A stretch of 64,000 bases of DNA, taken from contig CAJWTS010000003.1 of NCBI GenBank assembly GCA_913047795.1, positions 1 through 64,000 on the forward strand, given 5' to 3'. Positions 1 through 64,000 of this stretch are shown piece after piece. A program made the position numbers and the translations under genes. Positions within the stretch are counted from its first letter, which is position 1; every line of letters starts with the position of its first letter. The notes under the pieces were generated by a model that searched no databases, was not told the origin of the DNA, and worked only from the letters and a program-made list of their open reading frames with translations. The stretch is from an uncultured Verrucomicrobiota bacterium (lineage in GTDB: Bacteria; Verrucomicrobiota; Kiritimatiellia; CAJWTS01).

Positions 1-642
1 TGGAGAAGGGTTCAGTATTGACGGTGCAACGGGCCGCCGGCATCCGGCGGATCGATCTGGCTGAGGACCGGCAGCCTCATCGGCAGCGGCGTGGTCCGCG
101 CGAACGGCGGCTTCCCAAGCCGCGCCGGTGCCGGCGGTCACGTGGCCGTGGAACTAACCGGCTCGAGCAGCTTCGGCGACGTCGATATCCAGGCCTACGG
201 CGGCGACCACGGCAATTCTGACGGCGGCGCGGGCACGGTCTTCAAGCGCGCCGCTGGAACAGCAGCTATGCTCGTCGACAACGGCGACCGAATCACCGTC
301 GGCGAGACGCATCTGCCGCCCAGCCAGGGTTTGTCGGAAACCGAACTCGACGACCTGCGCAAGAACGCCACTGTCATCGTGTCCAACGAGGCCATTCTTG
401 GCGTGACCTCAAACGTGGCGGCGCTCGGCCTGATCGTTGATTCGAGCGCCAGGTACATCGACCTCGGTGACACCCAAACCGTTTTCACCGTAAGGAGCCT
501 GATGATCGACGGCACCAACTACACCCGCGGCGGATTTTATCGCACCAACGACTGGAACGGCTTCCCCACCCCATCCGTCGTCAGCAATGCCGGCGCCATC
601 TTCTTGCGCAAAACACTGGGGACAGTGTTGACCATTTTCTAG
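1..642 (+). CDS. 3' end of a large Gly-rich surface/secreted protein, apparently frameshifted
   Basis: The gene enters from the left edge. Positions 2-40 read in frame 2 as GEGFSIDGATG. From about position 22 the same style of protein continues in frame 1 (ASGGSIWLRTGSLIGSG, then ANGG, AGGHVAVEL, DVDIQAYGG, GGAGTVF). Frame 1 has a stop at 19-21, so one missing base near 30-45 (mutation or sequencing error) best explains the switch. The Gly/Ser-rich beta-strand repeats followed by a less repetitive 130-residue tail resemble the C-terminal part of very long extracellular beta-solenoid proteins of PVC bacteria. The last nine residues are encoded by a palindromic REP-like sequence, so the natural C-terminus may have been replaced. 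No enzymatic motif is visible and the function is unknown. Confidence 0.6.
612..629. repeat. REP-like palindrome at the end of the surface-protein gene
   Basis: AACACTG-GGGA-CAGTGTT is a perfect 7-bp inverted repeat with a 4-base loop, followed by TGACCATTTTC. From memory, CTGGGGACAG-type palindromes of this kind flank REP-associated tyrosine (IS200-like) transposase genes. Just downstream, at 669, a short frame opens with ATGGCGCGTCATGG (MARHG), which is reminiscent of how such transposases begin, but it stops after 35 codons. No transposase remains, so this is at most a relic. Confidence 0.45.
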
Positions 643-748
643 GGCGACCACGAAAGGCACACCCCAACATGGCGCGTCATGGTAAAGAAGCAGTTCTGAC
701 CGAGAGCTTACACACGCGGCTCGGCCGTCTTCCTTTCGCGGGTTCACG

Positions 749-2374
749 GTGCCGCCTCAAGGGCACCTACTCGTGAAAGATTCCCTCACCCTGGCCGGCG
801 ATCACCTGCTTCGTGTGCTGTCACCTGAACACCATTTTATCCCGTTCTACGAGTTCCATATTAACGAGCGCATGGAAGCCTGGGCGTGGATACGCGGCGC
901 GAGTCACAATATCCCGCGCTGGATCGACGCCATGCTGCGGCTCGAGGCTGCCACGGGTTATGCAATTCCCGCGGAAACCGAAGCCGTCATGATCGAGAAT
1001 CTGCGGTTGATGTTTGATAACCCCGACCATCTCTGCCTTTACCCAATGGACGAAACGGTCCTTCCCGCCGAGGCTGCCGATACCCTGTTGGAATACCACT
1101 CCATGCGTGAAGGGCTTTTGGCACTGACCGCGATGATCGTCCACCGCCAGAGCGAATGGGCCACGGACAAAGCAGTCAAGATGATCGACACGATCGACCG
1201 GATCTCGGACACGGGGCTGGAGCACTGGAATGTGCAATTGCTCGACCGCTGGAAGCGCCTGGATCGACCCGGTGCGCCGATCTCAAGAACGGTACTTGAT
1301 TCGGGCCGCTTTATGGAAGCCGGCATGCACTACGTTCAAGCAACCGGCAATGAGCAGGCGCGGGCCCTGATCGGCCGCTTCGCCGCAATCCACTATGAAC
1401 ACAACACCTGGCCCGGTGGCGCCTACGAGTTGAACTGGGCCAACTGCCACACCCATTCCTATCTCGGTACGCTCAAGGGGCTTCTGCTGTACGGCGCGCT
1501 CAGTGACGAAAAGAAATACGTGGATCGTGTCGCCGAGACCTACAGCATGAGCATACGCACGAACGTCGTTCGCGAGTCAGGCCTCGCCTTCCACGACGGG
1601 GACAAGGAGACCGGTGCAGACCCAGCCGCCGCCGGCGACGCCATGCAAATCGCGCTGTGGCTGGCGCGCTGCGGTTACCCCGAGTTTCTGGATGATGCCC
1701 AACGCATCGTGCGATCACGCTTATTGCCGGCGCAACTGACCGATTGCCCGGAACTCGCGGATGAAGAACTTCCCCGCGACGACGAAGGGACTCCGTTCTT
1801 TATCAACCAGGTGTCCGCGGACAAGCGCCCCGTCTCAAGCGATGTAATCTTTCACCCCAGGGACATGCACCACATCGTCAACGGCGGCTGGGGCATTCAA
1901 CGCGAGGCGCACTGGGCCAGGCAGGCCACGACCGATGTTTCCTGCGCCGTACTGCATTCCCTCTGCGATTTCTATGAACACATTGCCGTCGATACCCATT
2001 CCGGCCTTCGGATCAACTTTCATGTCGACTACGAGGACGAGAGGATCAAGATCGCGGTTCATCGCGGAGACCGGGCGCAGCTTCAGATCGACAATCGAGG
2101 TGGTAATGACCTGGAAATCCGGATTCCAGACTGGGCACCCGGTACCAGCCTCGCGATTAGCATCAATGGTGAATCAGTGGATGCCGGGCCGGTGAACGGA
2201 GTATTGACATGCCGCGCCCCGCAGCAGGTCGAGATTGGCTACGATCTCCCGGAGCGAACCACCGAGGAAACCACCAACGGAGTCACATACACATTCCACT
2301 GGCGCGGCGACCAGGTCCTCGGCATCCGTCCAAACAACACGAACTGGCTACCCCTCTACCCGGATCTGACTTGA
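749..2374 (+). CDS. Six-hairpin glycosidase-like protein, GH127/DUF1680-related
   Basis: A 541-residue soluble protein with no signal peptide. The first ~400 residues are helical and Trp/His-rich (EAWAWIRGASHNIPRW, NWANCHTHSYLGTLKG), as in the (alpha/alpha)6 barrel of beta-L-arabinofuranosidase-type enzymes. After a cysteine-bearing segment (TTDVSCAVLHSLCDFYEHIA) the last ~120 residues form a beta-sandwich with the phrase LEIRIPDWAPGTSLAISING, very typical of the DUF1680/GH127 C-terminal domain. The family hydrolyses terminal arabinofuranosides using a cysteine and acidic residues, but I cannot assign the catalytic set here and the N-terminus is shorter than usual. The start is uncertain: GTG at 749 or GTG at 773, neither with a good ribosome-binding site. 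A role in glycan breakdown is inferred from the family. Confidence 0.6.
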   Translation: MPPQGHLLVKDSLTLAGDHLLRVLSPEHHFIPFYEFHINERMEAWAWIRGASHNIPRWIDAMLRLEAATGYAIPAETEAVMIENLRLMFDNPDHLCLYPMDETVLPAEAADTLLEYHSMREGLLALTAMIVHRQSEWATDKAVKMIDTIDRISDTGLEHWNVQLLDRWKRLDRPGAPISRTVLDSGRFMEAGMHYVQATGNEQARALIGRFAAIHYEHNTWPGGAYELNWANCHTHSYLGTLKGLLLYGALSDEKKYVDRVAETYSMSIRTNVVRESGLAFHDGDKETGADPAAAGDAMQIALWLARCGYPEFLDDAQRIVRSRLLPAQLTDCPELADEELPRDDEGTPFFINQVSADKRPVSSDVIFHPRDMHHIVNGGWGIQREAHWARQATTDVSCAVLHSLCDFYEHIAVDTHSGLRINFHVDYEDERIKIAVHRGDRAQLQIDNRGGNDLEIRIPDWAPGTSLAISINGESVDAGPVNGVLTCRAPQQVEIGYDLPERTTEETTNGVTYTFHWRGDQVLGIRPNNTNWLPLYPDLT

Positions 2375-2632
2375 GCTGCGGGCCATGCTCGCACGGCATG
2401 GCGCAAGCGAAAGCAACTTCTCATTGGCAAGGTGGCGCGATTGGCCGAATATTGACAGGCTTGGATAGAAATGGTTTTTCCTGAGTCCCGGCACTCGATA
2501 GGCCAACCTGTAATTGCAAGGATCGCTTCGGCGACGCCCCCCAGAGTGGTAATGTGTGACTCGGAGCAATTGAGTCGGGAGGAGCGCCAGAATCGGTGAG
2601 GCGAGGGAGCTTCGCACTTCGGCGGGTCAGGC

Positions 2633-3412
2633 ATGACAAAAGACACTCACACCGTTCGCGCAGCCTCCTCCATGGAGTCTGCGCTGTCCCGCTTCGTGAC
2701 CGGAGCGACCATCGTGCTCCTGGTCGTGTATTTGGGGGGGCTGGTCTTGTATCAGCCACTCTACGTGTGGATCTCAGAGTACGAAGGCCCCATCGAAATC
2801 GTCCAGCATGCCGTCCTGTTTGCGGGCCTCCTTCTCTGCATCCGGGCCTCCTGGTGGAACCGTGCGCAGCGTGAAGTGGCGGTCGTCCTCGGTGTGCTCT
2901 CTTTTGGGTTGTTCTTCGCCCTCGGAGAGGAGCTCAGCTGGGGCCAGCACTTCTTCGGATTCCAGACCCCCGCAGCGCTAGAGGCCATCAACTTTCAGAA
3001 GGAGTTCAACCTACATAACCTCAACACGTTGCACCGGTTCCGGCACTTCGTATTCCTGTCCATCGCCATCGTGCCTTTGGTTCTGTGGGGACTGCAACGT
3101 CGACCTCGGTCTCCATGGCTTTCCCGTTGGATCGATCGGCCCTGGCAGCGGATCCCAACGGGGATGATCTTCCCCCTCCTGGTTGCGCTCCCCACGCAGA
3201 TCGCCAAGGAAATCCAGCTTTCAAACAGGTTCGACGCCTACCCAGTTCTTCACATCGACAGTCCCTGTATGCTGCAGGTGCTCTCACGGCTCGAGGAGGT
3301 GGGCGAACTCACAATCTACCTCGCCCTGCTCGTCTACCTCGCGGCGCAGTCGCGCGGCAGTTCGACTTCGGATCGCTTGGACCCGACGAGGCGACCCGCA
3401 TTGAGGCGGTGA
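2633..3412 (+). CDS. Polytopic membrane protein with GEELSWGQ motif
   Basis: A 259-residue integral membrane protein with about six hydrophobic segments (approximately residues 22-45, 58-75, 85-103, 140-158, 180-195, 222-240). The conserved core is GEELSWGQHFFGFQTP followed by EFNLHNLNTLHRFRH. This pairing of an EE-SWGQ motif with an N-L-H-N motif recurs in an uncharacterised bacterial membrane-protein family. The acidic and His residues sit beside membrane segments and could bind a metal, which is inference. The Arg/Pro-rich tail is probably cytoplasmic. It stands alone; the 258-base gap before it contains nothing I recognise. Function unknown. Confidence 0.65.
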   Translation: MTKDTHTVRAASSMESALSRFVTGATIVLLVVYLGGLVLYQPLYVWISEYEGPIEIVQHAVLFAGLLLCIRASWWNRAQREVAVVLGVLSFGLFFALGEELSWGQHFFGFQTPAALEAINFQKEFNLHNLNTLHRFRHFVFLSIAIVPLVLWGLQRRPRSPWLSRWIDRPWQRIPTGMIFPLLVALPTQIAKEIQLSNRFDAYPVLHIDSPCMLQVLSRLEEVGELTIYLALLVYLAAQSRGSSTSDRLDPTRRPALRR

Positions 3413-3820
3413 AGACCGGCTCCTCGATGGGCTAACCAGTGAGGGCGGCCTTCGCCTCCTTGAGTGTATGCAGCTTTCCGGTGGGGCACGCTGCGTCAGT
3501 CCGCGCCGCGCTGGCTTGCGACCTCGACGGGCAGACCAGGCGCAGCTTCAGAGCGACCTTGGCCACCCCGATCACCCCTGCCACCCGGAATCTTGACCCC
3601 GGGGACGGGCTTCTCATATGATTCCCTCAGAAATTCGGGGCTTCAGGTGGCACAACAGACATGTTGGCCGGTGGCTCGGGAAAGCAAATTCTTATTGGCT
3701 ATCACCCGGGTAAAAAACATAGCGGTTCGCAAGCAGCGGGATGTTGCGTTAGGATGATTCTCCTGCCGGGAGTCGCGGCGCGTGAAAAGGTTCACGGGTG
3801 CCCCACGGAGTCTTAAAGAA
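3413..3820. other. Intergenic stretch before the nuclease/ATPase pair
   Basis: About 400 bases with no supportable gene. A short minus-strand frame at 3432-3617 ends in a Lys/Ala-rich helix but lacks a ribosome-binding site and any recognisable family. An AT-richer section at about 3685-3725 could carry the promoter for the downstream pair, but no convincing -35/-10 combination stands out. Confidence 0.4.
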
Positions 3821-5116
3821 ATGCCAGTTAAGATCCTCGCCACAGGAGATCTTCACATCGGGAGACGCTCCAGCAAGATCCCTGAAAACTTCAGCAGCCC
3901 CGGGGGGCTCTCCTGCGCGTCCATGTGGGCAAAGCTGGTCGATCGCGCGATAGCAGAGGAGGTGGACCTCGTCCTTCTCAGCGGCGATATCGTCGACCAG
4001 GACAACTGCTTCTTCGAGGCCATCGCCCCGCTCGAGAGGGGCCTTAAAAAACTCGATTCCCACGGGATCCAGACCTGCGCCACGGCCGGCAATCACGATG
4101 CGGCTGTCTTCCCCAGGTTGGCAAGGCTGGTTGAGACCGGCAGCTTTCACCTCCTCGGGAAAAAGGGGACATGGGAGTCCATCGACATTTCCCGCGATGG
4201 AAAACCGCTGGCACAAATCCATGGCTGGTCCTTCCCCTCCCGCCATTACAAGGCCAGCCCCCTGATGCAATACGACCTGGAACCGCATCCTGACCTGCCG
4301 ACCATCGGCCTGCTGCACGCGGACCTCGACAATCCCGCCAGCGACTACGCCCCCGTCTCTCTCGACGAGCTGCAGGAAAAGCAGGTCGCCATCTGGGTGC
4401 TGGGACATCAGCACAAACCCCGCCATGAGGAGCGGGCCGGCCGACCCCGGGTGCTCTACCCGGGCTCCCCCCAGGCGATGGACCCGGGCGAGAGCGGCCC
4501 CCACGGCCCCTGGATACTGCAGCTGGAGGGAAGAGACCGTGTGAGCGCAACACAGCTACCGCTATCGAGCGTCCGCTACGACACCTGCAGGGTGAGTGCT
4601 GACGGCTGCGGCGATGCCGAGGAGGTATTCGACGCACTGGTACAGGCGGCCCAGAGCTTTGATGACACCCTGCAGACCCTCCCGGAGCCGCCGCGGCTGG
4701 CCCTGCTGCGCTTCATCATCGAAGGCCGCAGCGCCCTCTCTCAACAGCTCCTCTCTCTTCCTGAATTCGCCGAGGTCTACTCCAGGTCTCTCTGCGGACG
4801 CGACACAGACATTTACGCCGAGAAGCTCCTTGATACGACCCAGCCGGCATTCGACCTCACGCAGCTCGCGGCGAAGAAGGACCCGGTAGGAGCCGTGGCG
4901 GGACTGCTGCTCGACCTGGCGGCTGAGACCCCGACCCCCGAGACCGAGGAGCTGATTGAGAAGTGTCTCGCCAGGACGCAGACCGTTCACCAGTCAAGGA
5001 GCTACTCGGTTATTCGTCCTGATCGCCAGCTCGACCGCGGCGACGCCGTAGAGCTCCTTCGCAAACAGGGCCTTCTCCTGGTAGCGGAGCTCAGGAAGCA
5101 GGAGGCCTCGCTGTGA
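3821..5116 (+). CDS. SbcD/YhaO-like metallophosphoesterase (DNA exonuclease family)
   Basis: A 431-residue calcineurin-like phosphoesterase. All metal-binding motifs are present in order: TGDLHIG, LSGDIVD, AGNHD, GLLHADL and LGHQHKP, followed by YPGSPQAMDPGE, which is typical of the SbcD/Mre11/YhaO branch. The C-terminal ~170 residues form a helical capping region. Start: ATG 3821 has GGAG ten bases upstream and the protein then begins directly with the first beta-strand (VKILATGDLH); the GTG at 3782 would add an unrelated Arg-rich leader. The stop overlaps the start of the next gene (GTGA), so the two are translationally coupled and probably form one complex. In the family, the phosphoesterase is the nuclease and the partner ATPase drives it. 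Arg AGG/AGA codons seem commoner than in neighbouring genes. Confidence 0.85.
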   Translation: MPVKILATGDLHIGRRSSKIPENFSSPGGLSCASMWAKLVDRAIAEEVDLVLLSGDIVDQDNCFFEAIAPLERGLKKLDSHGIQTCATAGNHDAAVFPRLARLVETGSFHLLGKKGTWESIDISRDGKPLAQIHGWSFPSRHYKASPLMQYDLEPHPDLPTIGLLHADLDNPASDYAPVSLDELQEKQVAIWVLGHQHKPRHEERAGRPRVLYPGSPQAMDPGESGPHGPWILQLEGRDRVSATQLPLSSVRYDTCRVSADGCGDAEEVFDALVQAAQSFDDTLQTLPEPPRLALLRFIIEGRSALSQQLLSLPEFAEVYSRSLCGRDTDIYAEKLLDTTQPAFDLTQLAAKKDPVGAVAGLLLDLAAETPTPETEELIEKCLARTQTVHQSRSYSVIRPDRQLDRGDAVELLRKQGLLLVAELRKQEASL

Positions 5117-8100
5117 AGAGCCCCTCACTGAGCTTTACCGACGTCACCATCCGCGAGATGCCGGGTTTCGAGACCGGGGGCTTCCCGATCGAAAATCTCG
5201 CCCCGGGGATAAACATCATCTACGGACCGAACGCCTCGGGCAAGAGCAGCCTCAGCCGGGCGATGGGAGTGCTGCTTCGCGCCGCCGAGGAACACGGCGG
5301 CGACTGCTCGCTGGTAGGCAAGCTGATGGTTGACGGGGACAGTGTCCTGATCGACTACCGGCCCGGAAAGGTCGTCACCCAGCATGAAGGAATGGAGATC
5401 CCGACCCAGAACCTGGCCCCTGACGCAATGGAGGACCGTTACATACTCGCCCTGGCCGACCTCCTCGGCGATAAAGATGAAGCTGACGAGCTGACCAGCA
5501 AAATCCTCAGGGAGGCATCCGGCGGCTATGACCTCGCCGCGGCGGGCGAGGCTGCGGGATTCAGGTCGACTGCGCGGCACAGCGGCACCCCCCAGAAAGA
5601 CTACCAGGCCGCGGCGGAAGAGCTCAAGAAAGCCGACCTGGAGGCTGTGCAGCTTGCGACTGAAGAGCTGGAGCTCCCCGACCTGGAGAAGAAGCTGAAA
5701 AAGGCTGAAGCCGCCGGCAGGGACCTCGAATTGATCGAGAAGGCCGAGAAATACCGTGACGAGTTCAGAAAGGAAGCCGCAGCCGGCGAGGCCCTCAAGG
5801 AATTCCCCGCCGGCATGGACAAACTCCAGGTCGATGCCCCCGAACGCCTTGCAGGCATCGCAAGCGAGATCGAAACCCAGGAAACAGAAAGAAACAACTG
5901 CGAAGAAGCCCAGGTCCAGGCGCAGGCAGTCCTCGATCAGTCGCCCCTGCATCCCACCGGAGGGATCAAGCCCGAGCTTGTCACCGCCCTGCGTGAAAAA
6001 GTCAAAAGCCTTGAAGGCCAGGACCGGGAAAAACCCGCGGCCGCCACAAGGGTAGAAGAGTCCGAGGCGGCTCTCCACGATGCCCTTGTTTCACTGGGAG
6101 GAGGCGACGCGGACACCGAAAAGGTGGAGAGCCTCGACCTGGAGAAGGCCAACAAGCTCCTGGTCTTCGCCCGGAAGGCAGAAGACTTCCAGCGCGACCT
6201 CGCCGCCTTCGACAAGGTCAGGAATTGGCTCCAGACCGGGACGGAACCAGGAAACGTCAACTCACTGCGGGATGGACGCAGGGCCCTGAATAGCTGGCTT
6301 GTTCGGATAGAACTCCCGAGCCCCTCTCCCCGTGCGGAACGAGACAAGCCATCACCGCTCAGGAGCCCGCCGTTCCTGCTTTCGATTGTCATCGCGCTGG
6401 TCTTCCTGATCGCGGGAATCATCAGCGATGCGAAATGGATTCTGGGCCTTCTTCTTCCGCTGCTCCAGGCCGGCTGGATTCTCTGGAGCGCGCGGCAAAA
6501 GCCCGTCCTGACAGACAGCCGCCACGATCCCGAACACAGCAAAGCCGATTATAGAAAGACCGGCCTCGAGGGCCCGGCCGACTGGACTCCCGAGGCTGTG
6601 GACGCGCTGCTGCTGGAGCTGGATACACAGTACGACCAGGCACGCCTGGAGGAAGAGAGAGGTCACCGCTGGAAGGATGAAAGAAGCCAGGGCGATGAGC
6701 TGAAAAAAAGGAAAGAAGATCTTGAGCGCGAAGGTACGCAATGGAAGGAAGAGCTCGGCCTCGACTGGGACCACAACGAGCTTGATATATATTTACGCGT
6801 GGGGCAATTGAGGTTGCTGTTTGAAGCCCGGCAGGCCCTTGCCACAGCAAAAGCCTCGAGAGAAGCCGCGGTGGCCGGCTTTGACGGTCTCCTCGAGGAA
6901 ATCGCCGGAACGGCCCAAGAATACGGCCTCTCTCCTCCAGCCGATTGCGCGCTTGCCCACTCAACAGCCGAAGAGCTCGATACCCTGCGCAGCGCATACG
7001 CCGAAGCACAAGGCGATTTGAAGAGAGCCTGGAGCGACATCAAAAAAACCGACGCTCAAATTAAGCGACGGGAAGAAGAGCGAGCGCAGGTTTTCGAGCT
7101 GGCCGGATTGACCGTTGGCCAGGAAGCCGAGCTCACTACCAGATTAGAAAAACTGGACGACTACCAGGCAAAGAAGAAGGCCCACGATAAGGCGCACACG
7201 CTCCTGGGGTCGGCGCGGGGCGCCCTCAGCGACCACCCGGAGCTGCTGAAGCTGACGGCGGAGGAGCTCGCAGACAGGAGAAATGAGCTCGACCTCGCGG
7301 CGGACAAAAAGGATGACCTCGGAGACGAACGGACACGCCTCCTTCTGCGCATAAAGCAGGCTGCGGACAAGACAGACATAGCCGAAAAGCTGGCCGGGCG
7401 CGAGCGGGCCGCAGATGCCCTGCGGGTCCGGAGAGAAGAGGACCAGGCGGCTGTCACCGGAGACGCGCTGGCCACGTTTGTACGACAGCGGCATCACGAG
7501 GTGGACCAAACCGGCATCTTCTCCAGGGCCAGGAAACTCTTCACAAAATTCACCCGCGGTTATTTCAGGCTGGAAATCGATGACGATATCGAGAACCCAG
7601 GCTTCAGGTGTATCGATACAGCGACCGCCCGAGGGAGAAACATAGAGGAGCTGTCCAGCAACACCAGGATCCAATTGCTCCTGAGCGTGCGAATCGCCTT
7701 CGTCGAGAACCAGGAGCAGGGAGGCAGAAAGATGCCCTTCATCCTCGATGAGGCGCTGGCCATCAGTGACGAGCAGTGGGCTGAAGAGATCATCAAGGCG
7801 GGGATCGACATCTGCTCAGATGGCCGCCAGTTCTTCTACCTTACCGCCCAGCATGACGAGGTGGGCAAGTGGCGCCGGCTGCTCGATAATACCGATCTGG
7901 AGACCAGGGTGATCGACCTCGCGGAGGTGCGCGAGTTCAGCCAAAAAGACCGGGTGCCCCCACAGGTATTCGAGCCGGCCCCGGCCGTGGAGATTCCCGG
8001 CCCGGCCGGGATGAGCCACGCGGCCTACGGCAAGACGCTCGATGTCCCATCGATTGACCAGGAGGCGGCGGTCGGAGGAGTCCGCCTGTGGTACCTGGTC

Positions 8101-8616
8101 GAAGATCCCGAGCGACTCTACGAGCTCCTCAACCATGGGATCAACCTCTGGGGCCAGCTCGAGAACCTGGTCGACAGCAACAACTCGGAGAACCTCACGG
8201 CGGACTCGGCAGTCTATAAGAACGCCGCAGCCTCGGCGCGGGTGCTTGAATCAGCGCTTCGGTACCGCCTCGTCGGCCGGGGTCGCCCGGTGAACCGGCG
8301 AGTGTTGAAGGATTCAAACTACTGCGGAACATTTCTCGAGGCTGTCGTCGAGAAGGCCGAAGAGCTTGACGGAGATGGAGAAGGCCTGGTCAAGGCCCTC
8401 ACCGCCGGAGAGATCAAGGGGTTCCGCAAACAGAAGATTTCAGAGTTGGAGCAATACCTCGAAGAGCATGGATTTATTCCCGTGGAGGAAGAGCTCTCAC
8501 CCGCTGAGATCGACGAGCGCGTGCGGCGAGACGCCTACAAGGACCTCGAGACCGGCCTGCTCAGCGCTGAGCGCCTCAGCTGGCTCATCCAGCAGGTGCT
8601 GCGCGACAATAAATAG
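5113..8616 (+). CDS. SbcC/YhaN-like coiled-coil ATPase with membrane hairpin and extra C-terminal domain
   Basis: 1167 residues. The Walker A GPNASGKSS lies at about residues 38-46, in an AAA_27-type N-terminus (NIIYGPN). Lys/Glu-rich coiled coils run from ~165 to 400 and ~480 to 830, interrupted by two hydrophobic segments at ~420-460 that could insert in the membrane, as in B. subtilis YhaN. The ABC signature-like segment ELSSNTRIQLLLSVRIA (~847) and Walker B MPFILDEALAISD (~874) close the ATPase head. No CxxC zinc hook is seen. Unusually, another ~240 residues follow (from ~930) that do not belong to the ATPase; they are helical and acidic, with no motif I know. The gene starts with GTG inside the stop of the nuclease gene. 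The likely role is DNA end processing or repair at the membrane, or possibly defence; the latter is speculative. Confidence 0.8.
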   Translation: MKSPSLSFTDVTIREMPGFETGGFPIENLAPGINIIYGPNASGKSSLSRAMGVLLRAAEEHGGDCSLVGKLMVDGDSVLIDYRPGKVVTQHEGMEIPTQNLAPDAMEDRYILALADLLGDKDEADELTSKILREASGGYDLAAAGEAAGFRSTARHSGTPQKDYQAAAEELKKADLEAVQLATEELELPDLEKKLKKAEAAGRDLELIEKAEKYRDEFRKEAAAGEALKEFPAGMDKLQVDAPERLAGIASEIETQETERNNCEEAQVQAQAVLDQSPLHPTGGIKPELVTALREKVKSLEGQDREKPAAATRVEESEAALHDALVSLGGGDADTEKVESLDLEKANKLLVFARKAEDFQRDLAAFDKVRNWLQTGTEPGNVNSLRDGRRALNSWLVRIELPSPSPRAERDKPSPLRSPPFLLSIVIALVFLIAGIISDAKWILGLLLPLLQAGWILWSARQKPVLTDSRHDPEHSKADYRKTGLEGPADWTPEAVDALLLELDTQYDQARLEEERGHRWKDERSQGDELKKRKEDLEREGTQWKEELGLDWDHNELDIYLRVGQLRLLFEARQALATAKASREAAVAGFDGLLEEIAGTAQEYGLSPPADCALAHSTAEELDTLRSAYAEAQGDLKRAWSDIKKTDAQIKRREEERAQVFELAGLTVGQEAELTTRLEKLDDYQAKKKAHDKAHTLLGSARGALSDHPELLKLTAEELADRRNELDLAADKKDDLGDERTRLLLRIKQAADKTDIAEKLAGRERAADALRVRREEDQAAVTGDALATFVRQRHHEVDQTGIFSRARKLFTKFTRGYFRLEIDDDIENPGFRCIDTATARGRNIEELSSNTRIQLLLSVRIAFVENQEQGGRKMPFILDEALAISDEQWAEEIIKAGIDICSDGRQFFYLTAQHDEVGKWRRLLDNTDLETRVIDLAEVREFSQKDRVPPQVFEPAPAVEIPGPAGMSHAAYGKTLDVPSIDQEAAVGGVRLWYLVEDPERLYELLNHGINLWGQLENLVDSNNSENLTADSAVYKNAAASARVLESALRYRLVGRGRPVNRRVLKDSNYCGTFLEAVVEKAEELDGDGEGLVKALTAGEIKGFRKQKISELEQYLEEHGFIPVEEELSPAEIDERVRRDAYKDLETGLLSAERLSWLIQQVLRDNK

Positions 8617-8701
8617 ATTATGCGATTCTTGATCGCGGAAACTAACGCGAGATCGGCCCTGCTCAGACGAGGTCTCCAGGCTCTACACGGATCCCCGCCA
8701 T

Positions 8702-10129
8702 CTACCCGATCTTGAACTGCGTCTCCGCTTCCCCAAGCACGGTGTCGAGTATGGCGATCGCCCTGTCGATCTCACCGTTCGTGATTGTCAGCGGAGGAAT
8801 CAATTGCAGGCGGTTGTTGTAGTAGCCTCCCCTTTCGAAGAGAAGCCCTTCGCCTACCGCGCGGTCCCTGATAAAACCGGCGGCGTCCATCGCCGGCTCC
8901 TTTGTCTCCCTATCCAGAACCAGCTCGACACCCGTGTAGAGACCGCGGTTATCGATATAGCCGATGATGGCATGCCGCGACTCCAACGTTCTTAGTCCGC
9001 GGACGAGATGCTCACCCGCCTCGTTGACCCGTTCCAGAAAAGCATCAGAGGAGACCGTGTCGAGAACGTAGTTCCCCGCGGCACAGGCCAACACGTTGGC
9101 TGCCTGCGTTGCCACATGCGCACCTGGACCCCACTGCCCGAGAATATCGCCCCGGGCGATAACCGCCGACAGCGGTACGCCGCCGCCCAACGTCTTGGAG
9201 GTGACGATCATGTCCGGCACGATCCCCGAATGCTCGAAGGCCCACAACTTGCCGCTCCTGCCCATGCCCGCCTGTATCTCATCGACAACCAGTAGCATGC
9301 CGAACTTGTCGGCTATGCGCCGAAGCTCCTGCAGATACTCGACCGGTGGCACATAATAGCCCGCCGCACTCTGAAACGGCTCAACCACAATCGCCGCAAC
9401 GTTACACACCCCCGATGTGCCATCGGTATAGGGCGACTCGCTGCTATCCAGCAGGCGTTCAAAGGCCTTGAGCGGATCCAACTCGCGCCCTGGTTCGCTG
9501 CGGTAGCTGTGCGGGAAGTGGAAATGTCCAATCGCCTGGTCCGGTCGTATCGGGTAAAAGTACGACTGCATCGAACCTTTGCCGGTGAGCCCCATGGTGC
9601 CGTACGTAACGCCGTGATAGTCGCCGTATGCCGTAAGGATAAAAGGCTGACCCGTGTAGTATCGGGCCGCCCGCACAGCCAGCTCGATCGCCTCGGACCC
9701 CGTCACGCCAAAAACAACCTTCGCCCCATCATCCATTCTCGAGTGCGCCACCAATTTTTCAGCCAGGCGTATTCGCTCTTCGTGGGGGTAGTCGAAACAA
9801 TGCGTAAGCTTGGCGGCCTGCTGCTGAATGATCGCGGTTAGTTCATCATTACAGTGCCCAAGATTCGAAACGGAATGACCGGCCAGCATATCGACATATT
9901 CCTTGCCGTCGGCATCGTATAGCAGGGCACCCTTGCCGCTTACGAATACGGGCGGAATGTCAAATACGCCGCAACCGGGTCCCCCGACAGACTCCAATTC
10001 AGCCCACTTGCGCGCCAACGCCTTCGTCTTTTCGCCGAACGGAGCTTTCTCGATTCGCTCGTCCAGATTCTCCCTGGTCAGCCTGAGTTGGGCACGTTGC
10101 TTAACGACATTATCGGAAAACTCTCTCAT
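8702..10129 (-). CDS. Class III (acetylornithine/GABA-type) PLP-dependent aminotransferase
   Basis: 475 residues with the class III fold. It contains YVDMLAGHSVSNLGHCN near the N-terminus, VTGSEAIELAVRAARYYTG for the phosphate loop, VVVDEIQAGMGRSGKLWAFEH for the PLP-aspartate region, and SKTLGGGVPLSAVIA carrying the Schiff-base lysine. The family transfers the amino group from omega-amino or similar substrates to 2-oxo acids; the substrate cannot be read from sequence. Start: ATG 10129 is preceded by GGAGGA with six bases of spacing; an upstream in-frame start at 10159 lies across that site and is unlikely. The SDR gene lies 87 bases upstream on the same strand, so they may be cotranscribed. 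Confidence 0.88.
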   Translation of the reverse strand: MREFSDNVVKQRAQLRLTRENLDERIEKAPFGEKTKALARKWAELESVGGPGCGVFDIPPVFVSGKGALLYDADGKEYVDMLAGHSVSNLGHCNDELTAIIQQQAAKLTHCFDYPHEERIRLAEKLVAHSRMDDGAKVVFGVTGSEAIELAVRAARYYTGQPFILTAYGDYHGVTYGTMGLTGKGSMQSYFYPIRPDQAIGHFHFPHSYRSEPGRELDPLKAFERLLDSSESPYTDGTSGVCNVAAIVVEPFQSAAGYYVPPVEYLQELRRIADKFGMLLVVDEIQAGMGRSGKLWAFEHSGIVPDMIVTSKTLGGGVPLSAVIARGDILGQWGPGAHVATQAANVLACAAGNYVLDTVSSDAFLERVNEAGEHLVRGLRTLESRHAIIGYIDNRGLYTGVELVLDRETKEPAMDAAGFIRDRAVGEGLLFERGGYYNNRLQLIPPLTITNGEIDRAIAILDTVLGEAETQFKIG

Positions 10130-10216
10130 CGCGTATCCTCCAGCACGACGTTCCGGCATGTCCTCGCGACATGCCTCCGCAGGTTCACTCCTAAATATTT
10201 CTGGCCACGAAACAAG

Positions 10217-11020
10217 CTAGACGATCTTCGTGGCCATGTTGAGCGCCTGACCGGTCATCGCCCCGGCGTCGTCCGATGCGAGATATGCCACCACCGCGGC
10301 CGCGTCTTCCGGCACGGCAACTCGCTTCTGTGGATCAAAATCCTTGGCCCACTCGAGCCTGGCCGCGTTATTGTCGGGAGCGCCGTACATCTTCCCCACA
10401 TCGCGGATGACGTTCTCTGCCATTTCCGTATGGATCAGACCGGGGCAGACGGCGTTCGCCGTGATCCCCTCGGGGCCCAACTCCAGGCCAAGGCAACGGA
10501 TGAGCCCGAGCATGCCGTGCTTGGATGCAGCGTACGCGCCCAGCCCAAGTTCACCCACCTTACCCGCCTCAGACGCGACAAAGATAATTCTTCCCTGTTG
10601 ACGTTCAAGCATTCGACCGCGGCCGAGCACTTCCCGAACGGTGCGCGCTGCACCTACCAGGTTGACACCGAGCGTCTTCTCCCAAATCTCATCCGAGGTC
10701 TCTGCGACGGGGGCTACCCACAGGACCCCGGAGTTATAAACAAGGATATCGACGTGACCGAAGGCCTCCACGGTCCTGGCAACCATCGTTTCAACATCCG
10801 CCTGATTACATACGTCCGCTTCGATCGCCAGCGCCCGGGGACCGATGTCACGAATCTCTATGCATACCTCTTCCAGGGCCGCGATCGTACGCGCGGCAAG
10901 CGCCACATCCGCTCCATCCTGCGCCAGGCGCAAGGCGATCGCCTTTCCGATGCCACGGCTGGCGCCCACGACAAGCGCAACCTGCCCTTTCAAACCACAA
11001 CGCTTTGATAAATCTGCCAT
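10217..11020 (-). CDS. Short-chain dehydrogenase/reductase (classical SDR)
   Basis: 267 residues, the normal SDR length. The cofactor motif GASRGIG is at 19-25 and NSG at 96-98; the catalytic Ser is at 150, Tyr 163 and Lys 167 (YAASK), followed by the usual PGLIHTEM. An Arg at position 43 after the second strand (AART) suggests NADP(H) preference, which is inference. These enzymes reduce or oxidise carbonyl/alcohol groups; the substrate is not evident. The C-terminus (GQALNMATKIV) differs slightly from the common GQALNVDGG ending. It precedes the aminotransferase by 87 bases on the same strand. Confidence 0.88.
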   Translation of the reverse strand: MADLSKRCGLKGQVALVVGASRGIGKAIALRLAQDGADVALAARTIAALEEVCIEIRDIGPRALAIEADVCNQADVETMVARTVEAFGHVDILVYNSGVLWVAPVAETSDEIWEKTLGVNLVGAARTVREVLGRGRMLERQQGRIIFVASEAGKVGELGLGAYAASKHGMLGLIRCLGLELGPEGITANAVCPGLIHTEMAENVIRDVGKMYGAPDNNAARLEWAKDFDPQKRVAVPEDAAAVVAYLASDDAGAMTGQALNMATKIV

Positions 11021-11149
11021 GAATTTGTCCCGCCGGATCCGAAAATGCCTTTCGACAGCGGCATACGAACCTTAGTCTTTTGGGAAACGCCGTACAACCT
11101 TGAAAGCACGACTCCCTCTCCCACCGCTCATTAATAGAGACAAGAAATA

Positions 11150-11178
11150 TTCGACAACCAGCCAGGTCATGCTATCCT
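11150..11178 (+). promoter_or_regulatory. Possible sigma-70 promoter of the GFA gene
   Basis: TTCGAC, a 17-base spacer, then TATCCT, about 80 bases upstream of the GFA start codon, in an AT-richer part of the divergent 239-base gap between this gene and the SDR gene. Read by eye only. Confidence 0.3.
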
Positions 11179-11259
11179 TTTGGAGCTTCAGAACAATACA
11201 ACAGGTCGTCGGCTTCCAAAGTCGACTGTAACGCCACCATAAGAAGGAGACAGAGCGCT

Positions 11260-11697
11260 ATGTCAGGTAAATACGCAGGTGGATGCGAGCACATTCACAC
11301 CCACTCCGATAACGAACCGATCGACAACCACACGTGTCACTGTTCTGTCTGCAAAGGCGTCACTGGACAAGACACAACGCATGTCGTCTTCTTCAATCAC
11401 GGTGACCTGGAAGTCGATAATCTCGACGGTTTAAACCGCCAGCCCTTCAATGCCAACAACCCGGACGGGCCCCTTGAGCTGTGCACCTGCGCAACCTGTG
11501 ATACGCCCATCATGCTGGATGACAAGGAGCGTCGAATCCGCGTGATCGTTCCCAACCTGATGGGCTATGACGCGGAAGCCCTGCCGGCGACCTACCACGC
11601 CTTCTTCGACCCGGCGACGGGCGCAGCGACACCGGACGACGGACGACCCGTCTGCGAAGGCCTTCGCGCCGAGTTCGTCTGGCCGACACCCGCCTGA
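11260..11697 (+). CDS. GFA/CENP-V family zinc protein
   Basis: 145 residues. Cysteines occur in the GFA pattern: GGCEH at 8-11, CHCSVCKG near residue 30, and CTCATCDTP near residue 78, which together would hold two zinc ions in an Mss4-like fold. The family was named for glutathione-dependent formaldehyde-activating enzyme, but most members have no proven activity. The first motif has C-E-H in place of the usual C-x-C, a divergence from the canonical set. AAGGAG lies 13 bases before ATG 11260. A strong stem-loop follows the stop, so the gene is probably monocistronic. Confidence 0.75.
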   Translation: MSGKYAGGCEHIHTHSDNEPIDNHTCHCSVCKGVTGQDTTHVVFFNHGDLEVDNLDGLNRQPFNANNPDGPLELCTCATCDTPIMLDDKERRIRVIVPNLMGYDAEALPATYHAFFDPATGAATPDDGRPVCEGLRAEFVWPTPA

Positions 11698-11721
11698 CGA
11701 CCCCGCACTCCCTTTAGCTGA

Positions 11722-11758
11722 CCGCCCTTGCTCCTAGAGACAGGAGCAAGGGTGGCGG
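11722..11758 (+). terminator. Stem-loop downstream of the GFA gene
   Basis: CCGCCCTTGCTCCT and AGGAGCAAGGGTGGCGG pair across a six-base loop (AGAGAC) to give a ~14-bp GC-rich stem with one bulge, 25 bases after the stop codon. No U-tract follows, so it may be a weak terminator or an mRNA 3' end-stabilising hairpin. Confidence 0.5.
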
Positions 11759-11851
11759 GTTGGCTTGAATCCATTCCTCCGCGACCGGGGAGGAACATGA
11801 TGCGTCGGCCCTGCCCACTGAACGACTTCTCCCGACGCCGAGCGGCGAAAG

Positions 11852-12667
<816 letters not shown>

Positions 12668-12673
12668 GGTCGT

Positions 12674-13711
12674 CTAGTCGTCGGCCGGTACCGCGACCAC
12701 CTGGCCGCTTTCACAGGCGTCCAGGATCGCCTGGCCGACGACGAGATTCCGGTAGCCATCGTAGAGGCTTGGCATCGGGCTCTCGCCGGCCTGTATACAA
12801 CCCGCGAAATGCTGCAACTGCGTGCCGTAACCGCTGCGTTGCCACTTGGTCAGCGTGTGGTGCGGCTCCCACACGTAAGTGCTGTTGCCCTTGGTCCCCC
12901 GCTCGGCCTCAACATGACACTCTCCCCGACGGAAGGACACACGGCCGAGATCGTCGACCGTCACGATCGCCATCTTGTCGCCAACAATTTCCAGGCCGGT
13001 CGTCCAACCGTTATATGAATCCTGCAGATTCAAGAAACCCACCTTGCCCGCGACGCTTTCCAGGGAGACCTGGTAGACCTTGGCACTTCCGGCGCCGTGG
13101 GCCCGGAACGCGGCGACGCGCGCAATGGGGCCGAGAAAATGCCGGATAAGATCGATCGGGTGACCACCCTGAACCATCATATAGGACCAATCCTCGTCCG
13201 GCGTGCCCCAGCCCTTATCGGGTGAAAGTTGACGGGTGGGCCAGGTGGTGTAGCGGCTCTCGACCGAGAGCACCTCGCCGAAATCATCGGCCGCCGCGAA
13301 GTCGGCAGCAATACGAATCGGATCAGCGTGGCGCATCATGTGCCCCACCTGTCCGACCACGCCCTTTGCCGCCGCGGCATCGACCAACTGGCGTGCACCC
13401 TCGATCGTCGGTGCAGCCGGTTTCTCAATGAAAAGATGGCAGCCCGCCTCAATCACTTGCAGACCAACGTCGAGATGCACCTGCGGCGGCCCTACGACCA
13501 TAACCGCATCCGGTGTTTCATCGCGCAACATGGTTGCCACGTCCGTGTGCGCCGCTCGTGCCCCGAAGTTTCGCGCATTGCGTGCGGCGAGTTCTTCCTG
13601 CAAATCACAGACGGCAACCAGGTCAATCTCCTCGATATAAGGAATGCCCGGCATAAGCGATTCCGTACATTGTGCGCCGGCACCGACGACGGCGAGACGA
13701 ATAGGATCCAT
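12674..13711 (-). CDS. Gfo/Idh/MocA family NAD(P)-dependent oxidoreductase
   Basis: 345 residues. The N-terminal Rossmann fold shows VVGAGAQC in place of the classic GxGxxG. It is followed by VVGPPQVHLDVGLQVIEAGCHLFIEKPAAPTIEGARQLV (the EKP motif that lines the cofactor) and the C-terminal substrate domain with GGHPIDLIRHFLG, whose GGHxxD is the typical catalytic His/Asp signature. These enzymes oxidise or reduce sugars and sugar derivatives. AGGGGA lies six bases before ATG 13711. The FAD oxidoreductase gene lies 68 bases upstream on the same strand, so the two could be cotranscribed. The substrate is unknown. Confidence 0.88.
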   Translation of the reverse strand: MDPIRLAVVGAGAQCTESLMPGIPYIEEIDLVAVCDLQEELAARNARNFGARAAHTDVATMLRDETPDAVMVVGPPQVHLDVGLQVIEAGCHLFIEKPAAPTIEGARQLVDAAAAKGVVGQVGHMMRHADPIRIAADFAAADDFGEVLSVESRYTTWPTRQLSPDKGWGTPDEDWSYMMVQGGHPIDLIRHFLGPIARVAAFRAHGAGSAKVYQVSLESVAGKVGFLNLQDSYNGWTTGLEIVGDKMAIVTVDDLGRVSFRRGECHVEAERGTKGNSTYVWEPHHTLTKWQRSGYGTQLQHFAGCIQAGESPMPSLYDGYRNLVVGQAILDACESGQVVAVPADD

Positions 13712-13779
13712 CAGATTCCCCTTTAGATATTTTCAACAACCAGCGAACTCAAGAATACCAAGTCCGACTCAATGTAGGA

Positions 13780-14991
13780 CTAAAGAAATCCGTGTGTGAA
13801 GGTCCCACACGATATCAACCCGCTACTCCCCAACAGCGTCAGCGCAACGATACGGAATTGGTCCCACGCACTGGATCCATCGAGCATCAACTCGCTTACG
13901 AGCTTCCCGAGGCCTGGTCCATGCGTCACCCCGCCCTCGTTACACCCCGAGACGAAGAAGGCGCCTCGGTGCGATGCGATCTCATCAACAATGAAACGGT
14001 TCTCGTCCGTGAACGTCGGCAATCCGGCGTTTACCTGTTCGATTTCAGCACCCGCCAGGACCGGCATCACGTCTTCGATCTCCCGGATATACTCGCGAAT
14101 GCGATCGGTCTGCCTCGTCTCTATCTCCGTGCTTAGCGGCGGACGCAAGGCATCCACCTTGCGGTCGGCCGGCATATCGCCCGCGTCGGATCCTCCGATC
14201 AACAAGCCACCGCGCTCCTCGCGGATGTAGAAGCCATGACAGTCCGGAAAAATCAGCAACGGCATGTCGGCCGGAACGCCCCCAATCGGTCGGGTGGTAT
14301 AGCGCGCCTCGACCGTCGGCTCCGCCGGACAGGGCACCTCCATCGCATCCACGAGTGGCCGGGTCCAGGCACCGGCGGCAATGACAACCTGATCGGCATC
14401 CACCGTCCCCTGCTCCGTCCGCACGCCACTGACACGACCGCCAGACTCCAACAACCCGGTCATCCTTGTGCTGTACCGGAGATCAACGCCATCACGCTCC
14501 AGCTCGCGCGCTAATGCGGGAATGGCATCGGCCGCGCGCACACGAATGGCATCCGCCTCGTAGACGATGCCGGCCACACGACCGATGTCCAGCATGGGAA
14601 GGACTTCTGCACAGCGGTCCGAACCGAGGACCTCAAGCGACGTGCCAAGTTCCCCGGCATCCGCAATCAGCGGCTGCACGAAGCGCCAGGTCTCCTCGTT
14701 GAGATAGACAAATGCAATCCCGCAGGGGACATAACCAATATCGTCATCCAGACGCTCGGCCATATCGGTGTAGAAGCGGATCCCGTAATCCTGCATGCCC
14801 CACTCCGTCGCACCCCAGGGAAGGATAAAATGTGTCGACCAATGCGCCACGAAACCAGCCGCGGCGGCGGAGGCCTGCGTGGCCGGACCATCCTCGGCTT
14901 CAAGCAACGTTACGGCGCATCCCCGCTGACGCAGGTGCCAGGCCGCTGCACACCCGATCGCACCCGCTCCAATTACAACAACTCGTTTCAT
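13780..14991 (-). CDS. FAD-dependent amine/amino-acid oxidoreductase (DAO family)
   Basis: 403 residues, beginning MKRVVVIGAGAIGCAAAWHL, the dinucleotide-binding fold of the D-amino-acid oxidase/sarcosine oxidase family. EDGPATQASAAAAGFVAHW follows as the FAD loop, VVIAAGAW marks the second conserved strand, and SGCNEGGVTHGPGLGKLVSEL forms the C-terminal FAD contact. In this family the flavin oxidises a C-N bond. The chosen start, ATG 14991, begins exactly at the first beta-strand; the longer frame up to 15183 would add 64 Arg-rich residues overlapping the divergent gene. The C-terminus carries about 25 extra residues with no clear role. Confidence 0.87.
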   Translation of the reverse strand: MKRVVVIGAGAIGCAAAWHLRQRGCAVTLLEAEDGPATQASAAAAGFVAHWSTHFILPWGATEWGMQDYGIRFYTDMAERLDDDIGYVPCGIAFVYLNEETWRFVQPLIADAGELGTSLEVLGSDRCAEVLPMLDIGRVAGIVYEADAIRVRAADAIPALARELERDGVDLRYSTRMTGLLESGGRVSGVRTEQGTVDADQVVIAAGAWTRPLVDAMEVPCPAEPTVEARYTTRPIGGVPADMPLLIFPDCHGFYIREERGGLLIGGSDAGDMPADRKVDALRPPLSTEIETRQTDRIREYIREIEDVMPVLAGAEIEQVNAGLPTFTDENRFIVDEIASHRGAFFVSGCNEGGVTHGPGLGKLVSELMLDGSSAWDQFRIVALTLLGSSGLISCGTFTHGFL

Positions 14992-15188
14992 CTCTGAATT
15001 AGGCTCGCGCATGCAGTCAAGCCGAGTTGCGGGGTCCACACAACATAAAACACAATTTGATGCGGCCGGTCGCCGCGCCAACCGGACCGGGCGCCCGATC
15101 AACCCCCCAGATCTTTCTAGACATGCGACCGTATCGCGATTACGAATACGCATTTGCGCCGGAATCCGCGTGCCGACGGACACCGCTC

Positions 15189-17558
15189 ATGAGTAAACGC
15201 ATACAGAAAACCCTGCATGTCGCCAAACATGGCGATGATCGCGCCGCCGGCACGATCACGGATCCCCTCGCAACTCCACACGGCGCCCTCGCTGTCATCC
15301 GGCGACAACGACCCGCTCGCAATCGATCCACCAACGTCGTGATTCATGGCGGCACCTACCATCTGCCCCGTACGCTCACCTTCAACGGCGGCGATTCCGG
15401 TACCCTGCGCGCACCCCTGAGATTCACCGCCGCCACGGGCGATGCCGTCACCCTCAGCGGTGGGCGGCATATCGACAATTGGCGCAAAAGTCGCGTCAAC
15501 GGCAAGGCCTGCTGGATCACGGATCTGCCCGATGTTAGAGCCGGAAAATGGAACTTCACCCAACTTTTTGTCAACGGCAAGCGCCGCTCGCGTACGCGCG
15601 TACCGCGCACGGGCTGGCATCGTTTCGCGGACTACGTGCAGAAGAAAGACCGTACGCCAAAGTGGTTCCACGGCCCGAAACGCATGCATTATCGGTCCGG
15701 CGATCTCAAGCCCTGGCGCAACCTGAGCGACGTCCGGCTCATCGCACCCGAGTACTGGTTCATCTCACATCACCGCATCCGTCGTCTTGATACGAAAAAA
15801 CGCATCGTCTATTTCAAGACGCACAGCGTCGCCAGCCTCTCCGACGAAAAAGCCAAATGCGCCCGGTTCTTCGCCGAGAACGTCTTCGAAGCCCTTCGCG
15901 AGCCCGGCGAATGGTACCTGGACCGCCCGGCCGGGCAGCTCTATTACATTCCCCACCCGCACGAGGATTTCGAATCGACCGAAGTCATCGCGCCACGCCT
16001 GAACTGCATCGTCGCCCTGGCCGGCACAGCCGCCGCCCCGGTCCAACACGTTCACCTCGAAAATCTGGCGCTGAAACACGCCGAATGGGATTACCCCGAC
16101 CATGACTCCGGATCCGTGCAGGCCGCGGTCAAGGTGCCCGGCGCAATCGTCTTGCGCTCCGCGCACCACTGCGTCCTTTATGGCTGCGAAGTGGCCCACG
16201 TTTCCACCTACGGCGTTGAGACGCGCAACGGTTGCCACGATAACCGGATCCTCCACTGCTCCTTACACGACCTCGGCGCAGGCGGTGTCCGCATTGGACA
16301 CGAGTGGATGCACCGCGTCGACGAGACGAACGCCAAGGCGGTCAGGCAGATCTCACCGCTCCCCTCGGCCACGGTCGTCAGCGATTGCCGCATTCATGAC
16401 GCGGGCAAGATCCACATGGGAGCCAGTGGAATCTGGATCGGCAACGCGGGATCGAATCGGATCGTCCATAACGAAGTCTTCGACATCGCCTATACGGGCA
16501 TCACCTGCGGCTGGACCTGGAGCTTTGACCCGACCGCCACGGTCGACAACCGGGTCGAGGACAATCACGTGCACCACATCGGTTGGGGGTGCCAACTGAG
16601 CGACAACGCCGGCATCTACGTGCTGGGCATCAATCCCGGCACAACCATTCGCCGCAACCACGTGCATCACGTCGGCTGTTACGGGTACGGGGGCACCGGC
16701 CTCTACCTGGACGAGAGTGCTTCCGAACTCTCCGTCGAGAACAACATCGTGCATCACACGGCAAACGCCGGCTGCATGATGCACGTCGGGCGCGATGTTT
16801 TCGTGCGCAACAATATCTTTGCGATGGCCAAGACCCAACACGTCCGACCGGGCAACCGCGGCCCGTTTCGCGCCATGGTGTTCGTCAACAACATCGTGTA
16901 CTGGACCACCGGCCAGATCGGTCGCACCGCCTGGGGGCTGCAGTCCTGCGAGTGGGCGCCGATGCACTACACCTTCGCCCGCAACCTGTTCTTCAATGCC
17001 GCCGGGGACGTCACCTTCGGAAACGATCTGACGCTGACCGATGTCCAGGCGCTGGGGCAGCATCGCGATACACGGATCACGGATCCCCTGTTCGCTGATC
17101 CGGAAGCAGGAGATTTCACCTTGCGCGACGATTCCCCTGCCCTCGCACTGGGATTCCGACCGATCGTACTGAGCAGCGTGGGGCCACGACCAACATTGCT
17201 GCGTCCGACATCTCTCAGAAATCGACCGGCCGAATCTTTCGCACCACGACAGATCGTGCGCACCCTGTTCAAGAGGGTCGGGGCACGAGAGGTGCAGATG
17301 ACGTTCGTGAATGTCGGCACGGTGCCCGCTTCTGGTCGCACGCGGCTGGCGGTCGCGCCGGACTCTTCGGCCACGCTCATCGGGAAAAAGTCGTTCCGCT
17401 TCGATAGCCTCGCCCCGGGGGCGACGCAGAAAACGACGATTCAGATGCGCCTTGAATCCGGCGCCGAGACCGTCACGGTCGAATCCATACCCGGCAGCCC
17501 TAGTCTGGTGCCGGCCATGTTCCACCTGCTACCAAGCGGTACGGGTGACGCACAATAG
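15189..17558 (+). CDS. Right-handed parallel beta-helix protein, possible polysaccharide lyase/hydrolase relative
   Basis: 789 residues from ATG 15189. The N-terminal part (LHVAKHGDDRAAGT..DPLATPHGAL, then VVIHGGTYHLPRTLTF) is the standard opening of pectin-lyase-fold proteins. Residues ~320-640 hold repeated turns with N-x-I/V-x-x-N patterns (ENNIVHHTANAG, RNNIFAMAK, VNNIVYW), and about 150 residues at the end resemble a small beta-sandwich. His and Asn ladders are abundant, but no catalytic Asp or Lys set can be named with confidence. No signal peptide is visible from this start; ATG 15123 would add 22 residues, also without one. Related proteins in PVC bacteria are often annotated as glycan-active. 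Divergent from the FAD oxidoreductase gene. Confidence 0.75.
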   Translation: MSKRIQKTLHVAKHGDDRAAGTITDPLATPHGALAVIRRQRPARNRSTNVVIHGGTYHLPRTLTFNGGDSGTLRAPLRFTAATGDAVTLSGGRHIDNWRKSRVNGKACWITDLPDVRAGKWNFTQLFVNGKRRSRTRVPRTGWHRFADYVQKKDRTPKWFHGPKRMHYRSGDLKPWRNLSDVRLIAPEYWFISHHRIRRLDTKKRIVYFKTHSVASLSDEKAKCARFFAENVFEALREPGEWYLDRPAGQLYYIPHPHEDFESTEVIAPRLNCIVALAGTAAAPVQHVHLENLALKHAEWDYPDHDSGSVQAAVKVPGAIVLRSAHHCVLYGCEVAHVSTYGVETRNGCHDNRILHCSLHDLGAGGVRIGHEWMHRVDETNAKAVRQISPLPSATVVSDCRIHDAGKIHMGASGIWIGNAGSNRIVHNEVFDIAYTGITCGWTWSFDPTATVDNRVEDNHVHHIGWGCQLSDNAGIYVLGINPGTTIRRNHVHHVGCYGYGGTGLYLDESASELSVENNIVHHTANAGCMMHVGRDVFVRNNIFAMAKTQHVRPGNRGPFRAMVFVNNIVYWTTGQIGRTAWGLQSCEWAPMHYTFARNLFFNAAGDVTFGNDLTLTDVQALGQHRDTRITDPLFADPEAGDFTLRDDSPALALGFRPIVLSSVGPRPTLLRPTSLRNRPAESFAPRQIVRTLFKRVGAREVQMTFVNVGTVPASGRTRLAVAPDSSATLIGKKSFRFDSLAPGATQKTTIQMRLESGAETVTVESIPGSPSLVPAMFHLLPSGTGDAQ

Positions 17559-17618
17559 AGGCGGCGGGCGCGACAGGCGAACACGGCGCCTTGATTCGAG
17601 GGAGATTCGGCCGCAGGC

Positions 17619-18884
17619 CTAGAGGTCGCGACTATATGCGACCGCGAGGAGTTGCGACTCGATCTCGTACTCTCCATTGACGGCCGGATTGACGTTGTCG
17701 CTAACCGTGCGAGCTTCGTAGAGCCCAATGGCATACGAGATATCGAACGAATGCCCATCCCTCTCGTATCCGGCTCCAATCGAAATAACCGGCACGTCCT
17801 GCTCCAATGCTACCGGAATGAAGGTACTCGTCGGATTCGGTGTCTCGAGATAGATGCAACCGGCGCGCAGATCCCAATCCTCTGTGTAGTCCCACTCCAG
17901 CCCAAATCCGTAGGCCCAATTGTCGTTCCAGTCCTGAGGAATCACGGGAGACGGGAGAAGTAATGAATTGCTACCGATATCAACAGGTATCTCCGAATTA
18001 CGAGAATGTTCGAGCCAATCCACATCAAACGCGAGCCGCACAGAATCACAGACCTGGATACTGTAACCCAGGCTGATTATCGTCGGGAACTTGATCTCAC
18101 TCGAAAACGAACTGCGGGATGACGCTCCAGCCGCCGCTGCTGCTGCAGGCAAATCCGTCACGGTAAAGTTCCCATCGTACTCCACATCGAACGACGACTT
18201 ATAGATCAATGCCAGAACTTGTCCGTCGGCCACGTGCCACGTCCAGGCAAAATTAAATCCGACCGCTTGCCCGTCACCCTCGAAGCGTGCATCTCCAAGT
18301 GGATCCGTGCCTACCCCGGTAAGGGCGGCCCACGGGTACCGCTGCTTAAACTCAATTTCGGAATAGTAGAGGCTGACCCCTCCCGCAACCGCCATATTCT
18401 CACCTACCCGCGTGGCGATGGAGGGATTCAGGTTGATCACCGCCAATTCGGCAAAGTACGGTGATGTCGCAGCGAACGATGCCGTGTCATCCCATTTTGA
18501 CGCACGTCCAAACGGCACCGTCAAACCGATACCCAGCACATAATCACCCCCGCCCAATGGCATCACGCCGAAGGCACTAGGCAGAAACCCGATAGAATTG
18601 TCGGTCTCCTCCCTTGGACCACCGCCGGCACTTCTAAATTCTCCAGAACTGTCGGCGATCGTCACGGAGAGCGATGCTGCCGAGTCTTCCATATAGGCCA
18701 GATTGGCCGGGTTGATGGTCGCTGCCGATGGATCATCGACGTCGGCGTGCTTGCCGCCGATTCGACCAAGGGCCGAAGCGCTCTCCGGAGGATTCCGAAA
18801 GCCGTCGGCAAATATGCCGAAAGGGGCCACGAGAAGACTTACAGTAAACACAGCAACGTAGCGGCGGATTTGAGTTCGTATCAT
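17619..18884 (-). CDS. FadL/OmpP1-family outer-membrane transporter
   Basis: 421 residues with an N-terminal signal peptide (RRYVAVFTVSLLVAPFGIFA, cleaved near residue 26). Mature sequence begins DGFRNPPESASALGRIGG and continues DDPSAATINPANLAYM, the FadL hatch signature of GF-P-SA followed by D-SA--NPA. The rest alternates as amphipathic beta-strands and ends in a strand closing with YSRDL. FadL proteins form 14-stranded barrels that take hydrophobic compounds such as fatty acids across the outer membrane by lateral diffusion. GGAG lies ten bases upstream of ATG 18884. It stands alone, divergent from the CNNM-type gene. A second, shortened relative lies at 55028. Confidence 0.88.
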   Translation of the reverse strand: MIRTQIRRYVAVFTVSLLVAPFGIFADGFRNPPESASALGRIGGKHADVDDPSAATINPANLAYMEDSAASLSVTIADSSGEFRSAGGGPREETDNSIGFLPSAFGVMPLGGGDYVLGIGLTVPFGRASKWDDTASFAATSPYFAELAVINLNPSIATRVGENMAVAGGVSLYYSEIEFKQRYPWAALTGVGTDPLGDARFEGDGQAVGFNFAWTWHVADGQVLALIYKSSFDVEYDGNFTVTDLPAAAAAAGASSRSSFSSEIKFPTIISLGYSIQVCDSVRLAFDVDWLEHSRNSEIPVDIGSNSLLLPSPVIPQDWNDNWAYGFGLEWDYTEDWDLRAGCIYLETPNPTSTFIPVALEQDVPVISIGAGYERDGHSFDISYAIGLYEARTVSDNVNPAVNGEYEIESQLLAVAYSRDL

Positions 18885-19342
18885 TGTCTTATACTCCTCA
18901 CATGGTGGGTTAATGAGATTTGAAGACGGGCTCTAGCGCGAGATCGGGCCTGCGACAGTATGCTCAAGGGCATGAGGGTGCCAAACCCCCACGGAAAACG
19001 CAAGCGTGGCTTTACTGCTCCGGGCGACCACATCAAACACTCGCCAATTGGCATAAGACAGGCCTACGCATGCGCAGGGGCCATTCGGAGGAGGATCCGG
19101 ACTGGCTATTGTCCGCCCATGTGCGTATACTATTTGCATTCAAGTCATGTTCCATTGCCGCACGCTTGCTCCGCCGATGAATCTGTGACCGCGATTCGTT
19201 CGGCACGCTTGCCCCCTCTCGACGCGCTCGCCGCGCTCGATTTGAACGATTGCTCAGCACCCCTGCAGGATCCTTCTTTTCAACCTGTCCCCACCAACCA
19301 ACCGCGGCAACCAACCGCCGCTTACAGAGGAGTAGAAACCCT
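18885..19342. other. Divergent intergenic region between fadL-like and CNNM-like genes
   Basis: About 460 bases holding the promoters for both directions. I see no supportable gene. A TATACT at about 19124 is the best -10 candidate for the plus strand, but its -35 partner is poor. Confidence 0.4.
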
Positions 19343-20401
19343 ATGACCGCGTTGATAATTATCACCGCACTCACCATCGGCATATCAGCACTATGCTCGC
19401 TTTTCGAAGCAGTACTGTACTCAACGCGCCGCACAGCCGTGGAAGCCGCGATGCAATCGAACCGTTCCCGACACCGACGAACGGCGGGAATAATGGAGGG
19501 TATGCAGAAGGATATTGCCTCGCCCCTGGCAACCATCCTGATCGTGAACACCCTTGCCAACACGGCCGGAGCCACCATCGCCGGTACCCGCGCGGAACAG
19601 GTCCTTCAACCGCAATGGATCATCGCCTTCTCATTCGCGCTGACGCTCTGCATCCTGATCTTCTCCGAGATCATACCCAAAACCCTCGGGGCCCTGCACT
19701 GGCGCGGACTCTGGCCCGCCATCACCATGCCGCTGCGCATGATGCAACTCGTCTGCAAGCCCGTAACGGCGCTCGTCCGACTCATCACGGATCGCCTCAG
19801 TCGCGGCGATAACTCCGGAGCCGCGGTGACCGCCGAAGAGATCCTCGGATCACTGAAACTCGGAGTGGAAGCCGGTGAACTCGAACGCTGGGAGAGCGAT
19901 ATTGTACACAACCTGATCGGCCTCGAGGGCAAGAGCCTGAGCGACATCATGACCCCGCGCACCGTGCTCTTCATGCTTAGCCAGGACCTCACAGTGGGCC
20001 AGGCTTTTGAAGAGGCCACACGGCGAAAGTTCACACGCATACCCCTCTTCCGGGAATCGCGCGACGACGTGATCGGCTACGTCACGTTGCACGACATTGC
20101 TCTCGCCGTCGCACAGAAGCGCAGCGACGAGCCCGTGCTCGATCTCCTGCGAACGATCAATTTTACGCCCGAGACCGCGTCGTGCTCGGATGCTTTCATC
20201 CGGTTCTTGCGTAATCGCGAACTCGTAACGATCGCCGCAGACGAGTTTGGCGGCGTGGCAGGCATCGTTTCGCTCGAAGACCTGGTTGAAACCGCCACGG
20301 GTCGCGAAATCGTAGATGAACACGACCAGGCAGTGGACCTCCAGCAGGTCGCCAAGGACCGGCACAACCAGGCCATGCAGTCGGCACAGACAGAAGAGTA
20401 G
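19343..20401 (+). CDS. CNNM/CorC-type membrane protein with DUF21 and CBS domains
   Basis: 352 residues. The N-terminal ~150 residues form the DUF21 domain: a hydrophobic segment with SALCSLFEAVLYSTRRTAVE, then ATILIVNTLANTAGATIAG, then ILIFSEIIPKTLGALHWR (the EIIPK motif). A CBS pair occupies ~200-320 (MTPRTVLFMLSQDLTVGQAFEEA, ..RIPLFRESRDDVIGYVTLHD). The usual C-terminal transporter-associated domain is missing; only a short polar tail follows. The family is linked to magnesium/divalent cation efflux, with CBS domains sensing adenine nucleotides. Start: ATG 19343, preceded by AGAGGAG; a longer frame from 19250 lacks any membrane-protein character. Confidence 0.87.
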   Translation: MTALIIITALTIGISALCSLFEAVLYSTRRTAVEAAMQSNRSRHRRTAGIMEGMQKDIASPLATILIVNTLANTAGATIAGTRAEQVLQPQWIIAFSFALTLCILIFSEIIPKTLGALHWRGLWPAITMPLRMMQLVCKPVTALVRLITDRLSRGDNSGAAVTAEEILGSLKLGVEAGELERWESDIVHNLIGLEGKSLSDIMTPRTVLFMLSQDLTVGQAFEEATRRKFTRIPLFRESRDDVIGYVTLHDIALAVAQKRSDEPVLDLLRTINFTPETASCSDAFIRFLRNRELVTIAADEFGGVAGIVSLEDLVETATGREIVDEHDQAVDLQQVAKDRHNQAMQSAQTEE

Positions 20402-20418
20402 CCCGCGCGCGCGTTAAC

Positions 20419-21261
20419 TCAGCCGGTTCCTATCCGTCGTAATGACGATTCGATTTCGGTCGCCATGCGCTCCGGTGACGTCAGCAAGGCTGCCGGATCG
20501 TCGTAGGGCGTTACCGTGCCAGACGCGGAATCCCAGTGAATCGGTCCGTAGATACCCGGTGCGCCACCGCCCGTCAGGATCTGGTAGAGGCAGTCGCCCT
20601 TGTTGTAATGCCAGAACTCCCCCGGATAGTGCATAAAACCGTGCCGCTCCATGACTTTGGTGATCGCCACACGACTGGCATGTTCCTCGGCCGACACGAA
20701 CGGCGATGCCATCGGCGTCAGCGCGCTCATCTCGAGATAAGGCCCGCCACGCCAAACCTCGGCACCGTCATCACGGTCGAAGATCGAAATGTCCACCGCA
20801 GCACCCTGGGTGTGTGTGCCGCTCTTCCCGCAATTGGCAACCAACACGCTGGCTCGTTTCGAAACCAGGTCAAGCGAGGGTCGATCGCCGCCACATTCCC
20901 AGACGCAGGACTTGACGATTCGATCGAAGGCTTCCGGCGAACGGCCCAGCCTCGTTTGCATCTCTCTCGTCCGAAACCCGTCCTCGAACTTCAGGATCCA
21001 ACCGCGCGCATTCATATCACGAGCAATGGCAACAAGATCAGGTAACAGGCGCTCGCGCACAAAGAAGATCCGCTCCAACTCTCCTGCAATCAGGGTATCC
21101 GAGCAAAGGACCTCTACATCGGCCGCGGACATGGCATCCGAAATCGAGCCCAATGCCTCGTCGCTCTCCTCGCAGGGATAGGCACGCAGTCGCTCGAAGA
21201 GCACCCGCATTTCATCCATATACGAGATCCAATAGTCGCGCTGTGTCAGATCACTCACCAC
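20419..21261 (-). CDS. VanX/DdpX-like D-alanyl-D-alanine dipeptidase (M15D)
   Basis: 280 residues, longer than VanX (~200). The zinc and catalytic residues of the M15 family are visible: SGTHTQGAAVDIS gives His 150 and Asp 157 (SxHxxGxAxD), and EFWHYN gives Glu 215 and His 218 (ExWH). The phrase FEDGFRTREMQTRL matches the substrate-binding region around the conserved Arg. The extra ~70 N-terminal residues are helical and unassigned. No signal peptide is seen, so cytoplasmic cell-wall dipeptide recycling is the likely role (inference). No vanHA-type neighbours are present, so it gives no evidence of glycopeptide resistance. Tail-to-tail with the CNNM-like gene, 17 bases apart. Confidence 0.8.
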   Translation of the reverse strand: MVSDLTQRDYWISYMDEMRVLFERLRAYPCEESDEALGSISDAMSAADVEVLCSDTLIAGELERIFFVRERLLPDLVAIARDMNARGWILKFEDGFRTREMQTRLGRSPEAFDRIVKSCVWECGGDRPSLDLVSKRASVLVANCGKSGTHTQGAAVDISIFDRDDGAEVWRGGPYLEMSALTPMASPFVSAEEHASRVAITKVMERHGFMHYPGEFWHYNKGDCLYQILTGGGAPGIYGPIHWDSASGTVTPYDDPAALLTSPERMATEIESSLRRIGTG

Positions 21262-21430
21262 GCGAACTTATCCATCAACCAAGCTCGAATCAAGATCACT
21301 AACGCGGGCGATGAATAGATTTTTCATACCGACTCGATGTGCCTTGATTACGCCTTTCTGACTCCGCCCTATCACGCCACGCTCCGGGCATCGGGATGCC
21401 GACAGATCCAGCAACAGCGCGCCGCAGTGC

Positions 21431-22201
21431 TCAATGTTTCGCCTTGTCGCCGTAGACCGTCATCAGAGATGGATCCTGCGGCGGGGCGAGAATCCTTATC
21501 TGCTCTTCTGTCAGCCCGGAATAGCCGGAGCTGTCATGGTACCTGTTGGACCAACTCATGGCGGGGTGATTGAATTTGAAGAACAGGGTGCGCCGCTCGG
21601 CATCAGAGGTCCAGGGCAGCGCACCGTGGGTCAGCGCCTCAGTGAAGATCACGGCCGTGCCCGCCCGCCCCGTCACTGCTCGCACACAGTCGGCGCGCGA
21701 CTCAGTCATGTCCTTCCATTCCGAAGGATATGGGAAATTGGCCTTGTGCGAACCGGGCACGCAGCCGAAACCACCGTCGCCGGGATTGACATCGTGCAGG
21801 TTGTAGGCCACCACCGTAAGGCCGTTGTACATACGCCCATCCTGAACATGGTAGAACATACTCGGGTTATGCGGGGTCCCGCCACCATGCAGCCCGGCGC
21901 CAATCGGGCTGAGTCCTTTGCGCATCACATCCAGATAGACGTGATCAAGACGAAACTCCCCTCCAATCAGGGCTCGCAAACGGGGCGCGATCAGCGCGTG
22001 ATCGAGCAGGTCGAGCATGGGACCCTGCCAACCCAGAACATCGGCAAAGCGATAACACTGGAAGTCGGACTCGTCCAGTTCGTCGATCTTCTGACCGACA
22101 AGGTCGTTTAGCGCGACCAGTTCGTGGGCACCGAGCGCACCCTCCACAATCAGGTACCCCTCCAAATCGAACAGATACTTTTCCTCGTCGGTCATGATCA
22201 T
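21431..22201 (-). CDS. Phytanoyl-CoA dioxygenase (PhyH) family Fe(II)/2-oxoglutarate oxygenase
   Basis: 256 residues. It opens with TDEEKYLFDLEGYLIVEG, the normal PhyH N-terminus. It includes GLHGGGTPHNP, NLHDVNPGDGGFGCVPGSHKANFP (a hallmark of this branch), and FTEALTHGALPW with the distal iron ligand His, then ERRTLFFKFN with the 2-oxoglutarate Arg. The first HxD ligand pair is not obvious, so activity is not certain. PVC genomes carry many paralogues of unknown substrate. Start ATG 22201 or 22195; longer versions would run into the divergent beta-helix gene. No convincing ribosome-binding site was seen. Confidence 0.8.
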   Translation of the reverse strand: MIMTDEEKYLFDLEGYLIVEGALGAHELVALNDLVGQKIDELDESDFQCYRFADVLGWQGPMLDLLDHALIAPRLRALIGGEFRLDHVYLDVMRKGLSPIGAGLHGGGTPHNPSMFYHVQDGRMYNGLTVVAYNLHDVNPGDGGFGCVPGSHKANFPYPSEWKDMTESRADCVRAVTGRAGTAVIFTEALTHGALPWTSDAERRTLFFKFNHPAMSWSNRYHDSSGYSGLTEEQIRILAPPQDPSLMTVYGDKAKH

Positions 22202-22307
22202 GACTTCGTCGAATACACGCGGCACACCGTATTCACTGGTATCATTCGGGACAAGCGCAATACACGGCATTGTCATTCGAATACAATGATGATCATACTG
22301 CGACAAC

Positions 22308-23507
22308 ATGAATCCCGATTCGATCAGCGTTACCGTCGGCCCCGAGGCCGCCGATTTTACAGGCGCAACGCACACAGCCCTGCAAGCCGCTGTCGATCAC
22401 GTCGCCCAACTCGGCGGCGGAACGATCGATGTGCTGCCGGGGACATACCACATGGGTAACGCGCTGCACCTGCGCAGCAACGTCAACCTGGTCGGACATG
22501 AAACCGAAACCCGACTCGTCAAGAACCCGAGTCGCGTCACGCCGCTGACCGACGACGTGGACTGGTACATGTGGACGGCCCGGGTAGCGGATCCGTCCGG
22601 CTTTGACGTAGGCGGCGGACTGCTGCTGGTCAGTACGGATGCGCACGGCGGGGTCGCGAACGTGACGAAACACACGATCGAGGCCATCGACGGCAACGAA
22701 CTTCGCCTGGACGTGCAACCGCGCAAGAATCACTGGATCACGCACAATGCACACGCCGCCACGCTCTTCCCGGTCGTAACGGCCAATTGGGTGGAGAACA
22801 TCTCAATCGCCCGTCTTGTTATCGACGGTAATCGTGCCGAAAACGACCCGCTCGACGGAAACCATGGCGGGTGCATCTTCATGCAGGACTGCAAGCAAGT
22901 AACCATCGATAGCGTGCACGCCTGCAACAATAACGGCGACGGCATCAGCTGGCAGATCTGCAACGATGTCACCGTACGTGGCTGCAAGAGCACGGGGCAC
23001 ACCGGACTCGGGCTGCACCCAGGCAGTGGATCACAACGATCGGTTATACAGAACAACCTGATCGAGGACTGTGCGACCGGCCTCTTCTGGTGCTGGGGCG
23101 TGCAACACGGCCTCGCCGAGAAAAACGAGATTCACAACTGCAGCCACTACGGCATCAGCATCGGCCATCGCGATACCGACAACACCATGCGCCACAATCG
23201 GATCCTGAATGCCGGTATCGCGGGTCTTGTGTTCAGGATTGAAGGCGAGGATCCTCCTTACCGCTGTCCGCATCGCAACCGAATCGAGTCCAACCTGTTC
23301 GAAGGCGGCGGAAGCGCCGAACAATCGGGTATCGGGATCGACGTCCAGGTGCCGATCGAAGACGTGCACCTGATCGAAAACCGATTCACCAATCCACCTG
23401 CCGGCCATTTGCAGACAGGCATTCGGATCGGATCAGGGGACGCGGACGTCCGACTCGCCGGCAACACGTTCGAGAATATTGCCTGCGATGTTGAGCGGGT
23501 GCCTTAG
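22308..23507 (+). CDS. Right-handed beta-helix (pectate-lyase-fold) protein
   Basis: 399 residues. Opening VTVGPEAADFTGATHTALQAAVDHVAQLGGGTIDVLPGTY is the standard start of pectin-lyase-fold proteins; LHLRSNVNLVGHETETRL follows. Central coils contain IDGNRAEN, CKQVTIDSVHACNNNGDGI and ENRIx-type asparagine ladders down to about residue 390. The coil set is shorter than in the 789-residue beta-helix protein at 15189 and there is no terminal beta-sandwich. No signal peptide is present, so it is cytoplasmic or exported by an unseen route. The substrate is unknown; epimerase, lyase and glycosidase activities all occur on this fold. Divergent from the PhyH gene, with about 106 bases between them. 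Confidence 0.8.
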   Translation: MNPDSISVTVGPEAADFTGATHTALQAAVDHVAQLGGGTIDVLPGTYHMGNALHLRSNVNLVGHETETRLVKNPSRVTPLTDDVDWYMWTARVADPSGFDVGGGLLLVSTDAHGGVANVTKHTIEAIDGNELRLDVQPRKNHWITHNAHAATLFPVVTANWVENISIARLVIDGNRAENDPLDGNHGGCIFMQDCKQVTIDSVHACNNNGDGISWQICNDVTVRGCKSTGHTGLGLHPGSGSQRSVIQNNLIEDCATGLFWCWGVQHGLAEKNEIHNCSHYGISIGHRDTDNTMRHNRILNAGIAGLVFRIEGEDPPYRCPHRNRIESNLFEGGGSAEQSGIGIDVQVPIEDVHLIENRFTNPPAGHLQTGIRIGSGDADVRLAGNTFENIACDVERVP

Positions 23508-23646
23508 CCTCTGAATGGGTCGCCGCCCGTCGCACCCTTCCTCCCTTCATCGTGCTCCCCCTCGCGGACGTCCCTTTAGAGACGAAAAAGGTGTGCGATA
23601 TCGCGAAACGACCCTGATTCAGTTAAGGACGGTGACCCTGCCCTCT

Positions 23647-25469
<1,823 letters not shown>

Positions 25470-25494
25470 GCGGCTCCAGCCTCGAAAGACGAAT

Positions 25495-25522
25495 CGTATA
25501 TTTTATTCACGTCACGATCCAA
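25495..25522 (-). promoter_or_regulatory. Sigma-70-like promoter of the puuD-like/adenine deaminase operon
   Basis: On the minus strand TTGGAT, a 16-base spacer and TATACG lie 26 bases upstream of the PuuD-like start codon. An overlapping alternative, TTGCAT-16-TAAAAT, lies just upstream. It sits back to back with the promoter of the nitrilase gene. Confidence 0.45.
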
Positions 25523-25532
25523 TGCAAGCACC

Positions 25533-25560
25533 TTGCGACTATCGCGGAGACCACTATAAT
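25533..25560 (+). promoter_or_regulatory. Sigma-70-like promoter of the nitrilase-family gene
   Basis: TTGCGA, a 16-base spacer and a perfect TATAAT. Transcription would begin near 25567, which places the ATG at 25559 before the RNA start and argues for translation from ATG 25592. Confidence 0.5.
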
Positions 25561-25591
25561 GCAACGCGTGACCGTATCCCGAGCCTCGAAA

Positions 25592-26494
25592 ATGCCACAA
25601 AGCGACACGAACCCGGCGCAACTGCGCGTGGCCCTGGTCTGCCCTCGCATGACCCCTGCCGATCCGCGGCGCAACCTCCTGACGTTACGCGGCTGGGCGG
25701 AGCGCGCGGCGGAGCAGCTCGCCGACATCGTTGTCTTTCCCGAATGTTTCATTAGCGGCTACGCCGAGTCCTTCATGATCGACGAGGGGTATGTAACAGC
25801 TGAGCAGGTCGTGAGTACTGCCGAACCGGTGCCCGGCCCCTCTACCGACACACTCGTTGCGCTCAGCCGGGAACTGGGAATTTGCATCTGCGCCGGTCTT
25901 CTGGAAAAAACCGCCGACGGGAACTTCAATACGCAGGTGCTCGTTGATCCGGACCAGGGCTTGCTGGGCCGCTACCGCAAAGTTCAGGTCGGCCCGAAAG
26001 AGACCTGGCTCTGCAGCGGTGGCAGCGAGTGGCCCGTATTCAACGTGCGCGGCATGCCGACCGGCATGCTTCTTTGTCGCGACAAATCGCATCCGGAAGC
26101 GGCTCGCATTCTGGCCTTAAACGGCGCGCAGCTGCTGCTGATCCCCCATTCCTCAACCGTCGTGCCCGAAATGGAGTTCAGGACCTGGTCGCTGAAGCTA
26201 TGTGTGGCGCGCGCCATGGAAAACGCCTGCTACGTTCTGGTCAACAACAACATCTACGACTGCCCGATGACGCACGGGCGCAGCCAAGCGGGCTACAGTT
26301 ACGCGATCGACCCCTACGGCGAGGTGCTGTACTGCGATGAGGGCCCACCGGATACGGAGAAGATGACGGTCGTCACCGTTGACGGTGCCGTCGTTGCTGC
26401 ACGCCGTGCGTTGGAAGGTCCGGGCTTTAACCTCGATACACGCCGCCCTGAGACCTATGCCCGCCTCACCGAAGGGATCAGGAATGAACAGTGA
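25592..26494 (+). CDS. Carbon-nitrogen hydrolase (nitrilase superfamily amidase)
   Basis: 300 residues. The Glu-Lys-Cys triad is intact: Glu 51 in VVFPECFISGY, Lys 130 in GRYRKVQVGPKE, Cys 162 in GMLLCRDKSHPE. The usual IPHSS strand and VNNN follow. Members hydrolyse amides, ureas or nitriles; the substrate is not visible. A perfect TATAAT overlaps the upstream ATG at 25559, so ATG 25592 is preferred; 25559 does have GGAG nine bases upstream and cannot be excluded. It lies divergent from the purine operon, so a role with ureido or amide products of purine breakdown is attractive but only inference. Confidence 0.85.
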   Translation: MPQSDTNPAQLRVALVCPRMTPADPRRNLLTLRGWAERAAEQLADIVVFPECFISGYAESFMIDEGYVTAEQVVSTAEPVPGPSTDTLVALSRELGICICAGLLEKTADGNFNTQVLVDPDQGLLGRYRKVQVGPKETWLCSGGSEWPVFNVRGMPTGMLLCRDKSHPEAARILALNGAQLLLIPHSSTVVPEMEFRTWSLKLCVARAMENACYVLVNNNIYDCPMTHGRSQAGYSYAIDPYGEVLYCDEGPPDTEKMTVVTVDGAVVAARRALEGPGFNLDTRRPETYARLTEGIRNEQ

Positions 26495-26603
26495 TCTATC
26501 GGATTCGGATCATGTCGCCCAAAAGAAGGTCATTTCCTTGCCGGTCTCGAAAAATTCCGTCCGTTCATCAAGCGCCCCGACCAGACAGAACGCACCGCTC
26601 ATC

Positions 26604-27839
26604 TTACAGCGACGTCGTGCCAACCCGGATGAAGTATCGGCTCACACTATTTGTCGGCAGGTCGATCCAGACCCATGACACGTCCGTCGTCGCTTCTACC
26701 AACACGGGAATCCCGGATGTCACGACAGGCACCCAGCCGACCAAATCGCCGGATCCCTCCACGGTGTAGGTTAGACCCGATACACTCTGAAACGAGAAGC
26801 AGAACATATTGCTCGTCACCTCAACGGTTTCAATAACCAGCAGAGGTGTCGGGTTGGGCAGCAGCACCGTATGGTTTGTATCGATAGACTGATGGTTTAG
26901 AAATCGAATGACGTCGTACCAGTAATATCCCTCCTGGTTCAACAGTTCCTGCCCTCCAATGTCGACATGTCCGAACAGGTTGTGACCAGTCTGGGGCGAG
27001 TTCCAGCTGTCATAGACTTTCAAGGTGGACGCGACAGGGAATGGATCATCCTCGGAATCAACCCGGTTGAGTAGCCTCTGATGGGCCGTCGTCATCAAGT
27101 CGACAAGGTTGTTGTGTGTGTTGTCCGGCGGCTGGTCATTCTCGGCAACAGTCATGAAGAACGCGGTACTGCTGGCATCGATCAAGCCAAGGTTGTCCGT
27201 GCTTCCAATCGATCCATTGGCGAGGTATAGGTCCATCGTTGTGGCATTGCTGAACGTGGTCGCCCCGCCATTGATCCACTGCCCGGTGGTGCCGGGGTTA
27301 CTAACCTTCTCGCCCGGCGCTGACGCCTGCATGATCACCCTGTCAATTTTCACATACGGTTTATTGGTGGTGGCCTGTAGTTCAGCGACCCGGATTGTCA
27401 TCAACCCGCCCCGGGAGTACCCGATAAGGGAAATGCCGGGACCGTTGGTGCTGCTCGCCATGGCTCGCCCCTGAAGCATGCCCGGCGTTAAATCCAGCAA
27501 ATCGTCGAGTCCTTCCTGAACCTCTATCAGCGTATCCGTCACCAGGATCCCGGACCTCTTTTTGGCATACGCAATGAACCCCTCCTCGGCCAATCTCCTC
27601 ACGACTTTTTCAAGATCCCCGCCTACCAGAAACCCCAGGCCCCCGTGATTGTAGAGGACGACACGAAACGCGTTGGTGGAACCCGGCTCCAGCGCTGGAA
27701 GGCCAAGGTAGGATCCGTTGCCGTATGGATCACTGACGACCACATCGGCCCGCACGGCACTTGCCACCATCACAACCAGCAGCAACTCAACCAGCCTCGC
27801 CATGGAAAACCTGCCTGAGCAAAGCATATAGATCTTCAT
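26604..27839 (-). CDS. Secreted alpha/beta-hydrolase with C-terminal beta-sandwich
   Basis: 411 residues with a signal peptide (ARLVELLLVVMVASAVRA). The hydrolase domain has VVLYNHGGLGFLVGG for the oxyanion region and LIGYSRGGLMTIRVAE with the nucleophile elbow GYSRGG; the late His is likely in TGHNLFGHVD. It resembles dienelactone-hydrolase/peptidase S9-like enzymes. From ~residue 330 a separate domain (SGLTYTVEGSGDLVGWVPV ... SRYFIRVG) is of a type common at the C-terminus of secreted PVC proteins; a similar ending occurs on the CotH protein at 38992. ATG 27839 has GGAAGGGTGG seven bases upstream; ATG 27803 would start directly at the signal peptide. Confidence 0.75.
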   Translation of the reverse strand: MKIYMLCSGRFSMARLVELLLVVMVASAVRADVVVSDPYGNGSYLGLPALEPGSTNAFRVVLYNHGGLGFLVGGDLEKVVRRLAEEGFIAYAKKRSGILVTDTLIEVQEGLDDLLDLTPGMLQGRAMASSTNGPGISLIGYSRGGLMTIRVAELQATTNKPYVKIDRVIMQASAPGEKVSNPGTTGQWINGGATTFSNATTMDLYLANGSIGSTDNLGLIDASSTAFFMTVAENDQPPDNTHNNLVDLMTTAHQRLLNRVDSEDDPFPVASTLKVYDSWNSPQTGHNLFGHVDIGGQELLNQEGYYWYDVIRFLNHQSIDTNHTVLLPNPTPLLVIETVEVTSNMFCFSFQSVSGLTYTVEGSGDLVGWVPVVTSGIPVLVEATTDVSWVWIDLPTNSVSRYFIRVGTTSL

Positions 27840-27996
27840 TCTTAAGCCACCCTTCCATGATTCTTACCGATGTCCGGAAGCCAAGACCAGCATTTGTTAA
27901 AAAGACAAATCGAATGGAAGATGGAGCAGTATCCCATCGCCCGCTTCGCGTCCTGATCGACGCAACGCCTTGAGCAGGACAGGCCGGCGAGTCGCC

Positions 27997-30900
27997 CTAC
28001 TCGCTACGCAAGGCCGGCAACACGTTACCCTTGAGGGAGAAGCGTACGGCCAGGGCGGTGGACCCAAGGCCCGCCAGCAGGATTCCACCGAGCAGGCTGA
28101 GGATTGTCCGGACCGGCACCTGCACACCTGGCGCATTCAGCGCGGGATAGATTGCCACAAGGGCCGCCCCCACGCCGCAAACGATTCCGAGCGCGAGCAG
28201 CATCCAGTGTTCGGCAAGCACCAGCCATAGGATTCGTCCGCGCGTGAACCCCACGCAACGCAACATCGCCAACTCGGATCGCCGCTCGAGCATGTTGCGC
28301 GACAGCACGATTCCGAGCCCGACGGTGCCCAATACGACACCCAGTCCGCCCAGCAACAGGAACATGCCGAGGTACGTGGCTTCGACCGCGTGGAATTCCT
28401 TTAATCGTGTCAACGTATTCACGAGGTCGAGACCCACGCGATCGAGGCGCCCCAACAGCGCAGACCGGACGACTGCAGCATCCGCTCCCTGCGGTAGATC
28501 CACCACGAACATGCGATAACCGGCCTCGGAAGGATAGCGCTGCGAGAAGTCCGATCGAGCGATCAGCACCGACCCCTGAAAGATAGACAACGGCATCGGC
28601 AACGCGCCGACAAGTTTAACCCGGAACATCTCGCCCCGCTCATCACGATAGACGATCTCGTCGCCCTTCTCGGGTCCGACTGCCTTGCGCAGATTCCACA
28701 TGGCCGTGTTTGCATCTCCGGCGAGACCGGGGATCACGCCATCGGGCAGTTTCATCTCCAGTAGCGACCACGGCCCGCCGTGGGCATCTCCGCGACGCGC
28801 AAAGGCATCCCGATCACTAAACGCCTCGGGGTCCACGCCAAGCAGGCGGGGTGCCTGGGCCCGGTTAAGGTTGAAGCAGCTCGCGTCATCCCCGTCACGC
28901 ACCTTTAACGAAACAATCGAGGCATCCGCCAGGGCCGCCTCGCGCGCCAATCCAAACGCGTCACGCCCCTTCTCCGACTCGAGCGCATCCGGCACAGCCA
29001 GGGTCGTTTCGCCAAACAGGGCGAATCCACCTGTTCCCGACCAGTGCTCGTGTGCGGAGGCGGCGAGATCCTGTTGCATCGCCGACACACCGAACACAAT
29101 GAAACATCCACAGGCCAGCAATGCGACCGAAGCCAGGCTCCGCCCGCCGCGGCGCGACGCATTGCGCGCACCCAGTGCTGCCATGCTCATCCGTCCCCAA
29201 CGATCAAGGCGCCCCAGGAATAGCCGCACAAACCCCAGAACCGCCAGCAAAAGCAAGAACCCCGCGCCGAAGAACACGTACGCCGCGTTCTCCTCTCCGG
29301 CCGCTCCACCAAAACCGAGGGCGCAAACCGCAGCAGCGAGGGCCGCTAATGATATCCATAGCGTGCGGCGTGCGGCCGCCGATCGCGCGGCGACCGATCG
29401 TTTCTGGTCCAAATCACCTGCCAGCAACTCGCGCGCCGGACGTCGCGACTGGCGCCCAATGGCGATCGCCATCGCAATCCATGCACAAGCCAGGCCAATC
29501 AACGTGCCCTTCACCAGAGTCATCGGCTCCGCGTGATACTGAATCGCCGTGCCGCCAACCGCCGCGTGCCAATAGCGCCCCAGGCTCCAGACCAAAACCC
29601 GGGTGTACGCCGTGCCCAGGAGTCCGCCCGCAATCGATCCCGCGAGTGCAACCACCAGGCCCTCCGACAGAAAGAGACGTCGCACCTGCCACGGTCGATG
29701 ACCGAGGCCCAGTAACACGCCCATCTCTTCCGCGCGTTGCTGGACACCGAACACGAACAGCATTCCGGTCAGGAGCAACGCCGCAACAATCAGGAAAAAA
29801 CTCATGGACACGAAGAGCTGGCCGAGATCCATGCCATCCGCGACGGACCGCAGGGCCTGCTCACGCACGGGCACGACGAACAAGCCGAGCAAGCCGGGAT
29901 TCAGCGTTTCGTTCAGCGCACGTCTCAATTCGACCTGACCCGCACTCACCGGATAACGGACCGCCGACGTATCCCCAAACCGATTAGCCCACATCGCTCG
30001 ACCCGCCGCAAGTGTCACGACCAGCTTCGGTGTCGTGCGATACGCATCCCAATATCTCTGGTTCGCGACATCCTCAAGCGCCGCCTCGTCCATCGGCATG
30101 CCCACATCCCACTCGCGGCATTGTTCCACATCCGTCAGACCCGGAAAGACGGGCATGAGTTCACGTTCCCTCTCGAGTTCCGTCATCGATGCCACACGCA
30201 AGACGGTGAATGATCGCGTGCGCTCCTCGAAATCACCACGGGCGCTCAGCTCGTAGTAGGACACGGTGATCGCGTCTCCCACCCCCGCGTCAAGCTCGTC
30301 CGCGACCCATTGATTGATGATCGCCTGATCATCTTTCATTTCCGGCGGCACGGGTCCGAGCGAATCTCCTGAAGACGCTCCCGCAGCGACGGCAAACGAA
30401 TACGGAGTCGCGCGATCCCCCTTTTGTATGCCGTTTATCAGGTAGGTCAGTACGCCAATAGCGTCCGTATCCAGCGCATGCTCAACCGCAAGGGCCGCGC
30501 TCGCCACGGCCGGATCCAAAAAGATTCGATCGCTCTCCAACTGTACCGTTTCGCCACGGCGGCGGAGCATCAGCCCCGAATCTTCCATGGTCCACACCCG
30601 CGCAAGCGAGGTGCCCGCCCCGACAACTGCCGATCCGTCGTCGGGCGGCCCCACAAGGAGTCCATTTGCACGGTCACCCAACTCCAGCGTTTCCTGTAGC
30701 CAACTCAGGTCGACAAAGACGTTGTAAGGCGCGACCTGATCAGCCGCCATGCTGAACCGCCCCAGTTGCTCGTCGGACACAACATGCCTCACCGTGAAAC
30801 GTCCGCGACGACTCAGGCTCTCCCTGCGCGACGCAAGCGGCGCATCGCGTGGCATCAACCCCGGCTTACCAATCCGGATCGAGATCTCCGTACCCACGCC

Positions 30901-31350
30901 GACCCCGAGTCGTGCAGCCAGTTTCTGATTCAGGCCGACGGTCTCGTGATCGAGCGGATAGACAGCGTCGGGCGCGAGGCGCCAGAATCGGGAATCCACA
31001 CCGATCACCTGGACGTGGTTCACGCGACTGACCGCACCGTCCTCCGTTTCATGCAGCACCACACCACGCAACATAAGAACCGGTGCCACCACGGTGCCGC
31101 CCTGCGCCGCCATCTTGTCGGCCAGTCCCGTGTCAAAATAGCGGTCCTGCGCGTTTAATGCCTCGTGGGTCTGCCCCAGGCGCATGAGCGCAAACCGCCG
31201 CAAGCTGTAGGTGACCGAGTCGCCGACCAGCAATCCACCCACCAGGGCCGCCACAGCCACCGTCGATCCGAGGAAGACGCTGACTTCCGTGCGCCAGTAG
31301 AACCGCACGCTTCTGAGCGCAATATTCAGATACGAAAGACCTGACACCAT
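27997..31350 (-). CDS. Giant FtsX/MacB-type ABC transporter permease
   Basis: 1117 residues, far larger than LolC/E (~400). Membrane segments: one near residue 30 (VFLGSTVAVAALVGGLLVG), a cluster of three around 550-660 (LFVSMSFFLIVAALLLTGML), a pair at ~690-740, one near 770, and the final FtsX set at ~1000-1110 (MFLLLGGLGVVLGTVGLGIVL, MLLALGIVCGVGAALVAIY). Two long periplasmic domains lie between. The architecture is that of a duplicated FtsX permease, as in bacterial exporters that extract lipoproteins or lipids rather than transporting through a channel. The ATPase gene ends 11 bases before this start. The substrate is unknown; neighbours suggest an envelope assembly role. Confidence 0.85.
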   Translation of the reverse strand: MVSGLSYLNIALRSVRFYWRTEVSVFLGSTVAVAALVGGLLVGDSVTYSLRRFALMRLGQTHEALNAQDRYFDTGLADKMAAQGGTVVAPVLMLRGVVLHETEDGAVSRVNHVQVIGVDSRFWRLAPDAVYPLDHETVGLNQKLAARLGVGVGTEISIRIGKPGLMPRDAPLASRRESLSRRGRFTVRHVVSDEQLGRFSMAADQVAPYNVFVDLSWLQETLELGDRANGLLVGPPDDGSAVVGAGTSLARVWTMEDSGLMLRRRGETVQLESDRIFLDPAVASAALAVEHALDTDAIGVLTYLINGIQKGDRATPYSFAVAAGASSGDSLGPVPPEMKDDQAIINQWVADELDAGVGDAITVSYYELSARGDFEERTRSFTVLRVASMTELERERELMPVFPGLTDVEQCREWDVGMPMDEAALEDVANQRYWDAYRTTPKLVVTLAAGRAMWANRFGDTSAVRYPVSAGQVELRRALNETLNPGLLGLFVVPVREQALRSVADGMDLGQLFVSMSFFLIVAALLLTGMLFVFGVQQRAEEMGVLLGLGHRPWQVRRLFLSEGLVVALAGSIAGGLLGTAYTRVLVWSLGRYWHAAVGGTAIQYHAEPMTLVKGTLIGLACAWIAMAIAIGRQSRRPARELLAGDLDQKRSVAARSAAARRTLWISLAALAAAVCALGFGGAAGEENAAYVFFGAGFLLLLAVLGFVRLFLGRLDRWGRMSMAALGARNASRRGGRSLASVALLACGCFIVFGVSAMQQDLAASAHEHWSGTGGFALFGETTLAVPDALESEKGRDAFGLAREAALADASIVSLKVRDGDDASCFNLNRAQAPRLLGVDPEAFSDRDAFARRGDAHGGPWSLLEMKLPDGVIPGLAGDANTAMWNLRKAVGPEKGDEIVYRDERGEMFRVKLVGALPMPLSIFQGSVLIARSDFSQRYPSEAGYRMFVVDLPQGADAAVVRSALLGRLDRVGLDLVNTLTRLKEFHAVEATYLGMFLLLGGLGVVLGTVGLGIVLSRNMLERRSELAMLRCVGFTRGRILWLVLAEHWMLLALGIVCGVGAALVAIYPALNAPGVQVPVRTILSLLGGILLAGLGSTALAVRFSLKGNVLPALRSE

Positions 31351-31361
31351 CCGTCCTGCTC

Positions 31362-32033
31362 CTAATCCATCGCGTGCAGACGGCCGTCGCGCAATTCAAA
31401 AACCTTGCCCATGCGTTTGGCCAGGGGCGAGGCGTGCGTCACCGCGATAATCGCCACGTGACGCTCACGGTTCAACTCGGCAAGCAGTTCACCAAGCGCA
31501 TCTGACGCCGCGCGATCAAGCGACCCCGTCGGTTCATCTGCCAGCAGCAGGGACGGCTCATTGATCAGCGCGCGCACCACTGCCACACGCTGCTGTTCCC
31601 CGCCGGAAAGCTGTCCCGGCCGATGCCTGAGCCGATGCGACAATCCCACGCGGTCGAGCAGCTCGCGACCACGCTTTTCAGCGGCGGGCATGTCCCCCCG
31701 CACGAGAGCCGGTACCAGAACATTCTCCAACACGTTACATTGCGGCAGCAGATGATGAAGCTGAAACACGAAGCCGATCCGCTCGTTACGAACGCCGGCC
31801 AATCGATTGTCGTCCATCGCGAGCAGATCGTCGCCGCCCAACGTCACGCTACCGGCTGTCGGGCGATCGAGGGTGCCGATGATATTCAGGAGCGTACTCT
31901 TTCCGGATCCCGAGGGACCGATAATCGCGACAGAATCTCCATTCTTGATCGCGAGATTGACACCAGACAAAACATCTTCGTCCATACCCTCGTATCGTTT
32001 GCTGACGTCCGCGAGTTGAAGCAATGCGCTCAT
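31362..32033 (-). CDS. LolD/MacB-like ABC transporter ATP-binding protein
   Basis: 223 residues. Walker A GPSGSGKST (39-47), Q-loop FQLHHLLP, signature LSGGEQQRV (142-150), Walker B LLLADEPTG (from 162) and H-loop VTHAS are all intact. FVFQLHHLLPQCNVLENVLVP is characteristic of the LolD branch, which powers lipoprotein release from the inner membrane. It overlaps the upstream propeller gene by four bases and is followed by its permease after 11 bases. Partner of the 1117-residue permease. Confidence 0.92.
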   Translation of the reverse strand: MSALLQLADVSKRYEGMDEDVLSGVNLAIKNGDSVAIIGPSGSGKSTLLNIIGTLDRPTAGSVTLGGDDLLAMDDNRLAGVRNERIGFVFQLHHLLPQCNVLENVLVPALVRGDMPAAEKRGRELLDRVGLSHRLRHRPGQLSGGEQQRVAVVRALINEPSLLLADEPTGSLDRAASDALGELLAELNRERHVAIIAVTHASPLAKRMGKVFELRDGRLHAMD

Positions 32034-33202
32034 TCCTTGTCTCTCCGTCCGTATGCTGCCACATGGCCGTCATCCATTCCGACCACGATGACGCCACCCA
32101 CGATGGACGGCGCCGTGATCTCGTCGCTAACATGCAATTTCCACACGAGATGACCGTCTTTCAGATTCAGCCCGAACAATGTGCCGTCGACTGCGGCGAG
32201 CACATGATCTGCGGCAATGACGGGTGAGAGCGCCTGCTTCCCGGCCGTGTCGTATTTCCAGATCACATCCCCTGATTCACGCTTTAGGCAATACACGACC
32301 GCATCGCCGCCGGAGAATACGATGAGCGAGCGACTCACTGCCGGCGTGGCAAATCCTTCGACCTCGGACATGCTCATGACCCATCGCACCTTGCCCGCCC
32401 TCAGATCGGCACTGACCAGAGATCCGCTGCGATTTCCGCCAAAGACATGCCCCTGTGAAACCGCCAGCCCGCCGGCCATCTCCGCCCCCTCCTCAACCTC
32501 AATGGCGGCAACCTGCTTCCCGGTACGGACATCGATGGCGAAAAACGTCGAGGCGCAATTTCCAAAAACCGCTTGTCCTTCCCAAACCGCGATATGGCCA
32601 TCGGTCCGTTCCATGGGATCCGAAACCCATAACTTGCCTCCATCTACTGCGCTCAGGGCATGCAGGATTCCGGACGACTGGGTCATGATCAGCACACGGT
32701 CCGGCCCGGACCCCGCGTCGGGCACAAAATTCGGTCCACCCTGTATTCGGCTGTCCGCCGTGTAGGTCCATCGTGTCTTGCCGTCGGCCGGCGACAACCC
32801 GTAGACCGTGCCGTCAATCGCCGCAACCACCAGCAACGAGGTGCTCGCGTACAGCGGCGGGGCCTCGAAAGATTTTTCAGACCGGGCCGGGTCCGCGGAC
32901 ATGTCCCCCCGGAATCGACGTGTCCAGAGTTTACGACCTTTGTAATCAAGCGCGTTCACTTCACGTTGATCGGAAATACAAAAGAGGCGGCCGTCGCCCC
33001 CGACAACGGAAGAACAAGGGCCCTTCCCCAGCCTTGTCCGCCACAACCGAACAGGCTTGTCGGCAAACGTATCGGTCGCCATACCCGTCAGCGCAAAGCC
33101 GCCGTGATAGGTCGGCCAGCCAGCGACCGATATCTCACCAACAGCAAGGCTGAGACAGGCGAGTGTAGCTGAAAACCGGCCCATTGACGTACTGGATCGC
33201 AT
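32030..33202 (-). CDS. Exported PQQ-type beta-propeller protein (BamB-like)
   Basis: About 390 residues after the start. An N-terminal hydrophobic stretch (FSATLACLSLAVGEISVAG) looks like a signal peptide. The blades repeat W-x-x-x-x-x-G and G-x-V-Y-x-L-x-x-x-x-G-x-x-x-W patterns: VNALDYKGRKLWTRRFRGD, VYGLSPADGKTRWTYTAD, LHALSAVDGGKLWVSDP, FFAIDVRTGKQVAAIEV, VSADLRAGKVRWVMSM, VYCLKRESGDVIWKYD, FGLNLKDGHLVWKLHV. No PQQ-binding residues can be asserted; most such proteins are scaffolds like BamB. Start ATG 33202 or 33184, both with poor ribosome-binding sites. The stop overlaps the ATPase start (ATGA), so it is coupled to the ABC system. Confidence 0.82.
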   Translation of the reverse strand: MRSSTSMGRFSATLACLSLAVGEISVAGWPTYHGGFALTGMATDTFADKPVRLWRTRLGKGPCSSVVGGDGRLFCISDQREVNALDYKGRKLWTRRFRGDMSADPARSEKSFEAPPLYASTSLLVVAAIDGTVYGLSPADGKTRWTYTADSRIQGGPNFVPDAGSGPDRVLIMTQSSGILHALSAVDGGKLWVSDPMERTDGHIAVWEGQAVFGNCASTFFAIDVRTGKQVAAIEVEEGAEMAGGLAVSQGHVFGGNRSGSLVSADLRAGKVRWVMSMSEVEGFATPAVSRSLIVFSGGDAVVYCLKRESGDVIWKYDTAGKQALSPVIAADHVLAAVDGTLFGLNLKDGHLVWKLHVSDEITAPSIVGGVIVVGMDDGHVAAYGRRDKE

Positions 33203-33400
33203 CCGATCACAATAGGCTAGAATCCCCTCGGTATCCAGTACCCGGTACTGACCCTGACCCAAAACAACCGATCCTGGTCCTGAACCCAACAACTCGGCAT
33301 CGGACCAAGAATCCAGTAGACGCGGGCAACCATCGCGCAAACCGAACCCCGATGACACCTCGAGTCGCATGCATCCAGGATACGGAGAAACCGCACGATA

Positions 33401-34663
33401 TTACTTCCCAATGCAATAGATCGCGTCATCCGTACGGATGAAAATCGCGTCCCCGGCAACGGTCGGCGAACCCTCTATCCGTCCCGACAGCGTGCCCTTT
33501 CCCACCACGGCAAAACCGGTGTCCGGATCGGCCTTCAGCACACGCACATCCTCTGCCGTGACAAGGTAGAGGTGCTTCCCGTTCAGGAACGGCGATGCAT
33601 AACTCGAACGCGCGTCAACCTCGAGTTCCTTGATTACGTTGCCATTCGATGCATCAATACAACTCAGAACCGTGTCGTAGAACTGATACACGCAGCCATC
33701 GTTCGCGACCATGCTCGCGCCATCGGAAAACCCGAATCCCTCCGGCAATTCCTCAAGGCCCCACACCTTTTTCCCCGCGTCCGGGTCGACCGCGTAGATG
33801 CCCGAGCCCTGGCAATTCACATAAACATAGGTTCCGTCAAATATCGGCGATGGCCCTACGCAAGCGTCGGGTTTCCCGCTCAGGATATCGATCGTCCATA
33901 CCTTCTTACCCGAAGAGGGGTTCCAGGCGGTCAAATCCGGATCGCCGAGCAGGACGAGAAGATCTTTACCGCCGGCAGTCGTGATGAGCGACGGAGTGGC
34001 CCAGGACGACGATCCACGCTCCGTCTTCCAAACCTGCTTTCCCGATACGACATCGTGCGCTGCAACGAATCGCTTCTCGCCCTGGAAGACAACAATCAGT
34101 TTATCTCCGTACAATCGCAGCGAACCCGTCAACCCATACTGATTCAGCGATGAGTCGCCCAACGCCAGGTTCCAGGCAACCGTGCCGTCGGCAACCCGTA
34201 ATGCGGCAAGCTGACCGTTCGAAAAAATCACATAGACATGCCTACCGTCCGTCACCGGCGAACCGGCAGCATACATCCGCGCATCCCATTCCGGGTCCAT
34301 CGTGTCCGTCTGATAACCCTCGGTCGCCCCGGCCACGACCGGCAACTCGGTCACCCACTGCTGCTTGCCATCCGCGACCGCCATGCACCAGGCCATGCGC
34401 TTCTCAGCATTCGCGCCGGTGACAATGACTCTTCCCCGCGCAACCACGGCCGACGCCCATCCCGGCAATGTCAACGCGGTCTTCCAGCGAATGTTTTTCT
34501 TGTCCGCCTCACTCCAGGACGTCGGCAACCCCTTCTGGTGGTAAACCGCCGTACCACCCGATCCCCGGAAGGCGCGCCCCGGGACCTTCTCGGCCGCGCC
34601 CAGTGGCGCGGCGATCAGGACCGCCAACAGGCCGGTCGTGGCTCTTGCCCCGATCTCACTCAC
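33401..34663 (-). CDS. Secreted PQQ-type beta-propeller protein
   Basis: 420 residues with a signal peptide (TTGLLAVLIAAPLGAA). GSGGTAVYHQKGLPTSWSEADKKNIRWKT is the typical start of PVC quinoprotein-like propellers. Repeating blades follow: WCMAVADGKQQWVTEL, LAALRVADGTVAWNLALGD, VAAHDVVSGKQVWKTERG, LTAWNPSSGKKVWTIDI, IYAVDPDAGKKVWGLEEL, LSCIDASNGNVIKELEV. It probably binds partners or acts as a sensor/scaffold; enzymatic use of PQQ is not indicated. Its start overlaps the end of the SGNH gene by eight bases. A 198-base gap separates it from the second propeller gene, and no gene is seen in that gap. Confidence 0.82.
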   Translation of the reverse strand: MSEIGARATTGLLAVLIAAPLGAAEKVPGRAFRGSGGTAVYHQKGLPTSWSEADKKNIRWKTALTLPGWASAVVARGRVIVTGANAEKRMAWCMAVADGKQQWVTELPVVAGATEGYQTDTMDPEWDARMYAAGSPVTDGRHVYVIFSNGQLAALRVADGTVAWNLALGDSSLNQYGLTGSLRLYGDKLIVVFQGEKRFVAAHDVVSGKQVWKTERGSSSWATPSLITTAGGKDLLVLLGDPDLTAWNPSSGKKVWTIDILSGKPDACVGPSPIFDGTYVYVNCQGSGIYAVDPDAGKKVWGLEELPEGFGFSDGASMVANDGCVYQFYDTVLSCIDASNGNVIKELEVDARSSYASPFLNGKHLYLVTAEDVRVLKADPDTGFAVVGKGTLSGRIEGSPTVAGDAIFIRTDDAIYCIGK

Positions 34664-35885
34664 GCGCCTGGTCCCTTATCGTTGACGGCGAGTCCGGCTG
34701 CGGGTCCTTGTGCCGATAGGCCGGCGGTTTCGGCTCCAGCCAATCGACAACGGTGTCCTTCATCTGGTAAGCACAAAAGTGATTTCCCGCCGGGCTGTAA
34801 TGACCCACGTAGTAGCGCTTGAGGTAATCCTCCACGCCACAACTGAAGCTTTTGTAGTCCTCGAGGTGCTGCTCCATGCAATCCACAAAGACAATTCGGT
34901 TCGCCTTCAGATAATCGATGACGCATTCGTCATTACGCGCCGCGCCGCCAAACACCTCGCGCAATTGCGTCATCGAGTAGGGAAGATGTATCATCAGCTT
35001 CTTGCCCATGCTTTGGAGAAAGACCCGTGCAAGATTGAATGTGTGGAGCGTCGCGCGCTGACCATATTCAAGCAGCAGTGCGGCGGCAGTCCGGGCTCGA
35101 GCATCCGGCGTGTCTGTTTGGATTGAGAACTCCAGCACGTCAGCCAGCGCCTGTAATCGCGACCAATCCACGTCCTCTGCGCCCTGGGCCGCCATGAACG
35201 CCTGTATCTCGATGTTGTCTTTGAAGGTTTCGTAGACGTACGCCGCGTCACAGAGTTCATAGAGCGACTCGGGCGTGGGGTGGCTGTTCTCGATCTCATC
35301 GAAATTTCCACTATCCAGATTCATGCGCAGGAAGCACCACGGATTGGCGTGAAACCCGAAGGTCTCGTCCGATCCCGTGGCGTCCCGCACCGACGGCCAG
35401 AAATGGGGACTCATATGAATGCCGCGCCATTGGTAGACGTTGCGCTGGTGATCCTCGTCGTAGGCGTTGAGAATGACGTAGTCTGCCGGCGTTTTATCTT
35501 CCTCGCGTAACATACGCCGATAAGACTGGTAAACCCCGTAGCTGCCGATGCCGAAATTGCGGATCGGCTCACCCAAGTGCGCAGCAAGAACTTCCTGCCA
35601 CGTTTCTCCATCACTAACCTGGTCACATTGCACAAAACTGTCGCCATACGTGTTGATTCGGCAGGGACGGTCAGCGTATTGAATCATTTTCCGGGCACCG
35701 CCGGGCTCGTAGGTCGACGTGGTGTAGCACCAACCCAGGCCGTCCCGACTCAAGTTGCTCCTGAGCAGGTATCCCAACTCCGAGTCGAAACAGGCCCAGT
35801 TGTTCCCGTCGGGATCGAGGTAACGGTCCACCACTGCGCGTGTCAGAGTATGATGCTCCAGGAAGGCCTTAACGGTGGTTGCCAT
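34656..35885 (-). CDS. SGNH/GDSL-type hydrolase-like protein
   Basis: 409 residues, no signal peptide. INTYGDSFVQCDQV carries the GDS block with the nucleophile Ser, NFGIGSYGVYQSYRRM is block II (Gly), and YVILNAYDEDHQRN occupies the place of the N/D block. At the end YYVGHYSPAGNHFCAYQM gives the His; the partner Asp of the usual DxxH is replaced by Ser/Ala-Gly-Asn spacing, as is common in bacterial relatives. It may deacylate lipids or glycans. It is the first gene of the probable operon with the two propellers and the ABC transporter, overlapping the next gene by eight bases. Confidence 0.68.
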   Translation of the reverse strand: MATTVKAFLEHHTLTRAVVDRYLDPDGNNWACFDSELGYLLRSNLSRDGLGWCYTTSTYEPGGARKMIQYADRPCRINTYGDSFVQCDQVSDGETWQEVLAAHLGEPIRNFGIGSYGVYQSYRRMLREEDKTPADYVILNAYDEDHQRNVYQWRGIHMSPHFWPSVRDATGSDETFGFHANPWCFLRMNLDSGNFDEIENSHPTPESLYELCDAAYVYETFKDNIEIQAFMAAQGAEDVDWSRLQALADVLEFSIQTDTPDARARTAAALLLEYGQRATLHTFNLARVFLQSMGKKLMIHLPYSMTQLREVFGGAARNDECVIDYLKANRIVFVDCMEQHLEDYKSFSCGVEDYLKRYYVGHYSPAGNHFCAYQMKDTVVDWLEPKPPAYRHKDPQPDSPSTIRDQARE

Positions 35886-36106
35886 GATTAGATACTAGGT
35901 GCTCACTCGATCCCTATGTCAATCCGGAAAGGGATCCGATCGCCGCAAATGTAAGAACTGCCGCAGATGCGCGGCGACCTCGCCCGATGGGCCCCGTCAA
36001 GCTATACGCATTCGCAGAGCGACATGCGAAACATGATTCCACCTGCCTTTGCGCTCACGACTGTTTTGCGTCTGAACAACAGTTGCCGGCCCGAGCGGAG
36101 GACGCG

Positions 36107-36282
36107 ATGCGCAGACCGATGATCATTGAAAAGCCGCTCCTCATCGAACCGGCACCCACGGCGATCATGCACGTGCTAGCGATGGAGGTTGAGTGCTATA
36201 CAAAAGACGCGAACAGGAAACACTGAACCTGATCAAGCAACTTGGGACGGAGGCCCTAAATCGATTCGCGGAAGCCTCTTGA
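36107..36282 (+). pseudogene. Small gene split between two frames (or two overlapping small genes)
   Basis: ATG 36107 follows a strong GGAGGA with a four-base spacer. The frame reads MRRPMIIEKPLLIEPAP and AIMHVLAMEVE, then runs on to a stop at 36226. From about 36193 a second frame, itself preceded by GGAGG and starting with GTG, reads LYKRREQETLNLIKQLG and EALNRFAEAS to a stop at 36282. The second part is an amphipathic helix that continues naturally from the first, so a -1 frame change near 36193-36200 would give one protein of about 58 residues. No family is recognised. It could be a decayed gene, an assembly error or two overlapping small genes. Confidence 0.35.
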
Positions 36283-36395
36283 TGATCCGGAGTTCACTGC
36301 GCGCCATACTAAACACATCAGCTCCGAATTGCCGGGCAGCCCCCGTTCACAACAGCGCCGATCGGCCGCCGGTTGCGCTCCGATCCGTTAGGGCT

Positions 36396-36424
36396 TTGAC
36401 CCGCCGACCGCTCCGGTATAGCAT
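36396..36424 (+). promoter_or_regulatory. Probable promoter of the thioredoxin-like gene
   Basis: TTGACC, 17 bases, TAGCAT (alternatively TATAGC at a 15-base spacing), about 105 bases before the start codon. Confidence 0.4.
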
Positions 36425-36528
36425 ATTCACGGCTGGTCGCCGCGCAGAGAGGAAACACCAACGATTGCGGCAATCGGGAGACATGGGAAACGTCCGCTCA
36501 CGTATTTAGCAAGAACAACAAGGTGATC

Positions 36529-37296
36529 ATGAAAGATGACAGGGCCATGAAAAGGATACTCCTGTTCGCTACGACCGCGATCTTCGCTGCCGCCGTGCTG
36601 TGGCTCTATGCCGCAGATCGCGAAGGCTCCGGCTCGGACAAGACCTCAGCGGAGAAGCGTGTCGACCGGACCGGTGCCGAACCGGGCGAGTGGACGATGG
36701 ATATCGAGGCCGCGCGAAGGCTCGCCGGAGAGCTCCAGCGTCCGCTGCTACTCAACTTTACGGGATCCGACTGGTGCGGCTGGTGCATCCAGACAGACAA
36801 AAAAGTATTCTCGCAAGCGCTCTGGAAATCATTCGCGAAGAACAACCTGGTTCTCGTCACGCTCGATTTTCCGCGACGCACGAAGCTACCCGATGACCTC
36901 AGCGAACGAAACGATGCGCTCGTAAAGAAGTACAATGTCGAGGGATTCCCTACCTATCTCGTGCTTGCTAGCGACGGTAAATCCGTTCTGGGACGACTGG
37001 GCACCAACGCAAAGATCACACCGGAAGAATTCATCGGATCACTGCAGCAGGTCCTGCGCCTCAGTCCCGACACCACCACCAGAGTCCTCAAGAACCTTTC
37101 GCCCAAATCTGGCGAACGCTACGCGGGCATCCTCGCAACGATCAAAGAAATCGATAAAGCGTTCGAAACATGGATCGAGACCGAACCGGATCGCACACCG
37201 GAAAACATGAAAAAGTTTCAGGACTTCATGACGCGCATCGAGACCCTGCACAAGGACGCGTCCGCGATCGAATCCGAAAGCGGCATCTACGACTGA
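36529..37296 (+). CDS. Membrane-anchored/periplasmic thioredoxin-fold protein
   Basis: 255 residues. The N-terminal signal or anchor is KRILLFATTAIFAAAVLWLYAA. The thioredoxin domain follows: RPLLLNFTGSDWCGWCIQTD with active-site Cys 83 and Cys 86 (CGWC), then NLVLVTLDFP and the cis-Pro loop VEGFPTYLVLASDGK. CGWC with FTGSDWC is typical of PVC thioredoxin-like proteins related to DsbD-gamma or thioredoxin_7. The C-terminal ~85 residues are a charged helical extension without known motif. It probably acts as a periplasmic disulfide reductase; no partner is nearby. Start ATG 36529 or 36547. Confidence 0.8.
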   Translation: MKDDRAMKRILLFATTAIFAAAVLWLYAADREGSGSDKTSAEKRVDRTGAEPGEWTMDIEAARRLAGELQRPLLLNFTGSDWCGWCIQTDKKVFSQALWKSFAKNNLVLVTLDFPRRTKLPDDLSERNDALVKKYNVEGFPTYLVLASDGKSVLGRLGTNAKITPEEFIGSLQQVLRLSPDTTTRVLKNLSPKSGERYAGILATIKEIDKAFETWIETEPDRTPENMKKFQDFMTRIETLHKDASAIESESGIYD

Positions 37297-37378
37297 GCGG
37301 CGGCTACACCATCCGGACGGCATGCTTTATCTCGTCCAGGATTTGATTCTGCTCCTGCGCCGAAGGCGGGGGTTCGAT

Positions 37379-37736
37379 CTACCGCGTGCGTTTATTCGGG
37401 ACGATCGCACGCTGCTGCGATCGAGCACACGCCAAAGCCTGACCTGATCGAGGACGCTGCTGCAACGCTTTGCGTTCGTCCTCGACCTCTCGAATTCCGT
37501 CCGAGATCTCGTACACGGCTGCCTGCACATCAGGACCGTCCATCCCGGCAGGACTCCGACCCTACGGGTTGCCGGCCCCGCCGTGGGATTCAGCCTGGCC
37601 TGGCGGATCACTCGTGCTCGATTCGCATAGACGGTCACCTCGTGGATAACGTATCGCCCTTGATCCGTTCGCCGCCGGTTACCCACGCAACAACCAGCGG
37701 AAACATGGAAGAGCCGCCATAAATACGCCGTTTCAT
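37379..37736 (-). pseudogene. Decayed MuiA-like (DUF4139/DUF4140) gene, N-terminal part
   Basis: The gene start survives: AAGGAGG, ten bases, then ATG 37736 and MKRRIYGG, MFPLVVAWVTGGERIKGD. A first frame change leads into VIHEVTVYANRARVIRQARL and then GPATRRVGVLP, which matches the opening of mucoidy-inhibitor MuiA-family proteins (EVTVY-D-ARVTR-A-V, then LP). A second frame change near LPG continues as AGMDGPDVQAAVYEISD and REVEDERKALQQ, the start of the family's coiled coil, ending at a stop at 37379. The ~500-residue remainder of the family protein is absent. Three segments in three frames with a preserved ribosome-binding site indicate a pseudogene. Confidence 0.55.
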
Positions 37737-38118
37737 GACAATATCGCCTCCTTAGATTCACACGAACCGAATCTGCCGGCCTTCCTCATCACGCATATCG
37801 TCCCACAATTCCCCTTATCGGTCATCAGGCTGCGGTAAAATGAATGTAACCCCTTTGTCACCCCGAGCGCCCCAGACGCATCCAGCCCCCTGACTCCCCC
37901 AGTCTTCCCAGTTGGGCTGGGGCTGTCCTAAATCGTCAAAAAAAATATCAAAAATAGATGCGAATAGGCATTGACGGATCACCCCGTAGCAGCCATAGTC
38001 TCCGGCTTCTAGAAACATACCACGCATAATTCCTCACGTCGGACCGGCAACCGCAAGACGTTGAGCGCATCGACTTAGTCCACTTCCTTATCCTCGAACA
38101 CGCTAAGAGATATTCAAT
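37737..38118. other. Intergenic region upstream of the small Lys-rich gene
   Basis: About 380 bases without a gene. An A-rich tract at about 37937-37957 lies just upstream of a probable promoter (TTGACG, 17 bases, CATAGT at 37971-37999), which could serve as an UP element. The ~120-base leader between promoter and gene shows no structure I can assign. Confidence 0.4.
37971..37999 (+). promoter_or_regulatory. Probable promoter of the small Lys-rich protein/RRM gene pair
   Basis: TTGACG, a 17-base spacer and CATAGT, with an A-rich tract 15-35 bases upstream. It would give a leader of roughly 115 bases before ATG 38119. Confidence 0.4.
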
Positions 38119-38319
38119 ATGGCCCGTACCAACTATGCTTTTGAGAAACGGCAGAGAGACCTCGCGAAAAAGAAGAAGAAGGAAGAGAAACGGCGACGTA
38201 AAGCCGAACTGAAGGCAGATCCGTCGAAAGCACCCGACCCCGATACGCCCGCTACGCCCGATACGCCCGCTACGCCCGATACGCCCGATACGCCCGAGGC
38301 GAATGAGCCGACCGCCTAA
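38119..38319 (+). CDS. Small Lys-rich protein with PDTPAT repeat tail
   Basis: 66 residues. The N-terminal half (MARTNYAFEKRQRDLAKKKK, then KEEKRRRKAELK) is a highly basic helix of a kind found in small bacterial proteins located next to RNA-binding protein genes. The second half is encoded by six copies of a 9-base repeat giving alternating DTP and ATP triplets, a flexible acidic/Pro tail. A basic helix like this could bind nucleic acid, which is inference. The gene lies 80 bases before the RRM gene on the same strand and may share its promoter. ATG 38119 has AAGAG upstream. Confidence 0.65.
   Translation: MARTNYAFEKRQRDLAKKKKKEEKRRRKAELKADPSKAPDPDTPATPDTPATPDTPDTPEANEPTA
38242..38295 (+). 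repeat. Six tandem copies of a 9-base repeat
   Basis: G(A/C)TACGCCC repeated six times head to tail in the order A, C, A, C, A, A. It stays in frame and encodes D/A-T-P units, so copy-number change would alter only the tail length of the small Lys-rich protein. Confidence 0.9.
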
Positions 38320-38399
38320 CACGGCACACTCTGACACGGCGCACCACTCACCTGATTGGAATCACAGATGAAAACACAGCAACCCAACAAGGAGATATC

Positions 38400-38729
<330 letters not shown>

Positions 38730-38771
38730 AACGGGGCTCACGCCCCACTCTATCGATCGTCTCCGGATCGA

Positions 38772-38806
38772 CGTTGGGATGACAACGCCTCGTTGTCATC
38801 CCAACG
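38772..38806 (+). terminator. Perfect 16-bp hairpin after the RRM gene
   Basis: CGTTGGGATGACAACG and its exact reverse complement are separated by a three-base loop (CCT), 42 bases after the stop codon. No U-tract follows. The perfection and length suggest a strong transcription-end or mRNA-stability element. Confidence 0.65.
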
Positions 38807-38918
38807 CCGAGAGACGCTAGTCGGCCGGGACGGGCCTCAGTCCCTTTCGGCCGAATCGTATGTACGACAGTATATACTACAGAGGAATTGCCGCAGGTTC
38901 AGAATGACCGACTCGTCC

Positions 38919-38939
38919 GGCTCGACGCAACATCGAGCC
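38919..38939. terminator. Inverted repeat between the converging RRM and CotH genes
   Basis: GGCTCGA, seven-base loop, TCGAGCC. It lies 53 bases beyond the stop of the CotH gene on the minus strand and could end its transcript. No T-rich run is present. Confidence 0.35.
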
Positions 38940-38991
38940 CCGGCACGAACGTTAAGGCCTGCCCCCCGCCACGATTGGTCGCCGTATGGCG

Positions 38992-41900
38992 CTACGGACG
39001 CAGGGGCTTCAAGTCGACTGCGCCGCGATAGAACTCGTTCGTTGTCGGCGTAGCATTGGTATAGACGGTCATTCCGCCCATGCCGAGCACGTCGGTGTGC
39101 TCAGGCACCACATCCCAGGCTGTAGGCATACCGAGTACGGTTCCGCGTTCAAAGCTGTAATGGCGACCACTGTAGGCACGGTAAGACGTGCCGGTCACGG
39201 GGAAGGTCATCATGCCAACCATCGCCGCACCGTTCGAAAAGCTGAGCTCCACGAGATGCAGGTGATCGTCCTCCACCGTCGGATCGGAGCCGAGCAGGAA
39301 TTCCTCCTCGTTGGTCAAGGCGTCCCCGTCAAAATTGTCGCCGGGCAGAACCTGCGCGACATTTGTGAAGCCACCCCCCGAAGCATCGACGATCTGCTGC
39401 TCCCAACTGTCCGGCATATCATCGTCATCCACATCTCCTACGGCGGTGTTCTCCACACCGGGGGTGCCGACGATCTGTCCGCTCTGCCACGATCCAGGCA
39501 GATTGTTGTCGGCCGTCGCGTCCGTCAACTCTAACGCGTAGCCCATTCCGTTCGGCCAGGTGCCGCCGTTGCTATAGGTCACGCTATCGATGACGTTTGT
39601 GCAGAGATCCAACAACACCACGGTCGCGCCCGCATTTGGCAACGTCAGCCTGGATTCTTCGATCACACGCGAGACATGTTCGTTCCGGCTGGTATAGAGC
39701 AACGGCCAATCCCATACGTCGTACCCGGGATAACGCTCAACCATGTTCGTGCCACTCGATAGTTCGAGGTACACGTTCGTCAGCAGCAACTGGGTATCCG
39801 CGACGACAAGATACGACGTCGGCCCGAGCATGGATCCAAACGGCAACCGGTAAGACTCTTCACCCGACTGCAGTGTCCATTGACTCAGGTCGATCGTCTG
39901 CGTACCGGTATTATAGAGCTCCAGGTACTCACCGCCTGACGACGGGTCGTACATGATCTCGTTGATGACGACTGCCGACGGATCATATAACCCCGCCCAG
40001 GCTGCCGCGTCCCTATCTGACCACACACCATTTAAATAGAACTCGCGCCGATGCAGGATAAAATGACGCACTTCCTGAACCTTGTTTGTCAGGCGGTGTA
40101 TCGAGACGTTAATCTGGCTGTACGATGGAATAAGCGAATCTTCCAGATTCTTCAGTATCGGATAGAGGCTGTTGGTTGTCAGCATGGTGTGCACGTGGCG
40201 CCAGAGTGTCTTCTGATGGCGATAGCGATACGGAACGGTGTACGACGCGCCACTCCCCGACTCGGGATAGAACAGGACCACGCCCAGAGGCCTGTTGGTC
40301 GCGCCGTACACAGACGGATGCAACGGCGTCTCATGGTAGGGGTGCAAGTTTGTGTAAGTCGGATCGAACCCGAAATCAACATCCCACGGAAACTGCTCCC
40401 ATCTCCCGTCCGATGCTCGGCGGTGCTGAAACATGTTCCAGCTGAACGCCTGATCACTGTTAGCCGTCAGAGAGAGAAGCGCCATCGAATGCCGGACGGA
40501 CTCGTAGACCAGATTCGTGATCACGACATCATTCTTGGCGGTAAGTACAGCACTACGCAACTGATCGTGCATGAAGTCGTAATTATTGATGGCGGAATCA
40601 CCAGCGATCGGTCGCCGCCCGGTGTAGCCGGCACGCGACAGGTAGCCATCTAGACTGAGGCCGTGATCAACGGCAAAGGCATCGCCGGGCGCCTCGAGCG
40701 ACATCGTAATCGTCGGCGATCCGTTACGCCACATGCAAACGTGCCGAACCCGCGGTGTCGGAAACCCCATCTTCCTCTGAATTGCATAACCCAGCCATTC
40801 ATGAATGATTCGCTTGTACCAGAATGAAGAGTCGTTCTTCCGAACTCGAAAATTAATACCGTCCTCATTCTTGGCGAACCAGAGGTCTACCGGACGCGAG
40901 CGATGGAAGCGCAACGCCACGCTGGAACGATCGTCGGTTTGCGTGGGGTTACCGCGGTGCCGGTAGCGCACATCCGTGTACGATTCAAAATCGGGACCGA
41001 TGACACAGGCTCGGAACGCATGTGGATAGATCACCGGATGGCCATCGGAAAAAATCTGCCAGTTCGGCAGGTTCGACTGTACAGAGGAGCTTTGCACAAG
41101 GAATGCTTCATCCAAACTGGGATCGTCACGATGGGGTGCGCGCACGTGGTTGCCGCTTACATCCGTCGCCTTCACATGGTACCGAACAAAGGTCCAATTG
41201 GTCCAAAACGTCGGCACAGCCGCCGCATACTCACCGTCTCCGGCGACGGTGTCTGGGGCAACGCCGTCATCCAGCATCGTCATGCCATCGTAGTGCGCGT
41301 CCGAAAATTCGTATTCGTTCGTACCAAAAGCCCGGTAGCAAAACGTTACGGACGAGACCAGGTCCGTATCGTTAATCAGCGCGCGCACAACGTTCGCAAC
41401 CCCGGTCGAGACGAGGTTGAACTCGTGATTCAGGTCTTCGATACCGAATGGCGCAAGCGGTCCGGAAACCGAATTTGAAAGACCCGGCGTACCCTCATGC
41501 CCCAGCCATATCGTGTTGCTAGCGTTCCCCGACACAACATGCACGGCGCCACCGATACCTGCCTTTCGAATCTGCATCGAGATGATGTAGCTACCACCCG
41601 CAGTATTTCCGAGCGCAACCTGGCGCACATAGTTGCTGGCCGCACTGCCAAAGGTCACCGACAGCGGAGGCTCCAGAAAGACATCGATCATGCGCGTCAG
41701 GTTGCCGACCAATGCCAGTCCCGCGCTGCCACCTACTCCGACGGCGTCTTCGACGCGCGACTGCGAATGACTGCCGTTCGAGACCCATCCCGTGAATCCA
41801 CTCGCGAAGTCACCGTTACTGATCAATTCCGTACCGGAACCGACCAGTTTCACCGACACATCGTCGACCCAGCACTTGCCCTCGAAGTCCACAAACAGGT

Positions 41901-44760
41901 TCAGCGGCGCGTCGGCGACACCAATCACGCTGGTCCACACCAGGTGCTGCCAGTTGGTAACGGGTGAAGACGCGGACCAGTTACAGGAATTGCTTCCCGT
42001 CGCCAGTGCGTTCAATCGCTCCAACGAAGGCCCATAGCCATCGGCCACGGCCGGCCAGGGCTCATTATCCCCGTAGTCCACGCGATCGATTTCCCGTCCG
42101 AAATTATTGACCAAACGCAACGTCTCCATGCTGTTCCGAAGACTACCCAGCCAATTGCCCACCGTGTTAACGATTCCGTATTTCGCCTGCACGACGGTCT
42201 GCGATGCGCAGAGAACCAGATAACCGCCGCCGGTGATCGAGGTGCCGCCCGGGAGATCGAAATCGACGCCGTCCAGTCGCCAATCGGATAGATCGACGGA
42301 CGCTGTGTGCGGGTTGAATATCTCAACGTAGTCGTACCCCACGTCGTTGGTCTCGACCGGGTGATACATAATTTCGTTGATCACGACATCCGGCGGTACG
42401 CTGCCAACGGCCAGGGAAAACCACTCGGGAACTTCGACACCTTGCAAGCGGACCCGAAAACGAAGAACATGTTCGGTGCCCACGCTCATTGAGGGCGACA
42501 GCGTGGCCGCTACCGAGTTAGCGCTACCCGAACCGGCCGCGGTGGCCTTGACGTTCAGGACGCCGTTGTCGCCTTCGTCGAAGGGAGCCGCCTGACTGGA
42601 CGGCGAATGATTGCCGTTCGCGGACCAATGATCGAGATTTGTGAAAGACCCGTTGCGAACATGTTCGGTATCTGTTGCCGTATCGATTACAGAAATGTCA
42701 TCCACGTACGCCACCCCGGCACCATCGAGATACGCGTAAAACGCCACGGCATGTGTCGTCAAGCCCGTGGTTGCAACACTCACCCATCCAGGCTTCGGTT
42801 GCACCGTGCTCAACAACCCGCCCCCCGAATTGTGCAGCGTGATCGTCGGCGCATCAATGTACCCGATTGACGGCGCGGGCAGCGAGGCGGATTCGCCGCC
42901 AGCGCCGAACGCTTCAAAACGGTAGTAGACCCAGTCCGTCGTGCCGGGCCCGCTCACCACCACAGTGTACCGCTGGTCGCCGCTGACAGCGTCGCCACCG
43001 GTACCGGTATCGTTCATCACGTTCGTCGTGATGCTGCCGCTGACGGCCACCATCGTTACGACCTGTGTCGGCAGCGTGGAGGCTACGATCGCGACCGTCA
43101 CCGTCAGCATATTGCCGGGAGCGGGCGTCGCAGGCGTTACGATTGGATCGATCAATCCCCCAAGCGGCGCGTCTCCGGGCGTGCCGCCCGGCGGACCGGC
43201 AAACCAGTTGGAGGCTGTATTGCCATGGTTCGTCGTCACCAGGCGTTCGAGCGAGGGGCCATTCCCGTCCGCTGCCGATGGCCAGGGGATATCGTCTAGG
43301 TAGTCGACCTGTTCGACCAGAATGTATGGCACGAGATTCGTCTCAGGAGTACCGGGCTTGAACAGGCGTACAGACTCGCCCGCATTGTTTAGTCTACCGG
43401 TCCACGCCCCGAGAACGGGGACACCGGGATCGATACCGTGCGTGGCACGGAAGAGCGCCGTGTTCGTGGTACCCACCAGCAGCAGTCGCGCACCAGAGGC
43501 AAGGGATATATTGGTGGGCAGGTTGTATTCGACGGCTTCCCCGACCCGCCAGGTGTTGGACGGGAAGGCAGCGTCAAACAGGTCGACGGCGCCGGTGGTG
43601 ACGTTCAGCAATTCCAGATACTCGTCGTCCGAGTTGTCATTGGGAGGATGATACATGATCTCGCTGATGACAATGGGGCCCACCAGCGGCAGCGCGTTGA
43701 TTGCACCGGTACCCGTGCGGAATTGTGCAACGGAAACCGGATTAGCCACCCCAAAGCTGTGTGCCGACATCGTCACGAGCGTACCGCTTCCATCGGGATA
43801 CCGACCGAAGGACACACCGTTGTCCGAAGCTCCGAAGGTTGTAAAATCAACAAAGCGCGTCAGGTTCCCGCCTCCATCCGCTGCGGTCAGATAAACGTCG
43901 TCCCCGAGTTCGCTCAATGCGAACGACGTGGGCCCACTGCCACCGGAGCCGAAGTCCTCCTCGTAAAACACGTGATATCCGTTGGCCGGCAAGGTGGTTC
44001 CATTCGGAATCTCGAACTTTTTGCGATCCCCCGGGGCGTCGCTCAAATACCAGCCGCTGATGTCGATCGGTGATCCTGTCAAATTCTTCAACTCGATCGC
44101 GTCCTCTAGCGGCGGGTCAGTGTGCGCGATGACCTCATTGATCGCGATGTCGCCCTGCGCGCAGACACCGGTTGCGCCCGGTGTGCCCAGGTAGACGTCA
44201 GAGGAACACCAGTTCGCGGGCGCATCGGCGTCACCCTGTGGATCGATCAAGGTCAACGAACTACCGTAACCATCCGGCCGAACGGGCCAACCATTCTCGT
44301 CGTCGTAGTCGACGCTATGCAGCGTCGAGTTCCCCGAATCCTTCAGCGTGACCTTCTCGCCCCCGTTTCCGAGGCTACCGGTATAAAACCCGTCAGCGAT
44401 TGCGACGCCGGGATAGCGATTGGTGAAGGCCGTTCGATTCTTGACCACAACAAGGTAGGCCCCTTGCGCCAGAATGGTGGAATTGGTGAAGGTGTACGTG
44501 ATGCCGGATGAAAAGTACGCATCAGTCAGATCCACCGAACCGACACCATCATTGAAGAGCTCGACGAACTCATATTGGTTCCCATCGACCGGGGTTTGGC
44601 CGTCAACGGGGTTGTACATGATCTCATTGATAACAACGGAATTCGCGAATCCGCCGCCAGGCAGCAGGAACACACATACCCATGCCAGCGCACAAAGCCG
44701 AAACACACCGTGCCCAAATTGAAAAATCCGGGTATTTTTCACCATTTCAGTTCCCATCAC
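38992..44760 (-). CDS. Giant secreted lamin-tail-domain/CotH-kinase protein
   Basis: 1922 residues with signal peptide (FRLCALAWVCVFLLPGGGFA). Lamin-tail domains open with V-I-NEIMY-P motifs at about residues 41, 205 (NEVIAHTD), 367, 790 and 1595. Between 530 and 780 and from 930 to 1250 lie beta-rich linker domains. A CotH domain spans ~1260-1560, with YRHRGNPTQ, KNDSSFWYKR and FPWDVDFGFDP, the W-D-x-D stretch being the conserved metal-site region of CotH kinases. The C-terminus has a Ca-binding-like stretch (DVDDDDMPDSWEQ, NFDGDALTNEEEF) and a final beta-sandwich ending EFYRGAVDL. Spore-coat CotH phosphorylates secreted proteins; whether this one does is inference. It is the last gene of the VTC/DUF4956/HlyD run. 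Start GTG 44760, ATG 44757 or ATG 44745 (GGAAGG just upstream). Confidence 0.85.
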   Translation of the reverse strand: MMGTEMVKNTRIFQFGHGVFRLCALAWVCVFLLPGGGFANSVVINEIMYNPVDGQTPVDGNQYEFVELFNDGVGSVDLTDAYFSSGITYTFTNSTILAQGAYLVVVKNRTAFTNRYPGVAIADGFYTGSLGNGGEKVTLKDSGNSTLHSVDYDDENGWPVRPDGYGSSLTLIDPQGDADAPANWCSSDVYLGTPGATGVCAQGDIAINEVIAHTDPPLEDAIELKNLTGSPIDISGWYLSDAPGDRKKFEIPNGTTLPANGYHVFYEEDFGSGGSGPTSFALSELGDDVYLTAADGGGNLTRFVDFTTFGASDNGVSFGRYPDGSGTLVTMSAHSFGVANPVSVAQFRTGTGAINALPLVGPIVISEIMYHPPNDNSDDEYLELLNVTTGAVDLFDAAFPSNTWRVGEAVEYNLPTNISLASGARLLLVGTTNTALFRATHGIDPGVPVLGAWTGRLNNAGESVRLFKPGTPETNLVPYILVEQVDYLDDIPWPSAADGNGPSLERLVTTNHGNTASNWFAGPPGGTPGDAPLGGLIDPIVTPATPAPGNMLTVTVAIVASTLPTQVVTMVAVSGSITTNVMNDTGTGGDAVSGDQRYTVVVSGPGTTDWVYYRFEAFGAGGESASLPAPSIGYIDAPTITLHNSGGGLLSTVQPKPGWVSVATTGLTTHAVAFYAYLDGAGVAYVDDISVIDTATDTEHVRNGSFTNLDHWSANGNHSPSSQAAPFDEGDNGVLNVKATAAGSGSANSVAATLSPSMSVGTEHVLRFRVRLQGVEVPEWFSLAVGSVPPDVVINEIMYHPVETNDVGYDYVEIFNPHTASVDLSDWRLDGVDFDLPGGTSITGGGYLVLCASQTVVQAKYGIVNTVGNWLGSLRNSMETLRLVNNFGREIDRVDYGDNEPWPAVADGYGPSLERLNALATGSNSCNWSASSPVTNWQHLVWTSVIGVADAPLNLFVDFEGKCWVDDVSVKLVGSGTELISNGDFASGFTGWVSNGSHSQSRVEDAVGVGGSAGLALVGNLTRMIDVFLEPPLSVTFGSAASNYVRQVALGNTAGGSYIISMQIRKAGIGGAVHVVSGNASNTIWLGHEGTPGLSNSVSGPLAPFGIEDLNHEFNLVSTGVANVVRALINDTDLVSSVTFCYRAFGTNEYEFSDAHYDGMTMLDDGVAPDTVAGDGEYAAAVPTFWTNWTFVRYHVKATDVSGNHVRAPHRDDPSLDEAFLVQSSSVQSNLPNWQIFSDGHPVIYPHAFRACVIGPDFESYTDVRYRHRGNPTQTDDRSSVALRFHRSRPVDLWFAKNEDGINFRVRKNDSSFWYKRIIHEWLGYAIQRKMGFPTPRVRHVCMWRNGSPTITMSLEAPGDAFAVDHGLSLDGYLSRAGYTGRRPIAGDSAINNYDFMHDQLRSAVLTAKNDVVITNLVYESVRHSMALLSLTANSDQAFSWNMFQHRRASDGRWEQFPWDVDFGFDPTYTNLHPYHETPLHPSVYGATNRPLGVVLFYPESGSGASYTVPYRYRHQKTLWRHVHTMLTTNSLYPILKNLEDSLIPSYSQINVSIHRLTNKVQEVRHFILHRREFYLNGVWSDRDAAAWAGLYDPSAVVINEIMYDPSSGGEYLELYNTGTQTIDLSQWTLQSGEESYRLPFGSMLGPTSYLVVADTQLLLTNVYLELSSGTNMVERYPGYDVWDWPLLYTSRNEHVSRVIEESRLTLPNAGATVVLLDLCTNVIDSVTYSNGGTWPNGMGYALELTDATADNNLPGSWQSGQIVGTPGVENTAVGDVDDDDMPDSWEQQIVDASGGGFTNVAQVLPGDNFDGDALTNEEEFLLGSDPTVEDDHLHLVELSFSNGAAMVGMMTFPVTGTSYRAYSGRHYSFERGTVLGMPTAWDVVPEHTDVLGMGGMTVYTNATPTTNEFYRGAVDLKPLRP

Positions 44761-44787
44761 CTTCCAACCCCCCGCTATTCAAATATT

Positions 44788-44796
44788 ATTATAGCA
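44788..44796 (-). promoter_or_regulatory. Extended -10 promoter of the CotH gene
   Basis: On the minus strand TGCTATAAT, a perfect extended -10 element, about 27 bases upstream of the start codon. No good -35 is present, as is allowed for extended -10 promoters. It would let the CotH gene be expressed separately from the upstream genes. Confidence 0.5.
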
Positions 44797-44883
44797 CGAT
44801 TGGTGCCGCGGCGGTGGCGAGGCCAACCTGCAAGGGTGGGTAGAGGGGTGGCTGTCGTGCGGTAAAGCGACACTCGCGAGTCG

Positions 44884-46014
44884 CTAGTCGACGGCGCTCT
44901 GCGCAACGGCTTCCGAAGACCCGCCGCCGATCAGGCCCCACCAGGCGGGTTTCTCGATATGAATCGATACGGTTTCGCCCGGCAAAAAGCTGTGCTCCAC
45001 GCGCGGCTCGAGGACGACCCGTCGGCCACGAAGGGTGCGGCCGGGAATCGGGCTGACCCGGCCCGGCAAGGCCAGGATCTCCGGACCGAGATGAGTCACA
45101 ACCGCCGGAACCGCCCGGCTGAAACGCGCGGCACGCATGAGATACGCGGTATCGCCAACGGTTAACTCGCGCGCCCGAAATTCCGGCAGGAACCCGGTAA
45201 CGCTCGACGTCCCGTCGTACACGATGGTCATGATTGCCTCGCCGGCCTGCACGACCTCACCCGGCTCCTTGATAATTCGCGAGACGATTCCGTCGCGCAG
45301 GGCGCGCAAGGTATAGGTTTCCTGGCGAAGCCTAAGCATGCCCAATCGCTCGCGGTGCAGCGAGAGCTCGGAGGCAGCCTCGACCGGCAGACCTTCGAGT
45401 ATATCGGGCGACGTTTCACCCAACCAACTCCCGATCGAATCCTTCATCACACGCGACTTGGTCAATTCCGATTCGAGTTCAGCCACGATCTCGGGGTAGA
45501 TTCTCACGGACTCCTTAAGCGCGCTCTGTCGGGAACGCAGACGGATGGCCGCCGTGCTGTCGACCATGCCGCGTCGAATGAGATCCTGCATACGTGTCAG
45601 CTCCTCATTCAACGCCGTCAGTTCCGCCGCCTCAGTCGCGCGGCGCAGCTTGACATCGCGCAGTTCGGACTCGAGCCCCTGAATAGATCGCGAGAACTGG
45701 CGATCCACCTGCAGGCGATCGATCTGCATTTGCGCGTCATACAGAGACATATCCATTTCCGCCACGACGGTACCCGCATACACGCGTTCACCGGACTTCA
45801 CGCCGAGCGACCTTAACCGCGCGGTCTCCAGGGGCGAGAGTTCGCGACGGTCGACATCCACCACGCCCTGCAGCGACTGAAAACGCCCACCGGCGTCCAG
45901 CAAATACACCAGTAGCACGATTGCACCAACCCAGACCAGGAACGGCCAGCGCCACTTGACGCGACTCCAGATCACGGCCGGATGCCGGCGCGGATTGCCT
46001 TTCTGTCTATTCAT
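44884..46014 (-). CDS. HlyD-like membrane-fusion/adaptor protein
   Basis: 376 residues. One N-terminal membrane segment (WPFLVWVGAIVLLVYLLDAG), then a lipoyl-like half (VDVDRRELSPLETARLRSLGVKSGERVYAGTVVAEMD), a long coiled coil (~90-220, ELESELRDVKLRRATEAAEL), and the returning half LRALRDGIVSRIIKEPGEVVQAGEAIMTIV, then a beta-barrel domain. This is the HlyD/EmrA layout. No ABC exporter or TolC-like gene is adjacent, so the partner is unclear. It starts five bases after the DUF4956 gene and clearly shares its transcript. It may help assemble or export the CotH protein or polyphosphate-linked material; that is inference. Confidence 0.8.
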   Translation of the reverse strand: MNRQKGNPRRHPAVIWSRVKWRWPFLVWVGAIVLLVYLLDAGGRFQSLQGVVDVDRRELSPLETARLRSLGVKSGERVYAGTVVAEMDMSLYDAQMQIDRLQVDRQFSRSIQGLESELRDVKLRRATEAAELTALNEELTRMQDLIRRGMVDSTAAIRLRSRQSALKESVRIYPEIVAELESELTKSRVMKDSIGSWLGETSPDILEGLPVEAASELSLHRERLGMLRLRQETYTLRALRDGIVSRIIKEPGEVVQAGEAIMTIVYDGTSSVTGFLPEFRARELTVGDTAYLMRAARFSRAVPAVVTHLGPEILALPGRVSPIPGRTLRGRRVVLEPRVEHSFLPGETVSIHIEKPAWWGLIGGGSSEAVAQSAVD

Positions 46015-46019
46015 CAGAT

Positions 46020-46703
46020 CTAGATCTCCACGGTCACCCGCTGCATCAGCAGGCTGACATCCTCAATGTCTTCCAGTTCGTGGAGTGCCGCGAGAAGATC
46101 GCTCTGGAATGACGGATCGCGCAGTCGAATCTGGTACGAATACTCAATCGCGTCACCCTGCGCGGCCTGGCGCATGGCAACCAGCAGCGTCGACGATGCA
46201 AATCGCTGAAAAATATCATCCACTTTCGTCTCCGACGGCGAGTCCGCCGGAAGGATGTAGCGCAGCAAACCCTCGTGCTGATGCCGTGCCGCAAATGGAG
46301 ACCAGTGCAGGTACAGGGCGGCCGCGCTAAACAGCAAGGCCCCCAGAATTGCCACTTCAAAGACGGCGGCCCCCGCGGCGATGCCGACGGCAATTGACGC
46401 GAACAGAAAGATAAGATCTCGCGGATCTCGAACGGGAGTTCGGAAACGAACAATCGCCAGCGTACCGAGGATGCCCAGGCCGCGCGCCAGGTTGTTGCCG
46501 ATCGCCATGATCAGGATCGCCGCGACGATGGCGCCGAGTACCTGCGTATGCACGAACGACCTGGAGTACGAGAGCCCCTGGTGGGTCCACCGATACACCG
46601 TTGCCAACGCAAGCGACAAGATGAACGCAAGCAGAATCCCGCACACGATCTGGGCTGTACCCAGCACACGCGCGGCACCAAAAGACTGGAAAAAATCGTC
46701 CAC
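46020..46703 (-). CDS. DUF4956 membrane protein
   Basis: 227 residues. About four membrane helices (TAQIVCGILLAFILSLALATVY, VLGAIVAAILIMAIGNNLA, LIFLFASIAVGIAAGAAVFEVAILGALLFSAAAL) flank ARGLGILGTLAIVRFRTPVRDPRDL, which is the family signature (IVRFRTP-KDPRD). The C-terminal ~80 residues form a soluble ferredoxin-like domain. DUF4956 proteins are repeatedly found beside VTC-domain polyphosphate polymerases and are suspected to translocate or anchor their product; the molecular role is unproven. Three bases separate it from the VTC gene upstream and five from the HlyD-like gene downstream. Confidence 0.85.
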   Translation of the reverse strand: MDDFFQSFGAARVLGTAQIVCGILLAFILSLALATVYRWTHQGLSYSRSFVHTQVLGAIVAAILIMAIGNNLARGLGILGTLAIVRFRTPVRDPRDLIFLFASIAVGIAAGAAVFEVAILGALLFSAAALYLHWSPFAARHQHEGLLRYILPADSPSETKVDDIFQRFASSTLLVAMRQAAQGDAIEYSYQIRLRDPSFQSDLLAALHELEDIEDVSLLMQRVTVEI

Positions 46704-46706
46704 TAG

Positions 46707-47519
46707 TTATGCAACCACACAGGTCTCCGAGGTGTCCGAGTACATCGTGCCGGAAAATAGCGACTCGAGTCGCACCGCCGAAAAGTATTTACAAAACCCG
46801 ACCCTTACTAGATCAAAACGGTGGGCAAGGTCCAACATCCAGAGCGGCGCCTCGTTGAAGGCCTTCAATTCGAGAATGACCCCAGAGTACGGCAGGTGAA
46901 AAACCTCGTCGACATCCATGTTCCACCAACGCCCGTCATCTTCAAAGACATTCCATGATCGGGACGGCTGGTAGCACATCTTGCGATCGAACGTAACGCG
47001 CGCATAGTTATCATTCGTTCCGAGATAGGATTCGCGATGATATCTCACCTTCACGATCGGTCGCGCACCGATCTCCTTCACGAGACGAATGAATTCCAGG
47101 TAGTTCCAGTGCTCACGATCGGACTTCAAGGTGATTGGCGAGTTCGGATCAAGAAAGGGCATCGGGCCCCACTTCGCCGTGTCAATCGTGGCACGGCTCT
47201 TGGAAACGACGCCGTTCAGCTTGCGCTTTATCTCGAGAAAGATCGGGCTACCCACGACAGAGTCATACGTCCGGATACGAAGCTTGAACCGATTCAACGA
47301 TTCCTCCTCCTTCGCGCGATAGAGCGTCATGGCGGACGAATCCAACTGCAGAGTGGTGACGGTATACTCCGGCGGATACCCCTCAGCATTTGGATCAGGC
47401 ATGACGAACGGTCGAATAAAATCACGTACGGCCGCGACCCGGCTGGGGTGAATCACGTACTTGGCTTCCTGACGCTCAAGCTCGACAACGGAGCCGGACT
47501 TCTGTGGCTTGGCCTGCAT
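46707..47519 (-). CDS. VTC-domain polyphosphate polymerase-like protein
   Basis: 270 residues, one VTC domain of the triphosphate-tunnel fold. The charged tunnel residues are visible in order: ELERQEAKYVI, YTVTTLQLDS, RFKLRIRTYD, IFLEIKRKLNGVVSKSRATI, IVKVRYHRESYLG, ARVTFDR and VILELKAFNEAPLW. In yeast Vtc4 this tunnel makes polyphosphate from ATP while threading it through the membrane; bacterial single-domain versions pair with DUF4956, which follows three bases later. No SPX sensor domain is present. The gene begins 94 bases after the NtrC-type regulator gene, with a palindrome directly upstream. No clear ribosome-binding site precedes ATG 47519. Confidence 0.85.
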   Translation of the reverse strand: MQAKPQKSGSVVELERQEAKYVIHPSRVAAVRDFIRPFVMPDPNAEGYPPEYTVTTLQLDSSAMTLYRAKEEESLNRFKLRIRTYDSVVGSPIFLEIKRKLNGVVSKSRATIDTAKWGPMPFLDPNSPITLKSDREHWNYLEFIRLVKEIGARPIVKVRYHRESYLGTNDNYARVTFDRKMCYQPSRSWNVFEDDGRWWNMDVDEVFHLPYSGVILELKAFNEAPLWMLDLAHRFDLVRVGFCKYFSAVRLESLFSGTMYSDTSETCVVA

Positions 47520-47523
47520 TGGT

Positions 47524-47543
47524 TGGCATCCACAAAGATGCCA
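47524..47543. promoter_or_regulatory. Palindrome directly upstream of the VTC gene
   Basis: TGGCATC, six bases, GATGCCA, a perfect 7-bp inverted repeat ending four bases before the start codon. It could be an operator, or an mRNA hairpin that hides the start codon. Confidence 0.45.
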
Positions 47544-47613
47544 GAAGGGATACGCTACACCAGGATCGACGACGGAGCAACTGCATGCTCCAACTGCGGC
47601 GGTCGACGACGCA

Positions 47614-48978
47614 TCAGTTTACGCTGGACGATATTTCAAGCTTCTCCATCCGGTAGCGCAATATTCGGCGCGTTGTGCCGAGCAACTCTGCGGCGGTAGT
47701 CTGGACGCCCTGCGCTTGCTTCAACGCCTGCTCAATGAATTCGCGCTCGTAAGTGCTCACCGCTTCATGAAGCGTCAGACCGGTGGACAGTGCGTACGAT
47801 GGACGCGGCCCCTGGTGAAATTCTTCCGGCAGGATGTCGAGCGAGATCACGCGCTCCCGCGAGTTCAGAACCAGCAAGCGTTCAATGATGTTACGCAGTT
47901 CGCGCACGTTGCCCGGCCAATCGTACCGACACATGGCGTTCATCGCCGCGCCATCGATCTCCTCCGTCGCGACGTCCATGCCGGCGCGACATTCGTTGAG
48001 AAAATGGATCGCGAGGGCCGGCACATCTTCACGCCGCTCACGCAGCGGCGGCAGTCTGATCGGCACGACGCTCAGCCGATAGAAGAGATCGTCGCGAAAC
48101 CGACCGTCGAGCACCTCCTCGCGCAAATCCTTATTGGTGGCGGCCACAATCCGCGCATTTGTCCGAATCACGCGCGTGCCACCGACCCGCATAAATTCCC
48201 GTTCCTGAAGAACGCGCAGGAGCTTCACCTGCGTGGCCATCGACATCTCGGATACTTCGTCAAAAAAGAGCGTGCCGTTGCCTGCCAGGTCAAAGCGACC
48301 CATCTTCTGCGCTGTCGCATTGGTGAACGCGCCTTTCTCATGTCCAAAGAGTTCGGCTTCCATGAGCGACTCCGGCAGCGCGCCGCAGTGTACCGCCACG
48401 AACGGCTCATCTTTACGGCGGCTCGCAGAGTGAATCAGGCGCGCTACCAATTCCTTACCCGTGCCGCTCTCACCACAAATGAGTACCGTCGAGTCCGTCG
48501 CCGCGGCTTTGACCGCATCCTCAACGGACTTCTTGAAGGATTGCGATCCACCGATGATTCCGTCGACCGGAAACTGGCGCGAAACCTCCCCCTCGAGATT
48601 TGTGACCTTGCGATGCAGTACCGTACGCTCCACGGCACGGGCAACGATACGCCGGATCTCGGCCACATCAAATGGCTTACTGACAAAGTCGTACGCGCCG
48701 TCCTGTATCGCCTCGACAACCGGCCGTACGGACGTGGTTGCGCTGATCATAACGACCGGCGTATCGGGGTAAATTTCGTGTATTTCTTTTAGGAGCGACA
48801 GACCGTCGCGTTCCGGCATCATGACGTCGAGCAGAACAACATCGACGCGTTGCTGCGCCAGAACGAGAAGTCCTTCTTCCGCGTTCTCGGTTACGGAGAC
48901 AGCATAGGTCTCGGAAAAGATGACTTTTAGCGACTCGCGGCTGCCGAGTTCGTCATCAACGACTAATATGTGCTTCAT
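47614..48978 (-). CDS. NtrC-family sigma-54-dependent response regulator
   Basis: 454 residues. Receiver domain 1-120: VVDDE, phospho-acceptor in VVLLDVMMPERDG, Thr in VMISATTS, Lys in VSKPFD. AAA+ domain ~145-380: IIGGSQSF, Walker A GESGTGKE, the sigma-54 loop as GAFTNA where GAFTGA is normal, Walker B GTLFFDEVSEM, R-finger region FRDDLFYRLSVVPI. Fis-type HTH at 410-454 (TTAAELLGTTRRILRYRMEKL). It should activate sigma-54 promoters when phosphorylated. It overlaps the second histidine kinase by 23 bases. Layout and company resemble PrsR of exosortase loci. Confidence 0.93.
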   Translation of the reverse strand: MKHILVVDDELGSRESLKVIFSETYAVSVTENAEEGLLVLAQQRVDVVLLDVMMPERDGLSLLKEIHEIYPDTPVVMISATTSVRPVVEAIQDGAYDFVSKPFDVAEIRRIVARAVERTVLHRKVTNLEGEVSRQFPVDGIIGGSQSFKKSVEDAVKAAATDSTVLICGESGTGKELVARLIHSASRRKDEPFVAVHCGALPESLMEAELFGHEKGAFTNATAQKMGRFDLAGNGTLFFDEVSEMSMATQVKLLRVLQEREFMRVGGTRVIRTNARIVAATNKDLREEVLDGRFRDDLFYRLSVVPIRLPPLRERREDVPALAIHFLNECRAGMDVATEEIDGAAMNAMCRYDWPGNVRELRNIIERLLVLNSRERVISLDILPEEFHQGPRPSYALSTGLTLHEAVSTYEREFIEQALKQAQGVQTTAAELLGTTRRILRYRMEKLEISSSVN

Positions 48979-50986
48979 CGTGCGGCGTCCCTATCTCCAT
49001 CCGGCGCTGCGGCAAAACCATCGTCACCGATGTTCCATGATCGCTCGATTCCACGTCGAGCTGTCCATTGTGGTCGGTCACCGTGCGACGCGCGATGGGC
49101 AAACCGAGTCCGATGCCGCGCGCCTTGGTGGTGCAGAACGGCGAGTAAATCTTCTCCATGATTTCCCCCGAGATGCCGCGACCGTTGTCGCGAATATTGA
49201 TCACGACACCGCCGCCCTGGGCTTTATCCATGCTCGATGCCGAGATACGAACCGACGGCGAGTCACTCGCGTGCAACGACTCCAACGCGTTCACGAGCAG
49301 ATGCGTCAGGCATTCCGTCAGGGCCAGTTCGTCGCCATGGATCACCTCGAGGCCTTCCTCGGCACTGGTTTCGATCTGGAGACCCGTCTTGGGGCCGCGC
49401 AAAACGGCAAGATCACTGGCCTTCTTCAAGACCTGTTCTACGTTGAGGGGTCTTTGCTGCACCTGTGGCGGATTGGCGAACGAGTCGATCTGGTCGACCA
49501 TCTGGTTCAGGCGCGCTACCTCCGCTTCAACCAGAGTGCTGAACTGCTCCCGAAATTCCTCATCGGAGTAGCGCTCCGGCAGGAGTTGCGCGAAGGTACT
49601 GACAGCGACCAGCGGATTCCGCACCTCGTGCGACATGGCGGACGCCAGTTCCGTCCAGAATACAGCGCGCTCGAGCTGTTCCTGTTTCTCGGTCAGCAGG
49701 CGCTCGCGCGTGAGGTCCTTGATAACCGCCACGGCCCCGAGGCAGTCGTCGCCGCTCATCAAGCGCTCGGTCGACACGGCGATTGAACGTTTCGTGAATG
49801 GATCAACCCATTCCTGCAATTCCTGTTCTCCCTTTCCTGCGATCGCACCGGTCAACATATCCGATAGCTGGCTTCCCAGCTTCGCGGCATGCTGGCCGAG
49901 CAACTGGTCTCCCGGGTACTCCAGGATCGTAGCGGCGGACTCGTTGAACCAACGAATGACGGCGGCTGAATCGACCGAGACGATGCCGACCGGAATCGAC
50001 TGCAGCACCGTTTCCGCAAACGTCTTCTGAACGGCGTTCTCGCTGTAGAGCTGCGCGTTCTCCAGCGATGTGGACACATGCTCGGCGAGGGCCATCAACT
50101 CTTCGAGATGACCCTCGTCGAACGGGACACCCGTCAAACGATGGCCGATGAAAAGCCATCCAAGCAGGCGGTCGCGAGCCAACAACGGCACAATCAGCTC
50201 CGCACCAAGCATGTCCAGCGACTGGTCGAGAACCACGCGCTCCTGAGCATCGCGAATATGTGCCAGACTTTCGCGCGAGACCAGGTGGGCGTTGAATTGA
50301 AGCCACTGCACCAACGGATCTTCGGGTGAGACGATCAGATTCCAGGAATCCTCGAAACACTTGATCCCGGCCTTGAGGCAGTACCGGCCACTCTGGAAGT
50401 CTCGCGCGAAGATCCCAACGCGTGTGACCCGCGCGAACGACTGCACCACCTCCACCACGTTGTCCAGCATCACGTTGATGTCGTCGAAATGACGAAACAG
50501 GCGGTGCATCAATTGGTGCTGAAACAAGCCGCTACTTCCGGGGGCCTGCGGCGCGGCAGGCGGGGCCTGGCCGCGGTCGCCGGTATCGAACGACTTCTGG
50601 CGCAACAGTCTATTCTCACGCACCAATTTCAGATGCGAGAACGCGCGGTCAACCAGTCCATGCAGACGCAGGCGGTTGGCCTTGAGATCTTCGACGGCGT
50701 AGACGCCCAGCCCCTCGGCTTCCAGGGCCGGTTCCGAACGTGGCACCGCCAGCACGGTCACGAGCGACTCGGGCATCTGTGCTTTCAGCCGGGAAATCAG
50801 GTCGGCGGAATCCGGACAACGCACATCCACAAAGACCAGGGTCGGATCCAGTTTGCGCGACGAGGATTCGAGCCGCTCCGGCTCGCTCACGTGCTGTACA
50901 CTGGCCACGCTGTACAGATAGCCGCCAACGCGGCGCGCAAGCTCATCGTCTTGCGTATACAAAACACAGACTGGAAGGAGGTTCAT
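48956..50986 (-). CDS. Soluble sensor histidine kinase with receiver-like, GAF and PAS domains
   Basis: 676 residues, no membrane segment. Residues 1-120 look like a diverged receiver (VCVLYTQDDE, TLVFVDVRCPDS with an Asp, but no clear conserved Lys). A GAF domain follows at ~150-310, a PAS at ~320-430 (IPVGIVSVDSAAVIRWFNESA), HisKA with the phospho-acceptor His in AMSHEVRNPL, and an HATPase (HLLVNALESL, IRDNGRGI, ARGIGLGLPIARR). It is coupled at both ends: a four-base overlap with the 7TM kinase gene and a 23-base overlap with the regulator gene. Two kinases for one regulator suggest input integration or a kinase/phosphatase split. Confidence 0.9.
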   Translation of the reverse strand: MNLLPVCVLYTQDDELARRVGGYLYSVASVQHVSEPERLESSSRKLDPTLVFVDVRCPDSADLISRLKAQMPESLVTVLAVPRSEPALEAEGLGVYAVEDLKANRLRLHGLVDRAFSHLKLVRENRLLRQKSFDTGDRGQAPPAAPQAPGSSGLFQHQLMHRLFRHFDDINVMLDNVVEVVQSFARVTRVGIFARDFQSGRYCLKAGIKCFEDSWNLIVSPEDPLVQWLQFNAHLVSRESLAHIRDAQERVVLDQSLDMLGAELIVPLLARDRLLGWLFIGHRLTGVPFDEGHLEELMALAEHVSTSLENAQLYSENAVQKTFAETVLQSIPVGIVSVDSAAVIRWFNESAATILEYPGDQLLGQHAAKLGSQLSDMLTGAIAGKGEQELQEWVDPFTKRSIAVSTERLMSGDDCLGAVAVIKDLTRERLLTEKQEQLERAVFWTELASAMSHEVRNPLVAVSTFAQLLPERYSDEEFREQFSTLVEAEVARLNQMVDQIDSFANPPQVQQRPLNVEQVLKKASDLAVLRGPKTGLQIETSAEEGLEVIHGDELALTECLTHLLVNALESLHASDSPSVRISASSMDKAQGGGVVINIRDNGRGISGEIMEKIYSPFCTTKARGIGLGLPIARRTVTDHNGQLDVESSDHGTSVTMVLPQRRMEIGTPHDEAHISR

Positions 50987-53463
50987 ATCAGTGCCTCCGC
51001 GGGGACGACGAGCGGGAAGGTCACGTAAATCGTGGTACCTTCGCCCAAGCCACTCTCGACCTCCACGGACGCTCCATGCTCTTGAATAATGTTATGCGCA
51101 ACCGACAGCCCCAGGCCGGTGCCGGTATCCTTTGTCGTAAAAAACGGATCAAAAATTCGCTGAGCGTCTTCGGGAGTCATGCCGCAACCCGTATCCTGAA
51201 TACTGACGCGCACCCGGCCGTCGGCGCCGTTCCCCGGGGAGCTGTTCCATTCCGGCGGCAGGATACTGGTCGATACGATCAGCTCACCGCCATTCTCCAT
51301 CGCCTCGATCGAGTTGAGGAAGAAGTTGATCAAGGCCTGGCTCAGCGTCTCCGCATCGCCCTGGATGCGGTCGGCATCGGCGGCGTAACAACGCAACAGC
51401 CGAACACCACGATGCCGGATCGGCTGCTCAACCAGTTCGACCGAGTGCTCAAGGATCTCGTGCAGGCTGCTCTCGACGAGCTCAACCGGCGCGGGACGCG
51501 CAAAACGCAGAAGCCGGGTCACGATCGAATCGATACGGCGCACCTCTTCTCCCATCAGACGCGAGAAGGAACTGCGAAACTCCTCATCGTCATACCGTTC
51601 CGGGAGAAGCTGCGTGAAGGTCTTGATCGATACCAGCGGATTCTTGATCTCGTGGGCCATGCCGGCTGAGAGCGTACCGATACTGGCCAGTCGATCGGAA
51701 CGGCGCACTTGCTGCTCAAGGCGCTTCACGTCTGTGATATCGCTGACCACAAGCAATCCGCCGAGCCGATCGGACGAACGTCCGTAGACGACGTTACAGT
51801 TCAGCAGCACGGAAAAGCTGTCTTTCGTCTTCGATTCGAGGTGCGCCTGTTCGGCGCGTATCGTGATTCCGTCGCGCAGCGATGCGGTCAGGGCTTTATA
51901 CAACGGATCGGGTAAAACCGTGATCGGTTGGTTCAGCGCTTCTTCCCCCTTCATACCTGTAATGCGCTGCGCCTCACGATTGAACACCGTGATCAAGCCG
52001 TCCTGATTGGCGGCAACAATACCACTCACCATCGCGTCCACCAGCGTCTCATTGTAGATCTTGCCGTTCTCCACCTCGGTGTACAACCGGGCATTCTGGA
52101 ACGAAATGGCAAGCTGGTCGCAGAGCAACTGCAGCCCGTCTTCCTCGCGTGCGCTATAGACCCGGCCGGAAAGGCGCGGACCAACCATCATGATGCCCTG
52201 CAGATCCCCGCCCGACTTCACACCCATGGCCACCGCGGCTTCGCAATCGGCTAGATGTCGCGCCGCCGCCGCGAGAACGTCATCCCGGCGCGCGCGACGC
52301 ACCCCCACCGTGGAGACAGGCTGCTTGCTGCGTTCGAGCAGGCGAACGAGAGAATCGGCGCGTGGAATATATTTACTCTGGCCATTGGCGTAGGGATAGG
52401 CCTGTACGTACCCGCCGTTCTGCGAAACGAGGATCATCACGCGGTCGCTTCCGGTGGCACTCTTGACCACGTCCGCGAATCGATTCAAGACCACGTCGAT
52501 ATTGCCGATCGATAGCAAGGCGTCGCTTGCTTCGCGGATCATGGCGTGCACGTCCATCGCATTGCGGTTAATAAAGATACGATTCGCGAAACGCTGCATG
52601 ACGCCCTGTGTGGGAGCCAGGGAAAACGCTACAACCAGCGCGCCCGCCATGGACGGCAGAAACGGCCAACCCAGATTCAGCCAGCCCAGGGCGATATCCA
52701 GTCCCATCGACACGCCCACGTAGAGCACCACGAGGTACGCCCCGACCAGCCCGTAGGCCGTTGAACTTCGCAGAACATCGCTGACGCTCATGATGCGACG
52801 CGTAACGATTCCATACGCGATAATCGCATCCATCGCGACGACGGCCAGCGGCGTCATCTGCATAATATCGGCGTGACCGGTCCATCTAGGGATGAAGAAG
52901 TGCAGGGTGAGGCCCCACGCCACGGCTGCCAGGAAGCCAAAGACGGTGAATTCAAGTTCGGCGCGCTCGACACCCTCGCGCTCCCTCAGGTCTCGCGCCA
53001 GGCGACGAATCATCGTGGTCAACGCAAACAACCAGAAACCCATGTAGATAAATTGCCCGGGCCCGAACAACGGCTCGGCGAAGCCCGAGTCGTTGTATCT
53101 AAATCCATGCGCATAGAATTTCGTCTGGCAGACAGCGGCCACGCCAACAAACGGAATAATCAGAACGCGTAGCTGTCTCCAGACCTGCCGCCCCGAACAA
53201 CCGGGATCACTGATCGAGATACGCAGATAATCGATCAGAATCGGGATCGCGATCGAGGCGACCGCCGCCTGGCGAATCCAGAACAGCACGCCATCCCCGG
53301 CAAAGGAGCCAATTCCCATGCACAAAAGCCAGACCAGGAAGCCACAAGTAACCACCAGGAAGGAGCGATTCGCGGAGCGACCCGGATTCATCCAATACAC
53401 CAGAATGCCGATAAAGAGGTTTACGACGATCGCGACGAAGGTGGATGTTTGGAAAAGATTCAC
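50983..53463 (-). CDS. 7TM-GAF-PAS sensor histidine kinase, PrsK-like
   Basis: 826 residues. The N-terminal ~290 residues contain about eight hydrophobic helices of the 7TM histidine-kinase sensor type (FVAIVVNLFIGILVYWMNPG, FLVVTCGFLVWLLCMGIGS, ... STAYGLVGAYLVVLYVGVSM). GAF at ~310-450 and PAS at ~470-580 follow (VDAMVSGIVAANQDGLITVFNREAQ). Then comes HisKA with His in GMAHEIKNPLVSIKTF and an HATPase (LINFFLNSIEAM, IQDTGCGM, TGTGLGLSVAHNIIQEHG). The 7TM-GAF-HATPase plan resembles PrsK of exosortase gene clusters, but no exosortase lies here. Its first codon overlaps the end of the ketoacyl synthase gene by four bases, so both are made together. Confidence 0.9.
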   Translation of the reverse strand: MNLFQTSTFVAIVVNLFIGILVYWMNPGRSANRSFLVVTCGFLVWLLCMGIGSFAGDGVLFWIRQAAVASIAIPILIDYLRISISDPGCSGRQVWRQLRVLIIPFVGVAAVCQTKFYAHGFRYNDSGFAEPLFGPGQFIYMGFWLFALTTMIRRLARDLREREGVERAELEFTVFGFLAAVAWGLTLHFFIPRWTGHADIMQMTPLAVVAMDAIIAYGIVTRRIMSVSDVLRSSTAYGLVGAYLVVLYVGVSMGLDIALGWLNLGWPFLPSMAGALVVAFSLAPTQGVMQRFANRIFINRNAMDVHAMIREASDALLSIGNIDVVLNRFADVVKSATGSDRVMILVSQNGGYVQAYPYANGQSKYIPRADSLVRLLERSKQPVSTVGVRRARRDDVLAAAARHLADCEAAVAMGVKSGGDLQGIMMVGPRLSGRVYSAREEDGLQLLCDQLAISFQNARLYTEVENGKIYNETLVDAMVSGIVAANQDGLITVFNREAQRITGMKGEEALNQPITVLPDPLYKALTASLRDGITIRAEQAHLESKTKDSFSVLLNCNVVYGRSSDRLGGLLVVSDITDVKRLEQQVRRSDRLASIGTLSAGMAHEIKNPLVSIKTFTQLLPERYDDEEFRSSFSRLMGEEVRRIDSIVTRLLRFARPAPVELVESSLHEILEHSVELVEQPIRHRGVRLLRCYAADADRIQGDAETLSQALINFFLNSIEAMENGGELIVSTSILPPEWNSSPGNGADGRVRVSIQDTGCGMTPEDAQRIFDPFFTTKDTGTGLGLSVAHNIIQEHGASVEVESGLGEGTTIYVTFPLVVPAEALI

Positions 53464-54704
53464 AAGGAAGGCGCCTTTTCCAATACCAGCGACGAATTAC
53501 CGCCACCGAGCCCGTGCACATTGACTGCCGCGACGTCGACCGGCACCTTACGGGCCTTCAGCGGGACATAATCCAGATCGCACTCCGGGTCCCTATTGGA
53601 ATAATTAGCGGTTGGCGGAACAATACCGTCCCGAATAGATAATGCCGCCGCCATCACTTCCATCGGCCCGGCAGCGGAAAGCGGGTTTCCGGTGACCCCC
53701 TTGACCGAACTCACGGGTACGCGATAGGCTTCGCGCCCCAGAACCTTCTTAATGGCGTGTGTTTCGACCCGATCAACGACTGGATCACTGGGACCGTGGG
53801 CGCAGACGTAGTCCACATCGACCGGACGGCGACGGGAATTAGCCAACGCCTCGGCCAGGGAAGTCTCCAGACCTGACCCGTGTTCCTCTCCCGGTGCGTC
53901 ATTGCAGGTTCCATAACCACTAATTTCCGCGTAGATCGAGGCTCCGCGCGCCATCGCATTTTCGAAATTCTCCAAAATGAGGACGCCGGCGCCCTCGGCG
54001 ATGATTCCCCCTTGTCGATCTCGATCGAACGGTCGACTCAACATGCGTGGATCGATCTCACCCGTCAGCGGCGACAATCCCGATGCCCCCATCAATGCGA
54101 CACCCAGCGAACTCGTTGGCGAATCCGTCCCGCCGGCGATCACGATGTCCGCCCTTCCCTTGCGAACCATCTCGGCACCGATCCCGATCGCGTCCAGGCC
54201 GGCATGGCAGGCCGACGAGATTGTCTGTGTCTGGGCTTCGATCCCGAATTGGTTGGCAATCTCGCTGGCCACGGCATGTGGCTGCGAAGATGAAACGGTA
54301 TAGGAACTGATCCGCTCGATTCCCTTCGTCTGCCAGGTATCCTTGCCCTTCTCCACGACATCCATTGCGCTCGAACTGACCCCAATGACGATCGGAATCG
54401 GCGAAAAACCGTTCATGCTCTCGGAGGTACAGTCGGCGTCATCCATCGCCATCTTGGTGGCGGCGAGGCAAAGTTGAGTGTGCCGACCCAACCGCTTGGG
54501 CTTCACAGCGCCATTGAAGTAATGCCGGATGTCGAAATGCTTCACCTCGCCCGCGACACGAATAGGATAGTCCGCGGCGTCAAACGACGTGATGGGTCCA
54601 ATCCCGCTCTCACAAAAGAGAATCGATTTCCAAAATGCTTCCAAGCCGCTGCCGTTCGCGGCCAGCACGCCCATGCCTGTTATGACAACCCGAGTCGGTC
54701 TCAC
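53460..54704 (-). CDS. FabF-type beta-ketoacyl synthase with Asn at the second catalytic His
   Basis: 414 residues, full length. Conserved N-terminus RVVITGMGVLAANG; nucleophile Cys 166 in SSACHAG; His 303 in CAHGPSDP; Lys 335 in SSVKGVTG. At position 340, where FabF has its second catalytic His (GH-x-x-GAAG), this protein has Asn (GNPLSAAGP), giving a Cys-His-Asn set like that of KAS III. The C-terminal GGGN motif is intact (HGLGGGNSSLV). Condensation is therefore plausible but substrate handling may differ. No acyl-carrier protein or ketoreductase lies nearby; instead it leads a two-component operon with a four-base overlap to the 7TM kinase. It may produce or modify an acyl signal or lipid sensed by that kinase (inference). 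Confidence 0.88.
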   Translation of the reverse strand: MRPTRVVITGMGVLAANGSGLEAFWKSILFCESGIGPITSFDAADYPIRVAGEVKHFDIRHYFNGAVKPKRLGRHTQLCLAATKMAMDDADCTSESMNGFSPIPIVIGVSSSAMDVVEKGKDTWQTKGIERISSYTVSSSQPHAVASEIANQFGIEAQTQTISSACHAGLDAIGIGAEMVRKGRADIVIAGGTDSPTSSLGVALMGASGLSPLTGEIDPRMLSRPFDRDRQGGIIAEGAGVLILENFENAMARGASIYAEISGYGTCNDAPGEEHGSGLETSLAEALANSRRRPVDVDYVCAHGPSDPVVDRVETHAIKKVLGREAYRVPVSSVKGVTGNPLSAAGPMEVMAAALSIRDGIVPPTANYSNRDPECDLDYVPLKARKVPVDVAAVNVHGLGGGNSSLVLEKAPSL

Positions 54705-55027
54705 ATCTATTTTCTCAATCTAGTTTTTGCAAAAAACATTGCGCGTATCGAATAGAAGCTACTTTAATGCCATCAACAATTTATAAACAAGCGCTTTCGT
54801 TCAAATATGTACAGCACAAAAGGAGGGTGTACAAAATTGGACAATAGTTATACACAACATCTTGTGGTATGTACTAATAGATCATCAAGATGTGGGATCT
54901 GTTGATCTGGTACGTTTACTGCTAGATATTACTTGTCTTGTTTCACGCACCGAATATGGGTGCTTCACGCGCGGAACGGGACACCAAGCACGTTACAGAG
55001 GACAGGTGTCCAACAGGAGAGGCAAGC
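54705..55027. other. AT-rich divergent promoter region between the ketoacyl synthase and FadL-like genes
   Basis: About 320 bases, clearly more AT-rich than the surroundings, separating two outward transcription units. On the minus strand TTGTTT, 18 bases, TAAAGT (around 54764-54793) is a possible promoter for the synthase operon. ACATCTTG and CAAGATGT at about 54858 and 54886 form an 8-bp inverted repeat 20 bases apart, and an isolated AAAGGAGGGTG at 54819-54829 opens only a five-codon frame. No sigma-54 -24/-12 pair was found. Confidence 0.45.
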
Positions 55028-55987
55028 ATGGGAATCACATCATACAACCGACTGAGGGTATCGGTCATGGCGATCGGTATCGCACTCGTCACGTTCGTAA
55101 GCACGACCTGCGGAGGAGGGTTTCACAGTTCTCCTGGTAGTGCCGCGACGGCCAGCTCTGTCGGCGGACTGCTGGTACACATCTACGATGCATCGGCTGC
55201 AAAGGACAACCAGGCACAAGCCGCCAACCGCAAAGAGCGGCCCCCAGCGCTCGACGTCTCAATCGCATATGGTGAGAACAACTTTTCCAAGGCCCACAGC
55301 CGCCGTGGCGCGACCGACAAGGAGCGCTGGGGCGACATGCCGGGCGCATGGGGCAGCCATCCTGCTGATCTAGGCAGCGGTGAAGCAGGCCTCTACAATA
55401 CGACCCCGGACGGTCGCAACGGAAACCCGATGACGTGGCAATCGCGGGTGCAAGCCCATCGGTCCGGACCATCCGGCACGGTTAGCCCGATCAAGGTGGC
55501 GCTCGGCGCGGAAATCGACGATTCCGTTAGAATCGAGTTAGACGCATCATGGATTGAGGCGCCCAAGAGCGAGGAAGCCCCGTTATCGATTGGCAATCCA
55601 GTCTACCCCATGCCGGCATCCACGCTCGACGACGGCGATGAAAATTGGGTTCACGGCATGGGTCTCGACTTTGCTTTTAACAGGGAATGGACGGCGCGCG
55701 CCGGTTATATCCATGTCCAGTCCCCTACCCCCTCAACGACGGTCCTGCCCTTGGGTGCGGAGGAGGACCAGAGTGTCATCTCGTTCGGCCTGGGTCATCA
55801 TACCGCCGAATACGCTCTCGAGATGGCGTACGCCATGGGCGTTTTCAGCGATCGCGCCACACGCGGAGGCGGAAATACCGCGCTCGGAAGCAAATACGAT
55901 TTTGCCGCTCATCTGGTCGGCTTTTCCTATCTTCGCGCAGTTTTTGAATCTTCAGGATATTTTTCCTACACCTACCAACAGAATTGA
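55028..55987 (+). CDS. Shortened FadL-like outer-membrane protein
   Basis: 319 residues. Signal peptide (MAIGIALVTFVSTTCG), then GGGFHSSPGSAATASSVGG and YDASAAKDNQA, a clearly eroded version of the FadL hatch. The C-terminal half matches FadL: DDSVRIELDASWIEAPKSE, NWVHGMGLDFAFNREWTARAGYIHVQSPTPSTTVLPLGAEEDQ and the last beta-strands. The section between (about residues 60-140) is polar and unlike barrel strands, so some strands seem missing. It is about 100 residues shorter than the intact FadL protein encoded at 17619. GGAGAGG precedes ATG 55028. It directly precedes the receiver-kinase gene and could be its sensory partner or a decaying paralogue. Confidence 0.7.
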   Translation: MGITSYNRLRVSVMAIGIALVTFVSTTCGGGFHSSPGSAATASSVGGLLVHIYDASAAKDNQAQAANRKERPPALDVSIAYGENNFSKAHSRRGATDKERWGDMPGAWGSHPADLGSGEAGLYNTTPDGRNGNPMTWQSRVQAHRSGPSGTVSPIKVALGAEIDDSVRIELDASWIEAPKSEEAPLSIGNPVYPMPASTLDDGDENWVHGMGLDFAFNREWTARAGYIHVQSPTPSTTVLPLGAEEDQSVISFGLGHHTAEYALEMAYAMGVFSDRATRGGGNTALGSKYDFAAHLVGFSYLRAVFESSGYFSYTYQQN

Positions 55988-55995
55988 TTAATACT

Positions 55996-57165
55996 ATGAT
56001 TGCAATGAATTCCCCCGAAACAACCGGACTCAAGGATCAAATCCTCGTCATTGACGACGAATTCGGTCCGCGGGAGAGCATTCGTATCCTCTTTAAGCAT
56101 GACTACGATGTCGTCTGCGCGGACAGCGTCCGGGACGGCCTTGAGTTCTTACGGAATAATCCCCCGGATGTCGTCATTCTCGATATTTGCATGCCGTACA
56201 AAGACGGGCTTGCCGGTCTGCGCGAGATCCGCGCGATCGATCCGGCCGTCTCGATTGTGATGCTAACCGGCTTCGGCAGCCTGGATTCGGCACGGGAAGC
56301 CATGCAACACGGCGCAAACGACTACATCAAGAAACCTTTCGATACGAACGAGTTGAGCAATGTTGTCAAGCGCTACGTCAAGCGCACCAAGCTATCGCGA
56401 CGTGAAGCAACGATGATGTCCGAAGTGCAGTCCATCAACTCGGAACTGAACGAGCAACTACGGCAGAAAAACCACCTCGTTTCGCTCGGAGAAGCCTCGA
56501 GCGAACTGGTGCACGACCTGCGCAGCCCCCTCACCGTTATATCGGGGTACGTGCAACTGCTGGCCGAGGAGGTACAGGGCCTGCGGCAGATAGACAATCC
56601 TTCGATCCAAGAGATCGATTCCTACTTAAAAATCATCGATCGAAACGTTGGGCGATGCCGCGAAATGTCGGAGATGTGGCGTGACCTGGCCCGCAAAACG
56701 GGCAAGATGGAGCCCCTCTCGGTCAATCAGCTCCTCGAGGAGATTCGCGACAACGCATTTCCGACCGCTTCCCACGAAGAGATTGAACTCATGCTCGTGC
56801 CCGCCCCCGAGGACACCTACGTGCTGGCCAACCACAGCCAGCTTCATCGTGCGCTGCAGAACTTGGTCGGAAATGCGCTGGACGCGGTGCAGGACCACGA
56901 AGGTCGTATCGAGATTTCCGCCGAACAGTCCGGCGACGAGGCCCTGATCCACATTGTCGATAACGGATGCGGTATCTCCGCGGAAAATGTCGAAGAGGTC
57001 TTTACGCCGCACTACACGACCAAGCAAGGGTCGGGCGGCATGGGCATCGGCCTGATCATCTCGCGTAAGATAGTGGAGGCTCACAACGGCCGCCTGGATC
57101 TCGCCAATAACTCCGGTGCAGGCATTCACGCCGTCATCGGCTTGCCGATTTGCTCCCCAGCCTGA
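55996..57165 (+). CDS. Receiver-histidine kinase hybrid protein
   Basis: 389 residues. Receiver domain first (ILVIDDEFGPRESIR, phospho-acceptor in VVILDICMPYKDG, Thr in VMLTGFGS, Lys in IKKPFD). A coiled linker follows, then HisKA with His in LVHDLRSPLTVISGYVQLL and an HATPase (NLVGNALDAVQ, IVDNGCGI, GGMGIGLIISRKIVE). No sensor or membrane domain is present, so it is a cytoplasmic relay that receives phosphate from another kinase. Start ATG 55996 or 56005; a TTG at 55984 overlapping the previous stop is also possible. It is divergent from the synthase/two-kinase operon and may belong to the same circuit. Confidence 0.9.
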   Translation: MIAMNSPETTGLKDQILVIDDEFGPRESIRILFKHDYDVVCADSVRDGLEFLRNNPPDVVILDICMPYKDGLAGLREIRAIDPAVSIVMLTGFGSLDSAREAMQHGANDYIKKPFDTNELSNVVKRYVKRTKLSRREATMMSEVQSINSELNEQLRQKNHLVSLGEASSELVHDLRSPLTVISGYVQLLAEEVQGLRQIDNPSIQEIDSYLKIIDRNVGRCREMSEMWRDLARKTGKMEPLSVNQLLEEIRDNAFPTASHEEIELMLVPAPEDTYVLANHSQLHRALQNLVGNALDAVQDHEGRIEISAEQSGDEALIHIVDNGCGISAENVEEVFTPHYTTKQGSGGMGIGLIISRKIVEAHNGRLDLANNSGAGIHAVIGLPICSPA

Positions 57166-57276
57166 TCGCCCTCGCGTCGAGGCGGACACAATTGCCTTGC
57201 CTTATCGTCGGCGGGAAACACAATAGGCGGCACCGGGAAGACGGTCCCGATTAACCCGCGACGTGCATCGCTCCAG

Positions 57277-58068
57277 ATGACAACGGAACCCCCCAACCTC
57301 GCTGCCGAGCGCCCATACGACACGAATCGCAGCGATTACTTGGACCGCGTCGCGGCGACATTCGGCGACTACAAGCGCCGGAGCATCGAATTCTGCAAGC
57401 TTGCGACCGGCGAGCGTATCCTGGACGTGGGCTGCGGGACCGGCCAGGACGCAGTCATGATGGCCGGGTACGTCGGCCCCAGCGGACGGGTCACCGGGAT
57501 CGATCGTGAGGCATCGCTGATCGCCGAGGCCCAGGCCGCTGACGATACGGTTGACTTCCTGGTCGGCGACGTGATGACGCTGCCGTTCGACGACGGTCTG
57601 TACGATTGTACCCGCGCCGACCGCGTCTTTCAGCATCTCACCGCTCCCGTCGCAGCCCTTGCGGAAATGGTGCGTGTAACGGCAGTCGGCGGCCGAATTG
57701 TCGTTATCGACGTGGATTGGGATACTTTTGTCATCGACGCTTCCAACACGGAATTGACGCGTCGAATCATACGCTTTGCGAATGACTGTCAGGCCTGCGG
57801 TTGGGCAGGCCGACAACTCTACGGTCTGTTTCACGACGCATCCCTCGCAGAGGTTGAAGCGTACGGGGATTCGATCGTCGTGACCGATCTACAGGTCACT
57901 TTGCAATTGCTCGGATTGTCCTATTTCCTTGCGGAAGCTTGCCGCGCGAGTGCCGTGACGGAAGAAGAGGCCGCGGCTTGGATGGCCGAACTTGAGCAAC
58001 GGGACACAGCCGGCCGCTTTTTTGCTGGTATATCCGGCTACTGCGTGCGAGGACAGCGCAAGGACTAG
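57277..58068 (+). CDS. Class I SAM-dependent methyltransferase
   Basis: 263 residues. Motif I ILDVGCGTGQDAV, then SGRVTGIDREASLI with the acidic ribose-binding residue, VDFLVGDVMTLPFDDGLYDCTRADRVFQHL and VRVTAVGGRIVVIDVDWDT: a UbiE/Methyltransf_11-type fold. The substrate is unknown; the C-terminal ~90 residues are helical and may cap the substrate site. Start ATG 57277 lacks a strong ribosome-binding site. The zinc-ribbon membrane gene follows within about 14 bases. Confidence 0.88.
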   Translation: MTTEPPNLAAERPYDTNRSDYLDRVAATFGDYKRRSIEFCKLATGERILDVGCGTGQDAVMMAGYVGPSGRVTGIDREASLIAEAQAADDTVDFLVGDVMTLPFDDGLYDCTRADRVFQHLTAPVAALAEMVRVTAVGGRIVVIDVDWDTFVIDASNTELTRRIIRFANDCQACGWAGRQLYGLFHDASLAEVEAYGDSIVVTDLQVTLQLLGLSYFLAEACRASAVTEEEAAAWMAELEQRDTAGRFFAGISGYCVRGQRKD

Positions 58069-58082
58069 AATCCAAGGCGGAT

Positions 58083-58796
58083 ATCACGATAACTTGCGAA
58101 ACATGCGGCAATACGCTCTCGGTATCCGAGTACGCCAAGAGCGAAGACCTCAAGTGTACGACTTGTGGCGCCGAACTCAACAGACCACATCCGGTGACAC
58201 CTCGAACGGACGACGACGCGGATTCCGGGCGTCCCGCGCTTAAACTGGCAAAGCGTGAAGCACCCGAACCGGTTGTCGAAGTCCCTGAGGAGCCGTCGGC
58301 CCCTGGTGAGGGCAAAGCCACTCCTCAACCGGTCATAGCCTCGATCGCACAGACACGGCAATTCACCGCAGCGATTGACAAGCCCAAGCGTTCCATCAGC
58401 GGAACCTTTATCGGCTGGGCCTTGCTTGTGCTGATCGGCGTGCCGCTGGCGTGGTGGCGCTATCGCATCGTAGGTGGCGTGCAACTCGAAGCATTGAATA
58501 CCTTCGGGCGCACCTGGGGCCCGGCCGTGCTCCTGGCCTTCCACCTTACGGTCTGCGTCTTCGCATTCCGGGATGAATTCTTTGTGGGCATCATGTGCGT
58601 CCTGGTGCCGTTCTATTCCCTGATCCATATCTTCGGCCGAACGGATCTGGCCGCCGTGCGTGTTCCGCTGACTCTATTCCTGATCGCGATGGGACCGGAG
58701 ACGATGGCGGGCACGGCGTACTACCTCAGCGAGACATACCACGAAATCAGTGCCTGGATCGGCCAGTACGAACGCGAAGCAGGCCAGATCAACTGA
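58083..58796 (+). CDS. Zinc-ribbon membrane protein with non-canonical start
   Basis: About 237 residues. TCETCGNTLSVSE and CTTCGAEL at the N-terminus form a two-CxxC zinc ribbon of the kind found at the start of many PVC membrane proteins. A Pro/Glu-rich linker follows. Then come three to four hydrophobic segments (TFIGWALLVLIGVPLAWW, WGPAVLLAFHLTVCVFAF, FFVGIMCVLVPFYSLIHIF, VPLTLFLIAMGPETMAG). The zinc ribbon lies upstream of the first GTG (58194), and no ATG, GTG or TTG exists in this frame between the upstream stop at 57993 and the ribbon. AAGGCGG at 58074-58080 precedes ATC 58083 and ATA 58089, so a rare start codon or a sequence error must be assumed. Function unknown. Confidence 0.65.
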   Translation: MTITCETCGNTLSVSEYAKSEDLKCTTCGAELNRPHPVTPRTDDDADSGRPALKLAKREAPEPVVEVPEEPSAPGEGKATPQPVIASIAQTRQFTAAIDKPKRSISGTFIGWALLVLIGVPLAWWRYRIVGGVQLEALNTFGRTWGPAVLLAFHLTVCVFAFRDEFFVGIMCVLVPFYSLIHIFGRTDLAAVRVPLTLFLIAMGPETMAGTAYYLSETYHEISAWIGQYEREAGQIN

Positions 58797-59043
58797 TTAG
58801 GGATTCGGCTGCAGCCCGACAACCTTTCCCGGTCGAGATCTTTAGCCGGACATCGCATGCGCTGTCGTCGTTGCCTGTCCGCCTGTGGGGGAAAAGCTGA
58901 CCCGTGCGGCCAGTGTGATGCGAAACGGTGAATCGCCGATGCAGCCATATAGGCATACTGAAAACTGGCGCATCGACGTTTCGTGCCGCACCGGCGATGC
59001 GCGGCGCGCTCGTAGCAGACCACGCATGCAACATCCGAGTGAG

Positions 59044-59634
59044 TCAAGCTTCGAGGTGGCCCCGATCAACCGCCCGGTCGATCAACCGGCGCAGGTAAAC
59101 CCAGAGGCCGGGCGCGCCGTCGGCGATGCGCTCGTTACGTTCAAGAACCTGTGCCAGGCGAACGCCGTGCGCACGCCATGCATGGCCCTCCGTCATCAGG
59201 TTGTGTAGCAGCGGCTGCGCGCGATCGACCGCAACTGCAAAGCGGGCTTCCGCCGTCTCGTGGTGCTCAAATTCTTCCCAGAGAGCGTGGATTGCACGGC
59301 CCTGGTCCTCGGGCAAGAGCCCAAAGATACGCGTCGCCGCACGTCCCTCGCGTTCCGCCTGATCACGTCGGGCCTCCTCGTCATAGCAGAACGTATCGCC
59401 GGCATCGATTTCGACCAGGTCATGAATCACGAGCATCTTAAGCACCTTTAACAAGTCGAGGTCTGGTTCAGCCGCGTGTTCGCACAGGACCACGGCCATC
59501 AAGGTGAGGTGCCACGAATGTTCCGCATCGTTTTCCCTGCGCGAACGATCCAACAAGACGGTCTGCCGCAGGATGTGCTTAAGCTTGTCGGCCTCAAGCA
59601 CAAACTCGATCTGTCGCTCCAGCGAATCAGCCAT
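59044..59634 (-). CDS. HD-domain hydrolase, YfbR/HDDC2-like 5'-nucleotidase family
   Basis: 196 residues. Metal ligands: His 39 in DAEHSWH, His 71-Asp 72 in IHDLVEIDAGDTF, and the last Asp in AVAVDRAQPLLHN. EHSWH-x-HDLxEIxAGD is the pattern of YfbR/HDDC2 enzymes that dephosphorylate deoxynucleoside monophosphates; related proteins hydrolyse other nucleotides. Its start overlaps the coaB stop region by eight bases, so it is the fourth gene of the argS operon. Likely a nucleotide housekeeping enzyme. Confidence 0.87.
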   Translation of the reverse strand: MADSLERQIEFVLEADKLKHILRQTVLLDRSRRENDAEHSWHLTLMAVVLCEHAAEPDLDLLKVLKMLVIHDLVEIDAGDTFCYDEEARRDQAEREGRAATRIFGLLPEDQGRAIHALWEEFEHHETAEARFAVAVDRAQPLLHNLMTEGHAWRAHGVRLAQVLERNERIADGAPGLWVYLRRLIDRAVDRGHLEA

Positions 59635-60277
59635 CTTGCGCGATCGTCCGGGGTGCCGGCAGCCCTTGCAAGATCCGGTGGGCCACGTCGCGTTTGCTCA
59701 TCGGGGGAACATCAATCCGCCCACCGGCGGCGGTCAGTATCAGGACCTTGTTCCGGTCGCTTTCCATGCCCCATTCCGACGAACCGACATCGTTGGCCAC
59801 GATCATGTCGAGGGATTTTTCGCTCAATTTCCGCAGGGCCTCGGCTTCCAGATTCTCGGTTTCAGCGGCAAACCCGATGAAGAAACGATCGCCTTTCATC
59901 GAGGCGACCGACTTCAGAATGTCCGGCGTGGGCTCCAGTTCGAGTTGGCGACCCAGCTTCTCCTTCTTGACCTTCTCCGCATGACACTTCACCGGGCGCG
60001 AGTCAGCCACCGCGGCGCACATGATCAGAACGTCACAGGCCGCGACGCGTGCAACGACCGCGGCGCACATCTCGGCTGCCGTGACAACGCGGGTCAGCGA
60101 AATACTAGATGGAGCCGTCAGGCTGACAGGTCCGCTGACGAGATCAACCCTATGCCCCAGACTGGCTGCCACCTCGGCGATGGCGTAACCCATCTTGCCC
60201 GAGGAACGGTTACTGATGTAACGCACCGGATCGATCGGCTCACGCGTCGGTCCAGCTGTAACAAGAATGTTCACCAC
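59627..60277 (-). CDS. coaB: Phosphopantothenate-cysteine ligase, standalone CoaB
   Basis: 216 residues, equal to the CoaB half of the usual CoaBC fusion. ILVTAGPTREPIDPVRYISNRSSGKMGYAIAEVA is the hallmark nucleotide-binding start; AAVADSRP and the KVKKEKLG lysine loop follow, then GFAAETENLEAEALRKLSEK and VANDVGSSEWGMES. It joins 4'-phosphopantothenate to cysteine in coenzyme A synthesis. The decarboxylase half (CoaC) is not in this window and must be encoded elsewhere. ATG 60277 lies 34 bases after the OmpH-like gene. Confidence 0.93.
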   Translation of the reverse strand: MVNILVTAGPTREPIDPVRYISNRSSGKMGYAIAEVAASLGHRVDLVSGPVSLTAPSSISLTRVVTAAEMCAAVVARVAACDVLIMCAAVADSRPVKCHAEKVKKEKLGRQLELEPTPDILKSVASMKGDRFFIGFAAETENLEAEALRKLSEKSLDMIVANDVGSSEWGMESDRNKVLILTAAGGRIDVPPMSKRDVAHRILQGLPAPRTIAQDG

Positions 60278-60311
60278 GGTCCGGACGTTACGCCATCCGG
60301 GACAACCGCAA

Positions 60312-60860
60312 CTACTGGGACGCCGGTCCCGCAGCAGCTACGACGTCGTCGGTAACGTCGATCGTACTGCGCATGTATACGAGTTGCGGGTTGCGCGCCA
60401 CAATCACGTGCAATCGCCGCTTATGTGCCACCTGGTTAATGTGTGGCTGCAGGCGCTCACGATACGTGGCCTGCAATTCGCCCTGCCGGCGCCGGCTTTC
60501 ATCCAGTACGCCGCGCACTTCGCCCTGAAATTTCGCGTCCAATTCCATGATCGCGCCCTGGGCCGCAGGGCGCTCCTCTTCGGACACGGTCCGCATGCGC
60601 TCCTCCATTATGCGGCGCTGTTCCTGATAACGATTCTGCGCACTGCGTGCGGTCGTGGTTGCGACCTGCTGCAAATCCTTCATGTCAGCCCCAAACTCTT
60701 CTGCCATCCCCAGATCGCGCAGAGCGCGGTCGATGTCGAGCACCCCGACCCGGTGCGGCCGATTCACGAATATGCCGACAACAAGCAGGACCAGCAGGAC
60801 CCCCGCGTATAAAACCTCGTAGCCTCTAAACCCGCCCTTTTTCTCTTCGGAATTCGTCAT
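60312..60860 (-). CDS. OmpH/Skp-like membrane-anchored coiled-coil protein
   Basis: 182 residues. One N-terminal membrane anchor (YEVLYAGVLLVLLVVGIFV) and then VGVLDIDRALRDLG, the OmpH start (VGVVD). A coiled coil rich in Glu/Arg/Gln (RYQEQRRIMEERMRT, AIMELDAKFQGEVRG) follows, closing with LHVIVARNPQLVYMRSTIDVTDDVV, the Skp end strand. Skp is a periplasmic chaperone for outer-membrane proteins; this version seems to stay attached to the inner membrane. Start ATG 60860 with AGAAAGG upstream; longer versions add only Arg-rich residues. It lies between argS and coaB. Confidence 0.8.
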   Translation of the reverse strand: MTNSEEKKGGFRGYEVLYAGVLLVLLVVGIFVNRPHRVGVLDIDRALRDLGMAEEFGADMKDLQQVATTTARSAQNRYQEQRRIMEERMRTVSEEERPAAQGAIMELDAKFQGEVRGVLDESRRRQGELQATYRERLQPHINQVAHKRRLHVIVARNPQLVYMRSTIDVTDDVVAAAGPASQ

Positions 60861-60958
60861 TCTATTTACCTTTCTTCGCACATCCCAAATAAGCCCTCGG
60901 TGCCCGCGGCGACGTCCACCCACAGGCAATGACACCTCTCATGTGTCGTCCGCTCTTA

Positions 60959-62680
60959 TCAGATACGCTTCGGGGTTTCAATACCCAGAAGTGACAGACC
61001 CTGCCGCAAGACGTCAGCCACAATACCGCAGAGCCTCACACGGCTCTCCCTGACGCCCTCATCAGCACGTAAAAATGGCACATTCTGATAGAACGTACTG
61101 TACATTCCGGCCAATTCATAGAGGTAATCCGCCAGCACATTCGGCCGAAAGTTCTCACCCGCCTGGATCACGATGCCGGCGAATTGCAGCAGGTGCACCG
61201 CCAGTTTTCGTTCCACGGATTCTCCCAGGATCACCGGGTATTCCGCCAGGCTAACGGCGGGATGACGCTCGGCGTACTTGTCCAATACGCTACTGATACG
61301 GGCACAGGCATATTGCAGATAGGGACCGGAATTGCCGTTTAAGGCCAATGCTTTCTCCCACGTAAACGTTACGGCACTCTGCGGGTTCTGGCTCAGGTCC
61401 GCATATTTGACTGCACCGATTCCGACCATGCGCGCAATCTCGTCCTGCTGGTCCGGCGGTATGTCCGGGCTCGACTCGGCGACCACCGCGCGCGCGCGTT
61501 CCTCGGCTTCATCCAGCAGTGCATCCAGCCGAATCACATTTCCTTCGCGCGTTGAAAACGCGCCTTGCGGCAAACGCATCAATCCAAACCAGACATGTTC
61601 CAGGCTGGCTGTGTAGCCCAGACGTGCGGCGATGGCAAAAACCTGTTTGAAATGTAACTGCTGCCGTTCATCGGTGACATAGATGATCCGCGACGCCGCC
61701 AGTTGCTCGACACGACTGCGCACCGTCGCAATGTCCGTCGTCGCATAGTTAAAGCCCCCATCGCTCTTGCGCACGATACAGGCGGGTAACCCTTCCTCCT
61801 CAAGAAAGACAACGATCGCACCCTCGCTCGGTCGCGCCAGCCCACGCGCCTCCAGATCGGACACCGTGTCCGGCAGCTGATCGTTGTAAAAACTCTCGCC
61901 GCGCGACAGGTCGTAACGGATACCCAGGCGCGCATAGATACGTTCCAATTCCTTGAGGCTCAGCTCCACGAAACGGCGCCACAAGGCCGTGTTCTCCTCG
62001 TCCCCTGCTTGCAGCTTAACCAACTCTTGGCGACAACACGTAAGCCAGTCTTCGTCCGTCTTGGTTTTCTCGTAACTCTCTACGTAGAGGCGCTCGAGCT
62101 CGGCCATCGGCGACTGCTCCAGTGCTTCGGCATCGCCGGATTCGCGCCAGCCCATGATTGTAATGCCGAACTGGGTCCCCCAATCGCCCAAATGATTGTC
62201 GGCAACCACCTCGTATCCGATAAACCGCAGCATGCGATCAATCGCCGAACCAATATTGTGTGATCGGAGATGACCGATATGCAGCGGCTTGGCGATGTTG
62301 GGCGCACCGTAGTCCATCACCACGCGCTGTCCTTCTCCCGGCACAGGCACACCCAGACGTGGATCGCCGCCCATTGCAACGATCTGGGCCGCTATCCAGT
62401 CGGTATTCAAATAGATATTGATGAAGCCCGGACCGGCGATCTCCAGCTTTTCCACAGCTTCATGATCTGCACCGCTATTGACGACGGATTCGGCGATCCG
62501 GCGGGGATTCTGTTGCAGCACACGCGCCAGGCCCATCGCGGCGTTGCATTGGTAGTCGCCGAACCCCTCAACCGTGGTCGCTACCACGGCAATCTCAACC
62601 GATTCGAGATCGTGATCTGGAAAACAGGACGCAAAGACGCCCGTCATCCAGTCAGATAAGGTCGTATCGAGAAGTTCCAT
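60959..62680 (-). CDS. argS: Arginyl-tRNA synthetase
   Basis: 573 residues, full length. The N-terminal Add1 domain for the tRNA D-loop is present (TVEGFGDYQCNAAMGLARVL, GPGFINIYL). MDYGAPNIAKPLHIGHLRS holds the HIGH motif at 134-137. YVTDERQQLHFKQVFAIAARLG is followed by FGLMRLPQGAFSTREGNVI in the KMSK place, where Lys is replaced as in many ArgS. The DALR anticodon-binding domain ends the protein (YLQYACARISSVL ... LYELAGMYSTFYQNVPFLRA). It charges tRNA-Arg. First gene of the operon with the Skp-like, coaB and HD genes; divergent from rpsU. Confidence 0.97.
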   Translation of the reverse strand: MELLDTTLSDWMTGVFASCFPDHDLESVEIAVVATTVEGFGDYQCNAAMGLARVLQQNPRRIAESVVNSGADHEAVEKLEIAGPGFINIYLNTDWIAAQIVAMGGDPRLGVPVPGEGQRVVMDYGAPNIAKPLHIGHLRSHNIGSAIDRMLRFIGYEVVADNHLGDWGTQFGITIMGWRESGDAEALEQSPMAELERLYVESYEKTKTDEDWLTCCRQELVKLQAGDEENTALWRRFVELSLKELERIYARLGIRYDLSRGESFYNDQLPDTVSDLEARGLARPSEGAIVVFLEEEGLPACIVRKSDGGFNYATTDIATVRSRVEQLAASRIIYVTDERQQLHFKQVFAIAARLGYTASLEHVWFGLMRLPQGAFSTREGNVIRLDALLDEAEERARAVVAESSPDIPPDQQDEIARMVGIGAVKYADLSQNPQSAVTFTWEKALALNGNSGPYLQYACARISSVLDKYAERHPAVSLAEYPVILGESVERKLAVHLLQFAGIVIQAGENFRPNVLADYLYELAGMYSTFYQNVPFLRADEGVRESRVRLCGIVADVLRQGLSLLGIETPKRI

Positions 62681-62711
62681 TCACCTATTCCTCGCTGCGC
62701 AAAGGGGGCTA

Positions 62712-62739
62712 CTTATAGCACGAAATCCAACGCTTGAAA
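62712..62739 (-). promoter_or_regulatory. Probable argS operon promoter
   Basis: On the minus strand TTTCAA, 16 bases, TATAAG, about 32 bases upstream of ATG 62680. Confidence 0.45.
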
Positions 62740-62833
62740 GCTATATCACTAGTCTTTTCGCAATTTTGATAGCGCGACATGCTCCATCTGAAGGGCGCGG
62801 GCAAAACAAGTTTCGTTTTTTTGATCCCTCGTG

Positions 62834-62862
62834 TTGACGGGCCACGAACGCCGGATTAAAGT
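62834..62862 (+). promoter_or_regulatory. rpsU promoter
   Basis: TTGACG, a 17-base spacer and TAAAGT, about 58 bases before the start codon: the best sigma-70-type promoter seen in the window, fitting a ribosomal-protein gene. Confidence 0.6.
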
Positions 62863-62919
62863 GTCTGCCCTTTCGCGTCAGATAGAACGCGATACGTGAT
62901 CAGGAAAGAGAGGAAACTC

Positions 62920-63093
62920 GTGGTTCAAGTCAAGGTAAAGAAGGGCGAATCCGTCGAGAGGGCGCTTCGCCGACTGAAAAAGATCATGGATCGTGAAGGC
63001 ACGCTCAAAGATCTACGTGCACATCGCTACTTCGAGAAGCCGAGCGAGAAAAAGCGCCGTAAGTCTGCACGGGCACGTTCGCGAACCATATAA
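62920..63093 (+). CDS. rpsU: Ribosomal protein bS21
   Basis: 57 residues. VQVKVKKGESVERALRRLKK followed by a basic tail (SEKKRRKSARARSRT) is a clear bS21, the small-subunit protein near the anti-Shine-Dalgarno end of 16S rRNA. Start GTG 62920, preceded by AGAGAGGAAA; an earlier in-frame GTG at 62896 would add eight charged residues not normal for the family. Transcribed alone from its own promoter and followed by a good terminator hairpin. Confidence 0.95.
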   Translation: MVQVKVKKGESVERALRRLKKIMDREGTLKDLRAHRYFEKPSEKKRRKSARARSRTI

Positions 63094-63122
63094 ATTTTTC
63101 TCCCGCCATGCCTAGTCGGGAC

Positions 63123-63160
63123 AAGCTCTCTGGAGCACCACTCCAGGGAGCTTTTAATTT
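63123..63160 (+). terminator. Hairpin terminator after rpsU, overlapping the next gene's ribosome-binding site
   Basis: AAGCTCTCTGGAG pairs with CTCCAGGGAGCTT (one G-U wobble) across a five-base loop, followed by TTTTAATTT. The 3' arm contains GGGAG, the only Shine-Dalgarno-like sequence before ATG 63164. Confidence 0.7.
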
Positions 63161-63163
63161 GTC

Positions 63164-64000
63164 ATGATTTTCAGCGTGTCCACACGGTGGAACAAGTATC
63201 GCCACACGACCGGCGAAGCGCTCGTTCAGGAAATTCTCGATCTCGGCGTTGACCACATAGAGCTCGGATACGACCTGACGATCGATCTCGTACCGGGCGT
63301 ACGCAAGATGGTCGACGACGGCGCGGTCAAGGTCGCGAGTGTGCATAACTATTGCCCCGTCCCGATCGGCGCACCCATGGGACACCCGGAACTCTTCACC
63401 TTTGCCGATAGCGACTATCGGGTCCGCGAGAATGCGGTGCGCTATACGTCCAACACGATCGAATTCGCCGCCGAACTCGGCGCGACGCGCGTGGTGATGC
63501 ACTGCGGCAACGCAAAAATGCCCAGCCTCACGCGTAAACTTATCGGACTATGGGAAGATGACCTTCAGTTCACCGAGAAATACGAAAAATTGAAAATGAA
63601 GTTGCTCGTGCGTCGCGACAAGAAGGTCGCAAAGGTCTTGCCCTATCTCTACCAATGCCTCGAACAGATGCTGCCCCTGCTCGAGCAGACCGGTGTGGCG
63701 CTCTGCCTTGAGAACCTTCCCACCTGGGAAGCGATTCCGACCGAAACAGAGGCCGAAGCGCTGTTCAAACACTTCGATTCGCCACACATCCGCTATTGGC
63801 ACGACATCGGTCACGGACAGATTCGTCACAACCTCGGTTTCATCAACCATATTCGCTGGTTCGAACGACTCCGGCCCTATCTCGCGGGCATGCACGTGCA
63901 CGACGTCCGCAGGCCGGCCATGGACCATCTCGCACCCTCACAGGGCACCGTGAAATTCGACGAATTTACGCCGCATCTCGATCCGACGACGCTGGGCGTG
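63164..64000 (+). CDS. Sugar-phosphate isomerase/epimerase-like TIM barrel, cut by the window end
   Basis: 279 codons are visible and the frame is open to the right edge. FSVSTRWNKYRHTTGEALVQ, LGVDHIELGYDLT, VKVASVHNYCPVP, GATRVVMHCGNA, VALCLENLPTWEAIPTE, IRYWHDIGHGQIRHN and LAGMHVHDVR give the beta-strands and metal ligands (Glu in LEN, Asp/His in HDIGH, His in HVHD) of the xylose-isomerase-like/AP endonuclease 2 fold. An insertion of Lys/Arg-rich helices (EKYEKLKMKLLVRRDKKVAK) is a little unusual. The substrate is unknown. GGGAG 13 bases upstream lies inside the rpsU terminator hairpin. Confidence 0.8.
   Translation, partial: MIFSVSTRWNKYRHTTGEALVQEILDLGVDHIELGYDLTIDLVPGVRKMVDDGAVKVASVHNYCPVPIGAPMGHPELFTFADSDYRVRENAVRYTSNTIEFAAELGATRVVMHCGNAKMPSLTRKLIGLWEDDLQFTEKYEKLKMKLLVRRDKKVAKVLPYLYQCLEQMLPLLEQTGVALCLENLPTWEAIPTETEAEALFKHFDSPHIRYWHDIGHGQIRHNLGFINHIRWFERLRPYLAGMHVHDVRRPAMDHLAPSQGTVKFDEFTPHLDPTTLGV

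Follow-up and report, generated by a model that had tools for sequence, protein, structure and literature searches.

The window analysed here is a 64,000-nucleotide stretch of a contig from an uncultured Verrucomicrobiota bacterium (CAJWTS010000003.1). It carries two adjoining genes on the same strand that encode a metallophosphoesterase and a large Rad50-like ATPase (Table 1). The GTG start codon of the ATPase gene shares four bases (GTGA) with the stop codon of the nuclease gene. Among the relatives described below, a partner nuclease lies directly upstream of the ATPase in nearly all loci with enough upstream sequence; the exception is G080 (locus L063), where none of the open reading frames listed is an upstream nuclease.

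Table 1. Genes and protein features at the locus, with positions in the window.
Feature	Position	Strand	Details
Metallophosphoesterase (Mre11/SbcD/YhaO-like nuclease)	3821..5116	+	431 aa
Rad50/SbcC/YhaN-like ATPase	5113..8616	+	1167 aa, GTG start
ATPase head, N-terminal half with Walker A	5113..5620	+	residues ~1-169; alignment
Hydrophobic hairpin midway along the coiled coil, at the place of the SbcC/Rad50 zinc hook	6358..6492	+	residues ~416-460; hydropathy, AF2 model
ATPase head, C-terminal half (signature, Walker B, H-loop region)	7480..7932	+	residues ~790-940; alignment
C-terminal extension (linker, then all-helical domain, ~969-1163)	7933..8613	+	residues ~941-1167
Class-III aminotransferase	8702..10159	-	PF00202, E 4.3e-88

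The nuclease matches the Pfam Metallophos family (PF00149, E = 1.3e-12) and the sbcd model TIGR00619 (E = 4.7e-13), the latter at 49.5 bits and thus under the model cut-off of 77.65. Eight residues (D10, H12, D56, N91, H92, H166, H196 and H198) are invariant in all 19 aligned partner nucleases, and by these catalytic-type Asp, His and Asn residues the sequence predicts an intact enzyme.

The ATPase has the motifs of its class, with Walker A (GPNASGKSS), the signature (LSSNTRIQ), Walker B (LDE) and an H-loop region. Pfam returned generic AAA models only, including AAA_21 within residues 33–96 (E = 3.7e-06). The AAA_27 model (PF13514), which we take to represent the YhaO/YhaN type of pair, scored 17.0 bits on the window protein, below its curated cut-off of 22, and matched 8/16 family members at E ≤ 0.01 (best 4.7e-05); no curated SbcC model matched the ATPase at E ≤ 1. 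With a profile built from the 16 family members, Rad50 structures ranked first (3qku, E = 3e-12), aligning to profile positions 778–876. The AlphaFold2 (AF2) model of the ATPase superposed on Pyrococcus furiosus Rad50 with a Z-score of 20.6 over 268 residues (3.4 Å), spanning model residues 6–941. Judged by its motifs and predicted fold, the protein has an intact Rad50-type head. A preliminary description, made from the DNA letters, had proposed a YhaO/YhaN- or SbcCD-like nuclease-ATPase pair with complete phosphoesterase motifs, Walker A and B sites and GTGA coupling; it was right on each of these points, as well as on the gene coordinates.

It had also pointed to a membrane hairpin inside the coiled coil, and this too is present. 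The ATPase has a hydrophobic segment at residues 420–438, and the AF2 model places two 19-residue helices there (419–437 and 442–460), with low confidence (pLDDT ~50). The segment occurs in 28 of 31 aligned rows of extended proteins, the other three being fragments that lack the region, and a CxxC zinc hook was found in 0/32 aligned rows. All five short YhaN-like proteins of family f38 have the same hairpin. From its hydropathy, insertion of the hairpin into the membrane is likely. We found no open-access paper that joins zinc hook, transmembrane and YhaN, and no open-access title on a membrane-anchored SbcC.

Beyond the head, the ATPase continues into a further domain. The preliminary description had placed its start near residue 930 and its length at 240 residues; the domain itself is real, while its onset is closer to residue 941 and its length is about 226 residues. 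In an alignment with the five short forms and G171, a further short form, this onset coincides with the end of the YhaN-like proteins, right after the H-loop. Predicted alone, the extension folds into 11 helices with a mean pLDDT of 87.6, consistent with a separate helical domain. The window's own extension has no Pfam match, and a PDB sequence search with it gave nothing convincing (best E = 0.038 over 30 residues). Foldseek recovered no fold at E ≤ 0.001 from either the PDB or the viral structures of BFVD, and VIA-align found no PDB fold reaching Z = 5. Compared by hhalign, the two halves of the extension showed no similarity (probability 0.5%). Across 29 extension rows (G018, G222 and G171 set aside), L1002, G1055, S1068 and L1096 are each kept in at least 97%.

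The extension had been suggested to add target recognition. This did not hold up: 27 of 29 relatives have an acidic version of the domain, which makes recognition of a DNA target unlikely, and only four positions in the 29 rows reach 75% or more Lys/Arg. Residues ~122–189 of the extension model gave weak VIA-align matches to SARM1 (Z = 3.6), polymerase beta (3.5) and topoisomerase V (2.7), which are presumably of the SAM or helix-hairpin-helix type, and the motif LLxxGIxxWGQL is reminiscent of those folds. These Z-scores lie within the noise of the tool, and together with the acidity and the dissimilar halves they led us to reject a DNA-recognition domain as a claim and to keep it as a lead. 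The best reading of the acidic domain is an uncharacterised partner or regulatory domain.

These features set the pair beside two known systems. With SbcCD/Mre11-Rad50 it shares a nuclease with a Rad50-type ATPase, the Rad50 head fold, a gene order like that of Bacillus subtilis and, at some loci, AddAB-like neighbours; it differs in having the hydrophobic hairpin in place of a zinc hook and an added C-terminal domain, and the SbcD and SbcC models score below cut-off and not at all, respectively. With YhaO/YhaN it shares adjoining, overlapping genes with the nuclease upstream, a similar signature and Walker B region, and the hairpin in the middle of the coil, a trait that we deduced for YhaO/YhaN from the five short relatives. 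The YhaN-like family, however, stops after the H-loop, whereas the window ATPase continues, and the AAA_27 score falls short. Because it has no zinc hook, scores under the cut-offs and carries a domain that YhaN-like proteins lack, the pair is fully neither SbcCD nor YhaO/YhaN: it is a Mre11-Rad50 variant that resembles both and fails some tests of each. No functional study of a YhaN/YhaO pair was apparent from the titles and opening lines of abstracts in the open-access literature.

The extension is no oddity of a single protein; it is the hallmark of a scattered subfamily. Searched alone across 288 genomes of the window's phylum, the extension profile found 10 places, each the end of an ATPase frame of 1109–1197 residues (one of them, G018, broken); a stand-alone copy was not found in these 288 genomes. 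Whole-protein matches occurred in 16/288 genomes, including the 10 with the extension. The domain is far from universal in the phylum, and other YhaN-like proteins there do without it. In the phylum of the closest relative, a planctomycete (L024), about 28 of 392 genomes contain a match covering part of the extension, by a hand count of matches extending to query residue 1000 or beyond. A wider scan of contigs, using a two-sequence profile and two short seed patterns only, gave a lower bound of at least 15 loci, labelled Planctomycetota, Chloroflexi-type, Latescibacterota, Bacteroidetes, Elusimicrobia and Verrucomicrobia. In G018, the ATPase (L005:8015-11338) is broken within the extension: its first frame has 980 residues, and a second, separate frame of 93 residues holds part of the remainder.

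The subfamily extends to the archaea. Nine haloarchaeal plasmid records match the ATPase at 29–33% identity, and in seven of them the match takes in 80% or more of the query, extension included. There the genes overlap in the same order, as an 'SMC family ATPase' and a 'DNA repair exonuclease' (for example, NZ_CP118159.1); these pairs differ in being plasmid-borne and generically annotated, some of them beside replication or helicase-nuclease genes. Five plasmids from five genera (L049, L050, L051, L054 and L056) carry near-identical ATPases with end branches of 0.02–0.1, a likeness that points to recent spread between haloarchaeal genera. No relative was found among 50,697 phage records.

Codon usage sets the pair apart from its contig. 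The arginine codons AGA and AGG (AGR) make up 10/28 arginine codons in the nuclease and 28/89 in the ATPase, or 38/117 together, compared with 154/2006 in the other genes of the contig (p = 1.3e-13). We rejected a coiled-coil effect as the cause: in this genome, smc has 4/113, and the counts for four further long-coil matches are 12/138, 4/52, 8/103 and 2/78. Within the ATPase, AGR codons account for 28/72 in the body and 0/17 in the extension (p = 0.001). This contrast might hint at separate histories, but L024 also has the extension, at 64% identity and with 2/12 AGR codons. The neighbouring aminotransferase gene is also AGR-rich (10/32, p = 1.2e-4), and its best relative in the class is 35% identical; it may have been acquired together with the pair, and is no part of the nuclease-ATPase machine. 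The AGR-rich block is bordered by genes of normal AGR content, at 749–3412 and beyond 10.2 kb. The foreign codon style that the preliminary description had noted is thus borne out for the pair, with two amendments: the extension itself does not have it, and the next gene does. The highest AGR fraction on the contig (7/16) belongs to an open reading frame at 26604–27839 (411 residues) with no Pfam match.

Phylogeny agrees with the codon signal. The window ATPase is 67% identical to that of L024, from a Planctomycetaceae MAG, and 22–38% identical to the ATPases of the other 14 scanned loci. In our trees, which leave out L025 (nearly identical to L032) and H9 (partial), the window and L024 fall inside a seven-row planctomycete/Latescibacterota group with support of 100/99. 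G171, G080 and G222, which are short forms or long branches, were kept in the quick tree and left out of the careful one. An AU test rejects joining the window and L024 to five class-mates (p = 1.75e-8), and the gene is absent from the one other genome of the window's family that we examined. No outstanding pair of flanking repeats marks mobile-element ends around 3.3–11.3 kb, and the window contains no tRNA gene. On account of the AGR excess and the nesting with a planctomycete homologue, horizontal transfer of the pair, as first suspected from its codons, is well supported over vertical inheritance, and the planctomycete copy is its closest relative. The pattern that the preliminary description had named as speaking against it, an extension shared by every YhaN-type protein of the phylum together with vertical descent and ordinary codon use, did not appear.

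The same observations could arise from a contaminating planctomycete contig or a chimeric assembly, given that the pair sits 3.8 kb from the left end of its contig and that L024 is itself on a planctomycete-labelled contig, at its edge and internally disrupted. We consider such an artefact very improbable. Both flanks of the block are normal in AGR content, and the one argS that we found in this genome is on the same contig as the pair, which makes contamination unlikely; its product is 56–63% identical to argS of 17/18 other genomes of the class, the remaining one being a 47% fragment. In L024, a nuclease fragment (residues 277–303) at L024:1-110 is followed almost directly by the ATPase from residue ~217; either an internal stretch of the pair is missing there or the assembly is wrong at the contig edge.

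We compared 31 loci (30 bacterial and haloarchaeal loci plus the window; L025 and L057, which lack flank or a whole gene, were set aside) for UvrD and PD-(D/E)XK neighbours, by BLAST at E ≤ 1e-4 and annotation, a search that may miss distant homologues. AddAB-like UvrD and PD-(D/E)XK genes adjoin the pair at four loci from three distant lineages: G142, a Chloroflexia MAG, a Halapricum plasmid and a Halorussus plasmid. In G142, the genes run on one strand as PD-(D/E)XK, UvrD, nuclease and ATPase. Pfam confirmed both neighbours in G142 and the Chloroflexia MAG, and those of the two plasmids are AddAB-like by annotation and BLAST. The other 27 loci have no AddAB neighbour, many of them with short flanks. 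Against a chance expectation that we estimate at 0.2–0.5 loci, four in 31 has a probability of 6e-5 to 2e-3. PMC1533848 places addB, addA, sbcD and sbcC of B. subtilis in one putative operon.

In the window's genome, an AddB-like gene lies on a separate contig, and we found no convincing SbcC there. Across the phylum, 60 of 288 genomes match the SbcC model TIGR00618 at E < 1e-20 (hand count), and none of the 10 genomes with an extended ATPase does, an outcome expected by chance 9% of the time. At the loci of class-mates, the neighbours appear by eye to be housekeeping genes (acetate kinase/phosphotransacetylase, rod-shape, and carA/PhoH/YbeY-like genes). Some haloarchaeal copies adjoin plasmid replication genes, whose products are a primase in one case and carry an NrS-1 polymerase-type domain in another. 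Further along the window, the gene at 38992–44760 encodes a protein of 1922 residues, in which five stretches match lamin-tail domains and one region is CotH-like.

SMC-type ATPases also occur in defence systems. The pair could be one of these, directed at phages or plasmids as Lamassu and other SMC-like systems are; the ATPase would then be the sensor and the nuclease the effector. Like LmuB, the ATPase has an SMC/Rad50-like head and a coiled coil, with weak profile and fold similarity: among PADLOC models it matches AriA best (E = 1.3e-07, over 63 residues), followed by LmuB (E = 2e-05). The patchy distribution, the transfer and the haloarchaeal plasmid copies, one of them near a CRISPR-associated ring nuclease gene, would suit such a role, as would a short, extension-less pair in G171 that adjoins genes for an AbiEii toxin and a ResIII helicase. 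In contrast to Lamassu, the ATPase is accompanied by a metallophosphoesterase, and no defence island surrounds it in the window or at the bacterial loci. The nuclease and the extension gave no PADLOC match. The scan covered 79 neighbours: 5 in the window and 74 of the 104 open reading frames at bacterial loci, chosen by eye so as to drop spurious frames, and none of the 56 open reading frames at haloarchaeal loci. No PADLOC family occurred in more than three of these neighbours; the 25 families listed, of 79 that matched, are all generic UvrD-type helicases, with three members. The preliminary description had proposed to look for relatives in defence islands, and among the window and bacterial neighbours scanned none appeared. 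Given neighbours that are ordinary or AddAB-like, the seemingly housekeeping surroundings in class-mates and the lack of a relative in the phage records, we regard a defence role as unlikely.

The short G171 pair, whose family is shared with extended members, lies at L064:3522-13598 together with AbiEii, a ResIII/DEAD helicase and what by eye is a probable HsdM. The locus looks like one for defence and may be a separate system. For the haloarchaeal copies, several of which stand beside replication or hypothetical genes on plasmids, a part in plasmid maintenance or in conflict between elements is possible.

We favour, by a modest margin over even odds, a DNA-end processing complex similar to SbcCD, of the membrane-hairpin (YhaO/YhaN-like) type, whose C-terminal domain couples it to partners. 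The Rad50 fold and profile matches, the invariant nuclease motifs and the upstream partner nuclease argue for this reading, as do the AddAB-like neighbours, the B. subtilis operon and the absence of SbcC-model matches from the 10 extended genomes. The 27 loci with no AddAB neighbour speak against it, as do the low AF2 confidence at the hairpin, the scores under the SbcD and AAA_27 cut-offs, the lack of an SbcC model match and the plasmid setting of several haloarchaeal copies. In such a complex, two ATPase heads would clamp DNA ends in an ATP-dependent manner and gate a nuclease dimer. The coiled coils would end in the inner membrane, substituting for zinc-hook dimerisation and keeping the work held at the membrane. 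The acidic domain, at the base of the head, would serve a protein–protein or autoregulatory function and link the complex with AddAB-type helicase-nucleases or other partners. What the membrane and the extension do, and the tie to AddAB, we infer from the features above. In the window's genome, the pair probably takes over the work of SbcCD.

A plainer account would have a YhaO/YhaN-type housekeeping or stress nuclease, with a tail that merely stabilises the protein and engages no partner, and an incidental AddAB neighbourhood. The short YhaN-like relatives do manage with the hairpin and a nuclease partner gene and without an extension (5/5), but the extension is retained from several bacterial phyla to haloarchaea, keeps its four near-invariant residues and is predicted with confidence as a domain of its own, and we think this account rather improbable. 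A more specific version of the end-processing complex, which we consider unlikely, has the extension as a fused partner subunit, in a role like that of Nbs1 or a kleisin at other Rad50/SMC heads; through it, AddAB-type or replication enzymes would dock onto a Mre11-Rad50-like machine anchored in the membrane.

Mre11-Rad50 machines are usually described as dimerised through a zinc hook. If the fused-subunit reading is true, the pair would represent a further Mre11-Rad50 architecture, with a membrane hairpin for the zinc hook and a built-in adaptor for the third subunit, in a two-gene cassette that moves between bacteria and haloarchaeal plasmids. Overall, the pair has the look of a DNA-repair device gained by horizontal transfer, and not of a phage-defence system, and it belongs to a little-studied type of nuclease-ATPase that appears to be membrane-anchored. 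A widespread subgroup with a coil seemingly ending in the membrane, and a conserved built-in domain with no known fold relative, would raise the question of how these organisms process DNA ends, and at which place in the cell; since the pair is short and self-contained and has cultured haloarchaeal carriers, that question is testable.
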